Positions 1 to 64,000 of a DNA stretch of 64,000 nt are shown here, in pieces (position 1 is the stretch's first letter; each line of letters opens with the position of its first letter). Below the pieces are notes generated by a model. It was not told the origin of the DNA. It did not search any database and saw only the letters and a program-made list of their open reading frames with translations. Source of the stretch: Antarctobacter albus (lineage in GTDB: Bacteria > Pseudomonadota > Alphaproteobacteria > Rhodobacterales > Rhodobacteraceae); contig NZ_FMZI01000005.1 of assembly GCF_900101505.1 (NCBI RefSeq), positions 1 to 64,000 on the forward strand, given 5' to 3'. The position numbers were made by a program, and so were the translations under genes.

Positions 1-118
1 CATGCCAGTCAGACCAAATCAATGGGTCCTGACCCTAGCCACCTGACAGCACCCGTTGCGCCGGTGACGCGCGGTCTCGAAAACTCTTCTTAAATCTCTG
101 CTTGCTACCGTTCCCTGC

Positions 119-538
119 ATGAACGGTTTGCGAACATATCTCGCGGCGCTTCTCCTGGCTTTCGGATCGGCGCTGCACGCGGCGAACACCGCCTCCCCCT
201 CGGAAGAGGCACTGACGCTGGCCGCTTGCCAGGCACGCTATACCGCCGTTCTGGAACATGCCTGGCTGATGCATGGCGACACCGAGGCTGCCGCCATGCG
301 GCGCGATCTCTTTGCCGCAATGCTGGCGGCGGCGTTGCATGACGCGCCGGATCAAAATCAGATAAAGCGGCAATTGATCAGCTTTCGCATCGCCCGGAAA
401 CACGCCGCCAGCGGGCTGCTCGACACCGCGCGGTTCGGCACCGATCCGCGCCGCAGCCGGATCGCCCTGGGCGTGATCTCTCAACAACTCTCTGCCTGTG
501 ATCGCCTGGTGATCGGGCGGATACCGCTTGGTGCGTGA
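119..538 (+). CDS. small secreted protein, tandem paralogue A
   Basis: A 139-aa protein of unknown function, with a probable cleavable signal peptide over residues 1-21 (hydrophobic core LAALLLAFGSALHA), so periplasmic. The mature part is helical and Ala/Arg-rich, with one Cys near each end (LAACQAR and LSACDR) that could form a disulfide. The next gene downstream encodes a related protein: both share C-x9-EH-x-WL, an RR-x-(L/M)F motif and F-x-TDP-x-R. The ATG at 119 is preceded by no strong ribosome site, but it is the only start that gives a clean signal peptide. No family is recognised. Confidence 0.7.
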   Translation: MNGLRTYLAALLLAFGSALHAANTASPSEEALTLAACQARYTAVLEHAWLMHGDTEAAAMRRDLFAAMLAAALHDAPDQNQIKRQLISFRIARKHAASGLLDTARFGTDPRRSRIALGVISQQLSACDRLVIGRIPLGA

Positions 539-626
539 CTGGCCCGGGTCGCCCGCGCCACGTCGGCACGAAAAGTTTTCATTTCGCCTTATTTTTGAGC
601 GAAAATCCTGCTACGAATCTCAAATT

Positions 627-1022
627 ATGGTCGCTTTGAAAACTTTTATCGGCCTCTTTGGCCTCCTCTCCCTCCTCGCCATGCCCCTGGCGGCACTGAC
701 TGACGCGCCGCGGGAAAGAACCCAGGTCTTTGCCGTCTGTCTCGGCCGCGCCTCGGCAGAGATGGAACACCGCTGGCTGATCGGTGGTGGCGCAGAGGCC
801 GAACAGGACCGCCGCGCGATGTTCGAAATGCTGCTGGACACGGTCGCGCCCAATTCGGGCCTGGCGGGCCCGCAGATCCTGGACATGCGCATCCGTGCCA
901 AGATGGCGCAGGCACAATTGCTGCAGATCGCGACGTTCCACACCGACCCCGACCGCAAGCGCCGCGCCGCTGCGGCGGCACGGCAGGCCATGCGGCCCTG
1001 CTCTGCCCTGCTGCTGAGCTGA
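627..1022 (+). CDS. small secreted protein, tandem paralogue B
   Basis: A 131-aa protein of unknown function. I place the start at the ATG at 627 rather than upstream, because it gives a signal peptide immediately (MVALKTFIGLFGLLSLLAMP). It is a diverged copy of the preceding gene: the EH-x-WL and F-x-TDP motifs, the helical middle and two terminal cysteines (FAVCLGR, MRPCSAL) occupy matching places. The 88-bp gap between the two is AT-rich for this genome and may carry its own promoter. Probably periplasmic; no catalytic motif is visible. Confidence 0.7.
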   Translation: MVALKTFIGLFGLLSLLAMPLAALTDAPRERTQVFAVCLGRASAEMEHRWLIGGGAEAEQDRRAMFEMLLDTVAPNSGLAGPQILDMRIRAKMAQAQLLQIATFHTDPDRKRRAAAAARQAMRPCSALLLS

Positions 1023-1028
1023 CCCCGG

Positions 1029-2060
1029 TCAGAAGAAATCAGGACAAAAACCGCCGGAGGCCTCCATCATCCGCGCGATGAAGGCGCGCCGGTCAGGATC
1101 GCTGAACTGGGCGACCCGCGCCTCGGCGGAGGCGCGCAGGACCTCCCGGAGCCGCTTGCGCTCGGCCTCGTCCGTGGCACTTCGCAACTGGCCGCTCAGC
1201 CGGTCAGTGACCATCGCATCGCCCACGGACGCACGCACGAAATGCTCAAGCGATGGCAAGCCGCCCTCTCCCAGCGCGTCGAACAGGGGCCCCTGCCCCT
1301 CGGTGATCTGGTGGGCGAGGCAATCCATGTAGCGGGCCTGCCTCAACTCGAAGGTCAGAACCGTGGCCAGCGCCAGCTCTGCCGCCTCCGGCGCGATGCG
1401 GGTATAGGTGCGTTTGTAGGCACCCGGATCACGCGTGGTTGGATCGCGCAGCGCACCTTCCAGCACCAGCACATCGCCTGACCTCCCCAGCGAAAACGGC
1501 AATTCGAAATGGTTGAGCTGCGCCTTCACCAGCAGGTCGTAGGATCGCGGATCCTCGAGGCGCAGCGTCCCGTAGCGAAGCGACTCACCGAAACCGGCCA
1601 CCTTGAACCGGCCATCGCCATCACGTTCCAGCGTGGCCTCGGCGGCGACACCCGCATACTGCCCTTCATCGGACCAGAGCGGCGAATGTGGCAAGGTCAG
1701 CGCCCGCATCCAGTATTGCGTCACCCTGACCGTGTCCGGCTCGTCACCCGGGGCAAAGACAAGCACCTCTTGCCCTGGTACGGTGATGCCCAGCAGGTAA
1801 GGCAGCACCAGGTCACCCAGCCAGGCCCCGTGCAGCTGCGACAGGTCCGTCACCGGCGCCGCCTCGGCCACCGCCACCGTGTTCAGCACGAACATCTCCA
1901 GCGCCTTGCGACTGCAACCAAGCGGGCCGTCCGGGTCCTCGGACACGGCGCCCACGGGCTGCGGCACATGCAGCGCAGCCTGCATTTCGGCACAGGTGAC
2001 ATCGGCCCGCCCGGCGGCGGGCAACAGGCAGACCAGAAGGGCAAGAAACCAGCGCGGCAT
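1029..2060 (-). CDS. secreted protein of unknown function
   Basis: 343 aa. The ATG at 2060 is chosen because a signal peptide ([19 protein letters not shown]) begins there and an AGAGGA-type ribosome site lies just upstream; the longer open frame runs into the cobT promoter region. The mature protein has four cysteines (VTCAEM, LGCSRK, MDCLAH, GFCPDF), a middle rich in beta-strand-like segments, and a helical charged C-terminus. It is divergent from cobT and may share its regulatory region (2061-2181). No domain recognised. Confidence 0.75.
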
Positions 2061-2181
2061 GATCAAAATCCTCTTGGGTCGGGAATGGGTCCGGGAATGC
2101 GTCGATCCTACCCCACGAAGCCGCCCGGACCAAGCCCGCGCCCCCTTGCGGGCGGCGCCCAAAGGACGGATAACAAGCGCC

Positions 2182-4059
2182 ATGAACAAGCCCAGCGACA
2201 ACCCCGCCGATCCGTTCAAGAAGGCCCTCGCCGAAGCCACCAAGGTGATGGCCGACGACCCGGATCTTTCGGTCAGCTACACTGTCGATCCCGCCGGTGT
2301 CTCCGGCGAGGCGATGCGCCTGCCGCAGGTCTCGCGCCGGATGACGCGGGACGAGGTGATGCTGGCGCGTGGCACCGCGGATGCTCTGGCGCTGTACCAC
2401 CGTTACCACGATGCGGGCACCCATGCGCGCTACCTGCCGCAGGGCGACATGGCGCGTGAGCTCTACGAGGCGATGGAAACCGCCCGCTGCGAGGCGATGG
2501 GCGCGCGCGACATGCCCGGCACGGCCGGCAACATCGACGCCAAGATCGCCTCCGAGGCGACGCGGCGCGGCTATGGCCAGATCCGCGAGGCGGCCGAGGC
2601 GCCCCTGCCCCAGGCCGCCAACTACCTGATCCGCCACCTTGCCACCGGCCGCGACCTGCCGCCCGACGCCGCCAACGTCATGGAACTGTGGCGCGGTTTC
2701 ATGGAGGATCACGCCGGCGAGACACTGGACCGACTCGACGAGACGCTGGCCGATCAGTCGGCTTTTGCCAGGTTCGCCCGCCAGATGATCACCGACCTGG
2801 GCTATGGCGACCAGCTGGGCGATGACCCCGACCTCGACGACCAGTCCGAGGAAGAGGGCGTCGACGACCAGCAGGACGATCAGCAGGAACCCGATTCGAC
2901 CGGCGAAGACGACGAGGACGGCGAAGAATCCGAAGCCTCGCCCGAACAATCCCAGGAAGAGACGCAGGACCCCAGCCAGGCCCAGGTCACGATGGATGAC
3001 ATGGCCGACCAGGAGCTGGGTGAAGAGGCCGAGATGCCCGAGGGCGAGGCCCCGCTGGAGCCGCCCGCCCCGCAGCCCATCTCGGAGGCGGACCCGGACT
3101 ACCGCGTCTATTCCACCGACCACGACGAGGAAATCTCGGCCGAGGAACTGGCCGAACCGATCGAGCTGGAGCGCCTGCGTGCCTATCTCGACCAGCAGCT
3201 TGAACCGCTCAAGGGCGCGGTGTCGCGGCTGGCCAACAAGTTGCAGCGCCGGCTTCAGGCCCAGCAGAACCGCAGCTGGGAATTCGACCGCGAGGAAGGC
3301 ATCCTCGACGCCGGGCGGCTGGCCCGCGTGGTGGCCAACCCGACGACGCCGCTCTCGTTCAAGGTCGAAAAGGACATGGAGTTCCGCGACACGGTCGTGA
3401 CGCTTCTGCTCGACAACTCCGGGTCGATGCGCGGGCGCCCAATCTCGATTGCGGCGATCTGCGCCGACGTCCTGGCCCGCACCTTGGAACGCTGCAGCGT
3501 CAAGGTCGAGATCCTGGGCTTTACCACCCGCGCCTGGAAAGGCGGGCTGGCGCGCGAGGACTGGCTGAACGCGGGCCGGGAACAGCAGCCCGGGCGCCTG
3601 AACGACCTGCGCCACATCATCTACAAGCACGCCGACGCGCCCTGGCGGCGCACCCGCGACAACCTTGGCCTGATGATGAAAGAGGGCCTGCTCAAGGAAA
3701 ACATCGACGGCGAGGCGCTGGAATGGGCGCACCGCCGGATGTCGGGCCGGCCCGAGGCGCGCAAGATCCTGATGGTGATTTCTGACGGCGCGCCGGTGGA
3801 CGACTCGACCCTTTCGGTGAACCCGGCCAACTACCTGGAAAAGCACCTGCGCGACGTGATCGCGATGGTCGAGCGCAAGCGCCAGGTGGAATTGCTGGCC
3901 ATCGGCATCGGCCACGACGTGACGCGATACTACGAACGCGCCGTGACCATCACCGATGTCGAACAGCTGGCGGGCGCGATGACCGAACAGCTTGCCGCGC
4001 TCTTTGACAGCGACCCGCGTGCACGGGCCCGTTTTGCCGGGATCAAACGCGCCGGCTGA
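2182..4059 (+). CDS. cobT: cobaltochelatase subunit CobT
   Basis: 625 aa, the usual CobT length. CobT pairs with the AAA+ protein CobS and the large subunit CobN to insert cobalt into hydrogenobyrinic acid a,c-diamide in aerobic cobalamin synthesis. The order is an N-terminal helical domain, a strongly acidic Asp/Glu/Gln linker (about residues 210-300), and a C-terminal von Willebrand A domain with the MIDAS motif [10 protein letters not shown] and a later [10 protein letters not shown]. The start at 2182 follows AAAGGACGG. cobS is not adjacent, unlike many genomes. The 3' end overlaps the convergent NTF2-like gene by 17 bp. Confidence 0.95.
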
Positions 4060-4513
4060 TCGGACTGTCGCTGGACCCGGGCACCCGCTGGATCGCGCTA
4101 TTCAACGGGTTTCGTCCCGCGACCGTGAACTGGGCATGGTGGACCTTCCAGCAGTCCGGGTAACGGTGCAGAATCGACAGGCCGACGTGCGGCGCTTCGG
4201 ACAGGACCGTTCCGTGATGGATGTAGCGTGTCTCATGCGTGGCCCGGATCGTGTCCGCATCGCGAAACTCGGCATGGGTGACCTTGCGGATCATATGCGT
4301 GATGCTCAGCTCTCGCTGGCGCGCCATGATAGTACGGAACAGGTCCCGGGTTTCTTCCACCGTGCCCAGCACCCGGCGCCCCTCGAAACTTTCGACCGTG
4401 TTGGGGATCGTGAACCAGCGCAGAACACCCGCCATGTCCCCCGCCAGCATGGCCTCCCCACAGCGATCCAGCATGTCCTGAAAGATGCGCCGGGCTTCCG
4501 CGTCGTCCTGCAC
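4043..4513 (-). CDS. NTF2-like (SnoaL-type) fold protein
   Basis: 156 aa from a GTG start preceded by a GGGGGAA-type ribosome site. The pattern (N-terminal helix with '[11 protein letters not shown]', then [23 protein letters not shown] and WKVHHAQF strands) fits the cone-shaped NTF2/SnoaL fold, a fold used by small polyketide cyclases, isomerases and many ligand-binding proteins. The substrate cannot be told. Its 3' end overlaps the cobT stop on the other strand, so the two are convergent and probably unrelated in function. Confidence 0.65.
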
Positions 4514-4653
4514 TGCTCGTTTCCCCCTGTCGTGTTTTCAGCGACTTAGCACATGAATTGCGCGGGCGGTGCGAAAAAGCCCGAACAGGGTCAATTCGCC
4601 GACCCTTGTCACCGCCGCCGCGCCCGCTAACCTGCGCCGCAAAGGAGTCACCC

Positions 4654-6420
4654 ATGTTCCAGACCTTCACCGAGACGGCCTCGCCCGACCAGGGGCCGCC
4701 CCGCCTTGCGGCCCTGCGCGACAAGCTGGCCGAGGCAGGCCTAGACGGTTTTCTCGTGCCGCGTGCGGATGCCCACCAGGGCGAATACGTCGCCCCTCGG
4801 GACGACCGCCTGGCCTGGCTGACAGGCTTTACCGGTTCGGCGGGCTGGTGCGTGGCTCTGGGCGACCGCGCCGCCGTCTTTGTCGACAGCCGTTATCGCG
4901 TGCAGGTCAAGGCCCAGGTGGCAGCGGATTTCGAAAAGGTCGACTGGCCCGAGACCTCGCTGGCCGACTGGATCGGCGCGGCCCTGCCCAAGGGCAGGCT
5001 GGGGTTCGATCCCTGGTTGCTGAGCGTCGAGCAGCATCGCACCCTGTCGGCCAAGCTGCCCGATGTGACGCTGGCCCCGGTCGGAAACCTCGTCGATGCC
5101 ATCTGGCCCGACCAGCCCGACCCGCCGCAGGGCGCGGTCTTTGCCCAACCGCTGGAACTGGCCGGCGAGGCGCATGAGGACAAGATCGCCCGCCTGGCCA
5201 AAGACCTGACCGCGGGCGCCGCCGTCATCACCCTGCCCGACAGCATCGCCTGGCTGCTGAACATTCGCGGCAGCGACATCCCCCGCAACCCGGTCCCGCA
5301 TGGTTTTGCCGTGCTGCACGGTGACGGGCGTGTGACGCTCTACATGGATGCGGCCAAGCTGGCCGACCTGGGCGACCACCTGGGCGACAAGGTGACGCTG
5401 CGCGCGCCCGGCGACTTTCTTGGCGATCTGGCGGCCCTCGAAGGCAAGGTCCAGATCGACCCCGCCACCTGTCCCGTCGCCGTGGCCGAGGCGCTGAACG
5501 ACCCGGAAGAGGCGCCGGATCCCTGCCTGTTGCCCAAGGCCCGCAAGAATGCCGCCGAGCTGGAAGGCACCCGCGCCGCCCACCTGCGCGACGCGCTGGC
5601 GATGGTGCGTTTCCTGGCCTGGCTCGACATGCAACCGCCGGGCAGCCTGACCGAAATCGCCGTCGTGCAAAAGCTGGAGGAGGAACGCCGCGCCACCAAT
5701 GCCCTGCGCGACATCTCTTTCGAGACGATCTCGGGCGCCGGTCCCAATGGCGCCATCGTACACTACCGCGTCACCGAAAACACGAACCGCGAGGTAAAGG
5801 ACGGGGAGCTGCTGCTGGTCGACAGCGGCGGGCAATATGTCGACGGCACCACCGACATCACCCGCACCATCGCCATCGGCGACCCCGGTGCCGAGGAAAC
5901 AGAGGCCTTTACCCGCGTGCTAAAGGGCATGATCGCCGTTTCTCGCCTGCGATTCCCCAAGGGACTGGCGGGCCGCGACATAGATCCCTTTGCCCGCGTG
6001 GCGCTCTGGGAGGCGGGGCTGGATTACGGCCACGGCACCGGCCACGGCGTCGGTGCCTACCTGTCTGTCCACGAAGGCCCGCAGCGCATCGCCCGCACCG
6101 GCACCGTGCCGCTGGAACCGGGCATGATCCTGTCGAACGAGCCGGGGTTCTACCGCGAAGGCGCCTATGGCATCCGGATCGAGAACCTGATCGCGGTGGA
6201 GATGGCGCCCAAGCTCTATGGTCAGACCGTGGCAGAGATGCTGCAGTTCGAAACCCTCACCTGGGTGCCCATAGACAGGCGGCTGATCGACCCTAACCTG
6301 CTCACCGCGGATGAGCGAAACTGGCTCAACGACTACCACCGGCGCGTACATGAGCTGCTGACCCCGCACCTGGATGCGGCAACGGGGCAGTGGCTCTCGG
6401 ACGCATGTTCTGTCATCTGA
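4654..6420 (+). CDS. Xaa-Pro aminopeptidase (aminopeptidase P family)
   Basis: 588 aa; start at 4654 directly after AAAGGAG. An M24B metallopeptidase with two creatinase/prolidase N-terminal domains (about 1-300) and a C-terminal pita-bread catalytic domain. The dinuclear metal ligands are visible: DSGGQYVDGTTDITRT (two Asp), the GHGTGHGVGAY/HEGP histidine segment, NEPGFY and RIENL glutamates. It removes an N-terminal residue preceding proline from peptides in the cytoplasm. The length with two N-terminal domains matches the long, eukaryote-like APP1 form common in Alphaproteobacteria. Confidence 0.95.
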   Translation: MFQTFTETASPDQGPPRLAALRDKLAEAGLDGFLVPRADAHQGEYVAPRDDRLAWLTGFTGSAGWCVALGDRAAVFVDSRYRVQVKAQVAADFEKVDWPETSLADWIGAALPKGRLGFDPWLLSVEQHRTLSAKLPDVTLAPVGNLVDAIWPDQPDPPQGAVFAQPLELAGEAHEDKIARLAKDLTAGAAVITLPDSIAWLLNIRGSDIPRNPVPHGFAVLHGDGRVTLYMDAAKLADLGDHLGDKVTLRAPGDFLGDLAALEGKVQIDPATCPVAVAEALNDPEEAPDPCLLPKARKNAAELEGTRAAHLRDALAMVRFLAWLDMQPPGSLTEIAVVQKLEEERRATNALRDISFETISGAGPNGAIVHYRVTENTNREVKDGELLLVDSGGQYVDGTTDITRTIAIGDPGAEETEAFTRVLKGMIAVSRLRFPKGLAGRDIDPFARVALWEAGLDYGHGTGHGVGAYLSVHEGPQRIARTGTVPLEPGMILSNEPGFYREGAYGIRIENLIAVEMAPKLYGQTVAEMLQFETLTWVPIDRRLIDPNLLTADERNWLNDYHRRVHELLTPHLDAATGQWLSDACSVI

Positions 6421-6479
6421 CATGACAACGTTACAAAGCCCGTGTCTGTGATGCGGGGAAAAGACATGGGGGATAAGAC

Positions 6480-6821
6480 ATGAGCAACATCACCATCACG
6501 CCGGCCACCGGCACCTGGGTTGTCCGCGCTGGCGGTGCCGTGCTGGGTGAAACCGGCAATGCGCTGGAACTGCACGAGGACGGCCATGCTCCGGTCATCT
6601 ACTTCCCGCGCGCGGACATCGCGATGGCCTTTCTCGACCGGACCGATCACAGCACGCATTGCCCGCACAAGGGCGATGCCAGCTATTTCTCGATCGTGTC
6701 CAAGTCGAAGACCTATGAAAACGCCGCCTGGTCCTACGAGGAGCCCAAGGGCGACGTCGCCCAGATCAAGGATCACCTGGCCTTCTACGGTCAGGACGGC
6801 GTGACGGTCGAACACGTCTGA
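6480..6821 (+). CDS. DUF427 domain protein
   Basis: 113 aa, a complete single-domain DUF427 (COG2343) protein. The family hallmarks are present: WVVRAGGAVLGET near the start, the VIYFPRADI strand, and the Cys/His segment THCPHKGDASYFS followed by WSYEEP. The biochemical role of the family is not established. Begins 59 bp after the aminopeptidase gene and is followed by a strong terminator, so the two may be one unit. Confidence 0.9.
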   Translation: MSNITITPATGTWVVRAGGAVLGETGNALELHEDGHAPVIYFPRADIAMAFLDRTDHSTHCPHKGDASYFSIVSKSKTYENAAWSYEEPKGDVAQIKDHLAFYGQDGVTVEHV

Positions 6822-6844
6822 AGACGCCGTTTCGGCAGATTTCC

Positions 6845-6877
6845 GGCCCCGTGCGCACCGGCGCGCGGGGCCTTTTT
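6845..6877 (+). terminator. rho-independent terminator after DUF427 gene
   Basis: A 12-bp GC-rich stem with one G-U wobble (GGCCCCGTGCGC / GCGCGCGGGGCC), ACCG loop, followed by TTTTT. Placed 23 bp after the stop of the DUF427 gene; it lies just past the 3' end of the convergent sulfotransferase gene, which it could also serve. Confidence 0.9.
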
Positions 6878-6884
6878 CATCGGA

Positions 6885-7697
6885 TCAGGTGCGCCGTTTC
6901 AGCAGATCGTTGGAATAGACCAGCCGCCGGTTGGTGCGCATACAAAGCGCCGACAGCACAGCCGAGGCCAGCGGATAATCATCCGAGACCATCCAGCTGC
7001 CGTCATAGCGGATCGACGCCGCCAGACGGCGCGTCCGGATGCTGCTGTTGCCGGTGATGATATGGCTGCCGGTATTGCCAAAGGGGGTCAGCATCTCCTC
7101 GTCAAAGGGCACTCCCAGCCAGTCGCAGATCATCCCCAGAACCTCGCGCGGGCGCAGGGCCAGCTCTTCGTAGCCCAGCCGGAAGCGCGGCAAACCGCTG
7201 TCGGTCAGCGCCGAGTCGATCCCGACCACGTTGCGCAACCAGGTCACATGGGCCGAAACAAGGTTGTCCCCCTTGCGGCGCCGGCGCGAGGCCACCCAGG
7301 ATCGCACGTCGCGGGTGATCTGCAGGACCCGCACGTCAAACGCCTCCAGCGCGTCGAGATAGTCCAGCGCGTTCGGTGAACTGTCGAGGACAAGACGCAC
7401 CTCGGGCGACAATCCGCGCGCCGCGGCAGCGACCAGCGGAAAATGCGAGGCAACGCTGACACCCGATCCCAGGTGCGGCAAGACACCGGACCACAACGGG
7501 CAGTCCCCTGCCCGCGTCCCGCAGGTACAGATCCGTTCCGATGCGCCGCCGTCGAGATGCCCGGGGTTGGCCCCGGCGGTCAGACGCAACGCCTCGCCGA
7601 CACCCACCACATGCGGCGAGACGCCCAGCGCGGCATCGAGAATCGTCGTGCCGCTGTGCGGAGGGCCGACGACCAGGACAAGCGGGCTTCGGGACAC
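6885..7697 (-). CDS. PAPS-dependent sulfotransferase family protein
   Basis: 270 aa from a GTG at 7697. The N-terminus carries the phosphosulfate-binding loop (VVGPPHSGTTIL), and the 3'-phosphate binding strand and Ser appear as VLDSSPNALDYL, with a following VLQITRDVRSW Arg-containing segment. Sulfotransferases of this class move sulfate from PAPS to carbohydrates, lipids or proteins; the acceptor cannot be told. It stands alone, with no PAPS-synthesis or polysaccharide genes in the window. Confidence 0.85.
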   Translation of the reverse strand: MSRSPLVLVVGPPHSGTTILDAALGVSPHVVGVGEALRLTAGANPGHLDGGASERICTCGTRAGDCPLWSGVLPHLGSGVSVASHFPLVAAAARGLSPEVRLVLDSSPNALDYLDALEAFDVRVLQITRDVRSWVASRRRRKGDNLVSAHVTWLRNVVGIDSALTDSGLPRFRLGYEELALRPREVLGMICDWLGVPFDEEMLTPFGNTGSHIITGNSSIRTRRLAASIRYDGSWMVSDDYPLASAVLSALCMRTNRRLVYSNDLLKRRT

Positions 7698-7943
7698 GGG
7701 CGGATCTTTCGGCTACACAGGGGGTCGATGCGGCATAGCCCAGTCGCCGCCCCTGGGCCAAGCCGGAATCCACGGTCACAGGGTGCCCCAAACGTCGAAT
7801 AAGCGGAAATCGGCAAATCGGGGAGAATGCCGGAAGCCTCTGAAATCATTGCATGCTATCTACTAACAAGCGCCCGTAATTGCCTGATTGCAGCGAAATG
7901 GCCCAGGTGTGGGTCATCGCTTCCGGCAACAAAGGACGAACCC

Positions 7944-8927
7944 ATGCTCAGATTGCTCACATTTCTTTCGGCCCTTTTCTTCGCCAGCGCGGCGGCGGCC
8001 ACGACCCTCTGGGTCGATGCGCCTCGCGACGGCTTTCTCAACCTGCGCACCGGCCCCTCGACCCACTACCAGGTGATCGGCAAGATGCCCCACGCCAGCA
8101 AGGTGGAAGTGCTGCGCGCTCCTGGCAAATGGGTCAAGGTCCGACATGTCTCCGGCCGCGTCGGCTGGGCGCACAGCCGCTTTCTGTCCGATCACCGCCC
8201 GCGCGGCCACGGTCATGGCGGCCATTATGGCGGCAACGACCGCGGGCAGCCCTACTGGGTCGACGCGCCGCGCCACGGCCACCTCAACCTGCGCAGCGGC
8301 CCGTCGGGCAAGCACCACGTCATCGACAAGATGGCGCATGGCGACGCGCTCCGGGTGCTGGACAAGGACGGCAAGTGGTACAAGGTCTTCTATCGCGGCA
8401 AGGTCGGCTATGCGCACCGCCGGTTCCTGTCCGCTCACAAGGTCGACGCCGGACATGGCAAGGGTCCGGGCAAGGGCCACGGTCACTGGCATGACCGCGA
8501 CCACGCCGGACAGACCTACTATGTCTACGCACCGGGCTACGCCGGGCTGAACCTCCGCAACGGCCCCGGCACCGACTACCCCGTGGTCATGACCATGCAC
8601 CAGCGCGACCGCGTGACCGAGCTTGGCCGCCAGGGCAAGTGGATCCTCCTGCGCCATGCCTCCGGCAAGACCGGCTGGGCCCACGGCGACTACCTGGTCA
8701 ACGGTGACCCGGGCTATGTGGCGCCGCCGAACGCCGGGCGCCATGACGGCCACAGGGACAACCACAAGGGCGGCGGCTGGGACCGCGACGACCGCTACGG
8801 CCACGGCGGCGGACGCAGGAACGGCAAGACCTATGACAACTTCGCCGATGCCGTCACCGCCTGCGTGGGCCGCAGCGGCCAGGACATGCAGCTCTGCGTC
8901 CTGAGAAACCTCGGCAAGATCGACTGA
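7944..8927 (+). CDS. secreted triple-SH3b protein with His/Gly-rich linkers
   Basis: 327 aa; the ATG at 7944 follows AAAGGACG and gives a signal peptide (MLRLLTFLSALFFASAAAA). Three bacterial SH3 domains follow, each starting WVDAP / YVYAP and containing LNLR-x-GP and a W-x-KV/L core. They are joined by linkers rich in His and Gly and end with a short C-terminal helix having two Cys. SH3b domains bind cell-wall peptides; the His-rich linkers suggest metal binding. Probably periplasmic. Confidence 0.85.
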   Translation: MLRLLTFLSALFFASAAAATTLWVDAPRDGFLNLRTGPSTHYQVIGKMPHASKVEVLRAPGKWVKVRHVSGRVGWAHSRFLSDHRPRGHGHGGHYGGNDRGQPYWVDAPRHGHLNLRSGPSGKHHVIDKMAHGDALRVLDKDGKWYKVFYRGKVGYAHRRFLSAHKVDAGHGKGPGKGHGHWHDRDHAGQTYYVYAPGYAGLNLRNGPGTDYPVVMTMHQRDRVTELGRQGKWILLRHASGKTGWAHGDYLVNGDPGYVAPPNAGRHDGHRDNHKGGGWDRDDRYGHGGGRRNGKTYDNFADAVTACVGRSGQDMQLCVLRNLGKID

Positions 8928-8960
8928 TCCGCCCAGTCGATACCAGGACAGGCCGGCACG

Positions 8961-8984
8961 GCGGACCCTTCGGGGTCCGCCTTT
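8961..8984 (+). terminator. hairpin terminator after SH3b gene
   Basis: A perfect 8-bp stem (GCGGACCC/GGGTCCGC) closed by a TTCG tetraloop, followed by CTTT. The U tract is short, so termination may be partial. Confidence 0.65.
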
Positions 8985-9072
8985 GCGCTGTCCGACCGGA
9001 GGTTCCGGATTCACGGACCTTTCCCTCTGCCGAAGCTTGGCTAGGATTGCCCGCACACAGCCCGAGGACGAC

Positions 9073-10446
9073 ATGGATTCGACAGGACACCGCCTTTGCC
9101 TTGCCGCTGTCAGCGCGCTGGCGCTGGCCGCAACGGCCCTGCCCGCCACTGCCGGCGTGGAAGAGGCCTGTCACCGGCTTGCGGGCAGCAACCTGGACAG
9201 CGGCCTGCCCGCGGCCTTTCCGGGCGTCCCCTTCGAGGAGCTGGACGCGGCACGCGCCATCCCCGCCTGTCGCGCCGCCCTCGCCGCCGAACCGGGCAAC
9301 CCGCGCCTCATCTACCAGCTGGCCCGCGCGCTGGACGCCTCGGACGACCAGTTTGCAGAGGCCGCCCGCCTCTACGACCGCGCCGCCCAGTCGGGGTTTC
9401 CTTTGGCGATCAACAATCTCGCCGCGCTCTATGCCGATGGCCGGGGTGTCGAAAAGGACATGCAGCGCGCCATAGACCTGTTCCGTGACGCGGCAGAGGC
9501 CGGGCTGCCGATGGCCATGACGAATCTCGCCTTCCTGCATTGGGACGGCGAGGGCCTGCCGCAGGACGACGCACGGGCCGTCGCGCTCTTTCGCCAGGCC
9601 GCCGAGGCCGGGGACGGCCAGGCTATGTTCTGGCTGGGCCGCGCGCGTGAAAATGGCCGTGGCGCCGCCCGCGACCTGGACAAGGCGCTGGAATGGTACC
9701 GGGCCGCCCTGCGCGCCGGTGACACGGTAGCGGGACTGGATGCTGCGCGTCTGCTGCTGCGGGACGGGGACGGGCACAGCCCCGACCACGAGGCCGCCGC
9801 CGTCGAATACCGCCTGGCCGCCGCCGGGGGCGATCCCCGCGCTGCAGGCTGGCTGGCCGGGGACATCCGCGCGGGACGTGTCGCCCCTGCCGATCCGGAC
9901 GAGCTGCTGCGTCTCTTGACCCTGGCCGCCAGCACCGGCGATGCGCAGGCCCTGCTGGACCTCTGGCAAGCCCTTCATGACGCCGAAAACCACGCACAGG
10001 CGTTGACTGTTGCCTATCGGGCCTATGATCGCGCCGCAGAGGCCGCGCCGTCAGAGGACAGCGGCTGGCCCGTGCACCGACTGATGGCCGCCCGCGCCGT
10101 GCAACAGTCGCTGACCGCCTCGGGCCAGGCGCCCCGGTCGGAGGATGAGTTGCGCATGTTCCAGACCGATTACCCCGTCGCCACGATCCGCAGGTTCACG
10201 CTCGGCTTTGACTGTTCGGGCGAGACGGCCCAGTACGGAATCTACGTCTGGGACTGGTCGCGCGGCCACGGCATGGCCGATGCGCAATTCGACTGGATCG
10301 AACAGACCCGCGGCTGCACCGTGCCGCCGGAGGTGCGCCGCTCCTTTGCCGAGGTCTGGGACATGGCCCAGGCCGCCGGGGCCAGCTACACCGACCTGAC
10401 CGGGCAGGAAATCGGCGACGACGGCCTGCGCTACATCCAGAAGTAG
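9073..10446 (+). CDS. secreted Sel1-repeat (tetratricopeptide-like) protein
   Basis: 457 aa; ATG at 9073 gives a signal peptide (hydrophobic LAAVSALALAATALPATA). Several Sel1-like repeats run from about residue 75 to 300, e.g. 'A...Y..AA..G...A..NLA.LY..G.GV..D...A' seen as AINNLAALYADGRGVEKD and AMTNLAFLHWDGEGLPQDD. The C-terminal 120 residues look different and contain a conserved-looking YGIYVWDWSRGHG segment. Sel1 proteins are scaffolds for protein contacts in the periplasm; partner unknown. Confidence 0.85.
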   Translation: MDSTGHRLCLAAVSALALAATALPATAGVEEACHRLAGSNLDSGLPAAFPGVPFEELDAARAIPACRAALAAEPGNPRLIYQLARALDASDDQFAEAARLYDRAAQSGFPLAINNLAALYADGRGVEKDMQRAIDLFRDAAEAGLPMAMTNLAFLHWDGEGLPQDDARAVALFRQAAEAGDGQAMFWLGRARENGRGAARDLDKALEWYRAALRAGDTVAGLDAARLLLRDGDGHSPDHEAAAVEYRLAAAGGDPRAAGWLAGDIRAGRVAPADPDELLRLLTLAASTGDAQALLDLWQALHDAENHAQALTVAYRAYDRAAEAAPSEDSGWPVHRLMAARAVQQSLTASGQAPRSEDELRMFQTDYPVATIRRFTLGFDCSGETAQYGIYVWDWSRGHGMADAQFDWIEQTRGCTVPPEVRRSFAEVWDMAQAAGASYTDLTGQEIGDDGLRYIQK

Positions 10447-10456
10447 GGGCGCCGCC

Positions 10457-12103
10457 TCAACTGTGCTCTTCCTCGGCCGTGGCCGCCAAGGCCCGGTTGT
10501 AGGCCTTCAGCGCGTCGACGTGGAACAGCGCCCCCTGGAGAACCGGCTCGCCCGCGTCCATCGTCACCACCGGCAGGAAGGGTTCCCCGGTGCGGTCCAG
10601 CATCGGCAAGGCCGTCTTCAGCGTTGCCCCCGCCTGGACGTATAGCCCGTCCTCGATCATCTGCGCGCAGGTTGCCTCGTCCGCCGCACCCTCATCCGTG
10701 GGTTTGCGCATCACGCCCTGCACCCGGAACATCGCCAGCAGGTAGGCCTGCGGCCCCGCCGCCAGCTGCACGTTGCGCCGTTCCAGCTGTGTCAGGAAGA
10801 AGGACCGGTCCACCAGCCGTGACGCCACTGCCGTCGACATCGAGACCGAGACCATGACCGCCAGCCCCGTCTGCCAGTCCCCGGTCAGCTCAAAGACGAT
10901 CAGCGTGGTCGAGATCGGCGCCCCCAGGACGGCGGCCGCCACCGCCCCCATCCCTGCCAGCGCATAAAGCGTGAAGGCCGAGGACACCTCGGGGAAAATG
11001 CCGGTCGCAATATGGCCGAAGGTCAGCCCGGTCAGTGCCCCCACCATCAGCGAGGGCGAAAAGATCCCCCCGCCCATGCGCCCCGCCATCGTGATCGAGA
11101 CCGCGGCCACCTTGACCACCGCAAAGACCAGTGCCTCGTGCATCAAAAGACCGCCGGTCAGGGCGCGGCTCGTCGTCTCGTACCCGACCCCGATGATATG
11201 CGGGAAAAAGATCGCGATCCCGCCCAGCAACAACCCCGCCACTGCCGGGCGCAGCCAATAGGGAAGACCCAGCTTCTTCTGCAGTTGCGTTTCCATGTCA
11301 TCGGCAAAGAACACCGACTGCATCATGATGACCGCCACCAGACCGCAGACGAGGCCTAGGATGAAGAAGGCCGGAAGCTCGAGGTAGAATTCCACCGTGG
11401 TCGTGCCCGGCAGCACGAATTCGGTCACGTCGCCATAAACCAGCCGGTTGATCACCGTGCCTGCCGCGCTGGCCACCACGATGGGAGCGAACGCGTGCAA
11501 GGCGAAATGACGCAGGATGACCTCCAGCGCGAAAAGCGCCCCGGCAATGGGCGCGTTGAAACTGGCCGAAACCGCCGCCGCCACGGCGCAGCCCAGGAGG
11601 TCGCGTCCGGTGATCCCGTCCACCTTCAGCGTGTTGGCGACCCAGCTGGAGCACATCGCCGCGATATGCACGACCGGCCCTTCCCGGCCCGTGCTGCCCC
11701 CGGTCGACAGGGTGATCCAGGAACACAGTGCCGAAGCGATGCCGGCCTTTTTCTCGACCCGCCCGTCGTTCAGCGCCGCGCCCTCGATCACGTCGGCCAC
11801 GGCGCGCACCCGCCCGTCCGGCGTGGCAACATGCAGGATGATCCCCACCACGATGCCCCCGAAGACCGGGATCAGCAGCACCCAGACCCAGGGCAGGCCT
11901 TCGGCAAAGGAATGCAGAGTCTGCGTGTCCGGTGTGCCATAGACCAGCGTCTGCAGGCTCTCGATCGCGAAGCGAAAGGCGATCGCCGCCAGGCCAGAGG
12001 CCACGCCCAGCCCCAAGGCGATGAACCAGAACTGGATCTGGCCCGGCCCGCGATGGCGCAACATGTCCCAGCCTCGGCCAAAGCCGGAGCGGATCCTGTG
12101 CAT
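10457..12103 (-). CDS. ClC-family chloride channel/transporter with CBS region
   Basis: 548 aa from the ATG at 12103; a TTG at 12142 preceded by GGGAAAG is an alternative. About ten membrane segments carry ClC signatures: the selectivity and gating motif GSTGREGP (Glu present, as in H+-coupled exchangers), GGGIFSPSLMVGA and the I-S-TTLIVFELTGD helix. The last 100 residues form a CBS-like cytoplasmic region (VQGVMRKP ... PVLQGALF). It moves Cl- across the inner membrane. Head-to-head with the FAD-linked oxidase gene. Confidence 0.9.
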   Translation of the reverse strand: MHRIRSGFGRGWDMLRHRGPGQIQFWFIALGLGVASGLAAIAFRFAIESLQTLVYGTPDTQTLHSFAEGLPWVWVLLIPVFGGIVVGIILHVATPDGRVRAVADVIEGAALNDGRVEKKAGIASALCSWITLSTGGSTGREGPVVHIAAMCSSWVANTLKVDGITGRDLLGCAVAAAVSASFNAPIAGALFALEVILRHFALHAFAPIVVASAAGTVINRLVYGDVTEFVLPGTTTVEFYLELPAFFILGLVCGLVAVIMMQSVFFADDMETQLQKKLGLPYWLRPAVAGLLLGGIAIFFPHIIGVGYETTSRALTGGLLMHEALVFAVVKVAAVSITMAGRMGGGIFSPSLMVGALTGLTFGHIATGIFPEVSSAFTLYALAGMGAVAAAVLGAPISTTLIVFELTGDWQTGLAVMVSVSMSTAVASRLVDRSFFLTQLERRNVQLAAGPQAYLLAMFRVQGVMRKPTDEGAADEATCAQMIEDGLYVQAGATLKTALPMLDRTGEPFLPVVTMDAGEPVLQGALFHVDALKAYNRALAATAEEEHS

Positions 12104-12207
12104 TTGCTGTTGCAGCAGGCTCGGCAATCCGGCCTCCCTCAATCCGGTGACTTTCCCGCGCCGCAGGCACTGGTTAAGGTGACCCGAGCAGTTTTCCGGA
12201 GTCCCCC

Positions 12208-13581
12208 ATGCCCATCGCCCAGGCGATCGATGATCTGACAACCCTCCTAGGCGAACGCGTGAGCCTGTCCAAGCCCGATCTCGAAGCGCATGGCGCCTCG
12301 GAATCCTATTTCCCCAACACGCCGCCCCAGGCCGTCACCTATCCGCGCACCAGCGAAGAGGTGCGCCGCATCGTCGAGATCTGCGCCCGCGAAAGCGTGC
12401 CCGTGATCGGCTGGGGCGCGGGCACTTCTCTCGAAGGCCACGGGCAGGCCCTGCAAGGCGGTGTCAGCGTCGATTTCCGCCTGATGAACAAGGTCCTGGA
12501 AATCCGCCCCGCCGACATGGACGTGACCGTGCAGCCCGGCGTCACGCGTGAGGCCCTGAACGAGGAACTGCGCGCCACGGGCCTCTTCTTTCCGGTCGAT
12601 CCCGGCGCCAATGCCTCGCTCGGCGGCATGACGATGACGCGGGCCTCCGGCACCACCACCGTGCGCTATGGCTCCATGCGCGACAACGTGCTGGGGATGG
12701 AGGTGGTTCTGGCCGATGGCCGCATGATCCGCACCGGCACCCGCGCGCGCAAATCCGCCGCCGGCTATGACCTCACCGCGCTCATGGTGGGGTCCGAGGG
12801 TACGCTGGGTCTTGCCACCGAACTGACCCTGCGGCTGCACGGCGTGCCAGAGGCGATCAGCGCCGGCATCTGTGCCTTTCCCGACATGGGGGCCGCCACA
12901 GCCTGCGTCATGGAGACGATCCAGATGGGCATCCCGATGGCCCGGATCGAATTTGCCTGCGACCAGACCGCGCGCGCCTTCAACGCCTATGCCGGGACCG
13001 ACATGGCGGAGGCACCGCATCTCATGGTCGAATTCCACGGCAGCCCCGAAAGCACCGCACAGGACGCCGAACGCTTTGCCGAGATCGTGGCCGATCACGG
13101 CGGCAGTGCCTTCCGCTGGTCGGGCCGCGAAGAGGAACGCCGCGCGCTCTGGGCCATGCGCCACAACGGCTATTACGCCATCCTCGCCTCGCGTCCCGGC
13201 GCGCGCGGCGTCGTCACCGACATCTGCGTGCCGATCTCGCGCCTGGCCGAGGCCGTCGAAGCCACCCAGGCCGACATCGCCACCAGCGGCATTCCCGGTC
13301 CGATCCTGGGCCATGTCGGGGACGGCAACTTTCACGCCATCCTGCTGGTCGACCCCGACCAGCCCGCCGAACTGCAAACCGCCAAGGACCTTGCCGCACG
13401 CATGGCGAAACGCGCCCTGCAACTGGGCGGCACCTGCACCGGGGAACATGGCGTGGGCTATGGCAAGCTGCCCTTCATGGCTGCGGAACACGGCCAGGGC
13501 TGGCAGGTCATGGGCGCGATCAAGCGCGCGCTCGATCCTCAGAACATCATGAACCCCGGCAAGCTGGTGCCGGGAAACTGA
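12208..13581 (+). CDS. FAD-linked oxidase, D-lactate/glycolate dehydrogenase type
   Basis: 457 aa, start after GGAG. It has an N-terminal FAD-binding_4 (PCMH) domain with GWGAGTSLEGHGQALQGG, DPGANASLGGM and a C-terminal FAD-oxidase cap ending with the conserved GHVGDGNFHAILL (metal-binding His) and TCTGEHGVGYGK. This is the D-lactate dehydrogenase (cytochrome) / GlcD-like family, which oxidises D-2-hydroxyacids. The exact substrate cannot be settled; no glcE or glcF follows, which favours a Dld-type enzyme. Confidence 0.85.
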   Translation: MPIAQAIDDLTTLLGERVSLSKPDLEAHGASESYFPNTPPQAVTYPRTSEEVRRIVEICARESVPVIGWGAGTSLEGHGQALQGGVSVDFRLMNKVLEIRPADMDVTVQPGVTREALNEELRATGLFFPVDPGANASLGGMTMTRASGTTTVRYGSMRDNVLGMEVVLADGRMIRTGTRARKSAAGYDLTALMVGSEGTLGLATELTLRLHGVPEAISAGICAFPDMGAATACVMETIQMGIPMARIEFACDQTARAFNAYAGTDMAEAPHLMVEFHGSPESTAQDAERFAEIVADHGGSAFRWSGREEERRALWAMRHNGYYAILASRPGARGVVTDICVPISRLAEAVEATQADIATSGIPGPILGHVGDGNFHAILLVDPDQPAELQTAKDLAARMAKRALQLGGTCTGEHGVGYGKLPFMAAEHGQGWQVMGAIKRALDPQNIMNPGKLVPGN

Positions 13582-13769
13582 CGGCAGAGACCAGAAAAAC
13601 GGGCCGTGGCCGGAGGGTGGGCCGCTGACGGGCGCAGGCCCGGCAGCCGGGGCGCCCGAAGGACCGGCCACACAGGGCATCACTCCCCCGTGACAGCCCC
13701 CGCGGCGGCCTTGCCCCGGGGCGCCAAACCGGCTTTCCCTGCGGCAGCAACCGCCAAGAGACCGCCCCC

Positions 13770-14243
13770 ATGCCCCCGACCATCCGCTTTGTCCGCCTGC
13801 CCCAGATCGACCCCGGCCTGATCCAGGCCCATATGTCCGACCCGCGCGTCGCGGAACACATGCCGTTGCTCACCGGCGCATGGGATGCCGATACGGTGGC
13901 GCAATTCGTCGCCACCAAGGAAGCCTGCTGGCAGCGCGACGGCCTTGGCCACTGGGCCATCCTTGCCGATGGGGACTATGTCGGCTGGGGCGGCTTCCAG
14001 AAGGAAGGCGAGGACTGGGATTTCGGCCTCGTGCTGCACCCGGACCGGTTCGGCCTCGGTCTCCGGATCGCACGGCAGGCGCTGGAAATCGCGCGGGATG
14101 ACCCGCGCATTCCCTATGTGACCTTCCTCTTGCCGCCTTCGCGCAAGAACCTCGGCGCCCTGCGGCGCATGGGCGCCGACTACATCGGTGACACGAGCTA
14201 TGGTCCGGAAACCTTCCGCAAGTACCGGCTCGACACCGCCTGA
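13770..14243 (+). CDS. GNAT-family N-acetyltransferase
   Basis: 157 aa. Fits the acetyl-CoA-dependent GNAT fold: WAILADGDYVGWGGFQKEGEDWDFGLVLHPDRFGLGL resembles strand 4 followed by a shortened pyrophosphate-binding loop, then a helix and a terminal NLGALRRMGADYIGD segment. The loop is less canonical than R-x-x-G-x-G/A (it reads RFGLGLRI). Closest in style to RimJ/RimL-like acetyltransferases. Substrate unknown. Converges with the tetR gene, 3 bp apart. Confidence 0.75.
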   Translation: MPPTIRFVRLPQIDPGLIQAHMSDPRVAEHMPLLTGAWDADTVAQFVATKEACWQRDGLGHWAILADGDYVGWGGFQKEGEDWDFGLVLHPDRFGLGLRIARQALEIARDDPRIPYVTFLLPPSRKNLGALRRMGADYIGDTSYGPETFRKYRLDTA

Positions 14244-14246
14244 GCC

Positions 14247-14828
14247 TCAGATCAGCACCCCGTCCGCCGCCCGCCGCACCCGCGCCGCGCGGGCATCGGC
14301 ATCGGGCATCCGCATCGCCCCGGTGACAAGCCGCACCTGCCAGTCCCCGACCAGCAGATCGACCCAAAGCGCCGCCGTCTCCTCGGGCGGCCCGCCCACC
14401 TCGCCGGCGGCGCAAAGCCGCTCGAAAACCGCCAGCAGGCGGGGAAAGACCGTCCCACGGCCGGCCTCTGCCAGCACCACGCCCAGCGTATCGCTGGCAT
14501 CCGCCGCCGCCGCGCGGTTCAGCGCCACGGCGCGTTCGCTCAACAGCATGTCCAGCAACGCCGCCCCCAGCGCCTCCAGCGCCGCGCGCCCCGCGCCCCC
14601 GTCCGGCAGCGCCTCCAGCCGCCTTGTCACCTGCTCGGCATTGCGCAGGATCAGCGCACGGAACAGCCCGGTCTTGTCACCGTACCAGCGGTACAGCGTT
14701 TCGTTCGACGCCTTGGCGCGCTTCGCGACCGCCAGCATCGACAACCCGGCAAAGCCCTTTTCCGCAAGGACCGCATAGGCCGCCTCGGCGATCTGCGCCT
14801 CTCGTTCCGCCTTGTTCTCTGGTCGCAT
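14247..14828 (-). CDS. TetR-family transcriptional regulator
   Basis: 193 aa from the ATG at 14828, chosen over an upstream start because GGGAGAG sits at the right distance. Residues 5-55 form the TetR helix-turn-helix (AEAAYAVLAEKGFAGLSMLAVAKRA, then KASNETLYRWYGDKTGLF). The C-terminal ligand domain is unspecific. It is divergent from a small two-gene operon and two palindromes lie in the shared promoter region, so it very likely represses itself and that operon. Confidence 0.9.
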   Translation of the reverse strand: MRPENKAEREAQIAEAAYAVLAEKGFAGLSMLAVAKRAKASNETLYRWYGDKTGLFRALILRNAEQVTRRLEALPDGGAGRAALEALGAALLDMLLSERAVALNRAAAADASDTLGVVLAEAGRGTVFPRLLAVFERLCAAGEVGGPPEETAALWVDLLVGDWQVRLVTGAMRMPDADARAARVRRAADGVLI

Positions 14829-14848
14829 GGCATCTCTCCCTTGACGCA

Positions 14849-14870
14849 ATCCGTACCCGTGTGTACGGAT
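14849..14870. promoter_or_regulatory. palindromic operator O1 (probable TetR site)
   Basis: ATCCGTAC-N6-GTACGGAT, a perfect 8-bp inverted repeat, 20 bp upstream of the tetR start codon. Shares the GCGTAC/CCGTAC-N6-GTACG(C/G) core with the second palindrome, 29 bp away centre to centre, close to three helical turns. Confidence 0.75.
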
Positions 14871-14871
14871 A

Positions 14872-14877
14872 TTGACA
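14872..14877. promoter_or_regulatory. TTGACA, possible shared -35 of divergent promoters
   Basis: TTGACA on the plus strand reads TTGTCA on the minus strand, between the two operators. It could serve as a -35 element in either direction, so repressor bound at both palindromes would cover both promoters. No strong -10 is obvious, so this is tentative. Confidence 0.4.
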
Positions 14878-14879
14878 AG

Positions 14880-14897
14880 GCGTACACATTAGTACGC
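14880..14897. promoter_or_regulatory. palindromic operator O2 (probable TetR site)
   Basis: GCGTAC-N6-GTACGC, a perfect 6-bp inverted repeat, 22 bp upstream of the ATG of the 52-aa gene. Same spacing and core as O1. Confidence 0.75.
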
Positions 14898-14918
14898 TTT
14901 TAATCCTGGAGACCGCCA

Positions 14919-15077
14919 ATGACCCATCCCTATTTCGACTATTGCGACGATCACGATCGCCGCAAACTGGACTTGCAGACCCGGCAACAGCCCCGGCGCG
15001 TCTCGATCCTCTCTGCAATCGCGTTTCACCTGCGCCAGACCATTGCCCGCATCGCGGCGCGCAGACTGCCGGTGTGA
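14919..15077 (+). CDS. 52-aa basic protein under TetR control
   Basis: A short open frame with ATG at 14919 preceded by GGAG, coding 52 residues. The N-terminal 12 are acidic and aromatic (HPYFDYCDDHD); the rest is basic and helical with an amphipathic segment (ISAIAFHLRQTIARIAARR-like). It is the first gene after the operators and its stop at 15077 nearly abuts the next start at 15082, so the two are probably translated together. No family recognised. Confidence 0.6.
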   Translation: MTHPYFDYCDDHDRRKLDLQTRQQPRRVSILSAIAFHLRQTIARIAARRLPV

Positions 15078-15081
15078 TGTG

Positions 15082-15450
15082 ATGCCCGATCAATCCGCTC
15101 GCCGCGCCGCCCTGGCCACGCTCTTTATCCTGCAAGCCGTCATGCTGGGTGCGCTCTACGCCGGGGTGCCGCCGCACCCGCCACAGGCGATCCCCCTCTT
15201 CGCGATGGCGCCATTCCTGGGCGCGGCCCTGGGACTATGCGCGGCCGCCTACCTGCTGGCCGACCAGTCCCGCACGGGAGGCGTGCTGGCGGCTCTGGCC
15301 GCGCTCGCGGCGCTGGTCTCCTTTGGGCCGCAAAAATACGTCGACCCGGCATTTCCGATGATCTGGCCCGCCGTGGTCACGGCGCAGGCCGCCTGCGCCG
15401 TGCTGCTGACCGGGATCCTGCGGCGCGCCCGGCCCCTGCCCGTGAGCTGA
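15082..15450 (+). CDS. four-helix integral membrane protein
   Basis: 122 aa; four hydrophobic segments (about residues 9-28, 36-60, 67-83 and 94-115) separated by short loops, with Arg-rich ends (QSARRAA at the start, RRARPLP at the end). The start at 15082 is 4 bp past the upstream stop. Being controlled by an adjacent TetR repressor, it may be a small exporter or stress-induced membrane protein, but nothing in it names a substrate. Confidence 0.75.
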   Translation: MPDQSARRAALATLFILQAVMLGALYAGVPPHPPQAIPLFAMAPFLGAALGLCAAAYLLADQSRTGGVLAALAALAALVSFGPQKYVDPAFPMIWPAVVTAQAACAVLLTGILRRARPLPVS

Positions 15451-15453
15451 GGC

Positions 15454-17106
15454 CTAGGCCTTCAGCAGGGCTCGCGCCGCCGCGCGGGCCTCTTTCGTGA
15501 CGGTGTCACCCGACAGCATCCGCGCGATCTCGTCCTCGCGCTCGTCCTCGGCCAGCGGCACGACCTCGGACAGGGTCACCTCCCCGTCCACCCGCTTGGC
15601 CACGCGCCAGTGATGCCTGCCAAGCGCCGCAACCTGCGGCGAATGGGTAACGACCAGAACCTGACCGCCTTCCGACAGCGCCTTGAGCCGCCGCCCCACC
15701 GCATCCGCCGTGGCGCCGCCGACGCCCCGGTCGATCTCGTCAAAGATCATCGTGGCCCCGCGCCCCTGCGCCTCGGTCAGGCAGACCTTCAGCGCCAGCA
15801 GGAACCGCGACAGTTCGCCGCCAGAGGCGATCTTGTTCAGCGGCCCCGCCGGGGCGCCCGGGTTGGTCGCCACGGTAAAGGCCACCATGTCGCGCCCCTC
15901 CGGCCCGGCGGCCGCCTCGGTCACGGCGGTCTGGAACACCGCGCGCTCCATCTTGAGCGGCGCCAGTTCCCCCGCAACTGCCTTGTCGAGTGCCCCGGCC
16001 GCCGTCCGGCGCATCTCGGTCAGTGCCGAGGCCACCGCGTCATATTCCGCCTCGGCCTTGTCCACCGCCTTGCGCAGGTCGCCGATGCGCGCCTCACCCG
16101 CGTCCAGCGCGGCCAGCTTTTCCGACAGGTCCGCAGCCAGCCCGGGCAGGTCGTCCGGCATCACCTGGTGCTTGCGCGCAAGGCCCCGGATCGCGAACAG
16201 GCGTTCCTCGGCTTCTTCCAGCTCCAGTGGATTGAACTCCAGTGCTTCAAGGCAATCGGCCACGCCGGTCGCGGCCTCGTCCAGTTCCGCCATCGCGCGG
16301 GCCAGCGCCGCGATCGGTGCCTCGAGGCGGCCCTCAGCCTTGTCCGCGGCCCCTTCGAGCCAGCGCAACGCATTGGCCATCGCCCCCTCTGCCCCGTCAT
16401 ATCCCAGCGCGCTGGAGGCCTGGGCGATGTCGTCGCGGATCTTCTCGGCCGATTGCATCATCCGGCGGCGGGCATCCAGCTCGGTTTCCTCGCCCGGCTG
16501 CGGGTCCAGCTTGTCCAGTTCATCGACCGCGTGGCGCAGGAATTCCTCTTCGGCCTGCACGGCCTCCAGCGCCGCCTGCGCCGTCTCCAGTTCCTTGCGG
16601 GCCGTGCCCACGGCGCGCCAGCGGCGGCGCACCTCGGCCTGCGCCTCACCCGCACCCGCGTAAAGATCCAGGATCGAACGGTGCCCCCTGGGGTCCAGCA
16701 ACCCCCGGTCGTCGTGCTGGCCATGCAGTTCGACCAGCGTCTCGGACAGGCGCCGCAGCACCTCGCCCGACACCCGCCGGTCGTTGACCCAGCCGGTCTT
16801 GCGGCCGTCCCTGGTGTTCACCCGCCGCAGGATCAGCTCATCCGAGGCCGGCAGACCAGCCTCTTCGAGAACCGCCCAGGCCGCATGGCCCTCCGGCAAC
16901 TCGAACTCGGCCACGACCTCGCCCTGCTCGGCACCGGTTCGCACCAACTCTGCCCGTCCGCGCCAGCCCAGCACGAACCCCAGCGAATCCAGCAGGATGG
17001 ATTTCCCGGCACCGGTTTCCCCGGTCAACACGTTGAGACCCGGCTGGAACTCGAGCTCCAGCCGTTCGATGATCAACATGTCCCTGATTTCAAGCGCGCG
17101 CAGCAT
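15454..17106 (-). CDS. recN: DNA repair ATPase RecN
   Basis: 550 aa, standard length. An SMC-like protein for double-strand break repair: Walker A TGETGAGKSILLDS near residue 32, a long central coiled coil, the ABC signature SGGELSRFLLALK and Walker B MIFDEIDRGVGG near the C-terminus. It is the last gene of the minus-strand run lpxC-bamD-recN after ftsZ, an order common in Rhodobacterales. ATG start; 36 bp after bamD. Confidence 0.97.
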   Translation of the reverse strand: MLRALEIRDMLIIERLELEFQPGLNVLTGETGAGKSILLDSLGFVLGWRGRAELVRTGAEQGEVVAEFELPEGHAAWAVLEEAGLPASDELILRRVNTRDGRKTGWVNDRRVSGEVLRRLSETLVELHGQHDDRGLLDPRGHRSILDLYAGAGEAQAEVRRRWRAVGTARKELETAQAALEAVQAEEEFLRHAVDELDKLDPQPGEETELDARRRMMQSAEKIRDDIAQASSALGYDGAEGAMANALRWLEGAADKAEGRLEAPIAALARAMAELDEAATGVADCLEALEFNPLELEEAEERLFAIRGLARKHQVMPDDLPGLAADLSEKLAALDAGEARIGDLRKAVDKAEAEYDAVASALTEMRRTAAGALDKAVAGELAPLKMERAVFQTAVTEAAAGPEGRDMVAFTVATNPGAPAGPLNKIASGGELSRFLLALKVCLTEAQGRGATMIFDEIDRGVGGATADAVGRRLKALSEGGQVLVVTHSPQVAALGRHHWRVAKRVDGEVTLSEVVPLAEDEREDEIARMLSGDTVTKEARAAARALLKA

Positions 17107-17142
17107 GGTCAGCCATTGGTCCGGGCACGGGCCCGATGCTTC

Positions 17143-17997
17143 TTACAACCACTCGCCCTTGATCATCTGGCGATAGATGGCCGACAGCCAGTTGTCGCCA
17201 AGAGCCGTGGGCTTCAGCCCCTGCTTCTGCAACAGCTTGTAACCATCCTCGTACCACTCGGTCGACTGGTAGTTGTAGCCGAGGATCGCCCCGGCGGTCT
17301 GCGCCTCGTTCAACAGGCCCAGCGACAGGTAGCTTTCGATCAGACGGAACAGCGCTTCGGGCGTATGCGTCGTGGTCTGGAAATCCTCAACCACCACGCG
17401 GAACCGGCTGATCGCCGCGCCATAATGCTGACGTTTGAGGTAGTACCGGCCGACCTCCATTTCCTTCGCCGCGAGATGGTCGAAGGCAAGGTCGAATTTC
17501 AGGATCGAAGACCGCGCGTATTCGCTGTCGGGATAGCGTTCGATCACCGTCCGCAGCGCCTGCAAGGCCTGAAAGGTCAGCCCCTGGTCGCGGCCCACCA
17601 GTTCGATCTGGTCATAGTAGGACAGCGCCAGCAGGTACTGCGCATAGGCCGCATCGTCATCGGCGGGGTAAAAGTCGATGAACCGCTGCGCCGCAGAGCG
17701 CGCGTTCTCGTAATCCTTGTTCTCGTGGTAGGCATAGGCCTGCATGATCAGCGCGCGCTTGGCCCAGTCCGAATAGGGATACAGCCGCTCGACCTCGCCA
17801 AAGTAGAAGGCAGCGTCCTTCGCGTCTTTGCGCGACAGTTCGTATTCACCACGCTCGAAGATCTGCTTGGCGGTATAGGTCTCAAGCGGGACATTCCCCG
17901 GCCCGACCTCGCGCCGCCGCAGCGAATCGCACCCGGGCAGGGCCAGAGCCACCGCCAATGCCACGATCACCAGTTTTCGCGATCTGCCCCCAGACAT
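17143..17997 (-). CDS. bamD: outer-membrane assembly lipoprotein BamD
   Basis: 284 aa. The ATG at 17997 is used because it gives a lipoprotein signal with lipobox LALPGC (Cys 23). TPR-like repeats follow (AKQIFERGEYELSRKD, AYAYHENKDYENARSAAQRF, PDSEYARSSILKF), as in BamD/ComL, which with BamA inserts beta-barrel proteins in the outer membrane. The upstream AGAGGGTG is a reasonable ribosome site. Confidence 0.95.
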   Translation of the reverse strand: MSGGRSRKLVIVALAVALALPGCDSLRRREVGPGNVPLETYTAKQIFERGEYELSRKDAKDAAFYFGEVERLYPYSDWAKRALIMQAYAYHENKDYENARSAAQRFIDFYPADDDAAYAQYLLALSYYDQIELVGRDQGLTFQALQALRTVIERYPDSEYARSSILKFDLAFDHLAAKEMEVGRYYLKRQHYGAAISRFRVVVEDFQTTTHTPEALFRLIESYLSLGLLNEAQTAGAILGYNYQSTEWYEDGYKLLQKQGLKPTALGDNWLSAIYRQMIKGEWL

Positions 17998-18129
17998 GCC
18001 CGAACACCCTCTACCTCGTTCGACGTCCCCTTGACGGGCCGTCCATTGCGAGGGGTCTAGCACAGAAAATTCCGGTGCAAAATGTCTTACGGCCCGATTA
18101 ATGCGCGCCTTGCTGCCCATGCGTGCGGC

Positions 18130-19059
18130 TCAGGCCACAGCCGGAATTTCGTGGCGCCCGACGCCGGCACCCGGAAGACGCGCCGCCTGCCCGCTGTCGC
18201 ACAGCACGACACGGTAGGCATCCGGCGCAGCAAAGAGCGCGCGCAGCAGTGCGTTGGTCATGGCATGGCCTGCCTTGTGACCCTCGTAATGGCCCAGGAT
18301 CGGCGCACCGGCCAGGGCCAGGTCACCCAGCGCGTCCAGCATCTTGTGGCGCACGGCCTCGTCGGAATGGCGCAATCCGCCCGGGCTCAGCACCCGGTCT
18401 CCATCTACCACGACGGCGTTTTCATAGGTCCCGCCCAGGGCCTTGCCCGCGGCGCGCATCGCTTCGACATCGGAGGCACGGCAGAAGGTGCGGCTGTCAC
18501 ACAGCTCGCGCACGAAGGCGCCGTTGGCCAGGTTCATCGTCTTGGTCTGTTCCCCGATGGCCGCATCCGCGAAGGCGATGTGGAACTGCATCGACAGCCC
18601 CTGCCCCGGGTGGCCCGGCGACAGGCGGGCCCAGCCCATGTCCGTCTTGACCTCGACCGGGGCCAGCACCTCGATGGCGCGCACCGGGGCCGCCAGTTCG
18701 CGCAGGCCGCGGGCAAGGATACCGCGCACAAAAGGCACCGAGGACCCGTCGAGAATGGGGGCCTCGGGTCCGTCGATTTCGATCAGGGCATTGTGCACAC
18801 CGCAGCCGGCCAGTGCCGCCATGACATGTTCCACCGTGGACACCGAGGTGCCCGCACGGTTGACGATCTGCGTGCAGAGCGGAGAGGCCTCGACCGCATC
18901 CCACCGGGCGGCAATCATCGTGTCGCCCAGACGGATGTCCGTGCGTTTGAACCAGATACCGTAGTCGGCACTGGCCGGCCGGATTGTCAGTCGCGCAGGT
19001 TGGCCAGAGTGAAGGCCGACACCTGCGAATGTGATCGAAGACCGAAGCGTTGTTTGCAC
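18130..19059 (-). CDS. lpxC: UDP-3-O-acyl-N-acetylglucosamine deacetylase LpxC
   Basis: 309 aa from a GTG at 19059 (protein begins with QTTLRSSITFAGVGLHSG), preceded by AGGGG; the longer open frame is not needed to give the family length. Zn-binding and catalytic residues are visible: STVEHVMAA (His), HKMLDALGD (His and Asp) and GHKAGH (His). It performs the committed step of lipid A synthesis. Located downstream of ftsZ behind a 385-bp spacer, so it probably has its own promoter. Confidence 0.96.
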   Translation of the reverse strand: MQTTLRSSITFAGVGLHSGQPARLTIRPASADYGIWFKRTDIRLGDTMIAARWDAVEASPLCTQIVNRAGTSVSTVEHVMAALAGCGVHNALIEIDGPEAPILDGSSVPFVRGILARGLRELAAPVRAIEVLAPVEVKTDMGWARLSPGHPGQGLSMQFHIAFADAAIGEQTKTMNLANGAFVRELCDSRTFCRASDVEAMRAAGKALGGTYENAVVVDGDRVLSPGGLRHSDEAVRHKMLDALGDLALAGAPILGHYEGHKAGHAMTNALLRALFAAPDAYRVVLCDSGQAARLPGAGVGRHEIPAVA

Positions 19060-19357
19060 GAAGCTGCCCCTGTGTTGCGCACGTCCCCCCAACCTGGACG
19101 CGGCTTTGGTGATGGGGGTAACCAAGCTGTCGCGGTGCCTCAAATCAAAGATTGTAACCGTGTGAAACATGGTGCGGATACGGTCGGCAAAACCCCGCCA
19201 AGAGCATGAAATATCCATTACAAGATACTGTCTTTAAATCAAAAAAATGCCCGAACATCCGACGCGAAATCGCCCGCGAATCCCCCCGGAAAACCCGGTT
19301 TCTTGCGAGAGTGTTGCCGATTGTGAACACATTGAAACACGCCTCCCGACATGAAAC

Positions 19358-19381
19358 CGCCCCCTGCAGAGGCAGAGGGCG
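19358..19381 (-). terminator. second hairpin downstream of ftsZ
   Basis: A 10-bp stem with one mismatch around an AGAG loop. On the minus strand it is followed by GTTTCAT, a weak U tract. May back up the first hairpin in ending ftsZ transcription. Confidence 0.45.
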
Positions 19382-19398
19382 ATCTCACGAGGTGTGGA

Positions 19399-19433
19399 AA
19401 TTTCAGCAGGCAGACGGACGTCCTGCTGAAATT
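19399..19433 (-). terminator. perfect 12-bp inverted repeat after ftsZ
   Basis: AATTTCAGCAGG and its exact complement around an 11-nt spacer, starting 12 bp past the ftsZ stop. There is no run of T after it, so it may be a 3'-end stabilising hairpin rather than a classical terminator. Confidence 0.5.
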
Positions 19434-19444
19434 CCGGGCTTGGT

Positions 19445-21043
19445 TCAGTTGGCCTGGCGGCGCAGGAAAGCCGGGATTTCGATCCGGTCGTCCTCGGCCT
19501 CGGGCTCGTGATCGTGGACCGGAGCCGGACGATGCGCCTGCACCGGCGGCTGGGCGCGGCGCGGCTGCTGCGGCGCGGCGTGCTCGCCGTGGCCAGTCAT
19601 GCGCCCGATCAGCGAGTTGACGCTGAAGCGCGACTTTTCCTCGGCCGGGGCGGGGGCCGGCTGCGGCGCGGGCGCCTGTTGCACCTCTTCGCGGGTCCGG
19701 GCGGCGGCGGCCTTGAGCCGGTCAAGCGTTGCCGGGCTGGGCGTGCCGGGAGCTGCGGGACGCGGTGCCACGAAATCCTGCGGGTCGGCCTCGATCGTAT
19801 CGGGCGCCGGGCGGAACTCGGCCACTTGCGGACGGTAGGCCGGCGGCGGCAGACCATCGTCGGCGGCCTGCTCCTCGATCACCTCGTCATAGTCGCGCGA
19901 CTGCACGGGCTCCGCCTGGTCATGGCTGTCCATCTGACCGAACAGCGAGGGTTCCGGCTCGGGCGCACGCTCGGCGGCCACGGGCTGCGGTTCCTGCTGC
20001 GGTGCGGGTTCGGGCGTTGCATTGCCCAGCGGCTGCGACAGCTTGCGGCGCGGCACCGGGACATCGTGCACGTTCTCGGTGGCGTCGATGCCGGTGGCAA
20101 CGACCGACACGCGCATCTGGCCGGCCATGCTGTCGTCCAGCGTCGAACCGACGATGATGTTGGCGTCCGCGTCCACTTCCTCGCGGATGCGGTTGGCCGC
20201 CTCGTCCAGTTCGAACAGGGTCAGGTCGTGGCCGCCGGTGATGTTGATCAGCACGCCCTTGGCGCCTTTGAGGCTGATCTCGTCCAGCAGCGGGTTCGCT
20301 ATCGCCTTCTCGGCCGCCTGGACCGCGCGATCCTCGCCCTCGCCTTCGCCGGTGCCCATCATGGCCTTGCCCATCTCGTCCATCACCGCGCGGACGTCGG
20401 CAAAGTCGAGGTTGATGAGGCCCGGACGGACCATCAGGTCGGTCACACCCTTCACGCCCTGGTACAGGACGTCATCGGCCATCGAGAAGGCCTCGGTAAA
20501 GGTCGTCTTCTCGTTCGCCAGGCGGAACAGGTTCTGGTTCGGAATGATGATCAGCGTGTCGACGACCTTCTGCAGGCTATCGACGCCCGCCTCGGCCTGT
20601 TTCATCCGCTTGGCGCCTTCGAACTGGAAGGGTTTGGTCACGACGCCGACGGTCAGCACGCCCAGTTCACGCGCCGCCTGCGCGATGATCGGCGCGGCGC
20701 CCGTCCCGGTGCCGCCGCCCATGCCGGCGGTGATGAAACACATATGCGCGCCGGCCAGGTGGTCGACGATCTGCTCGATGCTCTCCTCGGCGGCGGCTGC
20801 ACCGACGCTGGCGCGCGCCCCGGCGCCCAGCCCCTCGGTCACCTTCACACCCAACTGCACGCGGCTTTGCGACATACTCTGCGCAAGCGCCTGGGCATCG
20901 GTGTTCGCGACGACGAAATCGACGCCTTCGAGCTGTTTCTCGATCATGTTGTTGACGGCATTGCCGCCTGCCCCGCCGACGCCAAAGACCGTAATACGGG
21001 GCTTCAGCTCGTCATGCCCGGGCATCGAAAGGTTCAGTGCCAT
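19445..21043 (-). CDS. ftsZ: cell division GTPase FtsZ
   Basis: 532 aa, long as usual in Alphaproteobacteria because of an extended disordered linker. The tubulin-like GTPase core fills residues 1-320, with the GTP loop [12 protein letters not shown] and synergy-loop region NLDFADV. The linker is Pro/Glu/Gln-rich, and the conserved C-terminal peptide that binds FtsA reads [13 protein letters not shown]. It forms the Z ring. The upstream spacer of 495 bp suggests a main promoter of its own besides read-through from ftsQA. Confidence 0.98.
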
Positions 21044-21538
21044 GATATGTCCGCCTGTCTTTTTATTCCGGTTTCAGGCCTGTGCACGGCCTGTTCCCTT
21101 GAATCCTACCTTTTGAGGTTCCGCCCGTCACGCGAAAAACGCAAAAAAGCCACAAAATATGGCCAATTTTACGGCTCAATTCCGCCGATATCGGAGATAT
21201 CCACATATCTGGTGTGGCCCACCAACTCCGGCGCAAAATACGACACCGGGCACAGGGGCAACCCCTGCGCGGATTCACGTCTCTACAATGTCCGGAGTGC
21301 CTGCCCGACCCTCCTGGCGCCTCTTATCCACGGGCACCTGTGCATAACCTAACGCGCCCCGAAAGCACTGTCACCCGCGAAAACGCGCCCGGCCCGGAGA
21401 AATCCTGCCCCCCGAACCGTCGCTCAGCCTGCTCCTGGCGACCACGCAAGAAAACGACGGGCACAGCCTGTCAAAAGGGTCGGCGGGCGGGCGTCTTTGC
21501 GGCGCCAGCCGCAAACAGTCCCGCCCCGCCGACCGAAT
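21044..21538. other. ftsA-ftsZ intergenic regulatory region
   Basis: 495 bp without a gene. It contains a pair of inverted DnaA-box-like 9-mers, two GANTC sites (21101, 21272), which are CcrM methylation targets in many Alphaproteobacteria, and two GATATC palindromes 3 bp apart (21187-21201). It probably holds the cell-cycle-controlled ftsZ promoter. I see no TTAA-N7-TTAA CtrA site. Confidence 0.55.
21324..21347. promoter_or_regulatory. inverted pair of DnaA boxes upstream of ftsZ
   Basis: TTATCCACG (8 of 9 to the DnaA consensus TTATNCACA) and, on the other strand 6 bp on, TTATGCACA (a full match). In Caulobacter, DnaA activates ftsZ transcription, so the position about 280-300 bp upstream of the ftsZ start is plausible for such control here. 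Confidence 0.55.
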
Positions 21539-22867
21539 TCACCAGTTGTCGCGGAACCACTGCACCGCCCGCTTGAGCGAGCGCGCCGGCAGCCGGTCCA
21601 CCGGGATCTCGAAATCCCACCATTCGTCCTGCGGATGCGCCGCGAACAGGCACAGGCCTACCGCCGTCGCAAAGCCCGGCCCGGTTGCCGCCTGTGGCAA
21701 GCCGTGCACGCGCAGGGGCCGCCCCAGCCGCACCTGCTGCCCCAGGATCTTCGAGGCCAGCCCGTCCAGCCCCGGGATCTGGCTTGCCCCGCCAGTCAGC
21801 ACGATCTGCTGCGACGGCAGATGATCGAACCCCGCAGCGTCCAGCTGCACCCGCACCTCTTCCAGGATCTCCTCGACCCTTGGCCGCATGATGCCGATCA
21901 GCTCGGCGCGGCTCACCGTCCGCCGGTCGTGTTCCCAGTCGCCGGTGTCGCCACCGATCTCGATCATCTCGCGGTCGTCCATGCCGGTTGCCACCAGCCC
22001 GCCGTAAAAGGTCTTGATCCGCTCCGCTGTCGCCATCGAGACCTTCAGCCCCTGGCTGATGTCGCGGGTGACGTGGTCGCCGCCCATACGGACGGAATCC
22101 GCGTAGATCATGTGTTTCTTGATGAAGATCGACACGCCAGTCGCGCCGCCGCCCATGTCGATGCAGGCCGCGCCCAGCTCCTGTTCGTCCTCGACCAGCG
22201 CCGAGATGCCCGAGACGTAGGCAGAGGAGGCGAGCCCCGCCAGTTCCAGGTCGCAGCGTTTCACGCAATGGGCCAGGTTCTGGATCGCCTGCGCCTCGAC
22301 CGTCAGCATGTGCATGTCGCAGCCCAGCTCGTTGCCGATCTGTCCGCGCGGGTCGATCAGGCCCGAGCGGTGATCCAGCACGAAGTTCACCGGCTGCGCG
22401 TGCAGCACCTCGCGCCCCGGTCCGAAATCCGGCACATCGCAGGCCGACAGCACCCGCGCCACGTCCTGTTCGTCCACCGTGGTGCCCAGCACGTCCGACT
22501 TGCCCGCAAGACCATAAGAGCGCGGCTCGGCGCCCGAGAAGGCGGCGATGACGTGATCCACCCGGATGCCGGCCATCTTCTGCGCCGCCTGCACGGCGGT
22601 GCGAATGGCGCGCTCGGTGGCGCCCATGTCCTGCACCTCGCCGAAACAGACACCGCGCGACCGTGTCGTCGCCGCGCCGATCACGCGAAAGCCAGACTGC
22701 CCCGCCAACGAGCCGATGCCATCGTCCGAGGGATCGGTTCCGTCAAAGCGCAACACGAGGCAGGCCACCTTGGACGACCCCACGTCCAGGATGGCCACCA
22801 CGCCGCGCTGCATCGCCGCGCGCCGCATGTTCCGCATTGCCCTCTGGGACTCGTACAGCTCGATCAT
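21539..22867 (-). CDS. ftsA: cell division protein FtsA
   Basis: 442 aa, actin-like ATPase that anchors FtsZ to the membrane. Motifs: phosphate-1 AILDVGSSKVACLVLR, CIDMGGGATGVSIF (phosphate 2), VLTGGASQIPGLD (adenosine). The C-terminus ends in an amphipathic, Trp-containing helix (PARSLKRAVQWFRDNW) that fits the membrane-targeting sequence. The start overlaps the ftsQ stop by 4 bp (ATGA), so translation is coupled. Confidence 0.97.
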   Translation of the reverse strand: MIELYESQRAMRNMRRAAMQRGVVAILDVGSSKVACLVLRFDGTDPSDDGIGSLAGQSGFRVIGAATTRSRGVCFGEVQDMGATERAIRTAVQAAQKMAGIRVDHVIAAFSGAEPRSYGLAGKSDVLGTTVDEQDVARVLSACDVPDFGPGREVLHAQPVNFVLDHRSGLIDPRGQIGNELGCDMHMLTVEAQAIQNLAHCVKRCDLELAGLASSAYVSGISALVEDEQELGAACIDMGGGATGVSIFIKKHMIYADSVRMGGDHVTRDISQGLKVSMATAERIKTFYGGLVATGMDDREMIEIGGDTGDWEHDRRTVSRAELIGIMRPRVEEILEEVRVQLDAAGFDHLPSQQIVLTGGASQIPGLDGLASKILGQQVRLGRPLRVHGLPQAATGPGFATAVGLCLFAAHPQDEWWDFEIPVDRLPARSLKRAVQWFRDNW

Positions 22868-23865
22868 TGTTTGACTTCCCTACCCGCCTCGATCGCCTTG
22901 ATGCGCCGCATCTCCTGCGTGGCTGCATCGGTCATTCGTATCGTCGGCCGCCTTGGCAGCCGCAGGTCCACCGCCACCAGGTCGCGCGCCAGAAGGTCGA
23001 CGCCCTCCGTCACCGCCATCGCGATCACCTGTTCCAGAACCCGTTCCGCCCCCTGTTCGGGCAGCATGATGCGCTGGCCACGGTCCAGCACCACGTCCCA
23101 GCGCCGCGCGCCGATCCGTTCGAACCCGCGCAGCCGGTCGCGGATCGGTCCGGTCAGCGCGTCCATGCGCAGGGCCTCCTCGACGACCAGCGCCATGCGC
23201 GCCTGCGCCGCCTCGGCCAGCTTGGCCTCTGCCTCGGAGCGGTCCGCCGCGGGCTTTTTCAGCGCCGCCGCCGCCTCGGGCCGCAGGATGTCTCCCGCAA
23301 TCACCGGCAAGTCGGCGAAATCGGCGCGATGCTCGGCCTGCGCGACAAAGATCCCGCCCTCGTCCAGCAGGTCCACCCCGGCCGAGGTCCGCCACAGGAC
23401 CACCGGCTGACGCTGCACCACGTCCACCTGCAGCACCCCGCCCTGGCGCACGCGCAGCTCGGCGGATTTCACCTCGTCCAGCGCGACCACCCGGCGTTGC
23501 AGCCGGTCCAGGTCCATGTCGAACGAGCTGATCGGAAAATCGATCGGCAATTCGGCCCGGATCATGTCGATCAGTGCCTCGTCAGCCCCATCGACCACCA
23601 TCATGCGCACCTGGAACTCGGGGCGGTTCTCGACCGCGGCCCGCACCTCCGAGATCATCAGGTTGAAATCCTCGCGGTTCTCCTCGACCGAGAACCAGGC
23701 CGCCCCGGCACCCAGGCACAGGGCGAACGGCAGCAGCACCCGCAGCGAAAAGCGAAAGAACGGCGTCAGCATCAGCCGTTCGATGCGGTATTTCAGCCGC
23801 GATGCCCCCGGGTCCAGCCGCGCCATCTGCGGATCGTCGCCCTCGCGGAACTCTAGCGATCGCAT
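22864..23865 (-). CDS. ftsQ: cell division protein FtsQ
   Basis: 333 aa. A cytoplasmic basic tail of about 40 residues, one membrane helix ([20 protein letters not shown]), then a periplasmic POTRA domain and beta domain. It belongs to the FtsQBL divisome complex. The ATG at 23865 lies inside the end of ddl (13-bp overlap), which is the usual arrangement, and the frame further upstream is only the shadow of ddl. Confidence 0.95.
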
Positions 23866-24767
23866 GAGGCATCCTCCACCATCCAGGCGCAGAACTGGCC
23901 GAAGGTCAGGCCGATCAGCCCGGCGTGCTCGGGCGACAGAGAGGTCGGCGTCATGCCCGGCTGCGTGTTGGTTTCCAGCAGGATCAACCCATCGAGGCCC
24001 CGCGCCTCGTCCCAGCGGAAATCGGTCCGCGTCACGCCCCGGCAGCCCAGCGCCCGGTGCGCGCGCAGCGCGTAGTCCAGGCAGGCCTCGGTGATCTCCT
24101 GCGGGATCTCCGCCGGACAGACATGGCGCGATCCGCCCGCCTTGTATTTCGCGTCGTAATCGTACCAGCCGTCGGTCACGATATCGGTCACGCCCAGCGC
24201 CCGGTCGCCCATGACGCTGGTCGTCAGCTCGCGCCCGGGCACAAAGGCCTCGACCATGACCACCTCGGGCATGGACGCGTCCAGCACCGGCGGGCCGTTG
24301 GCCTCTTCGTGAACAAGGTAGACCCCGACCGAAGAGCCCTCGTTGTAGGGTTTGACGACATAGGGCGGTGGCATGACGTGGCGCGCCTGCACTTCGTCCC
24401 GGCCCGCCAGCAGGCTGTCCGCCACCGGCAGCCCGGCGCTGCGGTAGACCTCCTTGGTCTTTTCCTTGTCCATCGCCAGCGCCGAGGCCAGCACGCCGGA
24501 ATGCGTGTAGGGGATGCGCAACCATTCCAGCAGACCCTGGACACAGCCGTCCTCGCCCCAACGCCCGTGCAGGGCGTTGAACACCACGTCCGGCGCGGTC
24601 TCCTGCAAGCGCGCGGCCACGTCCGGCCCCGCGTCCAGTTCGATCACCTGATAGCCTTCGCCCCTCAAAGCGGCGGCGCATTCCCGTCCGGAAACCAGCG
24701 AAACCTCGCGCTCTGCCGAGGGTCCGCCCTTTAGCACCACCACTTTCGGGAGTGTCCTGCTCGACAT
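23853..24767 (-). CDS. ddl: D-alanine--D-alanine ligase
   Basis: 304 aa from the ATG at 24767 (a TTG two codons upstream is possible). ATP-grasp ligase making the D-Ala-D-Ala dipeptide. Visible motifs: [14 protein letters not shown] at the N-terminus, [31 protein letters not shown] (ATP-binding loop) and [15 protein letters not shown] at the C-terminal metal and substrate site. Sits between murB and ftsQ as in other dcw clusters. Confidence 0.97.
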
Positions 24768-24957
24768 CCCCAAAACGCCTCAACTGCCCTGGGGGCCTTG
24801 CCCCCAAATTATGAACGAGGGGCATTGCCCACGTTCCACCGCGCGGGGTTCACCCCCGTCGCCTTTTTCTGCCGCGGGTCATCCCGCAAAAACTGGTGCA
24901 ACCTGCCTGTGGTCGCCGGGCCCTGCTCTTGATCTTGTCGTTTAACGGAGGCCCAAA

Positions 24958-25881
24958 TCAGCGCGCCGGCTCACCGACCCGCATGATTTCCCAGTGTAAC
25001 TCTATTCCAGAGTGTTGGAAAACCTTTTTTCGCACTTCCTCCCCCAGCCCTTCCAGCTCTGCCGCCGTGGCGCCGCCAGTGTTGACGAGGAAGTTGGAAT
25101 GCTTGGGCGACATCTGCGCCCCGCCCATCGTGGCCCCGCGCATCCCGGCCTCGTCGATCACCTTCCAGGCCTTCAGGTCATGGGTATCGTCCGCTCGGCC
25201 CGTCGAGGAAAACCCCGCCGGGTTTCGAAAGGTGCTGCCGGCGGTGCGGTCCTTGGTGGGCTGGGTCTCATCACGCTTTTTCAACTGCGCGTCCATGCGC
25301 GCGGCCAATTCCTCGGGATCGCCCTGCGCCCCCTCGAACACCGCCTCGACCAGCACCCAGCCCTCGGGCAATTCGCTCTGCCGGTAGGCCAGGTTCAACT
25401 CGCCCGCCGGGATCGTCACCAGTTCGCCCGCGCGCGTGACCGCCCGCACCTCGACCAGGTGATCGGCGACATAGGTCCCATAGCAACCCGCGTTCATCCT
25501 GACCGCGCCGCCGATGCTGCCGGGGATCGTGCGCAGAAAGGTCAGGTCCACCCCCGCCTCTGCCGCGCGCCGCGCCACATGCGCATCCAGCGCCGCCGTC
25601 CCCGCCGTCACGCGGGTGCCATCGACCGAAATCCCGTTGAACCCGCGCCCCAGCCGGATCACCACCGCCCGCAGCCCGCCATCCCGGACGATCAGGTTGG
25701 ACCCCACGCCCATCGGAAAGACCGGCACCTCTGCCGGAAGATCCGCCAGGAAGGCCTGCAGGTCGTCCAGGTCGGCGGGTTGAAACAGCCAGTCCGCCGG
25801 GCCGCCCACGCGCAGCCAGGTCAGTTCACTCAAGGGGCGGCCCGGGGTCAGCCGTCCGCGCGGTTCGGGAAGCTCTGTCAT
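24958..25881 (-). CDS. murB: UDP-N-acetylenolpyruvoylglucosamine reductase MurB
   Basis: 307 aa from the ATG at 25881. A FAD enzyme that reduces the enolpyruvyl group to give UDP-MurNAc. FAD-binding [32 protein letters not shown] and the substrate segments [12 protein letters not shown] and [10 protein letters not shown] are clear. Type II-like length without the extra domain of the E. coli enzyme. There are 190 bp between it and ddl, containing only small hairpins. Confidence 0.97.
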
Positions 25882-25921
25882 GGCAAAGGTGCTAGGCCGC
25901 GCCGCGCCGTTCCGCAAGGGG

Positions 25922-26209
25922 TCAGCTGCGCTCGGCCGCCGCCTCGGCCTTGTGCCGCCGGGCCAGACCGATCAGCGCACCAACCCCCAGCCCCACGAGG
26001 GCCGGCAGGACCCCCAGCATCAGCCCGATGCCATAGCCCAGCGCGTCCCAGCCCTCGCTCGCCATCTGCATGCGGTAGATCTGCCAGCCGCCAGCACCGG
26101 TCAGGGCCAAGGCCAGCACCGCCGCCGCGGCCCCCATCCCGAACCGCAAAAGCGCCCAGCCAAGGCCAAGCGCACCCAGCGCCACGAGGGCGGGTATCAG
26201 GTAGATCAT
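25922..26209 (-). CDS. small membrane protein in the dcw cluster
   Basis: 95 aa, with about three hydrophobic segments (residues 3-21, 24-43, 58-83) and a charged tail ([12 protein letters not shown]). Lies between the DUF2484 gene and murB, all on the same strand and closely spaced. No family recognised. Its position makes a cell-envelope role likely, but this is inference. Confidence 0.75.
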
Positions 26210-26275
26210 CGGTCAGCTCCTCCGGTATGGCGACAGTCTCGCCGTACGCGGCCCCGCAGACCAGTCAGAAGCGCC

Positions 26276-26521
26276 CTACCTTGCGGTCTGCCGCACCCAG
26301 CGGAACAGGTAGCGCAGCGGCCAGCGCAGAATGCTCATGCCCGCGAAGAGGACAAAGAGCCCGACCCAGGGTCCGTTCTGGTAGGTGACATAGCCGACCA
26401 GCGGGATCCCCAGCGCGATCAGCACATAAGCGCGCGTCCAGTGATTGTCGCGCGACGGTATCATCGCAAGCACATTGGCCAGCACGGCCCAGGCACAGGC
26501 GAGGATCAGCGATAATGACAT
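26276..26521 (-). CDS. DUF2484 family membrane protein
   Basis: 81 aa from the ATG at 26521, which is preceded by GGAGG. Three membrane segments; the sequence (e.g. MIPSRDNHWTRAYVLIA, YQNGPWVGLFVLFAGMSI) matches the DUF2484 pattern found next to murB/murC in Rhodobacterales. Function unknown. The longer open frame upstream is not supported by any ribosome site. Confidence 0.85.
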   Translation of the reverse strand: MSLSLILACAWAVLANVLAMIPSRDNHWTRAYVLIALGIPLVGYVTYQNGPWVGLFVLFAGMSILRWPLRYLFRWVRQTAR

Positions 26522-26642
26522 TGTCTGCCCTCCGTGCCCCCCAGAGGTGCCTATAGAATGCGCCAGCCGCACGATCCGCACAACCCCTGCGATAGATGCA
26601 ATTGCAGAAAAAGGGGGGCAAAAGGCCTCGTCCACAGTCGGG

Positions 26643-28199
26643 TCAACTCCATAAACTCGACAACCAATCAACGATCTCGACCAGTTTCTTCCAGCGCCCG
26701 TGGTTCTTGATCGCGCCATCCACCGCCTTGGTGGTGCCCTGCGCCACCGGCGCCATGCGTTCCGTCAGCCGTTTGACCGTCGCCGCACTGGCCGCATAGT
26801 TCCGCGCAAATCGCCGTCTCAGGTAGGACCGCCGCTCTTCCGATTGCGCCTCGGTCAGTTGCGATTTCAGGTCTTCCAATCCTTCGACCAGCTCCCGCAG
26901 TGCCGTCTCGGCGTCAGGCGACAGGGGTTTCAGTCCCTGCACCTGCGCCGTGGCAAGAGCATTGACGGTCCCGCTCAGGACCTTCACGAGTTCCACGGGA
27001 TCACTGTCTCCCAGTTCGAACCGATCCAGCGGATCCAACCGTCGCAGGACCGGCCCCAGATGCTTGCGACAGACTGAACGAAACGTCTCCAAGGCATCGT
27101 CCAGCATCCGCGCGTTGGTCTCACCGACAACGCTGCGGTCCACCTCCACCGCTGCATGCAGTTCCGCATATTGCCCCAATTGAACGAACCGCCGCGCGCG
27201 CAGCCTTTCCGCCCCCTCCGCACGTTGGACCTCTTTCAACAGCTTGTCGGCAGACCGCACCATTGGCACAGGGCGGTTGCGGCCTTCTGCCATGTCCCCC
27301 GCAAAATCGATGAAGTCCTGCAACTGGTCCCGCAGGTCCTCACAATCTTCGTGAAACGCCCGGATAACCTCGGGATCTCGCAGGTGCGACAGGTCGTCGT
27401 CGAAATCCGCCAGCACCATCCACTGGTGCACCGTGTCGAAACGGAAATCGCTGAAGGCCGCGTCTGACAATGGAGGCACGAACGCCATTTCGATCTTGGC
27501 AATCGCCTCAGCCACCTTGTCCGGGTCTTTCCAGGTCTCCTCGTCGATCCCCTTGACGATGGTCAGCTGCAGGCCCGGGTCCAGGGGCTGTCCACGCTTG
27601 GCGCCTTCCCACCAGCGCCGCCAGAATTCCCAGCGTTCGGGGGGGTCCTCATCCCAGATCGCCAACGTCACCCTCTCTTTGGCAAGGAAACGCTCCGGGG
27701 GATGGTTTGGCCAAAGGTCCAGGTTGATTGGATCGCCCCCATCCTCGAGCAGCGTGACATCCGAGATGTTGGTGGAGGCATCGTAAACAAGGTTGGCTTG
27801 ATCGGCAGCTCGGACCGCGCCAGAGACTGCAATGGATGCGTAAGTGGTAATCGCTGCATTAGCGGCTGCAATAGCGGCCGCGTCTGCATTTGCTGCGGTC
27901 ATAGAAATCGCCCCATCGGCGTTGGCGCCGGCTGCGTCCGCGGCGAGCGCGGCAGCGCGAGCTTCCTTGTTGATTTCTACAGACGACCTTGCAGCTACGA
28001 CCGCCGATATCAAACCACAGCGCAGAAGCGGCAAGGCTGTCAAACCACTTTCCCGCGCCCAATCCTCCCCCATCGCCGCGCCCCAGACCGGCAGCACCCG
28101 CAGCGCCGCGCGATGCGCGACCACGATAGAATCCCGCCGCGGCCTTCCCCTTAGCCAAGCCTCCAGCGTTTCCCGGTCCTTGATGTCCTCGGCCTTCAT
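26643..28199 (-). CDS. 518-aa protein of unknown function inserted in the dcw cluster
   Basis: 518 aa from the ATG at 28199. The N-terminus (residues 1-40) has a W-L-x-GRPRRDSIVVAHRAALRVLP block. Residues about 90-135 are a run of Ala with Asp/Asn in a quasi-repeat (AANADAAAIAAANAA), probably a long helix. A Trp/Pro-rich middle (WDEDPPERWEFWRRWWEG) precedes a long acidic helical region, and the C-terminus is helical and basic, ending in a hydrophobic amphipathic tail (IVDWLSSLWS). No catalytic motif or family is recognised. It is separated from murC by a terminator and palindromic repeats, so it is probably its own transcription unit and a later arrival. Confidence 0.8.
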   Translation of the reverse strand: MKAEDIKDRETLEAWLRGRPRRDSIVVAHRAALRVLPVWGAAMGEDWARESGLTALPLLRCGLISAVVAARSSVEINKEARAAALAADAAGANADGAISMTAANADAAAIAAANAAITTYASIAVSGAVRAADQANLVYDASTNISDVTLLEDGGDPINLDLWPNHPPERFLAKERVTLAIWDEDPPERWEFWRRWWEGAKRGQPLDPGLQLTIVKGIDEETWKDPDKVAEAIAKIEMAFVPPLSDAAFSDFRFDTVHQWMVLADFDDDLSHLRDPEVIRAFHEDCEDLRDQLQDFIDFAGDMAEGRNRPVPMVRSADKLLKEVQRAEGAERLRARRFVQLGQYAELHAAVEVDRSVVGETNARMLDDALETFRSVCRKHLGPVLRRLDPLDRFELGDSDPVELVKVLSGTVNALATAQVQGLKPLSPDAETALRELVEGLEDLKSQLTEAQSEERRSYLRRRFARNYAASAATVKRLTERMAPVAQGTTKAVDGAIKNHGRWKKLVEIVDWLSSLWS

Positions 28200-28278
28200 G
28201 CCACCAGCTTCATCACCCCGGCGCTGAACCGCAACGGCAAATCCCCACCCCCAGCTTCTTTGGGCAGAAAATACCTCT

Positions 28279-28343
28279 GGGGGAGTCTCGCCTCGCGAGA
28301 CGGGGGCATGCTCAAAGCATGCCTCTGGCATGAGGCCTCCCCC
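28279..28343. repeat. nested palindromic mosaic repeat
   Basis: An outer stem GGGGGAG/CTCCCCC (28279-28285 with 28337-28343) encloses GTCTCGC-CTC-GCGAGAC (28285-28301) and a GCATGC-CAAA-type hairpin. The part at 28308-28333 matches 62682-62707 in 23 of 26 positions in the opposite orientation. Consistent with a dispersed palindromic intergenic element. Confidence 0.65.
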
Positions 28344-28373
28344 AAAAAACAAAAACAGCCCCCGAAAGGGGCC
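28344..28373 (-). terminator. rho-independent terminator after murC
   Basis: Read on the minus strand: stem GCCCC-TTTCG-GGGGC followed by TGTTTTTGTTTTTT. It lies 27 bp past the murC stop and should end transcription of the upstream dcw genes there, cutting the 518-aa gene and murB-ftsZ off into separate units. Confidence 0.8.
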
Positions 28374-28384
28374 ATTTTCAATAC

Positions 28385-28410
28385 CGCGTAGGGCGGGGAT
28401 TACCCCGCCG
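28385..28410. repeat. 26-bp palindromic repeat, copy 1 (overlaps murC stop)
   Basis: CGCGTAGGGCGGGG then ATTACCCCGCCG: a 7-bp perfect stem GGCGGGG/CCCCGCC around ATTA. It supplies the last three codons and the TAA stop of murC. Differs in one base from the copy at 32427. Confidence 0.75.
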
Positions 28411-29833
28411 CCAACCGCTTCGGCAACCCGTTCGCCCAGGCAGAAATCGTGCCCGCGCCGAGGCAGACCACCATGTCGCCCGGCATCGCCTGTTCGCGCA
28501 CCAGGCGTTCGAGGTCGTCCTCGTCGCGGATCGCGCGGGCGTGGCGGTGGCCGTGGCGCACCAGACCGGCGACAAGATCGTCGCGCGTAGCGCCCTCGAT
28601 GGGGTCCTCACCGGCGGCAAAGACCTCGGCGATGGCCACCACGTCCGCCTCGTTGAAACACGAACAGAACTCCTCGAAGTGATGGTGCAGGCGGGTGTAG
28701 CGGTGCGGCTGGTGCACGGCGATCACCCGGCCCTCGCAGGCCTGCCGCGCGGCCTTCAGCACGGCGGCGATTTCCACTGGGTGATGGCCGTAGTCGTCGA
28801 TGATGGTCACGCCGTTCACCTCGCCCACGCGGGTAAAGCGGCGGTTCACGCCGCCGAAACCGGCCAGCGCCTCGCGGATCTCGTCCCCGCTCATCCCGAG
28901 GTGCCGCGCCACGGCCACCGCCGAGAGGGCATTCGACACGTTGTGATCGCCCGGCATCGGCAGGGTGCAGCCCTCGATCTTGTCACCGGTCTGCTGAAAG
29001 ACCACGTCGAAATGCGCCACGCCGGCCTTGTAGGTCAGCCCCACGGCGCGCACGTCCGCCTGCGCGTTGAACCCGTAGGTCATCACGCGGCGGTCGGTCA
29101 CGCGACCAACCAGCGCCTGCACCTCCGGGTGATCGGTGCAGCAGACCGCCAACCCGTAGAAGGGAATGTTCGACACGAAGTCGTAAAAGCCCTGCCGCAG
29201 GTTCTCTATCGTGCCCCAGTGTTCCATGTGCTCGGGGTCGATGTTGGTCACGATGGCGATGGTCGCGGGCAGGCGGTTGAAAGTGCCGTCGCTCTCGTCG
29301 GCCTCGACCACCATCCATTCGCCCTGCCCCATGCGCGCGTTGGACCCATAGGCATGGATGATCCCGCCGTTGACCACGGTCGGGTCGAACTTGCCCGCGT
29401 CCAGCAGCGTGGCGACCATGGTGGTCGTCGTCGTCTTGCCATGCGTCCCGGCCACGGCGACGTTGGATTTCAGCCGCATCAGCTCGGCCAGCATCTCGGC
29501 CCGGCGCACGACGGGCAGGCCCCGGCGGCGCGCCTCGTCCAGTTCGGGGTTGCCCGGCTTGATCGCCGAGGAAATCACCACCACCTCGGCCTTGTCCAGG
29601 TTCTCGGCGCGCTGGCCTTCAAAGACATGCGCGCCCAGCTCTTCCAGCCGCCTGGTGATCTTGGAGGCCTTCAGGTCGGACCCCTGCACCTTGTAGCCGT
29701 GGTTCAGCAGCACCTCGGCGATGCCCGACATGCCGATGCCGCCGATGCCCACGAAGTGAATCGCACCCACGTCTCCGGGCAGTTTCGTCGCACCCGTCAT
29801 GCAGGCCCCCCGCTCAAGCTCCAGATCCTTCAT
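28400..29833 (-). CDS. murC: UDP-N-acetylmuramate--L-alanine ligase MurC
   Basis: 477 aa from the ATG at 29833 with AAGGAG upstream; an ATG 11 codons later is possible. Mur ligase adding L-Ala to UDP-MurNAc. N-terminal Rossmann [20 protein letters not shown] loop [31 protein letters not shown] and C-terminal [10 protein letters not shown]. The extreme C-terminus is encoded by a palindromic repeat, so the last residues (AAG) may be acquired. Confidence 0.97.
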
Positions 29834-29926
29834 GTCCCGCCTCTCCTTTTTCGAGGTTATTCTTGTCTTGTCCCCGTAGCGCTGCCGCCATCGTTCTTGT
29901 CACCCGGCCTGTCGTGCCGGCCCCGC

Positions 29927-31036
29927 TCATTCTGTCGTCATCCGTCCCGCGGCCAGTTCCTCGACCAGCCAGGCCAGGTGCTCCGCCGCTTCGGGTTTCG
30001 CCACTGACAGTGCCCCGCGCACCATCTGGATCGCCCCGGATTCATTCGACAGGATCGCGTGGATCGACTCCGTCAGGCTTTCGATGGTCAGCTTGCTTTC
30101 CGGGATCCGGATCGCCGCGCCCGCATCCACCAGCGCCTGCGCATTGGCCACCTGATGATCGCCCGTCGCATGCGGATAGGGGATCAGGATCGAGGGCCGC
30201 CCGATCACCGCGATGTCTGCCACACTCGACGCCCCCGAGCGCGAGATCACAAGCTGCGCCTCGCTCATCCGGGCGGGAACGTCGTGAAAGAAGGGCTGCA
30301 CATCCGCCGTGAGCCCGTGTTCGGCATAGTAGGTCGCCACGCGCTCCTCGTCCTCGTCGCGGGCCTGGTGGCTGACGCGCAGGTTGCCCACCATGTCCAA
30401 CGGCAGCGCGGCAATCGCCGGCGGCACTACGTCAGACAGCGTTCGCGCCCCCTGCGATCCGCCGATCACCAGGATCGACATCGGATAGGGCCCGGGCGCG
30501 ATGTATCCCGCCCCGGCCCGTTCGGCCACGGCGCGGCGCACCGGGTTGCCTGTGTGGATGCCCTCGACGCCCTCGGGCAGATCCGTGGGCCAGGTGCCGC
30601 AGGCCATGACGTTGACGCGCGTCGCAAACCAGGTGTTCACCTTGCCCAGCACGCCGTTCTGTTCGTGGATCATGCGCGGCAGCTTCAGCAGCCAGGCAGC
30701 GGTCAGGGCCGGCACGCTGGGATACCCGCCAAAGCCCACGACCACGTCGGGCCGGTCGCGCCGCATTCCGAATATCGCCGACACCACGCCAGAGGCCAGG
30801 CGGAAGGGCACCGCCAGCTTGGCCAGCGGCCCGCCCCGGTCGAAGGTCGCGGCCGAGACCTGCTCGATCTCGACCCCCTCGGGGAAGGCGCCCGTATACC
30901 GGGCGCCGCGCGCGTCGGTCGACAGCTTGACCCGCCACCCGCGCGCCAGCATGATTTCCGCCAGCGCCTGGGCGGGGAACATATGGCCTCCGGTCCCGCC
31001 GGCGGCCATCACCAGCAAAGGCTTGCGCTCGCCCAT
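29927..31036 (-). CDS. murG: UDP-GlcNAc--lipid I GlcNAc transferase MurG
   Basis: 369 aa from the ATG at 31036, where GGAGACAGGA lies upstream. GT28 glycosyltransferase making lipid II on the inner face of the membrane. Motifs: [58 protein letters not shown] and [11 protein letters not shown]. Follows ftsW and precedes murC as usual. Confidence 0.97.
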
Positions 31037-31133
31037 ATTCCTGTCTCCGTCATCGATCCACGCGCCGATATAGCATCCGCGCGCGATCGTCCATGACAAG
31101 GGGAATACCGGCAGTTTCCTGCCAATGCCGCCC

Positions 31134-32303
31134 TCATCCGCGCGCCCGTCCCCGCAGGATGTCGCGGATCTCGCCTTGGGGGCGCGTCCGGGTAAAGGCC
31201 AGCAGCATCCCCACCGCGATGCCCCCCGCGATCAGCGACGAGCCGCCGTAGCTGACGAAAGGCAGCGTCATCCCCTTGGCCGGCAACAGGCGCACCGCCA
31301 CGCCCATGTTGATCATCGCCTGCACGCCGAACATGGCTGCAAGGCCGGTGCCCGCCAGCCGGATAAAGGGATCGCGTTCCCGCATCAGCCGGATCAGGCT
31401 GCGCATGACGATGGCGGAATAAAGCGTCAGGATCGCCAGTACCAGGATCAGCCCGTATTCCTCCGCCGCCACTGCGATGATGAAATCCGTATGCGCGTCC
31501 GGCAGGCTCCATTTCACCTGGCCCTCGCCGACACCGACACCAAAGAAACCGCCCTCGCGGATCGCGTTCTCGGCATAGCCCAGCTGCGAGGTCGGATCGA
31601 CCTCGGGGTTCAGGAACCCGTCAAAGCGGCGCTGAAAGTGCTCGGAGTAATTGTAGGACACCATGCCCGCCAGCACCACCAACCCGGCCAGCCCGACCAG
31701 CAGCAGCATCGGCGCGCCGCCGACGAACCACATCACGCCCCAGCCAAAGAGGATCAGGGCCGCCTGGCCGAAATCCGGCTGCATCGCCAGCATCAGCACG
31801 ATGCTGACCATGATGACAAAGGAATAGCTCCGCCCCGGGGGACCGCCCAGCTCCTGCCCCGCGGCCATCAGCCAGGCGGTGACGATCACGAACAGGGGTT
31901 TCAGGAATTCGGAGGGCTGGAGACTGGCAAAGCCAAGGCTGTACCAGCGCACCGCCCCCTTGCCGAAATCCGTCCCCAGGAGCGGCAGAAAGGCCAGCGC
32001 GATGAAGGCCGCGAAGAACCCCAGCACCGCAAAACGCCGCACCATGACCGGCCCCATCATCGAGACCAGAACCATGGCCACCAGGGCAAGACCGCCGAAA
32101 AAAGCCTGTCGCTGCACGTAGTAGAAAGGCGGCAGCCCGATCCGTTCGGCCAGCGGCGGCGAGGCCGCAAGCCCCAGCAAAAGGCCGATCCCGAACAGCA
32201 TGAAAATGCAGGACAAGGTCCACTTGTCCACAGTGCGCCACCACTTCGGCAACACAGGCTCGCCACCCTTCACGGGCACCGTGCCGTAAACCATCTCTGT
32301 CAT
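31134..32303 (-). CDS. ftsW: lipid II polymerase FtsW (SEDS family)
   Basis: 389 aa, ten membrane segments. SEDS peptidoglycan glycosyltransferase of the divisome, partner of FtsI. Conserved blocks: [30 protein letters not shown] (catalytic Asp), [16 protein letters not shown] and the C-terminal [11 protein letters not shown]. Its upstream neighbour in the standard order, murD, is displaced by about 1.8 kb of inserted sequence. Confidence 0.97.
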
Positions 32304-32426
32304 CTGAACACCGCTACTGCCTCGAACCGCCCGGTTTGTCCCGGGTCTGACGGCCAGTATAGCGCAGATTTTCCGATCAGGCCAAAGGAATCCGGCGGCT
32401 CCTAGGACGATGTGCCCCGGTCGCCA

Positions 32427-32452
32427 CGCGTAGGGCGGGGTTTACCCCGCCG
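32427..32452. repeat. 26-bp palindromic repeat, copy 2
   Basis: CGCGTAGGGCGGGG then TTTACCCCGCCG; 25 of 26 bases equal to the copy at 28385. Same 7-bp stem around a 4-nt loop. Lies 7 bp past the stop of the Phd-like gene, at the second break of the dcw cluster. Confidence 0.75.
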
Positions 32453-32458
32453 TCCCGC

Positions 32459-32767
32459 TCAGAACCGCGGGCGCCATTCCACGTCCTCGCCGCGCCGCGC
32501 CTTTTCGCGGGCCTCTTCCAGCCAGGTCAGGTGGTTGCTGCGTTCGCGCAAGCGGCGCTCGCGCTCTTCCCGGTCGCGCTGGTCGATTTCTTCCAGCGCC
32601 TGCACGTCCCAAGGAGAAACCAGCCCCGCCACCACCTGCCCGCTGCGGGTGATCAGGAAACGGTCGCCTATCATCTCCAGCTTGCGCAGGTAGAGCGCCA
32701 TCTCGGCGCGGAACACCCCGGCGGGCAATTCGGTGGCCCGGAACATCATGATCGGTTTGCGTGTCAT
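32459..32767 (-). CDS. Phd/YefM-like antitoxin-type protein, orphan
   Basis: 102 aa. The first half resembles the DNA-binding domain of Phd/YefM antitoxins (FRATELPAGVFRAEMAL ... RFLITRSGQVVAGLVSPWDV), where 'ITR-x-G-x-VVA-LVSP' is the characteristic strand. The rest is a long charged helix (DQRDREERERRLRERS), unlike a toxin-binding tail. No toxin gene is next to it, so it may be a solitary regulator or a leftover. Located in the ftsW-murD gap. Confidence 0.6.
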   Translation of the reverse strand: MTRKPIMMFRATELPAGVFRAEMALYLRKLEMIGDRFLITRSGQVVAGLVSPWDVQALEEIDQRDREERERRLRERSNHLTWLEEAREKARRGEDVEWRPRF

Positions 32768-32865
32768 GCCGTGACCCTGCCCCGAAGGTGATTAACGCGC
32801 CCCTTTCTCACCGCGCGCTGCTCGGTTAAGAGCGCGTTACCGCTTTGTACAAAATGCGGAAATCG

Positions 32866-32892
32866 ACGTACAAAACGTACAAAACGTACAAA
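32866..32892. repeat. three perfect 9-bp tandem repeats upstream of the flavoprotein
   Basis: ACGTACAAA repeated three times without gap, ending 12 bp before the ATG at 32905; a related GTACAAAATG lies at 32847. It falls where the ribosome site and leader should be, so a change in copy number could alter expression. Confidence 0.8.
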
Positions 32893-32904
32893 CTCCGGAC
32901 CCCC

Positions 32905-34077
32905 ATGCACGTCACCACTTTGATCCTTGGCGCCGGCGCCGCCGGCATGATGGCCGCCGCCTTTGCCGGGCCGGATGTGCTGGTCGTGGACCATGCGAAA
33001 AACCCCGGCGAAAAGATCCGCATCTCCGGCGGCGGGCGTTGCAATTTCACGAATATGTATTGTGATTCCAATGCCTTCCTTTCGGAGAACCCTCATTTCT
33101 GCAAATCCGCCCTGGCCCGCTACACGCAGTGGGATTTCCTCGACCTCGTCGGGCAGTATGACATCGCCTGGCACGAAAAGACGCTGGGACAACTCTTTTG
33201 CGACGGAAAATCCACGCAGATCGTGGACATGCTATTGAAAGAAATGGAGAAATCCGGCGCACAGCTCTGGCTTCGGACCCAGATCAAGGACGTCCGCCAT
33301 GCCGACGGCCGCTTTGTCACCTCGCTTGAGCGCGACGGAAAACCCATTGAAATCACGTCAAAAAACCTGATCCTGGCCACGGGCGGCAAGTCCATCCCCA
33401 AGATGGGCGCCACGGGGATTGCCTATGACATCGCCCGCCAGTTCGGCCACGCCATCACCGAAACCCGCCCCGCACTGGTCCCCCTGACCTTCGGAGACCG
33501 CTTTGCACCGCTTTCTGGCGTTTCCACCAATGCCTTGGTTTCAAATAATAAAACCAGCTTCGAAGAGGCGCTTCTTTTCACCCATCGCGGGTTGTCCGGC
33601 CCCGCCATCCTGCAAATTTCAAGCTATTGGCACGAGGGCGAAGAGATCACCGTCAACCTCTTGCCCGGTCGGGATTTTCCCGAAATCCTGAAGGCCTGCC
33701 GCCAGACCGAGGGCCGCCGCGCCGTGACGACGGAGCTGGCCACGCATCTGCCTGCACGCCTCGTCGAGTTTCTGGGTCAGGACATTGATCTGAAAGGGAA
33801 TATCGCCGATCTCTCCGACGCCCGCATCGACGCGCTTTCCGACAGTCTCACCGCATGGCGCCTGAAACCCACCGGCTCCGAAGGCTATCGCACCGCCGAG
33901 GTCACGCTGGGCGGGGTCTCGACCGAGGGGGTCGACTCCAAGTCCATGATGTCAAAGCATCTTCCCGGCCTCTACGTGATCGGAGAGGCAATCGACGTGA
34001 CCGGCTGGCTGGGCGGCTACAACTTCCAGTGGGCCTGGGCCTCCGGCGTGGCGGCAGGCCGCCACATTGCCGCATAA
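32905..34077 (+). CDS. HI0933-like (YhiN/BaiN-type) flavoprotein
   Basis: 390 aa. FAD-dependent oxidoreductase family: N-terminal dinucleotide fold LILGAGAAGMMAA, then the family signature KIRISGGGRCNFTN, ILATGGKSIPKMGATG and C-terminal GVSTEGVDSKSMMSK / GEAIDVTGWLGGYNFQWAWASG. A molecular function is not firmly established for most members. It is on the plus strand inside the otherwise minus-strand dcw cluster, convergent with murD, so it interrupts the cluster. The ATG at 32905 is used because the frame upstream only encodes the 9-bp repeat. Confidence 0.9.
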   Translation: MHVTTLILGAGAAGMMAAAFAGPDVLVVDHAKNPGEKIRISGGGRCNFTNMYCDSNAFLSENPHFCKSALARYTQWDFLDLVGQYDIAWHEKTLGQLFCDGKSTQIVDMLLKEMEKSGAQLWLRTQIKDVRHADGRFVTSLERDGKPIEITSKNLILATGGKSIPKMGATGIAYDIARQFGHAITETRPALVPLTFGDRFAPLSGVSTNALVSNNKTSFEEALLFTHRGLSGPAILQISSYWHEGEEITVNLLPGRDFPEILKACRQTEGRRAVTTELATHLPARLVEFLGQDIDLKGNIADLSDARIDALSDSLTAWRLKPTGSEGYRTAEVTLGGVSTEGVDSKSMMSKHLPGLYVIGEAIDVTGWLGGYNFQWAWASGVAAGRHIAA

Positions 34078-34083
34078 GCCCCT

Positions 34084-35487
34084 TTATTCCTTGGCCAATT
34101 CCGCTTCTACACAGGCGATGAAATCCTCGCCGCGCTTCTCGAAATTGTCGTACTGATCGAAACTCGCGGCAGCCGGCGCCAGAAGCACCACCTCGCCCGG
34201 TTCTGCATCCGCCGCTGCACGGGCCACGGCCGTCGCCATGTCACCGCAGATTTCGACATCCGTATCAACCAGTTGCAACGCAAAGCTCTCGGGCTCGCGC
34301 CCGATCACATAGGCCCGGGACACATGCGCCAGCCCCGGCTGCAATGCCTCCAACCCGCCTTCCTTCATCAACCCGCCACAGACCCAGCGTACCTTTGGGA
34401 AGGCCAGCAGCGCTTTCAGGGCAGAGTCCACGTTTGTGGCTTTGGAATCATTGACATAGGTGACGCCCTTCGCCTCGCCCACCCGCTGAGAACGGTGCGG
34501 CAACCCGGTGAAGGTACGCAAAGCCGCCTCGATTTCGCGCGGGCCAAGACCCAGGCTCCGGCAAGCGGCAAAGGCAGCGCAGGCGTTCTGGTGATTGTGC
34601 GCCCCAGGCAAACCGGCGATGTCACGCAGGTCGATCGAAGCCACCTGCCGCCCTTTCCGCCATTCGGACAGAAATCCTTTGCGCGCAAAGACATACCAGC
34701 CCGGACCCGAGAGTTTCTGACCGCTGGCCACCCGGATCACCCGGTCATCTGCGCGCCCCTCGGAGAGCTGCCCTGCCAGGTAGGCACCTTCGATCTCGTC
34801 AACACCGATCACGGCCCGGTCCGGCCCGCCCTCGGCAAAGAGCCGGCGCTTAGCCGCGAAATAGCCGCCCAGCCCCGCGTGACGATCCAGGTGATCGGCG
34901 GAAAAATTCGTGAAAACAGCGACATCCGGCGTCAGGCTGCGGGCAAGATCGGTCTGGTAACTGCTGAGTTCCAGCACCACGACTCCGCCATCCCCCGGCG
35001 GGTCGATGTCCAGCACGCCCCGCCCGATGTTGCCCGCCAACTGGCTGTCCCGCCCGGAGGCGCTCAGGATATGGTGGATAAGCGCCGAGGTCGTCGATTT
35101 TCCGTTCGACCCGGTGACCGCCACCACCTTTGGCGGCTGGTCATAGCTGTCCCAGCCATGCCCCAGGCTCCTGAAAAACAACCCGATATCGTTGTCGACC
35201 GGCACACCGGCCCGCAGCGCCGCAGCAATCGCCGTGTTGGGCTGTGGGTACAGATGCGGGATACCAGGCGAAGTCACCAGGCAGGCCACGTCGTCAAAGG
35301 CCTCCTCGCGGTCCAGCCGCCGCGCCTCGAATCCTTCGGCCTCTGCCCGCTCTCGAGCCGCCGTCGTGTCATCCCAGACCACCACGCGCGCGCCACCTTC
35401 GCGCAACGCCCGCGCTGCAGACAGGCCGGATCGGCCCAGTCCGAGCACCGCGACAATAGCACCGTCAAACCCGCGTACCGGGATCAT
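34084..35487 (-). CDS. murD: UDP-N-acetylmuramoyl-L-alanine--D-glutamate ligase MurD
   Basis: 467 aa. Adds D-Glu to UDP-MurNAc-L-Ala. N-terminal [16 protein letters not shown] loop [35 protein letters not shown] and [17 protein letters not shown]. Follows mraY by 49 bp on the minus strand. It is the last gene before the break where a flavoprotein and a Phd-like gene separate it from ftsW. Confidence 0.97.
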
Positions 35488-35536
35488 GCGACCACTCCCG
35501 TCACTTCAATTGAACCAGCCAAATAGCTGGAGTCCC

Positions 35537-36619
35537 TCAACGAACCTTTAGCGTCGCCAGGCCGATGATGGCCAGGATCAGCGAGATGATCCAAAAGCGG
35601 ATCACGATGGTCGGCTCGGCCCAGCCCTTCTTCTCGTAGTGGTGATGGATCGGCGCCATGAGGAAGACACGCTTGCCCGTGCGCTTGAAGTAAAGCACCT
35701 GGATGATCACCGACAGCGCCTCGACCACGAAAAGCCCGCCCACGATGGCCAGCACAACCTCGTGCTTCGTCGCCACGGCAATGGCCCCCAGAGCCCCTCC
35801 CAAAGCCAGCGAACCGGTGTCGCCCATGAAGACAGCCGCCGGTGGCGCGTTATACCACAGGAATCCCAGCCCCCCGCCGACAACTCCCGCAGCGAACACG
35901 AGAATTTCCCCGGTCCCGGGCACATAGTGTACATCCAGATATTCGGTGAAATCGACCCGGCCCACCGCGTAGGCGATCACGCCCAGGGTCGAGGCAGCGA
36001 TCATCACCGGCATGATGGCCAGCCCGTCAAGACCGTCGGTCAGGTTGACCGCGTTGGCCGCACCCACGATCACGATCATGGCGAAAGGGATAAACATGTA
36101 GCTGAGATACAGCAGCGTGTCCTTGAAGATCGGGAAGGCGACGCTGTAGGTCAGTTCCTGGGGATGATAAGCCGAGGCCCAGAAGCCCGCGATCCCCGCG
36201 ATGATAAAGCCCAGCAAAAGGCGCAACTTGCCCGACAGGCCGGCTGTGTTCTGCTTGCTGACCTTGGCGTAGTCATCTGCGAACCCAATGGCCGCATAGG
36301 CCACGGTCACGAAAAGAACCATCCAGACAAATGCATTGTCCAGCCGCGCCCAAAGCAGGGTCGAGGTCACCAGTGCGCCGATGATCAGCAACCCGCCCAT
36401 CGTCGGGGTGCCCGCCTTGACGATATGCCCCTCGGGACCGTCATCGCGGATCGGCTGGCCTTTGCCCTGCCGCTTGCGCAGCACGTTGATCAAGGGGCGC
36501 CCAAAGAGAAAGCCAAAGATCAGCGCGGTCAGAAAAGCCCCGCCGGCGCGAAAGGTGATATAGCGGAAAAGGTTGAAGGCGTCCCCGCCGTCACTGAACT
36601 CTGTCAGCCAGAAAAGCAT
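35537..36619 (-). CDS. mraY: phospho-MurNAc-pentapeptide transferase MraY
   Basis: 360 aa with ten membrane segments. Transfers phospho-MurNAc-pentapeptide to undecaprenyl phosphate, forming lipid I. Conserved: [20 protein letters not shown] (Asp pair), [25 protein letters not shown] and the cytoplasmic HHHYEKKGW loop. 11 bp after murF. Confidence 0.98.
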
Positions 36620-36630
36620 GGCCTGTCCCC

Positions 36631-38073
36631 TTACCCGTCCAAGTCCGGTGTCGCTTGGCGCAATTTGCGAATGGCGTCAACTACGCGCCCCACCCCCATC
36701 GAGAGCGAGCCCTTTGCCAGAACCACGTCCCCGGCATCCAGATCGCGCGCGACCCGTTCCGCCATCTTGTCGCTGGTCTCGGTCCAGTGGCCACGCTTGT
36801 CCGCCGGCAGTTCACGCCAGAGGTGCTGCATCAGCGGCCCGATGCAATGCACCAAGTCGATCCGTTGCAACGCCGGGTTGCCGGCAACGGCGCGATGCAA
36901 CTCTACCTCGCCGGAGCCCAGCTCCTTCATGTCGCCCAGATAGGCGATGCGGCGCCCTCTTGCGACACGCCCGACATCATGACGTGGCTGGGCCGCTGCC
37001 AGCACCTCGAGCGAGGCCGCAAGCGAAGCCGGGTTCGCATTATAGGCATCGTCGATCAACTCGACACTGATCCGCGCATCGACCGGATCCAGCATGATCT
37101 TTTCGCGCTGGCCGCGTCCCGCCCCGGGATGCCATTGCCCCAGCCCCATGACCGTCACCGCCGGGTCCAGACCCAGCGCATCGGCCACGGCCAAAACGCC
37201 CAGGGCGTTGACCGCAAAGTGCCGCCCAGGGGCCATGACCTTGAAAAGACGCGGTTCCGTACCCGCACGCCCGATGGCCACGGTACAGGCGTCGCGCACA
37301 GTGACGCGGTACAGACGGTACTGGTTGCAGGCGCGCTCACCAAAGCTCACCGACCAGCGGCGCCCCTCCTCGGCCTTTGCCCGCAGGATCGGGCTGACCG
37401 GCAGATCGCCGTTGAAGATCGCGGTTCCGTAGGGCTCCAACCCGTCGAAGATCGAGGCCTTTTCATGCGCGATGCCCTCGATGTTCTCGAAGGCGGCCAG
37501 GTGCGCGGGGGCGACCGTGGTGATCAGCGCCACGTGCGGGCGCGCCATCCGCGCCAGGGGGGCAATCTCGCCCGGGTGGTTCATGCCGATCTCGATCACG
37601 GCAAAATCCGCGTCACGCGGCATCCGTGCCAGCGTCAGTGGCACGCCCCAATGGTTGTTATAGCTCTTCTCGGCCGCGTGGACGCTGCCATGCGCATCCA
37701 GCGTGGCGCGCAACATCTCCTTGGTCGAGGTCTTGCCCACGGACCCGGTGACCGCCACGACCTGCGCCCTTGTCCGTGCACGGGAGGCTTTGCCCAAAGC
37801 TTCAAGTCCTGCCTGCACGTCATTGACAAGCAAGAGTGGCGCGGAACTGTCCACACCCTCGGGAACGCGGCTGACCAGGGCCGCCGCCGCACCCTTGTCC
37901 AGCGCCTGTTGCACGAAGTCATGCCCGTCCCGGGCGGCCTTGAGCGCCACAAAGAGGTCGCCGGGTTGCAGCGTTCGCGTGTCGATGGACACGCCCGTCG
38001 CCGTCCAGTCACAGGGCGTGTCCCCCCCCGTCGCGGCAACCGCCTCGGCAGAGGTCCAGAGGGCTTCGCTCAC
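36631..38073 (-). CDS. murF: UDP-MurNAc-tripeptide--D-Ala-D-Ala ligase MurF
   Basis: 480 aa from a GTG at 38073 that overlaps the murE stop (GTGA). Adds the D-Ala-D-Ala dipeptide. N-terminal [19 protein letters not shown] loop [41 protein letters not shown]. The start choice rests on the 4-bp overlap, which implies translational coupling with murE. Confidence 0.97.
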
Positions 38074-39563
38074 AGGCCCCTCCCGTCCAGCGCAGCCACC
38101 GCGACACTGGCCTGTTCGACATCGTCAAAGGGATAAACCGTATCGCCGATCGTCTGGCCGGTCTCATGCCCCTTGCCACAGATCAGCAGCGCGTCGCCCG
38201 GTCCGAGGCCGTCGACACCGCGCAGGATTGCTTCGGCCCGGTCGGGCACCTCGAAAGCGTCGGGCGCACCGGCCAGAACCTCGGAACGGATCGTCGCCGG
38301 GTCCTCGGTGCGCGGGTTGTCGTCGGTCACGATCACCGTGTCGGCGTGTTCCGTGGCCGCCATGCCCATCAGCGGGCGCTTGCCCTTGTCGCGGTCGCCC
38401 CCGGCGCCGACGATGGCCACCAGTCGCCCCATGACATGCGGGCGCAGGGCCTGGCAGGCGGTCGCCACCGCGTCGGGCGTGTGCGCGTAGTCGACAAAGA
38501 TCGCCGCGCCGTTGTCGCGCTTGGCCGCCAGTTGCATCCGGCCACGCACGGTGCCGAGCAGGGGCAGCACGTCAAAGACATCCTCGGGATCACCGCCACA
38601 GGCAATCACAAGCCCCGCCGCCACAAGGATATTCTCTGCCTGGAAACCACCGATCAGCGACAGCCTCTCCTGGCGGACGGTTCCTTCAAAGCTGAGCCGG
38701 ATTTCCTGTCCAGTCGCATCGAAACGCTGCGCCTCCAGGCAGAGGTCGGCGGCCTCACGGCCCACGGTGATGACCTCCTGCCCGCGCGCCCGCGCAATCG
38801 CCAGCATGTCGACGCCGCGCGGGTCGTCGATGTTGATGACGGCCACGCCGTCCTCTGGCAGGACGCGGGCAAAAAGCCCCGCCTTTGCGGCAAAGTACTC
38901 GTCAAAGCTCGCGTGGTAATCCAGATGGTCCTGGGTGAAATTCGTGAACCCGGCGGCAGCCAGGGTCACGCCGTCCAGCCGCCGCTGCGCCAGTCCGTGC
39001 GATGAAGCCTCCATCGCGGCATGCGTAACACCGGATTGCGCCGCCCCCGCCAAAACGCGGTGCAGGGTGATCGGCTCTGGCGTCGTGTGTTTCAGCGGCG
39101 TCTGCCAGTCCCCCTCGACGCCGGTTGTGCCCACGTTGACAGCGCGCAGCCCCAATTCCTGCCAGATCTGGCGGGTAAAGCTGGCCACGCTCGTCTTGCC
39201 GTTGGTCCCGGTGACGGCAACCATCGTGGCGGGCTGCGCGCCGAACCACAGGGCCGAGGTATAGGCCAAGGCCTGACGCGGGTCCTCTGCGATGACCAGC
39301 GCTGCGTCCGAGGCGGCCAGTTCCGCGGCGGCAATCCTTGCACCCTCGGCATCGGTCAGAATCGCGCTGGCCCCCATGCGCAGGGCATACTGGATGAATT
39401 CGCCCCCGTGCACCCGCGTGCCGGGCAGCGCCGCAAACAGGAAACCTTCCTGCACTTCGCGGCTGTCCACGGCCAGCCCCGTCACGGTAACGTCACGCCC
39501 GCCACGGGCATGAAGCCCAAGTTCCGACAGGCTTTTTGACAGGATCTTGCGTTCCGACGCCAT
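38070..39563 (-). CDS. murE: UDP-MurNAc-dipeptide--meso-DAP ligase MurE
   Basis: 497 aa. Mur ligase with ATP loop AVTGTNGKTSVASFT, MEASSHGL and TNFTQDHLDYH. The substrate loop reads VTDDNPRTEDP; the DNPR motif marks the meso-diaminopimelate specificity typical of Gram-negative bacteria. Starts 68 bp after ftsI. Confidence 0.97.
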   Translation of the reverse strand: MASERKILSKSLSELGLHARGGRDVTVTGLAVDSREVQEGFLFAALPGTRVHGGEFIQYALRMGASAILTDAEGARIAAAELAASDAALVIAEDPRQALAYTSALWFGAQPATMVAVTGTNGKTSVASFTRQIWQELGLRAVNVGTTGVEGDWQTPLKHTTPEPITLHRVLAGAAQSGVTHAAMEASSHGLAQRRLDGVTLAAAGFTNFTQDHLDYHASFDEYFAAKAGLFARVLPEDGVAVINIDDPRGVDMLAIARARGQEVITVGREAADLCLEAQRFDATGQEIRLSFEGTVRQERLSLIGGFQAENILVAAGLVIACGGDPEDVFDVLPLLGTVRGRMQLAAKRDNGAAIFVDYAHTPDAVATACQALRPHVMGRLVAIVGAGGDRDKGKRPLMGMAATEHADTVIVTDDNPRTEDPATIRSEVLAGAPDAFEVPDRAEAILRGVDGLGPGDALLICGKGHETGQTIGDTVYPFDDVEQASVAVAALDGRGL

Positions 39564-39631
39564 CTCTCGTTTGCCCCCAAGGTCGTTTGCTTGCCCGCCG
39601 GCCCCGGCCTGGCGGCACGCGGCGGACGACC

Positions 39632-41425
39632 TCAGTCCGAGGCCGTCGTCAACGTCTTCACTTGCCCCTTATCATACTCTGGAGGCAAGCCAAGAAGCGG
39701 CGCGATCCGCGCGATCATTTCGGCGGCCACCGGCACGGCGGTCCAGCCCGCGGTGCGCCGCGGCTTGGAGCCGGTGGTTTCCACCGGCTCGTCCAGCATC
39801 ACCACAAGGGCATAACGCGGCGCGTCGGTGGGGAAAAGGGCCGCGAAGGTGGCGATGACCTTGTCCTTGTGATAACCGCCTGTCTTCTTGGGCTTTTCCG
39901 CTGTCCCCGTCTTGCCGCCGACACGGTATCCGGGCACCTCGGCAAAGGTGGCCGTGCCCTTTTCGCCGATCACCACCTTGCGCAGCATCCTCAGCGAGGC
40001 CTCTGCCACGTCGTCCCGCAGCAGTTTGTCCCCCACACGCGGGCGGTCGCGTTTCAGCAGAGTCGGTTCCACGATGTGCCCGCCATTGCCGATCATCGCG
40101 TAGGCCGCCGCCAGGTGCAGCGGCGAGACAGAGATTCCGTGGCCATAGGAAATCGTCACCGCCGACAGATCCGTCCAGCGCGATGGCACCAGCGGCTTGG
40201 CGCCCTTGGCCTCGACGATTTCAAGTTGAGGCGGTTCGAACATGCCAAGATTGCGATAGAACTCCTGCTGACGCCCGCGCCCGATCATCATGACGATCTT
40301 GGCCGTGCCCCGGTTAGAGCTTTGCGCAATCACGTCCGTCACCGAAATCGTGCCGTAGTTCTTGCCGTTGAACTCGCCCACCTTGAAGCCCAGCACCTCG
40401 TATGGCGGCGACGTGTCGATCATGGTTTCGGGGTGGACCAGTCCCATCTGCAGCGCCTGAGCCACCGTCAGGATCTTGAAGGTCGAGCCAAGTTCGTACA
40501 GGCCCTGCACCGCGCGGTTGAAAAGCGGGCTGTCGTCCGGCTGCCCCTCGACCGGCGGGCGGGGCCGGTCGTTGGGATCGAAATCAGGCAGAGAGGCGAT
40601 GGCGATCACCTCGCCCGTGTGCACATCCATCAGCACACTGGCCGCGCCACGCGCGTTGAGCATCTTCATGCCCGCGTCCAGCACCTCTTCGGTCGCTGCC
40701 TGAACCGACAGGTCGATCGACAGCGCCAGGGGGGCGCCCTCACGCGCGGGATCCCGCAGTTCCTCGTCCAGGTATTTCTCGATCCCCGCGGTGCCAACGA
40801 CCTCGGCCGAGGCAACCCCCTGCCGACCGAAACGCGCACCGCCAAGCACATGGGACGCGATGGCACCGTTGGGGTACAGGCGCATCTCGCGCGGGCCAAA
40901 CAACAGCCCCGGTTCGCCGATGTCGTGCACGGCCTGCATCTGCTCGGGGCTGAGTTTCTGTTTCACCCACAGGAACTTGCGCTTGGGGTCGGTGAACCGG
41001 CGCGCAAGGGCCTCGGCCTCCATCTCGGGGAAGATCCTGGCCAGTTCCTCGGCAGCCCGCAGCGGGTCGATCATCTGCTGCGGATGCGCATAAAGGCTAT
41101 GGGTCGACATGTTGGTGGCCAACACGCGGCCGTGCCGGTCGACGATGTCCGCCCTGCTGGCAATGATCGAGGCACCGCTGGCCTGGGCGCGCGGCTCTTC
41201 GGGCTCCGAGGCCGACAACATCCCCATCCGGGCCCCCACCACGCCGTAGGCGCAGAGGAACATCATCGCCAGCACCAGCAGGCGGCCTTCGGCGCGCAGG
41301 CGCATCCGGTCTCGCATTTCCTCGTGGCGCAACCGGCGATTCTCGCGCTCGATGGCATCGGGGTTTTCGCCGTTCTGGCGGGCCTCGAGGATACGGGCAA
41401 GCGGGCGAAGCGGGATACGGGTCAT
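39632..41425 (-). CDS. ftsI: peptidoglycan D,D-transpeptidase FtsI (PBP3)
   Basis: 597 aa. A class B penicillin-binding protein: short cytoplasmic tail, one membrane helix (LLVLAMMFLCAYGVVGARMG), dimerisation domain, then the transpeptidase domain with SXXK (GSTFKILT), SXN (QSSNRGT) and KTG (GGKTGTAEKP). The start overlaps the ftsL stop by 4 bp. Cross-links septal peptidoglycan with FtsW. Confidence 0.97.
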   Translation of the reverse strand: MTRIPLRPLARILEARQNGENPDAIERENRRLRHEEMRDRMRLRAEGRLLVLAMMFLCAYGVVGARMGMLSASEPEEPRAQASGASIIASRADIVDRHGRVLATNMSTHSLYAHPQQMIDPLRAAEELARIFPEMEAEALARRFTDPKRKFLWVKQKLSPEQMQAVHDIGEPGLLFGPREMRLYPNGAIASHVLGGARFGRQGVASAEVVGTAGIEKYLDEELRDPAREGAPLALSIDLSVQAATEEVLDAGMKMLNARGAASVLMDVHTGEVIAIASLPDFDPNDRPRPPVEGQPDDSPLFNRAVQGLYELGSTFKILTVAQALQMGLVHPETMIDTSPPYEVLGFKVGEFNGKNYGTISVTDVIAQSSNRGTAKIVMMIGRGRQQEFYRNLGMFEPPQLEIVEAKGAKPLVPSRWTDLSAVTISYGHGISVSPLHLAAAYAMIGNGGHIVEPTLLKRDRPRVGDKLLRDDVAEASLRMLRKVVIGEKGTATFAEVPGYRVGGKTGTAEKPKKTGGYHKDKVIATFAALFPTDAPRYALVVMLDEPVETTGSKPRRTAGWTAVPVAAEMIARIAPLLGLPPEYDKGQVKTLTTASD

Positions 41426-41769
41426 GGGTTCGTCGCCCCGGCAGAGGTCACGTCGATGGGCTGCGTCAGGTCAAGGATCTGAAGCTGGGGAAAGGCGACT
41501 TGGTCGACCTTGGCGAAATGGTTCGGCGTCAACGGCAGCAGGCCCAGCCTGTCAAAGTTCAGCTCGGCAAGGTCGCGCAGACGGTCGGGCCGGTTCAGGT
41601 AAGCCCATTCCGCCCGCAAGATCGCCAACCGCTCGCGCGCGGCCCCGATATCGCGTCGGAGGTCGTCGACATGGTCCAATTCCGCCTTGGTGCGGTAGTT
41701 CTCATGATAAGCCCAATAGCCGGAGGCGATGACGGCCGCGGCCGCGAGCAGGAACAGAAGGCTGCGCAT
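41422..41769 (-). CDS. ftsL: cell division protein FtsL
   Basis: 115 aa. A bitopic protein with an N-terminal membrane helix (LLFLLAAAAVIASGYWAY) and a coiled coil (AELDHVDDLRRDIGAARERLAILRAEW, split here over residues 29-55), followed by a short tail with LNRPDRLRDLA, which is typical for FtsL. Identified mainly by its place between rsmH and ftsI and by this topology. One base separates it from the rsmH stop. Confidence 0.9.
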   Translation of the reverse strand: MRSLLFLLAAAAVIASGYWAYHENYRTKAELDHVDDLRRDIGAARERLAILRAEWAYLNRPDRLRDLAELNFDRLGLLPLTPNHFAKVDQVAFPQLQILDLTQPIDVTSAGATNP

Positions 41770-41770
41770 T

Positions 41771-42766
41771 TCATCTTCTCCTTGTGGTGGTCGGTTTCAT
41801 CTGCGGCATGGACAATTCCGCCGCCTCGACGGGCCGCGCGGGGACAGTCGTTCGCCGCCCCACCCGCAGCTTGGCGGATCGGGCACGCGGATTAGTTGCA
41901 AGCTCTTCCGCGTCCGGGCCGATGGCCTTGCGGGTCAGCACCTCGAAAGGCTCCGTGGCTTCGGGCACCTCCGTGGCATAGCGGTTCACATGTTCCTTCT
42001 TGCCGCCGTGCAGTTGGAAAAAGCGTTTGACCATCCGGTCCTCGACCGAATGAAACGTCACGACCGCCAGCCGCCCGCCCGGTTTCAGCACCCGCTCGGC
42101 GGCCATCAACCCCTGCCACAAGGCATCGTATTCGCCGTTCACCGCGATCCGAAGAGCCTGGAAACTGCGGGTGGCCGCATGGGCCTGGCCCGGCTTGGTA
42201 CGGCCAATAACGCGCTCGATCAGCTCGGCCAGCGGCAAGGTCCGGTCAAAGGGACGGTCCTGCACGATGGCGCGCGCGATGCGGCGCGATTGCCGCTCTT
42301 CACCGTAGATATAGAGGATGTCGGCGATGTCCGCCTCGTCCGCCGTGTTGACGATGTCCGCGGCAGTGCGGCCCGCCTGCCCCATGCGCATGTCCAGCGG
42401 CCCGTCCTTCATGAAGGAGAAACCGCGTTCGGCCCGGTCAAGCTGCATCGACGAGACGCCCAGATCCAGCACCACGCCGTCCACGGCCTCTGCCGCCTCG
42501 TCCATCTGCGCGAAATTGCTTTCGACCAGTTCCAGCCGGTCGCCATAGGCCGCGCCCCAGTCACGCGCCATTTCATGCGCCAGCGGGTCACGGTCAATCC
42601 CGATCACCTTGTCGGCGCCAGCCTCCAGCAGGCCACGGGTGTATCCGCCAGCGCCAAGCGTGCCGTCGATCCAGATACCCTCGACCGGCGCAACCGCCTC
42701 CAGCAAGGGGCGCAGCAGCACCGGAACATGAGGTGCGCCGCCGTTATGCGCCGCGGGATCACTCAC
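41771..42766 (-). CDS. rsmH: 16S rRNA m4C1402 methyltransferase RsmH (MraW)
   Basis: 331 aa from a GTG directly after the mraZ stop. Methylates N4 of C1402 in 16S rRNA. Begins [16 protein letters not shown] site [38 protein letters not shown], and C-terminal [14 protein letters not shown]. The stop and start codons abut, so it is probably coupled to mraZ translation. Confidence 0.97.
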
Positions 42767-43279
42767 TCAGACCTCCTCGACCTCGTCCAGCCACTCCATC
42801 GGATCCTCGGGCAGATCTTCCATCAGGTCGTCTTCTTCGATCGCATCTGTCGGCTGATAGCGGTCCGCCGCCCAGATCTGGAACTTGTTCAGGCTGGCCA
42901 CCGCGTAGGTTTCGCCATCGATGTCATAGCGCGCCCGCAGCTTGGCCGGGATCACGATGCGCCCGGTGTCGTCGACCGAGGCATTCACCGACCCCGAGGA
43001 ATAGATCTTGGACAGCACCCGCTTGCGTTCGCCCGATTTCATCGCATCGATCCGATCCTCGATGCGCTCCATCTCTTCGACCGTATAGCATTCCAGGTAG
43101 GGCAGACGCGGATTGCCATAGACCATGACAAAGCCCGGGTTGCCGTTGTCCTTGGAATCCTTCTCCCAATCGGGGTCACCGGCCTCGAGGACACGACGAA
43201 AGGAGGCGGGAATGCTCATCCGCCCCTTGCCATCGACCTTCAGTCGATGCTCGCCTCTGAACCTCAGCCTGCGGCTCAC
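42767..43279 (-). CDS. mraZ: transcriptional regulator MraZ
   Basis: 170 aa from a GTG at 43279. Two AbrB/SpoVT-like half-domains: HRLKVDGKGRMSIPASFR and DDTGRIVIPAKLRARYD. A long acidic tail (EEDDLMEDLPEDPMEW) follows, longer than in E. coli. First gene of the dcw cluster; MraZ binds repeats upstream of its own gene in other bacteria, but I could not find a clear TGGG array here. Confidence 0.95.
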   Translation of the reverse strand: MSRRLRFRGEHRLKVDGKGRMSIPASFRRVLEAGDPDWEKDSKDNGNPGFVMVYGNPRLPYLECYTVEEMERIEDRIDAMKSGERKRVLSKIYSSGSVNASVDDTGRIVIPAKLRARYDIDGETYAVASLNKFQIWAADRYQPTDAIEEDDLMEDLPEDPMEWLDEVEEV

Positions 43280-43318
43280 TGCCCTCGGCCCCTCAATTCC
43301 CCCGTTTGAAACGAAATA

Positions 43319-43354
43319 CGGCGGGTTGATCAGCTGCCATTGATCAACCCGCCG
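43319..43354 (-). promoter_or_regulatory. perfect 14-bp hairpin in the dcw leader
   Basis: CGGCGGGTTGATCA and its exact complement around an 8-nt loop, 40-75 bp upstream of the mraZ GTG. Read toward mraZ it is followed by TATTTCGTTTC. It may act as an attenuator, an RNA stabiliser or a protein site (it contains TTGATCAA twice). Confidence 0.65.
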
Positions 43355-43358
43355 CTTG

Positions 43359-43373
43359 ACCCGCTAAGCGGGT
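43359..43373. promoter_or_regulatory. 15-bp palindrome beside the leader hairpin
   Basis: ACCCGCT-A-AGCGGGT, perfect 7-bp arms around one base, only 5 bp from the larger hairpin. Possible operator half of the same regulatory region. Confidence 0.5.
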
Positions 43374-43935
43374 GTCTCCGACTGCGCGCGCCACCTGGGG
43401 GGATGTCTGCTCGCCCGCGCGCCGGATCCTTGTTGTCACGATGAGAGCGGATGCCTGTATGAAACCTGCTCTTGTTGTTTTTGTGAGTTCGGTGCCGGGC
43501 CTTGGGTGCCCTTGCTTCCGTGTCCCATCGTGTGAGTTAGTGATGCCATGCCACTTCATGGTAATCAATCCCTTTTTGGGGGAAATCGCGGAATGCGAGT
43601 GTAGTCAGAGCCTTGAAAATAGGGCGCCACCGATCACACAGGACACAATCTGCGCAAACCTAGCGAACCACAACACACCCAACACAAGATATAGACAAAC
43701 CTGATGGCGAGAAAAATTTCCCCTGCGGTCCCACGAAATCCACGTCAATCGGGCTTTCCGCACCGAGTGACCGCAGGAAGCAAGCGCTTGATGCCTTATT
43801 CCCAACGGCGAATCACCCTGAATCGCACCGTAACCATGAATTTCGGCAGGGTCTTGCCCGCCTGGGCCAGGTTTTCCCATGCCGAGTGCCATCAATTCCC
43901 AAACCGGGGTCCAATACGGTTTCTTGCAGGATGCC

Positions 43936-43985
43936 TGTAGCGTGACTGTAGCGTGACGCTTGTAGCGTGACTGTAGCGTGACGCT
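43936..43985. repeat. 2 x 25-bp perfect tandem repeat
   Basis: A 25-bp unit repeated exactly twice. Each unit is built from two TGTAGCGTGAC elements plus GCT and ends with the palindrome AGCGT-G-ACGCT. It lies 126 bp past the 3' end of the 182-aa membrane protein gene and marks the mraZ-side border of the low-GC segment. Confidence 0.85.
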
Positions 43986-44110
43986 AACATTTGCAGTGAA
44001 TTACACTAGGATTTACAGCAACGGCGCTTCAGCCCGATGCACCTAGCTTGCAGCGCGGCAAGCTTCGAGGCGTACCACGTCTCCGACCAAGAATACTCTT
44101 CGTCCAGAGG

Positions 44111-44659
44111 TCACTTCCCCACCGGATCATCGCCAGGATGCGATTTCTCTTTGAGCCGTCGCACATACTCAGGCGAGCGGTCATCAAGCGCTGCGTCATA
44201 TTTGGCCATCTGCAACTGAGACAGAGAGTTGGGCAAGGTGAAGGATGCGAGGAAAACAAAAATAGCCACACCCACGAAGGCGCGCTCAAACCAGACGATC
44301 AACGTCACATAGGTTGAAGGGATCAAGAACATGGCTAACGCAAGGCCCAGTGTGACCAGATACAAATAGAACAACCAACGGTGCCGGCGAAGCTTGGCCT
44401 TTACCTCACGTCGTCCCAGTTGGAGATCCCTCCACTCACTGGGGCCCGGGTCGCCGATGAAGGTTATCACCGCGATTAAGAACCCCGCCAGGATCGAGAA
44501 TACTGTCACGACAGTGTTCACGGCATCCTTGTTGCCAGAGATGAGTGGTTGCAGGAAGTATGCGCCTAACGCGGAGGCGCCAAGCAGCACGACACCACCC
44601 AGTAGACGCGACCACGCATATTTGGATGTACCCTTTTCTGCCTGGCGTTGCTTGGTCAT
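44111..44659 (-). CDS. four-helix membrane protein of a coupled unknown pair
   Basis: 182 aa. A basic N-terminus, then four membrane segments (about residues 18-38, 46-68, 94-122 and 127-150) with a charged cytoplasmic loop between helices 2 and 3 (RDLQLGRREVKAKLRRHRW) and a charged C-terminal tail. Its ATG overlaps the stop of the upstream 317-aa gene (ATGA), so both are made together. Base use is lower in GC than the dcw genes. It could be the membrane effector of a two-gene defence unit; there is no family match I can name. Confidence 0.75.
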   Translation of the reverse strand: MTKQRQAEKGTSKYAWSRLLGGVVLLGASALGAYFLQPLISGNKDAVNTVVTVFSILAGFLIAVITFIGDPGPSEWRDLQLGRREVKAKLRRHRWLFYLYLVTLGLALAMFLIPSTYVTLIVWFERAFVGVAIFVFLASFTLPNSLSQLQMAKYDAALDDRSPEYVRRLKEKSHPGDDPVGK

Positions 44660-45609
44660 TCTAAGAGACCACCTTCGCGGAGCTCCTCAGCATAGACCAG
44701 CATGTGGTCTTCGGCTTGGTTCACATCCACAGAATTTGCAAAGCGATCCAAGCGAACGCGTTTTTTCAGCGAAATTTCGCTCGGTTTAATGGTGTCGCCG
44801 TTCCTGAGCTTGATGACATAATCATCTGCATCCTCGTCTTCGACTAGAAGCTGAGCGGTGCCGTCCATACCGTTGCGCGCCAAGATTGCATCGCCCGCCG
44901 GAACCGATATTTCAAGTTTTACAGTTCCTTTAGTGCTGCTCGCGAGACCACTTGCAGGCTCGTAATTTTTGATAAGGTCGCCTATGGCCTCGCTGACCGG
45001 TGCCAGTAGCTGCCGAACCCCCCAGCCCAAAGAAGGGTTGGCGGGCTCGGGCACGTGGTCGGTAAGCGCTATGTGGACGGCCTCGTCTATTGCAAGATCG
45101 AGTTTCAAGGATGAAACACCACCAGAACTCCGGATCTTGGCCAACTTGTTCACATCGGCGATGCGAACCAGATCGAACTTCGTACAGTCTTCGTTCATCT
45201 CGGCCAAACCGAACAAACCTCGAAGGTAGTTCCCTAGTGAAGCGCCGTTAATGCCCGCGTTCAAAGTGATGACGTGGTTCCCGAAGAGCAGGCCTAAGAA
45301 ATCTGAGTTCAGGAAGTTCTCAGCATTACCTGGTCGCCGTGAATTGACTTGTGTTTGCCGCTGTTCATTCATCGGAATGACCCCAGTGGCTTGATCATCC
45401 ACATACCGTCCACAGTGCACGAACACTCCGCGCTGCCCCACGTCTCGCATCCGAAGACCCATGACGTTGGTTCCGTCGGCGCGCGTCACGACCCGTTCGG
45501 TGGTTAGCGGCAGCGAGTTGAACGCTTGTCGACATTGGTCCTCCAGCGACAGAGGGCCTCCTTCCAACCAGATAACTCGCCGATACTCCAAAAACCGATA
45601 GACGGGCAT
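44656..45609 (-). CDS. soluble protein of a coupled unknown pair
   Basis: 317 aa; ATG at 45609 with AGAAGGAT upstream. No signal peptide or membrane helix. The first 90 residues are mixed strands (MPVYRFLEYRRVIWLEGG ...), then a segment FLGLLFGNHVITLNAGIN with a following 'L-x-x-YL-x-x-L', a central FDLVRIADVNKLAKIRSSGG, and an acidic C-terminal region ending in EELREGGLLE. The layout recalls the soluble partner of RexAB- or Kiwa-type pairs, but I see no motif that proves it. Lower GC than neighbours; first gene of the pair. Confidence 0.75.
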   Translation of the reverse strand: MPVYRFLEYRRVIWLEGGPLSLEDQCRQAFNSLPLTTERVVTRADGTNVMGLRMRDVGQRGVFVHCGRYVDDQATGVIPMNEQRQTQVNSRRPGNAENFLNSDFLGLLFGNHVITLNAGINGASLGNYLRGLFGLAEMNEDCTKFDLVRIADVNKLAKIRSSGGVSSLKLDLAIDEAVHIALTDHVPEPANPSLGWGVRQLLAPVSEAIGDLIKNYEPASGLASSTKGTVKLEISVPAGDAILARNGMDGTAQLLVEDEDADDYVIKLRNGDTIKPSEISLKKRVRLDRFANSVDVNQAEDHMLVYAEELREGGLLE

Positions 45610-45646
45610 TAGAAAATCCTTCTCGCAAACACGGAGAGGTTTTCAT

Positions 45647-45721
45647 TTGGCAACTGATTCTTCCAGTCTTTCGAAGCACTGGTGGCCTGTAGCTGGAAAG
45701 ACTAGAAGAACTCGTTGCCAA
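45647..45721. repeat. 26-bp imperfect inverted repeat between LamG gene and unknown pair
   Basis: Two 26-nt arms (45647-45672 and 45696-45721), 22 of 26 positions complementary, around a 23-nt spacer. Outer blocks TTGGCAAC/GTTGCCAA and inner AGTCTTTC/GAAAGACT are exact. It lies 38 bp upstream of the 317-aa gene start. It could be a terminator for the genes upstream on the minus strand, a cruciform site or a remnant of a mobile element end. Confidence 0.75.
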
Positions 45722-45740
45722 TTCGCTGATGCCCCCCCCT

Positions 45741-46463
45741 TCACCCCCCGATGGTGATGCCCTTCACGCCGGCGGCGAAGGCGGCGAGCCCTGCGGCGTA
45801 GTTGGCGAGGTCCGCGTCGCTGAGCGCGACGTTGTGGGCCGAGAGGAAGGCGAACTCGCCATAGGGCGAGAAGGTTTCGCTGTTGCGCCCGAAGATCGTG
45901 ACGTTGGTCGTGGCGGGCGTGGCCGCGTAGTCGGCCCAGTTGACCGCCTGGATGGCGCCGCCGTTGTGCACCAGGCGCAGCCCGGTATCGTCCTCGGTCA
46001 CGATCACGCTGTTCCAAACATTGGCTGTGACCGAACCGACGTCCACGTTCTGGTTGGCGCCGTCGTTGAAGTTCAGCGTCAGGCTGTCGCTCGACAACAG
46101 GTTGAACCCGTTCGAGACCCCGAAGAGGGTCTGCGACCGGCTGGTGTCCGGCACCCGGTAGATCACCGCCAGCGTGCGGTTCAGCGAGGCATAGTCGTTG
46201 GTCATCTGGAACCGGTGGTACTCACCCGTGCCGGAGAGATCCGGCAGCGTGGCGATGCCGTCGGCCCAGGTCGCGACGTTGCCGCCGGTGGCGGTGGACT
46301 GGTCGGTCATGGCAGCGCCGCCCGCGACGCTGTTCGCGGTGATGTCGGCCGTCATCTTGATGCTGTCGATCAGGCCGGTCTGCGGCTGACTGCCGTAGTC
46401 GGCCAGGCTCGGCAGGGTCTCGTTGTCGGTGGTGACGCCGGAAAGGCGGATCAGGGTGGCCAT
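45741..46463 (-). CDS. LamG-like (concanavalin fold) phage-type protein
   Basis: 240 aa, starting after GGAG. Low in Cys and rich in Asn/Thr/Ala, as in phage tail and adhesin proteins. The second half matches a laminin-G/concanavalin-like carbohydrate-binding pattern: WNSVIVTEDDTGLRLVHNGG, then VTIFGRNSETFSPYGEFAF with the usual final LSDADLANYAAG. The gene begins 1 bp after the stop of the SGNH fragment, so they form one unit. Probably a remnant of a prophage tail or a cell-surface lectin. Confidence 0.6.
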   Translation of the reverse strand: MATLIRLSGVTTDNETLPSLADYGSQPQTGLIDSIKMTADITANSVAGGAAMTDQSTATGGNVATWADGIATLPDLSGTGEYHRFQMTNDYASLNRTLAVIYRVPDTSRSQTLFGVSNGFNLLSSDSLTLNFNDGANQNVDVGSVTANVWNSVIVTEDDTGLRLVHNGGAIQAVNWADYAATPATTNVTIFGRNSETFSPYGEFAFLSAHNVALSDADLANYAAGLAAFAAGVKGITIGG

Positions 46464-46464
46464 G

Positions 46465-47067
46465 TCAGGCTCCTTTCTCGTAGGGGATCGGCTTGTTGAA
46501 GATCACGCCCCAGTTCCACAGCCTCGCGCCGTTGGGGCCTGTGGTGGGGTCGCTGTCGCGCAGGTTGCCGCGACAGCCCGTGGCGGGGCCGCCGCCGTTG
46601 CCGGCGGGGCCGTAGTAGGCATAGGAAAGGCGCGGGTTGGCGCCGATGTCGGCCGAGGTGGTGATCACCACCGTGTCGCGCAGGATGCGCAGCTCCGAGA
46701 TCGCCACCGTGCCGCTGTCGTCCTCGACCACGAAGCCGTAGTCGCCCGGGTCGGTGACGGTCGCGGTGTCGAAGACCAGGGGCGGCTCGGGAACGTGGAA
46801 CCGGCACGAAACGACCCGCGCGCTGTGCTGCGTGATCCGGCGCGGCTCCACCGGGTGCCAGTCCTCGCCGCGCCAGAGCCGCTTGAACATGACCTTGCCG
46901 AACTGCAGGCCGAAGTCGCGCCCGCCGGCCCCGTCCAGGTGGACCGCGTCCGCGTGGGGCACCGGGTAGGTCGGCCCGGCGATCACGATGTCCGGGTCGG
47001 TCTCGGCCGCCTCATTCGCCCCTATTCCGCCTTCACTGTAAGAATGAATGTCATCCAACAGGGGCAC
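46465..47067 (-). pseudogene. C-terminal fragment of an SGNH-type hydrolase
   Basis: About 200 aa from a GTG at 47067. Near its start it has PTYPVPHADAVHLDGAGG, which resembles block V of SGNH/GDSL hydrolases (Asp-x-x-His), but the blocks with the catalytic Ser (GDS) and the oxyanion residues are absent. The rest is a beta-rich domain ending in an ATGCRGNLRDSDP segment reminiscent of phage tail-spike proteins. It lies 76 bp from the divergent exbB-like gene, so the N-terminal half is lost. The frame is open, so it may still be made. Confidence 0.5.
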
Positions 47068-47143
47068 AGCAACACTCGCCCCAGGCGCTATTTCATGAGA
47101 ACACTGTCACAGGCCCCGATCGTCGCTCCAGAAAGACCCGACC

Positions 47144-47806
47144 ATGATGAACAGCCTGAACACATTCACCCAGGTCCTCGACCGCGGCGGCCCGGCGCTC
47201 TGGGCCATTGCGGTCCTCTCGGTGCTGACGCTGACGCTCATCCTTTGGAAACTGTGGCAACTCCTGCGCCTGGGCACCTGGAAACGCGCCGGGGCCGAAA
47301 CCGCCCTGCGCTTCTGGGGCCAGGGGCAGACCACGCTGGCGATGAGCCATATCTCCTTTGATCCGGCGCCGCGGTCCCGCGTGGCACAGGCCGCGATGCA
47401 GGCGCGCCTTTCGATCCCCGAGGAAGACGCCCGCGAAGAGGCGGCCCGCCAGGCCCGAGCCGTGCTGACCGAAACGCGTCTTGGCCTGCGGATGCTCGAC
47501 CTCGTGGTGACAATCGCGCCGCTGATCGGCTTGCTGGGAACGGTGCTGGGCATGATCGACGCCTTCCAGGCGCTGCAGGACAGCGGACAGCAGGCCGACC
47601 CGGCGGCATTGGCCGGCGGCATCTGGGAGGCTCTTCTGACCACCGCCGCCGGCATGGCCGTCGCCATCCCCGCCAGCGTCATGCTCTCGGTCTTCGACGG
47701 CATGGCGGATCGACTGGCCCATGATCTCGAGGACATCGTGACCCGCGTCTTTACCACCCCCTGGGCCTATGCCGGGGAAGAAGAGGACACCCCGGAGACC
47801 GCCTGA
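47144..47806 (+). CDS. ExbB/TolQ/MotA-type proton channel protein
   Basis: 220 aa with three membrane segments: residues about 18-40, 123-145 and 163-188. The second and third carry the family signature TIAPLIGLLGTVLGMIDAF ... IWEALLTTAAGMAVAIPA. With ExbD-like partners it makes a proton channel that powers a periplasm-spanning protein. First gene of a four-gene operon. Confidence 0.92.
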   Translation: MMNSLNTFTQVLDRGGPALWAIAVLSVLTLTLILWKLWQLLRLGTWKRAGAETALRFWGQGQTTLAMSHISFDPAPRSRVAQAAMQARLSIPEEDAREEAARQARAVLTETRLGLRMLDLVVTIAPLIGLLGTVLGMIDAFQALQDSGQQADPAALAGGIWEALLTTAAGMAVAIPASVMLSVFDGMADRLAHDLEDIVTRVFTTPWAYAGEEEDTPETA

Positions 47807-47809
47807 CCC

Positions 47810-48187
47810 ATGTTGAACCTTCCCACCTCCCCGCGCCGCCGCCGCCCCAGCCTGACGCCGATGATCGACGTGGTCTTCCTGCTGCTGGTCTTCTTCATGC
47901 TGGTGGCGCGGTTCGGCGGGACGGAGGGGCTGTCGTTGCTATTGTCCAGCACAGAGGGCGGCAGCGCCTACAGCGGCCCGCCCCGGCTGATCAGCGTGTT
48001 GCCACAAGGCGTCACGCTCAACGGACAGCCGGTCACAGACCTGCCCGGCGCGCTGGCCCCGTTGATGGCCTCACCACAGGATATCGTCGTGGTCCGCCCA
48101 GCCCCCGGCACCGGCGTCGCGCGCCTGATCGAGGTGCTGGAGACCTTGCGCAAGGCCGGGCTGACCGGGCTGACCGTGGTAGAATAG
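47810..48187 (+). CDS. ExbD/TolR family protein, Asp-containing
   Basis: 125 aa. One N-terminal membrane helix with the proton-carrying Asp in LTPMIDVVFLLLVFFML, then a periplasmic domain ending with IEVLETLRKAGLTGLTVVE. It begins 3 bp after the exbB stop. Pairs with the following ExbD-like protein, which lacks this Asp. Confidence 0.92.
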   Translation: MLNLPTSPRRRRPSLTPMIDVVFLLLVFFMLVARFGGTEGLSLLLSSTEGGSAYSGPPRLISVLPQGVTLNGQPVTDLPGALAPLMASPQDIVVVRPAPGTGVARLIEVLETLRKAGLTGLTVVE

Positions 48188-48191
48188 ATCT

Positions 48192-48593
48192 ATGTTCCGA
48201 TCCCGTCTCAGCACCTCCCGCCGGTTCTGGCCCGGCACGGCCAGGCCCAGCCGCGAACCGGTGGTGCCGATGATCAACGTGGTCTTCCTGCTGCTGATCT
48301 TCTTTCTGTTGGCGGCGCATTTTGCCGATCCCGGCAGTGCCAGGCGCAGCCAGTTGGCGGTCGACAGACCCGCAGAGATGCAGCGCGTTCTGATCCTCGC
48401 GCCGTCGGGCATGGTCACCTTCGGCACGTTGCGCGGGGAAGAGGCAATTCGCTCGGCCGCCTCTGGCGGTTTGGTGCGCCTGCAGACCGGGCAAGAGACC
48501 CAGGCCGCCTTGCTGGCCCGCCTCCTGTCCCGCCTCGCCGAGGCCGGGGCGGGCCGTGTCGATCTGGTAACGATCGGGGAGGCCAAGGAATGA
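48192..48593 (+). CDS. ExbD/TolR family protein with Asp-to-Asn change
   Basis: 133 aa. Same layout as the previous one, but the helix reads VVPMINVVFLLLIFFLL: Asn stands where ExbD and TolR have the essential Asp. The periplasmic part is intact. It may be a structural partner in a mixed ExbD dimer, where only one subunit carries protons. Overlaps the TonB-like gene by 4 bp. Confidence 0.9.
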   Translation: MFRSRLSTSRRFWPGTARPSREPVVPMINVVFLLLIFFLLAAHFADPGSARRSQLAVDRPAEMQRVLILAPSGMVTFGTLRGEEAIRSAASGGLVRLQTGQETQAALLARLLSRLAEAGAGRVDLVTIGEAKE

Positions 48594-49438
48594 CGGGGCG
48601 GCGCATATTCGAGGGCCTGGTCTGCCTGGGTCTGGCGCTGGTCATCCATGCCGTAGCACTCGCGCTGATCGCGCTGCCGGACGAAGAGTCTTCTGATCCG
48701 GCCCTGAAGCTGATTCCGGTCTCTGCGGAACTGGGCGAGCTTGTCGCCGCCTGGGATCGACCGCCGGAAACGGACGTTCCGGAAACGCCCGATGCCCCAC
48801 CTGACGAGACCGCCCCGGTTGCGCCCGCAAAGGGGCCGCTGACACCGACGCGCACGCCGGTGCCCCGGTCCCCCGGCATGCCGGCCGTGCCCACCGCACC
48901 GCCCGAGGCCGACCCGATACCGCGTCCGCGGCCTGTGTCCAGCGGCCCGGCCCCAGAGGCACCGCGATTGCCCGCCCCCTTTTCCGCCACCGAGTTGCAA
49001 ACCTCGCGCGCGGCCCTGCGAAGCTCGCCCGCCGCCCCGCGCGCGCCCGGTATCGGGATCGTGGCGCCAAAGACCGGCGCCCTGCCCCGGATCGACACTC
49101 AACCTGCGGCTCCACCTCCGGCAGGGCCGGTCCGCGAGGCGACGCCTGCCGTCACGCCCGATCCGCAACCCGCGCCAGAGCCGACGCCCGATCCGGTCAC
49201 GCCGCCTTCGCCAGGGCTGGAACCGGAACGACGCCCCGAGCCGCGACCAGATCCGGTGCCTGAACCGCCTGCGCCACCCCTCAGCCGCCCGGAGCCGGAC
49301 GTGCCGGACCCTGAACTTGGCCCACCCACGGCACAGGCGCCCGTGACCACCCTACGCCCGATTGCACGCCCCTTCGTGCGGCCCACCCCCTTCCTGCCGC
49401 GCCCGGTCGCGCGGCCCTCGGGATTGGCCGCCCCCTGA
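48590..49438 (+). CDS. TonB-like protein lacking the C-terminal domain
   Basis: 282 aa. N-terminal membrane helix with the TonB-type His (LALVIHAVALALIAL), then about 220 residues of Pro-rich, Glu/Arg-containing sequence typical of the TonB periplasmic rod. It ends at FLPRPVARPSGLAAP, with none of the beta-strand/helix domain (YP-x-x-A...) that binds receptor TonB boxes. Either a shortened TonB or a distinct force-transducer. No TonB-dependent receptor is in the window. Confidence 0.75.
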   Translation: MTGRRIFEGLVCLGLALVIHAVALALIALPDEESSDPALKLIPVSAELGELVAAWDRPPETDVPETPDAPPDETAPVAPAKGPLTPTRTPVPRSPGMPAVPTAPPEADPIPRPRPVSSGPAPEAPRLPAPFSATELQTSRAALRSSPAAPRAPGIGIVAPKTGALPRIDTQPAAPPPAGPVREATPAVTPDPQPAPEPTPDPVTPPSPGLEPERRPEPRPDPVPEPPAPPLSRPEPDVPDPELGPPTAQAPVTTLRPIARPFVRPTPFLPRPVARPSGLAAP

Positions 49439-49502
49439 CCGGCGCCCCCACCTTGACCCTCCCGGCGGCATCCTAGATACCACCGTCAACCAAGGAGCCG
49501 TC

Positions 49503-50306
49503 ATGACCGTTCCCGCCATTACCGACAGCCATTGCCACCTCGATTTCCCCGACTTCGACCAGGAGCGCCCCGAGGTGATCGACCGCGCCCTGCGCGCGGG
49601 CGTGCATCGCATGGTCACCATCTGCACCCGCCTGCGCAACGAACCCCAGGTCCGGGCCATCGCCGAGGCGCATGCGCCGGTTTTCTATGCCGCCGGAACC
49701 CACCCGATGTCCGCCGCCGAAGAGCCCCTGGCCACGGTGGACGAATTGGTGGCGCTTGCGAAACATCCGAAATTCGTCGGTATCGGCGAAACCGGGCTGG
49801 ACTATCACTACACCGCCGAAAGCGCCGAGGTGCAGAAGACCAGCCTGCGCATCCACATCGAGGCGGCGCAGGAAACCGGCCTGCCGCTGATCATCCATGC
49901 CCGCGACGCGGACGACGACATGGCCCGTATCCTGACAGAGGGGTACAAGGCGCAGGAGTACACCTGTGTCATGCATTGTTTCTCGTCCAGTGCCGCGCTC
50001 GGCAAGGCCGCGCTGGACCTGGGGTTCTACCTGTCCATGTCCGGCATCGCCGCCTTTCCCAAGTCGCAGGACCTGCGCGACATCTTTGCCAGTGCGCCGC
50101 TGGATCGGATCCTGGTGGAAACCGACAGTCCGTATCTTGCGCCACCGCCCCATCGCGGCAAGCGCAACGAACCGGCCTATGTCGCCCATACCGCGCAGAA
50201 GGGCGCCGAGGTCTTTGGCCTGCCCTACGAGGAATTCGCCCGCCGGACAGAGGCGAATTTCGACACGCTCTTTGCCAAGGCCGCCCTCTGGGAGCGCGCT
50301 GCATGA
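49503..50306 (+). CDS. tatD: TatD-family metal-dependent DNase
   Basis: 267 aa from the ATG at 49503. TIM-barrel amidohydrolase-like nuclease: DSHCHLDF (His pair), GETGLDYHY (Glu), HARDADDD, MHCFSS (His) and ETDSPYLAP (Asp). Its stop overlaps the start of the next gene by 4 bp. TatD proteins have 3'-5' exonuclease activity in DNA repair and quality control. Confidence 0.95.
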   Translation: MTVPAITDSHCHLDFPDFDQERPEVIDRALRAGVHRMVTICTRLRNEPQVRAIAEAHAPVFYAAGTHPMSAAEEPLATVDELVALAKHPKFVGIGETGLDYHYTAESAEVQKTSLRIHIEAAQETGLPLIIHARDADDDMARILTEGYKAQEYTCVMHCFSSSAALGKAALDLGFYLSMSGIAAFPKSQDLRDIFASAPLDRILVETDSPYLAPPPHRGKRNEPAYVAHTAQKGAEVFGLPYEEFARRTEANFDTLFAKAALWERAA

Positions 50307-51103
50307 CAGGAGAACTGCGTTTCACGATCCTTGGCTGCGGGTCTTCCGGCGGCGTGCCCCGGCTGGGCGGAAACTGGGGGGCCTGCGATCCACAGAACCC
50401 CAAGAACCGCCGTCGGCGCTGTTCCATGCTGGTCGAGCGCGAAACTCCGGACGGCACGACCTCCGTTCTGATCGACACCACGCCCGACATGCGCGACCAG
50501 CTGCTGGACGCCGGCATCGGAAGGCTGGATGCCGTGGTCTACACCCATGCCCATGCGGACCACACCCACGGCCTCGACGATCTGCGCCAGATCGTCTTCA
50601 ACACCCGCGAACGGCTGAACGTCTGGGCCGATGGCGACACGCAGGACGACCTGCTGTCCCGGTTCGCCTATGCCTTTGTCCAGCCCGAGGGTTCGCCCTA
50701 TCCGCCGATCCTGAACCTGCACACGATCAACGGCCCCGTCACGATCGAGGGCGCCGGTGGCCCCGTCACCCTGACCCCCTTCGAGGTCAACCACGGCAGC
50801 ATCGACGCGCTTGGCTTTCGCATCGGCGACCTAGCCTACCTGCCGGACGTGGCGACGATACCGGACGCGGCCTGGCCGCATCTGGAAAACCTGGACTGCT
50901 GGGTGCTGGACGCGCTGCGCCGCACGCCGCACCCGACACATGCGCATCTTGACCTGGCCTTGGAGTGGATCGCCCGTGCGGCCCCCCGCCGCGCGGTTCT
51001 GACCAACATGCACATCGACCTCGACTATGCCGAGGTGGAGGCCGAGACCCCGGACCACATCACCCCGGCCTATGACGGCAAGGTGATCCGCTACGCGCTG
51101 TAG
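50303..51103 (+). CDS. PhnP-like metallo-beta-lactamase-fold hydrolase
   Basis: 266 aa. MBL-fold: LGCGSSGGVPRLGG at the start, zinc motif THAHADHTHGLDD, and later NHGSIDALGF and NMHIDLDY. This set fits the PhnP-type phosphodiesterases rather than beta-lactamases. Translationally coupled to tatD, a common pairing in Alphaproteobacteria. Confidence 0.9.
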   Translation: MTGELRFTILGCGSSGGVPRLGGNWGACDPQNPKNRRRRCSMLVERETPDGTTSVLIDTTPDMRDQLLDAGIGRLDAVVYTHAHADHTHGLDDLRQIVFNTRERLNVWADGDTQDDLLSRFAYAFVQPEGSPYPPILNLHTINGPVTIEGAGGPVTLTPFEVNHGSIDALGFRIGDLAYLPDVATIPDAAWPHLENLDCWVLDALRRTPHPTHAHLDLALEWIARAAPRRAVLTNMHIDLDYAEVEAETPDHITPAYDGKVIRYAL

Positions 51104-51282
51104 CCTCTTCCTGCTGCTCGGCGGTCTCGACGGGCAAGCCCCGGACAATGAGCCGCTGTCCTGTTCAGAACCCACGCAGCGGCGCGTCCCGCGACCGGCA
51201 GTTGCACCTCGGGGCAAGCTATGTGAGGTTGCCCACGCGCATTCCGCGCCTCTGACGCATTCATTCCCCAAGGCTTCCCGAC

Positions 51283-52218
51283 ATGCAGGCGCTGCTCGAC
51301 GTGATCCTGCCGGTCTTTCTGGTGATCGGCGCCGGCTATGCCGCGGTCTGGAAAGGCTGGTTTTCCGACAGCGGCGTCGACGGGTTGATGAGCTTTACCC
51401 AGACCATCGCCATCCCCTGCCTGTTGTTCCGCGCCATCTGGACGCTGGAACTGGGCCCGGACTTCAATCCCTGGCTGCTGGTCAGTTTCTACACCGGGTC
51501 GGCCACGGGATTTGTCGCGGGGCTGCTGGGTGCGCGCTATTTCTTCAAGCGCGACTGGGAAGATGCGGTGGCCATCGGGTTCTGCTGTCTCTTCGCCAAT
51601 TCGCTGATGATGGGTCTTGCGATCACCGAACGCGCCTATGGCAGCGATGCCCTGCAGGCCAACTATGTCATCGTCGCGATGCACTCGCCCTTTTGCTACG
51701 GCATAGGCATCACCGCGATGGAGATCGCCCGTGCAAGGGCAGCCGGGATTTCGAACCGCGCCCTTCCGGCCAAGGTGGGCCGGGCGATGTTCCGCAACGC
51801 GCTGGTGATCGGCATCGGTCTGGGGCTCATCGCGAACCTCCTGAACCTCTCGCTGCCCACAGTGGCCACCGATGCGCTGGACATGCTGATCCGCACTGCC
51901 CTTCCCGCAGCCCTCTTCGGCATGGGCGGCGTGCTTTGCCGTTACAAGCCGCAGGGCGACGGACGGGTGATCGCCTATATCTGCGCGATCTCGCTGGTGC
52001 TGCATCCGGCGATCACCTGGACCTTGGGCACGCTCACCGGCCTGTCGACCCCGGCCTTCCGGTCCGCCGTTCTGACCGCGGCGATGGCGCCGGGGATCAA
52101 CTCATACGTCTTCGCAAACCTCTACGGGCGCGCACGGCGCGTGGCGGCCTCGGCAGTCCTGATCGCCACCACCCTGTCCGTGCTGACCGCGTGGATCTGG
52201 CTGTCGATCCTGCCATGA
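51283..52218 (+). CDS. AEC-family transporter
   Basis: 311 aa, about ten membrane segments. Fits the auxin efflux carrier (AEC) family: LDVILPVFLVIGAGYAAVWKG at the N-terminus, a conserved SFTQTIAIPCLLFRAI helix break, and SPFCYGIGITAMEI. Members move organic anions; substrate unknown. No operon partner is evident; 179 bp of upstream space. Confidence 0.85.
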   Translation: MQALLDVILPVFLVIGAGYAAVWKGWFSDSGVDGLMSFTQTIAIPCLLFRAIWTLELGPDFNPWLLVSFYTGSATGFVAGLLGARYFFKRDWEDAVAIGFCCLFANSLMMGLAITERAYGSDALQANYVIVAMHSPFCYGIGITAMEIARARAAGISNRALPAKVGRAMFRNALVIGIGLGLIANLLNLSLPTVATDALDMLIRTALPAALFGMGGVLCRYKPQGDGRVIAYICAISLVLHPAITWTLGTLTGLSTPAFRSAVLTAAMAPGINSYVFANLYGRARRVAASAVLIATTLSVLTAWIWLSILP

Positions 52219-52324
52219 CCGTGCACCACACACCTTGCCCGGCCGCAATCGCCCGCCCCCGTCGCATTTCGACAAGACCCGATTACAAGGCGCGCCGATC
52301 CTTGCGCCGGTTCAGCGAGGCCCC

Positions 52325-53260
52325 ATGACCACCCAAGCCCAACAAAGCGTCGACCGGACCACAATCGGCATTCTCTTCATGCTGGCCTTCTGCACCTTTG
52401 CGCCGATGATGGACGCATTGGCCAAGGCGACACCGGCAGAGGTGCCCGTACCGCAGATCCTGGCCTTTCGCTTTGCGATCCAGGTGGCGATCCTGATGCC
52501 GCTGGCCGCCATTCTCGGCCACAGCCAAAGGGTCACCCTGGGCGATCTTGTCCGCCATGTCGCCCGCGCCGCCGCGCTGCTGGCGGCCACGGGCTGTTTC
52601 TTTACCGCGCTGCGCTACATGCCCATCGCCGACGCGATCTCGATCTTCTTCGTCGAGCCTTTCGTGCTGATCCTCATGGGCGCTATCTTCCTCGGGGAAC
52701 CGGTTGGCTGGCGGCGGCTGAGCGCCTGTGCCGTGGGCTTTGGCGGCGCGTTGCTGGTGATCCGGCCCAGCTTTTCCGACCTGGGACTGGTGGCCTTTCT
52801 GCCGCTGGTGACGGCGGCACTGTTCGCAATCTACATGCTGATGACCCGCGCGATGGCGCGGCGCCTGCATCCACTTGTCCTGCAAGGGCACACCGCACTG
52901 GCCGCGACCGTTCTGATCGTACCGCCCCTGCTGCTGATGGAGGGGACGGGCAACGCGCTTTTCGATCCCATCCGGCCGCAGGGCCTTGCGATCTGGACGC
53001 TAGTCGGGGTCGGCGTGGTCGCGACGATCTCGCACCTGTTCCTGACCTATGCGCTGCGACTGGCCCCCGCCGGGACCATCGCACCGCTGCAATACCTGGA
53101 AATCGTTGGCGCCACGGTGATCGGCTATTTCGCCTTTGGCGATTTCCCGACACCGCTGACCTGGGTCGGCATCGCGGTGATCGTCGCCTCCGGGCTTTAT
53201 GTCTTTGAAAGGGAACGGCGGCTGGAACTGCGTGCCAAGACACCGCCGCCGCCGGTCTGA
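52325..53260 (+). CDS. EamA-family (DMT) transporter
   Basis: 311 aa from the ATG at 52325. Ten membrane segments with the two EamA repeats; LRYMPIADAISIFFVEPFVLILMGAIFLGE (loops read in parts) is the classical end of repeat 1, and LAPAGTIAPLQYLEIVG its counterpart in repeat 2. Exports small metabolites; substrate unknown. Confidence 0.88.
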   Translation: MTTQAQQSVDRTTIGILFMLAFCTFAPMMDALAKATPAEVPVPQILAFRFAIQVAILMPLAAILGHSQRVTLGDLVRHVARAAALLAATGCFFTALRYMPIADAISIFFVEPFVLILMGAIFLGEPVGWRRLSACAVGFGGALLVIRPSFSDLGLVAFLPLVTAALFAIYMLMTRAMARRLHPLVLQGHTALAATVLIVPPLLLMEGTGNALFDPIRPQGLAIWTLVGVGVVATISHLFLTYALRLAPAGTIAPLQYLEIVGATVIGYFAFGDFPTPLTWVGIAVIVASGLYVFERERRLELRAKTPPPPV

Positions 53261-53264
53261 GGGC

Positions 53265-53828
53265 CTAGCGCGCCGGGGTGATGACCTCGGCCTCGGTCAC
53301 GATCAGGTCCAACGGCTGGTCGGTTTCCTCCAGCGGCAGATCCACGTCCTCCTGCGCGCCAAAGGCGAACCCGATTGCCAGCGTCGGCCGCCGCGACCGC
53401 AACAGTTCCAGCGTGCGATCGTAGAACCCGCCCCCATAGCCCAACCGCCCGCCATCGCGGGAAAAGGCGACCAGCGGCACGATCAGCACCTCCGGTTCGA
53501 AATAGACCTGGTGTTCCGGGATCTGTGCCCCGAACGGCCCGTCGACCAGGGTGCAATCCGGCTCCCACCGGGCGAATTTCAGTGGCTGCCCCTTGGCCTC
53601 GATCACCGGCACGCCGACGGGGCCGTGCGCCGAAGCTTCGGCCATGGCGGGCACCGGGTCGATTTCCGTGCGGATCGGCAGAAATCCGGACAGAGGCGCC
53701 CCGCGATACCCCGCAAGCACCTCGCTCAACTTGCCGGCGGCGCCGGGCGCCTGGGTTTCAAACGCCGGTTTCCGGCGGGCAAAGGCCGCCTTGCGCGCTG
53801 CCGCCTTGCGGTCTTCCAAAGTCGTCAT
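53265..53828 (-). CDS. 5-formyltetrahydrofolate cyclo-ligase
   Basis: 187 aa. Converts 5-formyl-THF to 5,10-methenyl-THF with ATP. N-terminal basic RKAAARKAAFARRKP helix, RTEIDPVPAMAEA, and the C-terminal ATP loop RLGYGGGFYDRTLELL. Its start overlaps the mgtE stop by 4 bp. Confidence 0.93.
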   Translation of the reverse strand: MTTLEDRKAAARKAAFARRKPAFETQAPGAAGKLSEVLAGYRGAPLSGFLPIRTEIDPVPAMAEASAHGPVGVPVIEAKGQPLKFARWEPDCTLVDGPFGAQIPEHQVYFEPEVLIVPLVAFSRDGGRLGYGGGFYDRTLELLRSRRPTLAIGFAFGAQEDVDLPLEETDQPLDLIVTEAEVITPAR

Positions 53829-55219
53829 AGCAACACCACCACTGCCAGTCCCAGAAAGGCGAAAAAGCCGACCACATCCGTCACCGTGGTCACGAAGGCG
53901 CCCGAGGCCAGGGCCGGGTCCACCCCTGCCTTGTCCAAGATAACCGGGATCACGATCCCCGCCAGTCCGGCAATCACCAGGTTGATCACCATCGCGGTGG
54001 CAATCACCCCGCCAAGCTGGAACGAGCCGAACCAGAGGATGCCCACGATTCCCATTATGACGGCAAAGGCCAGCCCGTTGATGAGCCCCACCGCCACCTC
54101 GCGACGGATCACCCGCCAGATGTTGGCGCCGGTAAGGTCCTTGGTGGCCAGCGCGCGCACCGCCACCGTCAGCGACTGCGTGCCGGCGTTGCCGCCCATC
54201 GAGGCCACGATGGGCATCAGCACCGCCAGCGCCACCACCTGCGCGATGGCCGCCTCGAACTGGGCAATCACCAGCGAGGCCAGCACCGCCGTGACAAGAT
54301 TGACCGCCAGCCAGGGGAAGCGCCGCTTCGTCGTTTCGATCACCCGGTCGGACAGCCGGCTTTCACCGTCGACGCCCGCAAGGCGCAGGATGTCTTCCTC
54401 GTTTTCCTCATCCAGAACCGCCATCGCGTCGTCAATCGTGATGACACCGACCAGTCGTTCGTTGTCGTCCACGACCGGCGCCGAGATCAGGTGGTACTGG
54501 TTGAAGGCATAGGCCACCTCGCCCTCGTCCCGCGTGACGGGGATGGTGTGAAAGGTCTCTTCGACGATGGATTTCAGCAACACGTCGCGGCGCGACGACA
54601 TGATCTTGCCCAGCGTCACGTTGCCCACGGGCCGCAACCGGGGGTCCACCAGCACGACATGGTAGAACTGTTCCGGCAGCCGGTCGGAACTGCGCATGTA
54701 GTCGATGGCGTCGCCCACGCTCCAGTGTTCGGGCGCCATGACGACCTCGCGCTGCATCAGGCGCCCGGCAGAGAATTCGGGATAGCTCAGCGACTGGCGG
54801 ACCGCAGCCGCGTCGCCGGCTTCCAGCGCATCCAGAATCGCGTCCTGCTGATCGCTTTCCAGGTCCTCGACCAGGTCGACGACGTCGTCGGTGTCCAACT
54901 CGCGCACCGCGTCCGCCAGAACCGAGGGCGTCAGCGCGGCAAAGACCTCTTCGCGCAGCGCCTCGTCCAGTTCCGACAGGATCTCGCCGTCGAACTCCTT
55001 GTCGTAGAGCCGGATCAGCCGGCCGCGATCATAGGCGTTGATCTGTTCCAGAAGGTCGGCGATGTCGGCCGCGTGCAGCGGCTCCATCAGCTCGACCAGC
55101 TGTTCCCTGTCCTCGACATCCACCGCATAGAGAATCGCCGCAACGGCCTTGCGGTCGAGCGCATAGGCGTCGTCGCGCTCTGCTGTCTCGGTGGTTTCTG
55201 CCTCCAGCTCTTCGGCCAT
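53825..55219 (-). CDS. mgtE: magnesium transporter MgtE
   Basis: 464 aa. N-terminal superhelical domain (1-135), two CBS domains (about 140-265; ISAPVVDDNERLVGVITIDD), then five membrane segments with the pore motif SMGGNAGTQSL. Intracellular Mg2+ closes the channel through the acidic N and CBS domains. ATG at 55219; divergent from the guanine deaminase gene. Confidence 0.96.
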   Translation of the reverse strand: MAEELEAETTETAERDDAYALDRKAVAAILYAVDVEDREQLVELMEPLHAADIADLLEQINAYDRGRLIRLYDKEFDGEILSELDEALREEVFAALTPSVLADAVRELDTDDVVDLVEDLESDQQDAILDALEAGDAAAVRQSLSYPEFSAGRLMQREVVMAPEHWSVGDAIDYMRSSDRLPEQFYHVVLVDPRLRPVGNVTLGKIMSSRRDVLLKSIVEETFHTIPVTRDEGEVAYAFNQYHLISAPVVDDNERLVGVITIDDAMAVLDEENEEDILRLAGVDGESRLSDRVIETTKRRFPWLAVNLVTAVLASLVIAQFEAAIAQVVALAVLMPIVASMGGNAGTQSLTVAVRALATKDLTGANIWRVIRREVAVGLINGLAFAVIMGIVGILWFGSFQLGGVIATAMVINLVIAGLAGIVIPVILDKAGVDPALASGAFVTTVTDVVGFFAFLGLAVVVLL

Positions 55220-55326
55220 GCCCTGCCCTCCACCTGTCGTCGCCCGACACTATGACAAGCTGTCGGCGGGCGACAGGGGGACTATGGCGATTTACCTTTC
55301 TTCGCGACCTGCCTAGGATTTTCTGC

Positions 55327-56613
55327 ATGAGCAAACGCCACCTGCACCTGGGACAGACCCTGACCTTCACCGCCGATCCCCTTGTCGAGGGGCCGGGCGC
55401 GGCCCGGCACGACAGGCATGGCGCACTGGTGATCGAGGATGGCGTGATCACTGAGGTCGGCGGCGCCGAGGCGCTGCGGCGGGGTGACTTTTCCAGCACC
55501 ACGGACCACGGGCAGGCCCTGCTGCTGCCCGGGTTCATCGACTCCCATGCGCACTACCCGCAGACGGCCATGATCGCCAGCTGGGGCAAGCGGCTGATCG
55601 ACTGGCTGAACACCTATACCTTCCCCGAGGAAATGCGCTTTGGCGACCCGGGCTATGCCGCGGAAATCGCGGGCCGTTACCTCGATCTGCTGCTGGAACA
55701 AGGCACGACCACGGTTTGCAGTTACTGCACGATCCATCCGGCCTCTGTGGATGCCTTCTTTGAGGCCGCCGCGGCGCGCGGCATGCGGGTACTGGCAGGC
55801 AAGACCTGCATGGATCGCAACGCCCCCGAGGGCCTGCGGGACACCGCGCAATCCGCCTATGACGACAGCAAGGCGTTGCTGACGCACTGGCACGGGAAAG
55901 GCCGCGCCTCTTATGTCATCACGCCCCGCTTTTCGCCCACCTCCACGCCCGAGCAGCTCTCGGCCCTGGGTTCTCTCTGGGCCGAACACCCGGACTGCCT
56001 GATGCAGACACACCTCAGCGAGCAGACGGATGAAATAGCCTGGGTCAAATCGCTCTTTCCGCAAGCGCGCGACTATCTCGATACCTACGAGGCGCATGGC
56101 CTCCTGGGCGCAAACGGCCTTTATGGCCATGCCATCCACCTGGAGCCGCGTGAGAAGGACCGCCTGCGCGAGACCGGCGCCGCGCTGATCCATTGCCCGA
56201 CGTCGAACACCTTCATCGGCTCCGGCCTCTTCGACATGGATGGGCTGACGCGTGCGGGCCACCGCGTGGGCCTTGCCACCGACACCGGCGGCGGATCGTC
56301 CTTTTCCATGTTGCGCAGCATGGCCGCCGCCTACGAGGTCGCACAACTGCGCGGGCGCGCCCTGCACCCGGCGGAACTGATCTGGCTGGCCACCACCGGC
56401 TCGGCCCGGGCGCTGCGCCTCGACAACCGCATCGGCAGCCTCGCCCCAGGGATGGAGGCGGATTTCATCTCGCTCGACCTCGCCTCGACCCCGGCCATCG
56501 CGCAGCGCAGCGCGCGGGCGAAAGACCTCTGGGAGGCGCTGTTTCCGACGATCATGATGGGGGACGATCGCGCCATCGCGGCGACCTACGTTGCAGGGCG
56601 GCGCGTGGTCTGA
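55327..56613 (+). CDS. guaD: guanine deaminase
   Basis: 428 aa from the ATG at 55327. Amidohydrolase converting guanine to xanthine: metal His pair DSHAHYPQT, MQTHLSEQTDE (His), LYGHAIHL (His) and ATDTGGGSSFSML (Asp). It is followed directly by the convergent nitrile hydratase operon; no other purine genes are near. Confidence 0.92.
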   Translation: MSKRHLHLGQTLTFTADPLVEGPGAARHDRHGALVIEDGVITEVGGAEALRRGDFSSTTDHGQALLLPGFIDSHAHYPQTAMIASWGKRLIDWLNTYTFPEEMRFGDPGYAAEIAGRYLDLLLEQGTTTVCSYCTIHPASVDAFFEAAAARGMRVLAGKTCMDRNAPEGLRDTAQSAYDDSKALLTHWHGKGRASYVITPRFSPTSTPEQLSALGSLWAEHPDCLMQTHLSEQTDEIAWVKSLFPQARDYLDTYEAHGLLGANGLYGHAIHLEPREKDRLRETGAALIHCPTSNTFIGSGLFDMDGLTRAGHRVGLATDTGGGSSFSMLRSMAAAYEVAQLRGRALHPAELIWLATTGSARALRLDNRIGSLAPGMEADFISLDLASTPAIAQRSARAKDLWEALFPTIMMGDDRAIAATYVAGRRVV

Positions 56614-56616
56614 GGC

Positions 56617-56922
56617 TCAGGCGATCCGAACCGGTTCTCCGTGTGGCGTTGTCAGGTAGGCATTCTCCCAGGCATCCCGCAGCGCACTGAGGTCCTTGGC
56701 CCCGGCGATCCCCCTCTCGGTGCAGATCCGCTCCAGCGCCGCGACCCAGGCGATGAAATAATCATCGCCACCGTCCAGTTCTTTCGACAAACCATGTTCC
56801 GCAAGCACCGCGCCGAAAACCTGCGTCCATTCGGGCCATGTGAAGGCCCCGCCCGCTTCCAGAGACACGGCCAGCGCAAAGGCCTGCGCGTGCCAGGGCG
56901 CCCCGAAGACGGGCTCTGTCAT
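56617..56922 (-). CDS. nitrile hydratase accessory (activator) protein
   Basis: 101 aa. Matches the small protein that loads cobalt into the alpha subunit: PVFGAPWHAQAFALAV at the start, then FTWPEWTQVF and a DDYFIAWVAALE helix; these resemble the N-terminal half of the beta subunit, as is known for the activator. Last gene of the operon; overlaps the beta stop by 4 bp. Confidence 0.88.
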   Translation of the reverse strand: MTEPVFGAPWHAQAFALAVSLEAGGAFTWPEWTQVFGAVLAEHGLSKELDGGDDYFIAWVAALERICTERGIAGAKDLSALRDAWENAYLTTPHGEPVRIA

Positions 56923-57593
56923 GTCTCTGGTTCCAGGTAGCTTTCCCAGAGATCGCAACTGACCGTATCCCCGGGCGCCTCCGCGGCGCCCCAGACCTCG
57001 GCTGCATCGAAAACCACGGTATAAAGCGGCTCGGCCTGTTCGCCCAATCCATGCGCGTTGGTGTCGGGAAAGACGTGGCACCCATGCGCGCGCTCCACGA
57101 CCCCGGTCAACCCGGCGGCATACCCTGGCAGGCGCGTATGTCCACCCGTCACGGCCAGATTGCGTGCAGGACGACGCGTGCGCACCCGGTCGCCGGGACC
57201 AAAGCGCGGCGCGGGACCCTCGCGCAAAACCGGCCCGCCGCGCGCCAATGCCCCGGCAACCGACTCGGCCCTCAGCCGGCGCTCGGCCAAGGGCGACGGC
57301 GCAGCCTCCGCTCCCGCCAATTCATCCCGGGTGACCACCCCTTGTGCCACCAGCAAGTCCGCCAGCCCGGCCAGCCACTTCTCGTAGTAGGAAAACGCCA
57401 GGTAGTCGGCAGGGGCGAGGCATTCACGGGCAAAGCGCGACCGGTCCAGCGTCCATTGCCCCAGCGCCCCAGCCGCCAGCGTCACCGCCAGAGCCCGCCC
57501 GTGCCACTCTTCGGCAAAGACGGGCGCGTCCCCGGCCGCAGGCTGCACCGGACCGTCACCGAACCGCCCGCCCATGTCATGAACCCGGGTCAT
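56919..57593 (-). CDS. nthB: nitrile hydratase beta subunit
   Basis: 224 aa. [12 protein letters not shown] near the start and the C-terminal part with [39 protein letters not shown] and the final [13 protein letters not shown] are diagnostic for the beta subunit. Two conserved Arg that contact the active-site sulfenate are expected here. The ATG overlaps the alpha stop. Confidence 0.92.
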
Positions 57594-58210
57594 GCAGGCG
57601 CCTCCACCAGTGCCGTGCCGATCATCGCGTCGCGGCTGACCAGAGCCGCCAACGCGCTTTCGTCCAGCCCGTCCGTCCCGACGGGGCGCATCGGCAGCAC
57701 GAGATAGCGCACCTCGGCGGTCGAATCCCAGACCCGCACGCGCTGCGCCTCGGGCAGGGTCACGCCGAATTCGGCCAGCACCTTGCGCGGTTCGCGCACC
57801 GCCCGCGCCCGGTAGGCATCGGATTTGTACCACCCCGGCGGAATGCCCAAAAGCGGCCACGGGTAGCAACTGCACAGGGTGCAGACGACCATGTTGTGCT
57901 GTTCCGGCGTGTTCTCGACGGCAACCACATGTTCGCCCTGCCGCCCGGTGAACCCCATCTCGGCCACCGCCTCCGTCGCATCCTCCAAGAGGCGCTTGCG
58001 AAAGTCCGGATCGGTCCAGGCCCGCGCCACAACCGCCGCGCCGTTCCTCGGCCCGACCTTGTGGGCATAGATCTCGATGATCTCGTCCAGCGCAGCGGGG
58101 TCGATCAGACCCTTTCGGGTCAAGAGCGATTCCAGCGCCTTGACCCGCAACGCCGGGTCAGGCGGCAAGAGACTGTGCGGCGGGGCGTCGTCGGCGTGAT
58201 CGTGGGGCAT
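57590..58210 (-). CDS. nthA: nitrile hydratase alpha subunit, cobalt type
   Basis: 206 aa from the ATG at 58210. Holds the metal site [11 protein letters not shown]; Thr in C-T-L-C-S-C indicates a low-spin Co(III) enzyme (the iron type has Ser). It hydrates nitriles to amides in the cytoplasm. Order alpha-beta-activator with 4-bp overlaps is the standard coupled operon. Confidence 0.94.
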
Positions 58211-58339
58211 TGGCAAAGCCTGCCCCGACCGGAGCCACCGCGCAAGCCCCCCTAGAGGGACGCAACCAAGGGTGACAGCCGCCAGGTCCTGTGTCACGGT
58301 CCCAGAAACTCAAACCCATCGGAAGGGAAAACACTTTTC

Positions 58340-58624
58340 ATGATCAAGGCATTTTTCGCGTCGGGCCTCCTCTTTGTGATGACACTTGGCGCCGGCCCGG
58401 CCGCTGCGATCGTCACATTCGATCTGACGGACGCGCGGGCCGCAGAGCTGATTGCACAGTGCAAGGCCGAGAAAGGCGCCCCGTGGAAACATTCCACCAG
58501 CCCATCCGTAGTGAACTGCTGCATACCCGGCGAGGACTGGTGCGTTGTCTGCACGGCGGGCACCCCGAAGGCCCCGACCAGTTGCATCTCGCTTGGCGTC
58601 CCGCCGGCGAAACCCGCGGAGTGA
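58340..58624 (+). CDS. small cysteine-rich secreted protein
   Basis: 94 aa with a signal peptide (MIKAFFASGLLFVMTLGAGPAAA). The mature part is about 70 residues with six Cys (AQC, NCC, WCVVC, SC) which suggests a disulfide-rich fold or metal site. No family recognised. It lies alone, upstream of secG. Confidence 0.7.
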   Translation: MIKAFFASGLLFVMTLGAGPAAAIVTFDLTDARAAELIAQCKAEKGAPWKHSTSPSVVNCCIPGEDWCVVCTAGTPKAPTSCISLGVPPAKPAE

Positions 58625-58720
58625 CCGACCGGGGGCCGGGCGGCTTTCGGTTTCATTGCTTGCACCGGGGCAACGCTTCGCCTACATGACCCCGAAACCG
58701 ACCCAACAGGCGCAGGCCCC

Positions 58721-59104
58721 ATGGAAAACGTCATCCTCATCGTCCACCTTCTTCTGGCTCTCGGCCTGATCGGCGTCGTGCTGCTTCAGCGCAGCGAAGG
58801 CGGCGGCCTGGGGATCGGCGGCGGCGGCGGCGCCATGAGCCAGCGGGCCCCGTTGACGGCACTGGGCAAGCTGACCTGGATTCTTGCCGTGGGCTTCATC
58901 ATCACCTCGATCACGCTGACGATCATCGCCGCCCAGAATGCTTCGGGCAGCTCGATCCTGGATCGGCTTGGCACGCAGGAACCCGCAACCGATGCGCCGG
59001 CACCGGCCCCCGGCCTTGACGGGATCGACCCGAACGCGCTGGTCCCGCCGCCCTCGGCAGACGGCGGAGACGCGGATGCGCCGCTGGTTCCGCGCGCCGA
59101 CTGA
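58721..59104 (+). CDS. secG: preprotein translocase subunit SecG
   Basis: 127 aa. Two membrane helices (ILIVHLLLALGLIGVVLLQ and LTWILAVGFIITSITLTII) separated by the glycine-rich loop GGGLGIGGGGGAMSQR, a SecG hallmark, then a Pro/Ala/Asp-rich tail longer than in E. coli. Works with SecYE in protein export. Confidence 0.95.
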   Translation: MENVILIVHLLLALGLIGVVLLQRSEGGGLGIGGGGGAMSQRAPLTALGKLTWILAVGFIITSITLTIIAAQNASGSSILDRLGTQEPATDAPAPAPGLDGIDPNALVPPPSADGGDADAPLVPRAD

Positions 59105-59120
59105 GACCACTCGATTTCAG

Positions 59121-59148
59121 AAAAGGCGGCCTTGGGGGCCGCCTTTTT
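59121..59148 (+). terminator. rho-independent terminator after secG
   Basis: AAAAGGCGGCC-TTGGG-GGCCGCCTTTTT: a 7-bp GC stem extended by A-U pairs and a run of five T. Works for secG and, being symmetric, possibly for the convergent gene at 59162. Confidence 0.9.
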
Positions 59149-59161
59149 CATTGCGCGGCGG

Positions 59162-59551
59162 TCAGAACAGACCGTCATCCCACGACAGGCCCAAATCCGT
59201 GTCGCTGTCCTCGAAGAACCGGCGGACTGGCACATAGCGCCATTCGGGATCGGACCCTGCCGCCGTATGCCCCGGATCGCCATCGTTCGGGTTGGTCCAT
59301 TCCGGAGAGTGTTCCGTGCCGTCCCGATACTCGGCCACGGTCACCTCTGCCCCCAGACCGGAGACGTCGGAGAACCCGCCCGAAGGCGCCGTCCCGTCAG
59401 TGGCAAAGACAAAAGCATCCGTCTCGGGCGTATCAACGACCGCCTGCACCAGCTCGCCATCGGATCGCAGACCGCGACCGTTCTGACTGGCCTCTCGCTC
59501 GGCAAGGACCTCACCGTTCAGTGTTCCTTCAAGGTAGATTTCCAGGGCCAT
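59162..59551 (-). CDS. acidic protein of unknown function
   Basis: 129 aa from the ATG at 59551, with AGGAGACAGG upstream. No signal peptide. Rich in Asp/Glu and Gly ([20 protein letters not shown]; ends in a Trp/Asp-rich tail). No family recognised. Convergent with secG and divergent from pyrG. Confidence 0.65.
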
Positions 59552-59885
59552 GATCCTGTCTCCTGCTTGTCGGCGCGCGTTGCTGTCGGGGGCCAAGGAC
59601 AAGGCCGCCAGCGGTACCACGCCGGTTCCTGATTTCCCTGCCGAGACTAGCAGTTGCCCCAGGCAGGCCAGCAGTCAGGAATACCCCGACAAGGCGACAG
59701 ACCGCCTACAATCCCTTGCAGATCGCCCATGCAGCGCAACAGCATCTAGCGGTCATCTGGACAAATCCGCGCGAATCCACTATGTCTCAAATCCCGTGTT
59801 GCAGCTGGTGCCACATCCGGTACAAGCCGCGTCTGAACTTGCAGGAACGCAGGCGATTGCCTGCAAAAATCACGGGGTTACCCAG
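59552..59885. other. pyrG upstream region
   Basis: 334 bp without a convincing gene. Toward pyrG it has a 6-bp hairpin GCAGGC-GATT-GCCTGC (59849-59864) followed by AAAAAT. It should hold divergent promoters for pyrG and the acidic protein. I see no clear -35/-10 pair. Confidence 0.5.
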
Positions 59886-61529
59886 ATGGCGCGCTTCATC
59901 TTCATCACCGGCGGTGTGGTCTCTTCGCTTGGCAAGGGGCTGGCCTCCGCCGCCCTTGGCGCACTTCTCCAGGCACGCGGCTTTTCGGTCCGCCTGCGCA
60001 AGCTGGACCCCTATCTGAACGTCGATCCCGGCACCATGTCGCCCTTTGAACATGGTGAGGTCTTCGTCACCGACGACGGTGCCGAGACCGACCTCGACCT
60101 GGGCCACTACGAACGCTTTACCGGCGTGCCCGCGCGCAAGACCGATTCCATTTCCTCGGGCCGCGTCTATACCAACGTGCTGGAGAAAGAGCGCCGCGGC
60201 GATTACCTCGGCAAGACGATCCAGGTCATTCCGCACGTCACCGACGAGATCAAGGACTTCATCTCCATCGGAGAGGACGAGGTCGATTTCATGCTATGTG
60301 AAATCGGCGGCACCGTTGGAGACATCGAGGGCCTGCCCTTCTTCGAGGCGATCCGCCAGTTTTCGCAGGACAAGCCGCGCGGCCAGTGCATCTTCATGCA
60401 TCTGACGCTCCTGCCCTGGATCAAGGCCAGCGGAGAGCTGAAGACCAAGCCGACCCAGCACTCGGTCAAGGAACTGCGCTCCATCGGCATCGCGCCCGAC
60501 ATCCTCGTCTGCCGGTCCGAGGGGCCGATCCCGCAGAAGGAGCGCGAAAAGCTGGCGCTGTTCTGCAACGTCCGCCCCGACAGCGTGATCGCCGCGCAGG
60601 ACCTGTCGTCGATCTACGACGCGCCGCTGGCCTATCACCGTGAGGGCATGGACCAGGCGGTTCTGGACGCCTTCCAGATCAGCCCGGCGCCCAAGCCCGA
60701 CCTATCGAAATGGGAGGATGTCAGCGACCGCATCCACAACCCCGAGGGCGAGGTCAATGTCGCCATCGTCGGCAAATATGTCCAGCTGGAGGACGCCTAT
60801 AAATCCATCGCCGAGGCGCTGACCCACGGCGGCATGGCCAACCGCGTCAAGGTACGGGTCGAATGGGTCGACGCCGAGATCTTTGACCGAGAGGACCCGG
60901 CACCGCACCTCGAGAAATTCGATGCCATCCTCGTCCCCGGCGGCTTTGGTGAGCGCGGGACCGAGGGCAAGATCAAGGCGGCGCAATTCGCCCGCGAACA
61001 CAAGGTGCCTTACCTGGGCATCTGCCTGGGGATGCAGATGGCGGTGATCGAGGCGGCGCGCAACGTCGCTGGTGTGAAAAAGGCGGGATCGGAGGAGTTC
61101 GACCACGAGGCCGGGGAAAAGCGTTTCGAACCCGTGGTTTATCACCTCAAGGAATGGGTGCAGGGCAACGAGAAGGTCAACCGCCGCCCGGACGATGCCA
61201 AGGGCGGCACCATGCGGCTGGGGGCCTATGACGCGGTGCTGACCGAAGGCTCGAAGGTGGCCAAGGTCTATGGCAAGACGGCCATCGACGAACGCCACCG
61301 CCACCGCTACGAGGTCGACATCAAGTACCGCGAGCAGTTGGAAACCAGCGGTCTGTGCTTCTCGGGCATGTCACCCGATGGCAAACTGCCCGAGATCGTG
61401 GAATGGCCGGACCACCCCTGGTTCATCGGCGTGCAGTTCCACCCGGAGCTGAAGTCGAAACCTTTTGACCCGCACCCGCTGTTCAGGGATTTTGTGCGGG
61501 CGGCGAAAGAGGTTAGCAGGTTGGTGTGA
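59886..61529 (+). CDS. pyrG: CTP synthase
   Basis: 547 aa, the normal length. Makes CTP from UTP, ATP and glutamine. The N-terminal synthetase domain begins [20 protein letters not shown]; the glutamine amidotransferase domain carries [22 protein letters not shown] (catalytic Cys) and FHPELKSKP (His, Glu). The ATG at 59886 lies in the conserved position. Often beside secG in this group. Confidence 0.98.
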
Positions 61530-61530
61530 G

Positions 61531-61881
61531 ATGAACGTATCTGATCTGAACGGAATATACGCGGGATTTTTCTCAGGGAGCGCAGCCGAGGCAATCGCAA
61601 TTTTTGCCTTCATTGATGGCAAAATTACAGGCGGCGACCTAGAGGGAACAAAATTTGATGGCCGAATTTCCACTCAAGACAATGAAAGTTATAGCGCTGA
61701 AGTGCGTGTATTTCTCCCTGCTGGCGGGCAAGCAATTCAAGGCGTAAATACTGGAAAAGACGGGCTTGAATACGACACCTCATTTAAGCTCGAAAGTGAT
61801 TTTTTGGAAAAAGACTTTATCCCCCTCACCACCCCTCTTGGGAAAGTAAATATGCGCCTGCAAAAAATAAGGGATCTTTAA
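61531..61881 (+). CDS. lower-GC protein after pyrG, GrlR-like pattern
   Basis: 116 aa with ATG 1 bp after the pyrG stop. Codon use is AT-rich compared with pyrG, a sign of transfer. The N-terminus has LNGIYAGFFSG then IDGKITGGDLEGTKFDGRIS, resembling the GrlR-like beta-barrel (a G-Y start, then GG-D and F-x-G), and the C-terminus reads GKVNMRLQKIRDL. The GrlR assignment is tentative. Forms a pair with the next gene. Confidence 0.65.
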   Translation: MNVSDLNGIYAGFFSGSAAEAIAIFAFIDGKITGGDLEGTKFDGRISTQDNESYSAEVRVFLPAGGQAIQGVNTGKDGLEYDTSFKLESDFLEKDFIPLTTPLGKVNMRLQKIRDL

Positions 61882-61887
61882 GCATCG

Positions 61888-62448
61888 ATGCTTGGCTTGA
61901 CTCCTGACCTACTCGCAGCAATTGCAGCTGCCTTAAGCGCATTTGCGACTATTGCAGCAGCATATGCAGCTTGGCGTGTTCCCAAGTCCGCAGCGATTCT
62001 TTCAGAAACGCTCCGACGAGAGGCTGAGCAAGACAGTGAGCAGAAGCGGCTGAAGCTTTTCGTTTTCACAACAATAATGCAAGAGCGGGCCTCGGTATTC
62101 TCCGCTGAATCTGTTCGTGCACTTAACCTGATTGACGTAGTCTTCAATGACTCGGAACCTGTGCGCGAAGCTTGGGCGGAGCTTTATAATGCCTTCAACG
62201 CAAGAAACGCATCACCTTTTGATCATGACAGCAAGTTGCGCGCATTGCTAAAGGTTATGTCTGAAGATATTGGGCTAGGATCCAAGTTAAAGACAGATGA
62301 CTTGGGCAGAGTGTACTTCCCAAATTCTCTTGCCGAGGAGCATGAGGTTCAACATTTGGAAAGAAAAGCAGCACTACAAAGATTAAAAGGGCCTCCAAGC
62401 GGGCAACACAAGCCGCTTTCGCTTTTTCCTCCCAAGCCTGAAGAATGA
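61888..62448 (+). CDS. DUF6680-like protein with N-terminal membrane helix
   Basis: 186 aa. One hydrophobic helix near the start (LLAAIAAALSAFATIAAAYAAW), then a cytoplasmic helical domain whose MQERASVFSAESVRALNLID and VFNDSEPVREAW pattern fits the DUF6680 family, of unknown function. Lower GC than the chromosome around it. Six bp after the preceding gene, so likely co-transcribed with it. Confidence 0.65.
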   Translation: MLGLTPDLLAAIAAALSAFATIAAAYAAWRVPKSAAILSETLRREAEQDSEQKRLKLFVFTTIMQERASVFSAESVRALNLIDVVFNDSEPVREAWAELYNAFNARNASPFDHDSKLRALLKVMSEDIGLGSKLKTDDLGRVYFPNSLAEEHEVQHLERKAALQRLKGPPSGQHKPLSLFPPKPEE

Positions 62449-62823
62449 AAAGCGAATAGTGCTACGCGTGCTTGCTGTCACAATCGAGTCCCATAGATTT
62501 CCTTAGCCGCGCGAGCGCCGACTCGTGGGGTGGCGCTGCGCTGCAAGGTCTGACCGCGTGCGCTTTTTCGTGCCACGTCCGTAGGACATCAGTGGGTCAG
62601 ACCAGCCCCAACCAAAGCGCCGCCCGTCCCACCAGAGGCGGGATGTCCATCAATGGCGCACCTTTGGTGCGACGGGGCGGGTCATGCCGGAGGCATGCTT
62701 CCAGCATAACGCTGGCGCGGCGCCCTTCGGGCTTGCTTCCGCGCTCGGAGTTTCGCGCACGGATCGCAACACCATAGGAGCGCCCCCCTTCCCGCCCCCC
62801 ACAATCCGCCCTACCCTTTCGCG
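62449..62823. repeat. palindrome-rich intergenic region
   Basis: 375 bp with no gene but several small hairpins in a row: CGCACC-TTT-GGTGCG, the copy of the 26-nt element at 62682-62707, CCAGC-ATAAC-GCTGG and GCCC-TTC-GGGC. A partial copy of the GTAGGGCGG repeat lies on the minus strand at 62803-62815. Looks like an array of dispersed palindromic elements. Confidence 0.6.
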
Positions 62824-63483
62824 ATGATCCGCCGCGTCCTGCCCTCTGTCCTGCTGGTCCTCTTGGTCCTGATGGTGCTGCCCTTCGCCTGGCACGCGCT
62901 CACCCGGCCCGTGCTGGCGCTGCAAAGCGTGCCTGAGGCGCTCGACCGGCTGTTTCATCCCGGCGCGCCGCTCTCGAACCTGGCCATCTATGCCCACATG
63001 ATCACCGGCGCCGTCATCACCGCGACCGTGCCGCTGCAACTCCTCCCGGTGATCCGCCGGCGGGCGCCGGGTTTGCACCGGCTCTCGGGCTATACGCTGG
63101 CCACGACCGCCGTGTTCACCGGCCTCGCCGGGCTGCTTTACATCGCGCTGCAAGGCACCGTTGGCGGCGCCTGGATGTCGGGCTGGTTCGCGCTGTATGG
63201 CGCGCTGATGATCCTCGCGGCGTCCAACACCGTCTACTACGCCATCGACAAGGACGTGACGCGCCACCGCCGCTGGGCGCTGCGCCTGATGGTGCTGGCG
63301 GTGGGCTCTTACCTCTATCGCCTGCACTACGGGCTGTGGTTCGCCACGACAGGGGGCATCGGGGTGGACGATTTCCACGGCCCCTTTGACCGCGCGATGG
63401 TCTGGGCCTTTTACCTGCCCTACCTTGCGCTGCTCGAACTCTGGTTCCTGGGCGAAAGGCGGCTCAGCCGAAAACCAGCGTGA
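62824..63483 (+). CDS. DUF2306 membrane protein
   Basis: 219 aa with five to six membrane segments. Fits DUF2306: the APLSNLAIYAHMITGAVIT region, then LLPVIRRRAPGLHRLSGY with the conserved His/Arg, and DVTRHRRWALRLMVL. Family function unknown, possibly haem-related given the conserved His. Its 3' end overlaps the convergent gene by 20 bp. Confidence 0.82.
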   Translation: MIRRVLPSVLLVLLVLMVLPFAWHALTRPVLALQSVPEALDRLFHPGAPLSNLAIYAHMITGAVITATVPLQLLPVIRRRAPGLHRLSGYTLATTAVFTGLAGLLYIALQGTVGGAWMSGWFALYGALMILAASNTVYYAIDKDVTRHRRWALRLMVLAVGSYLYRLHYGLWFATTGGIGVDDFHGPFDRAMVWAFYLPYLALLELWFLGERRLSRKPA

Positions 63484-63955
63484 GGATACAGTCCCAGCCG
63501 CCCTCTGCCGTGCCCGCCGTGCAGAAGCCCGTCCCGATGCGGCCCACCATCATGTAGAGCATCCCGCCAAAGGCTGCCCCATGCGTGACCCAGACCAGCC
63601 GGGGGCGGTTGTCCTGCGCGGTGCGGATCAGCGCGCCGTTGATGTCCGGGAAGGACCGGTTCAGGCGCCGGAACTCGCGGCTCATGGTGATGGCGATGTC
63701 ATAGTGTTGCCGCAGGGCTTGCCCGTTCACATAGGTGAAAAAGGCGATGGCCAGCACGAACATTCCGGCGAAACTGCCCCCCAGGTCGCCCTGGTAGAAA
63801 TGCAGGAAACCGAAAAGCGGGATATAGGAGGTCAGGAACATGCCCCAGATAAAGTCGATCTTTTGCCAGATCATGACGTAGACACGCAGGTATTCCAGAA
63901 GTTCCTTTTCCCGCGCCTCGCGGTCGATCACGCCCTGCACGCCGCTCTGTGCCAT
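63464..63955 (-). CDS. membrane protein of unknown function
   Basis: 163 aa. A charged N-terminus (IDREAREKELLEYLRVY), then four hydrophobic segments (about residues 30-55, 60-80, 120-140, 145-163). Trp- and Tyr-rich. No family recognised. Convergent with the DUF2306 gene. Confidence 0.7.
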   Translation of the reverse strand: MAQSGVQGVIDREAREKELLEYLRVYVMIWQKIDFIWGMFLTSYIPLFGFLHFYQGDLGGSFAGMFVLAIAFFTYVNGQALRQHYDIAITMSREFRRLNRSFPDINGALIRTAQDNRPRLVWVTHGAAFGGMLYMMVGRIGTGFCTAGTAEGGWDCILTLVFG

Positions 63956-64000
63956 CCATCCGCCTCGCCAAGTCCCATGGGGTCTGCACTACCGCATGTG

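Follow-up and report, generated by a model that had tools for sequence, protein, structure and literature searches.

A gene pair from Antarctobacter albus as a putative distant branch of the RexAB family of phage exclusion modules

Introduction

Rex exclusion is among the oldest phage-defence phenotypes, and both the way in which RexA senses an infection and the way in which RexB acts on the membrane are yet to be settled. Lambda RexAB is thought to stop invading phages through damage to the membrane of the infected cell.

A 2026 paper (PMC12894663) lists only five RexAB-like systems described so far, and in four of them (lambda, Pseudomonas putida RexABpp, CarolAnn and Sbash) the membrane partner acts as the effector. 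The same paper reports reversed roles for Butters gp30/gp31, where the soluble partner is the toxic antiviral and the membrane partner restrains it, and describes that overexpression of RexApp halts growth only in the presence of RexBpp, with a subpopulation of cells becoming permeable and no detectable depolarisation (PMC12894663). Lambda RexA, according to another report, is able to bias the lysogeny switch even without RexB (PMC11077077). Sbash gp30/gp31 and CarolAnn gp44/gp43 are likewise presented as pairs of a soluble and a four-helix protein with a proposed sensor and channel (PMC6426596, PMC6426606), and the Sbash paper anticipated a far larger RexAB-like family (PMC6426596/PMC6426606).

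Here we describe a pair of genes in a stretch of 64,000 nucleotides of the A. albus genome (the window), for which an initial annotation had pointed out a likeness to rexA-rexB and to Kiwa and had guessed at a membrane-acting anti-phage role.

Results

Both genes lie on the minus strand. Gene A (44656..45609) is an ORF of 317 aa for a soluble protein with a predicted RexA fold, the proposed sensor/activator, and gene B (44111..44659) an ORF of 182 aa with four hydrophobic helices, the proposed membrane effector. Their coordinates bear out the annotated 4-bp overlap between the end of A and the start of B (44656..44659, minus strand), through which the two may be translationally coupled. The low GC content noted at the outset holds as well, with 0.540 and 0.583 in the 1-kb bins spanning 44001-46000 against 0.61-0.72 in nearly all remaining bins of the window; further low bins are 33001-34000 (0.591) and 43001-44000 (0.566). 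A second low-GC stretch lies at 61001-63000 (0.549 and 0.577). Both ORFs are intact and align with their relatives over nearly the full length, and a scan of 43280-47140 for promoters of the sigma-70-like type found none.

For the predicted model of A, RexA emerged as the top fold match, and the model displays the split globular domain with an inserted dimerisation domain by which the RexA fold is recognised. At the sequence level, lambda RexA-RexB have no detectable similarity to the window proteins. Window A matches neither Pfam RexA (PF15969) nor any other Pfam family at E<=1; lambda RexA itself scores 1e-97 with PF15969. Window A matches two PHROGs of unknown function, and neither window protein rises above any family cut-off in NCBIfam or Pfam. 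Against three A profiles RexA scored 12.2, 16.7 and 13.7, with 95% levels of 17.4, 18.1 and 18.2 among 150 controls, in a test that also misses the pair RexA-CarolAnn gp44 (14.9), and CarolAnn gp44 itself scored 18.5, 15.1 and 19.2 with control maxima of 19.1, 23.1 and 19.5.

The four-helix membrane protein that had been annotated is recovered in window B, where hydropathy delineates hydrophobic segments at residues 19-37, 50-68, 95-113 and 120-138, in agreement with the four helices that RexB, Sbash gp31 and RexBpp are reported to have (PMC12894663, PMC6426596, PMC6426606). Over 48 loci, simple hydropathy yields four segments in 25, three in 22 and two in one. The N-terminus is positive over 55 rows of the alignment (K+R 2.6 vs D+E 1.3), as is the loop between TM2 and TM3 (6.6 against 2.7), and by the positive-inside rule, under which positively charged stretches lie on the cytoplasmic side, both would thus be cytoplasmic. 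Across 59 rows, twelve alignment columns never vary (F54, S55, I56, L57, G59, F60, L61, F97, Y100, L104, S139 and P143); seven of them fall in TM2, where they belong to a motif, FSIL(A/T)GFL, that sets B apart from lambda RexB. Pfam RexB (PF15968), which lambda RexB matches at 8.5e-92, is not matched by window B, the sole Pfam entry being DUF5693 (E 0.16). Weak matches to SLATT_4 (E 0.0041, 17 bits against a cut-off of 55) and to CARF_m9--CARF_TM (E 0.063 for window B; 10 of the 59 B members match, best E 0.004) may leave room for a different origin of B.

The remaining described systems were compared by other means than sequence: RexABpp of P. putida (PP_5643-5644) through the published RexBpp positions, the Sbash pair by its description, and Butters gp30/gp31 as a Rex-like soluble plus membrane pair whose roles are reported to be reversed (PMC12894663). 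Seven named RexBpp positions sought in ORFs of the family loci gave no candidate, the best being four of seven in two unrelated ORFs. Sbash and CarolAnn are, unlike the source of the window pair, actinophages.

Searches with single proteins, although weak, placed both genes on Ketogulonicigenium plasmids and found relatives in three of 197 other genomes of the bacterial family. Initially through B only, they also pointed to one Shinella plasmid, one Sinorhizobium plasmid and four phage records of E. coli; the search with A matched no phage record. When peptide patterns of A alone were scanned against genome and viral contigs, no relative was confirmed. An alignment of B then added 36 IMG/VR loci and 36 species-genome loci, some of which represent the same element. 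A soluble ORF precedes B in every locus read out, and in 65 of the 72 loci the sequence directly upstream of B holds an ORF of 150 aa or more, so that the pairing exceeds chance and the homologues are not the unlinked genes that, according to the initial annotation, would speak against a two-gene system. Contig ends explain in part the seven loci that lack it (L053, L066, L072 and L083, with less than 500 bases upstream, plus L036, L042 and L073).

Chosen by position alone, 64 A proteins form, together with eight others, one single-linkage BLAST cluster (E<1e-4 in a small database). Window A has no direct BLAST match in the enterobacterial A group, to which it is connected through intermediates, and the window-side and enterobacterial profiles align with a score of 287 and a probability of 100. 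Over 48 non-redundant loci, obtained by merging those with A identity of at least 90% for the identity/hydropathy set and the tree, the identities of A and B correlate at 0.938, a value reached in none of 999 permutations; A and B thus diverge jointly, and in every pair B shows the higher conservation of the two. The nearest tree relative of the window pair is L017, an IMG/VR contig (support 96/81). One locus with a truncated A (L069) was left out of the A clustering and all later analyses, and one with B cut by a contig end (L087) out of the identity/hydropathy set, the tree and the charge analysis. A literature search, conducted for most papers at listing depth, found none that could be tied to the family.

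In the E. coli phages 2G7b and PhiR11_1 (L001 and L002; 4097-5477) the pair is situated between cI and N, the exact position of lambda rexA-rexB, and pairs of this type occur in seven of 5,426 complete E. coli genomes. The annotation of 2G7b lacks B and has a short opposite-strand ORF at its place. In these two phages, as in L045, the pair resides in a prophage downstream of a CI-type repressor; L088, L022 and L076 have a repressor-like gene 570-1376 bases upstream of the pair, and L041 has part of one. Such placement is seen in a minority of loci and, in contrast to lambda rexAB, the window copy has no repressor next to it. Among the 146 genes that neighbour 22 viral loci there are repressors, Q-like antiterminators, O-like proteins and holins; the genes next to 25 genome loci are of many kinds, and among the matches listed no family recurs in more than two loci. 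The Ketogulonicigenium plasmid copy adjoins restriction-modification genes. In its behaviour the pair resembles a cassette that no particular gene regularly accompanies.

The window copy occupies the gap between two genes that, from reading their proteins, we take to be mraZ and an exbB-like gene. This gap, an insertion hot spot, measures 3.9 kb in the window (43279-47144). Of the five congeners G933-G937, two have no more than 0.8 kb there, one has 2.5 kb, and in two the gap holds ~40 kb of phage-like DNA. Up to 44023/44024 the window has its left flank in common with G936 and G937, and from 45740 on it shares the right side with G936; the pair, present in one of the six genomes of the genus, therefore occupies a variable slot (44024..45740) that is filled by ~38 kb in G936 and G937. 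Read by eye, the G936 filler looks like a prophage, judging by its large ORFs of tail-like type and one ORF that resembles a repressor, and that of G937 is taken as one because of its similarity. The pair may be a leftover of such a prophage or, alternatively, a separate insertion. Phage remnants recorded beside the pair proved to be tail-gene debris (45741..47067, minus strand), recognised by profile matches of two ORF fragments: 45741-46463 to Laminin_G_3 (E 1.6e-5, slightly below the Pfam cut-off) and 46465-47067 to the tail-fibre family phrog_4201 (E 8.6e-51). Segments 45740-46153 and 46240-46385 recur in G936, where they lie at the right end of its 40-kb insert. Just left of the slot is the tandem repeat already annotated, two copies of a 25-nt unit with 100% matches (43936..43985). 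Of the large inverted repeat that had been noted, what stands is an imperfect hairpin (~45647..45721) upstream of A, between A and the debris, with a fold z-score of -3.93 and as good a fold in one of 200 shuffles; the repeat finder did not pair it. Downstream of the pair and directly before mraZ there is also a terminator-like hairpin of 15 pairs (43318-43355, minus strand), which self-aligns inverted in congeners too.

Discussion

On the predicted fold of A, the arrangement and the context, all of which it appears to share with lambda RexAB, we regard the pair as a distant branch of the Rex kind, with no recognisable sequence in common and a B motif of its own. Probably it is a module for exclusion by abortive infection, of RexAB-like type, that has stayed behind where a prophage had integrated. 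The fold match, the fixed A-then-B order and the location at the rexAB site of E. coli phages uphold the RexA-RexB likeness originally perceived, and to the extent that analogy carries, they make the supposed membrane-acting anti-phage role likely as well. Following what is described for lambda, P. putida, Sbash and CarolAnn, we assign the part of sensor to A and that of effector to B. By analogy, A would probably dimerise and bind DNA, with an infecting phage as the trigger that switches it on; once active, A would contact the positive loop between the second and third helices of B; and B, probably as an oligomer, would permeabilise the inner membrane, so that growth is arrested and the infection aborts, to the exclusion of the phage.

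The assignment of roles could also run the other way, as in the Rex-like pair described for Butters, with A the toxic antiviral effector and B serving only to hold it inactive. We consider this rather improbable, given that four of the five systems have the membrane partner as their effector (PMC12894663) and that the greater conservation of B in all pairs, along with its invariant motif, would suit an effector, if falling short of proof. About as improbable is a prophage module that biases the lysogeny switch or times lysis through a holin-like B instead of excluding other phages. The RexB-independent effect of lambda RexA (PMC11077077) lends it some credit, as do the repressors, Q-like antiterminators and holins near viral loci and weak holin-type matches of window B (phrog_297, E 0.58) and of the S. 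fredii B (PF16083, E 0.011); it sits poorly with the varied host genes and, on the Ketogulonicigenium plasmid, the restriction-modification genes that the pair adjoins with no constant phage partner.

Compatible with any of these readings, the window copy itself might be an unexpressed relic, left by a decaying prophage, in a family that otherwise works as an exclusion system. Adjacent phage genes are indeed fragmented, five of the six genus genomes lack the pair and the scan for sigma-70-like promoters was negative; the intactness of both ORFs and their nearly full-length alignment nevertheless make a relic unlikely. As to Kiwa, it reportedly combines a membrane KwaA with a soluble KwaB of sizes like those of the window pair, in an order opposite to A-then-B. 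The PADLOC library, which presumably contains the KwaA/KwaB models, gave no match of these to the window proteins at E<=1, nor to any of the 50 A and 59 B members at E<=0.5. With RexA as the top fold match, the Kiwa comparison of the initial annotation is not sustained, and we deem a Kiwa-like defence highly improbable.

Returning to the RexAB-like reading, it is conceivable, at somewhat less than even confidence, that lambda RexAB is a small twig of a broad and old superfamily of mobile exclusion modules that join a RexA/RdgC-fold DNA sensor to a four-helix channel with the invariant FSIL(A/T)GFL motif in its second helix, the sensor evolving faster. If so, the sensor would change quickly, as if tracking phage triggers, with the membrane partner fixed. 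The family is now searchable by sequence, its 12 invariant B positions offer residues to test, and the relative in the rexAB slot of 2G7b and PhiR11_1 provides a model for study in laboratory E. coli.

PDC-M67A/B, a PADLOC candidate, weakly matches both halves of the pair (one of 50 A proteins, E 0.019; one of 59 B proteins, E 2.1e-4), a link that we treat as a lead only. No paper was found under that name in the literature search, and in a follow-up of 28 records M67A matched none and M67B one (E 0.002), M67A being absent also from 14 control genomes. The M67B model matches, in addition, in control genomes of Bacillus subtilis and Bacteroides ihuae, and the Rex-like arrangement may thus extend further.
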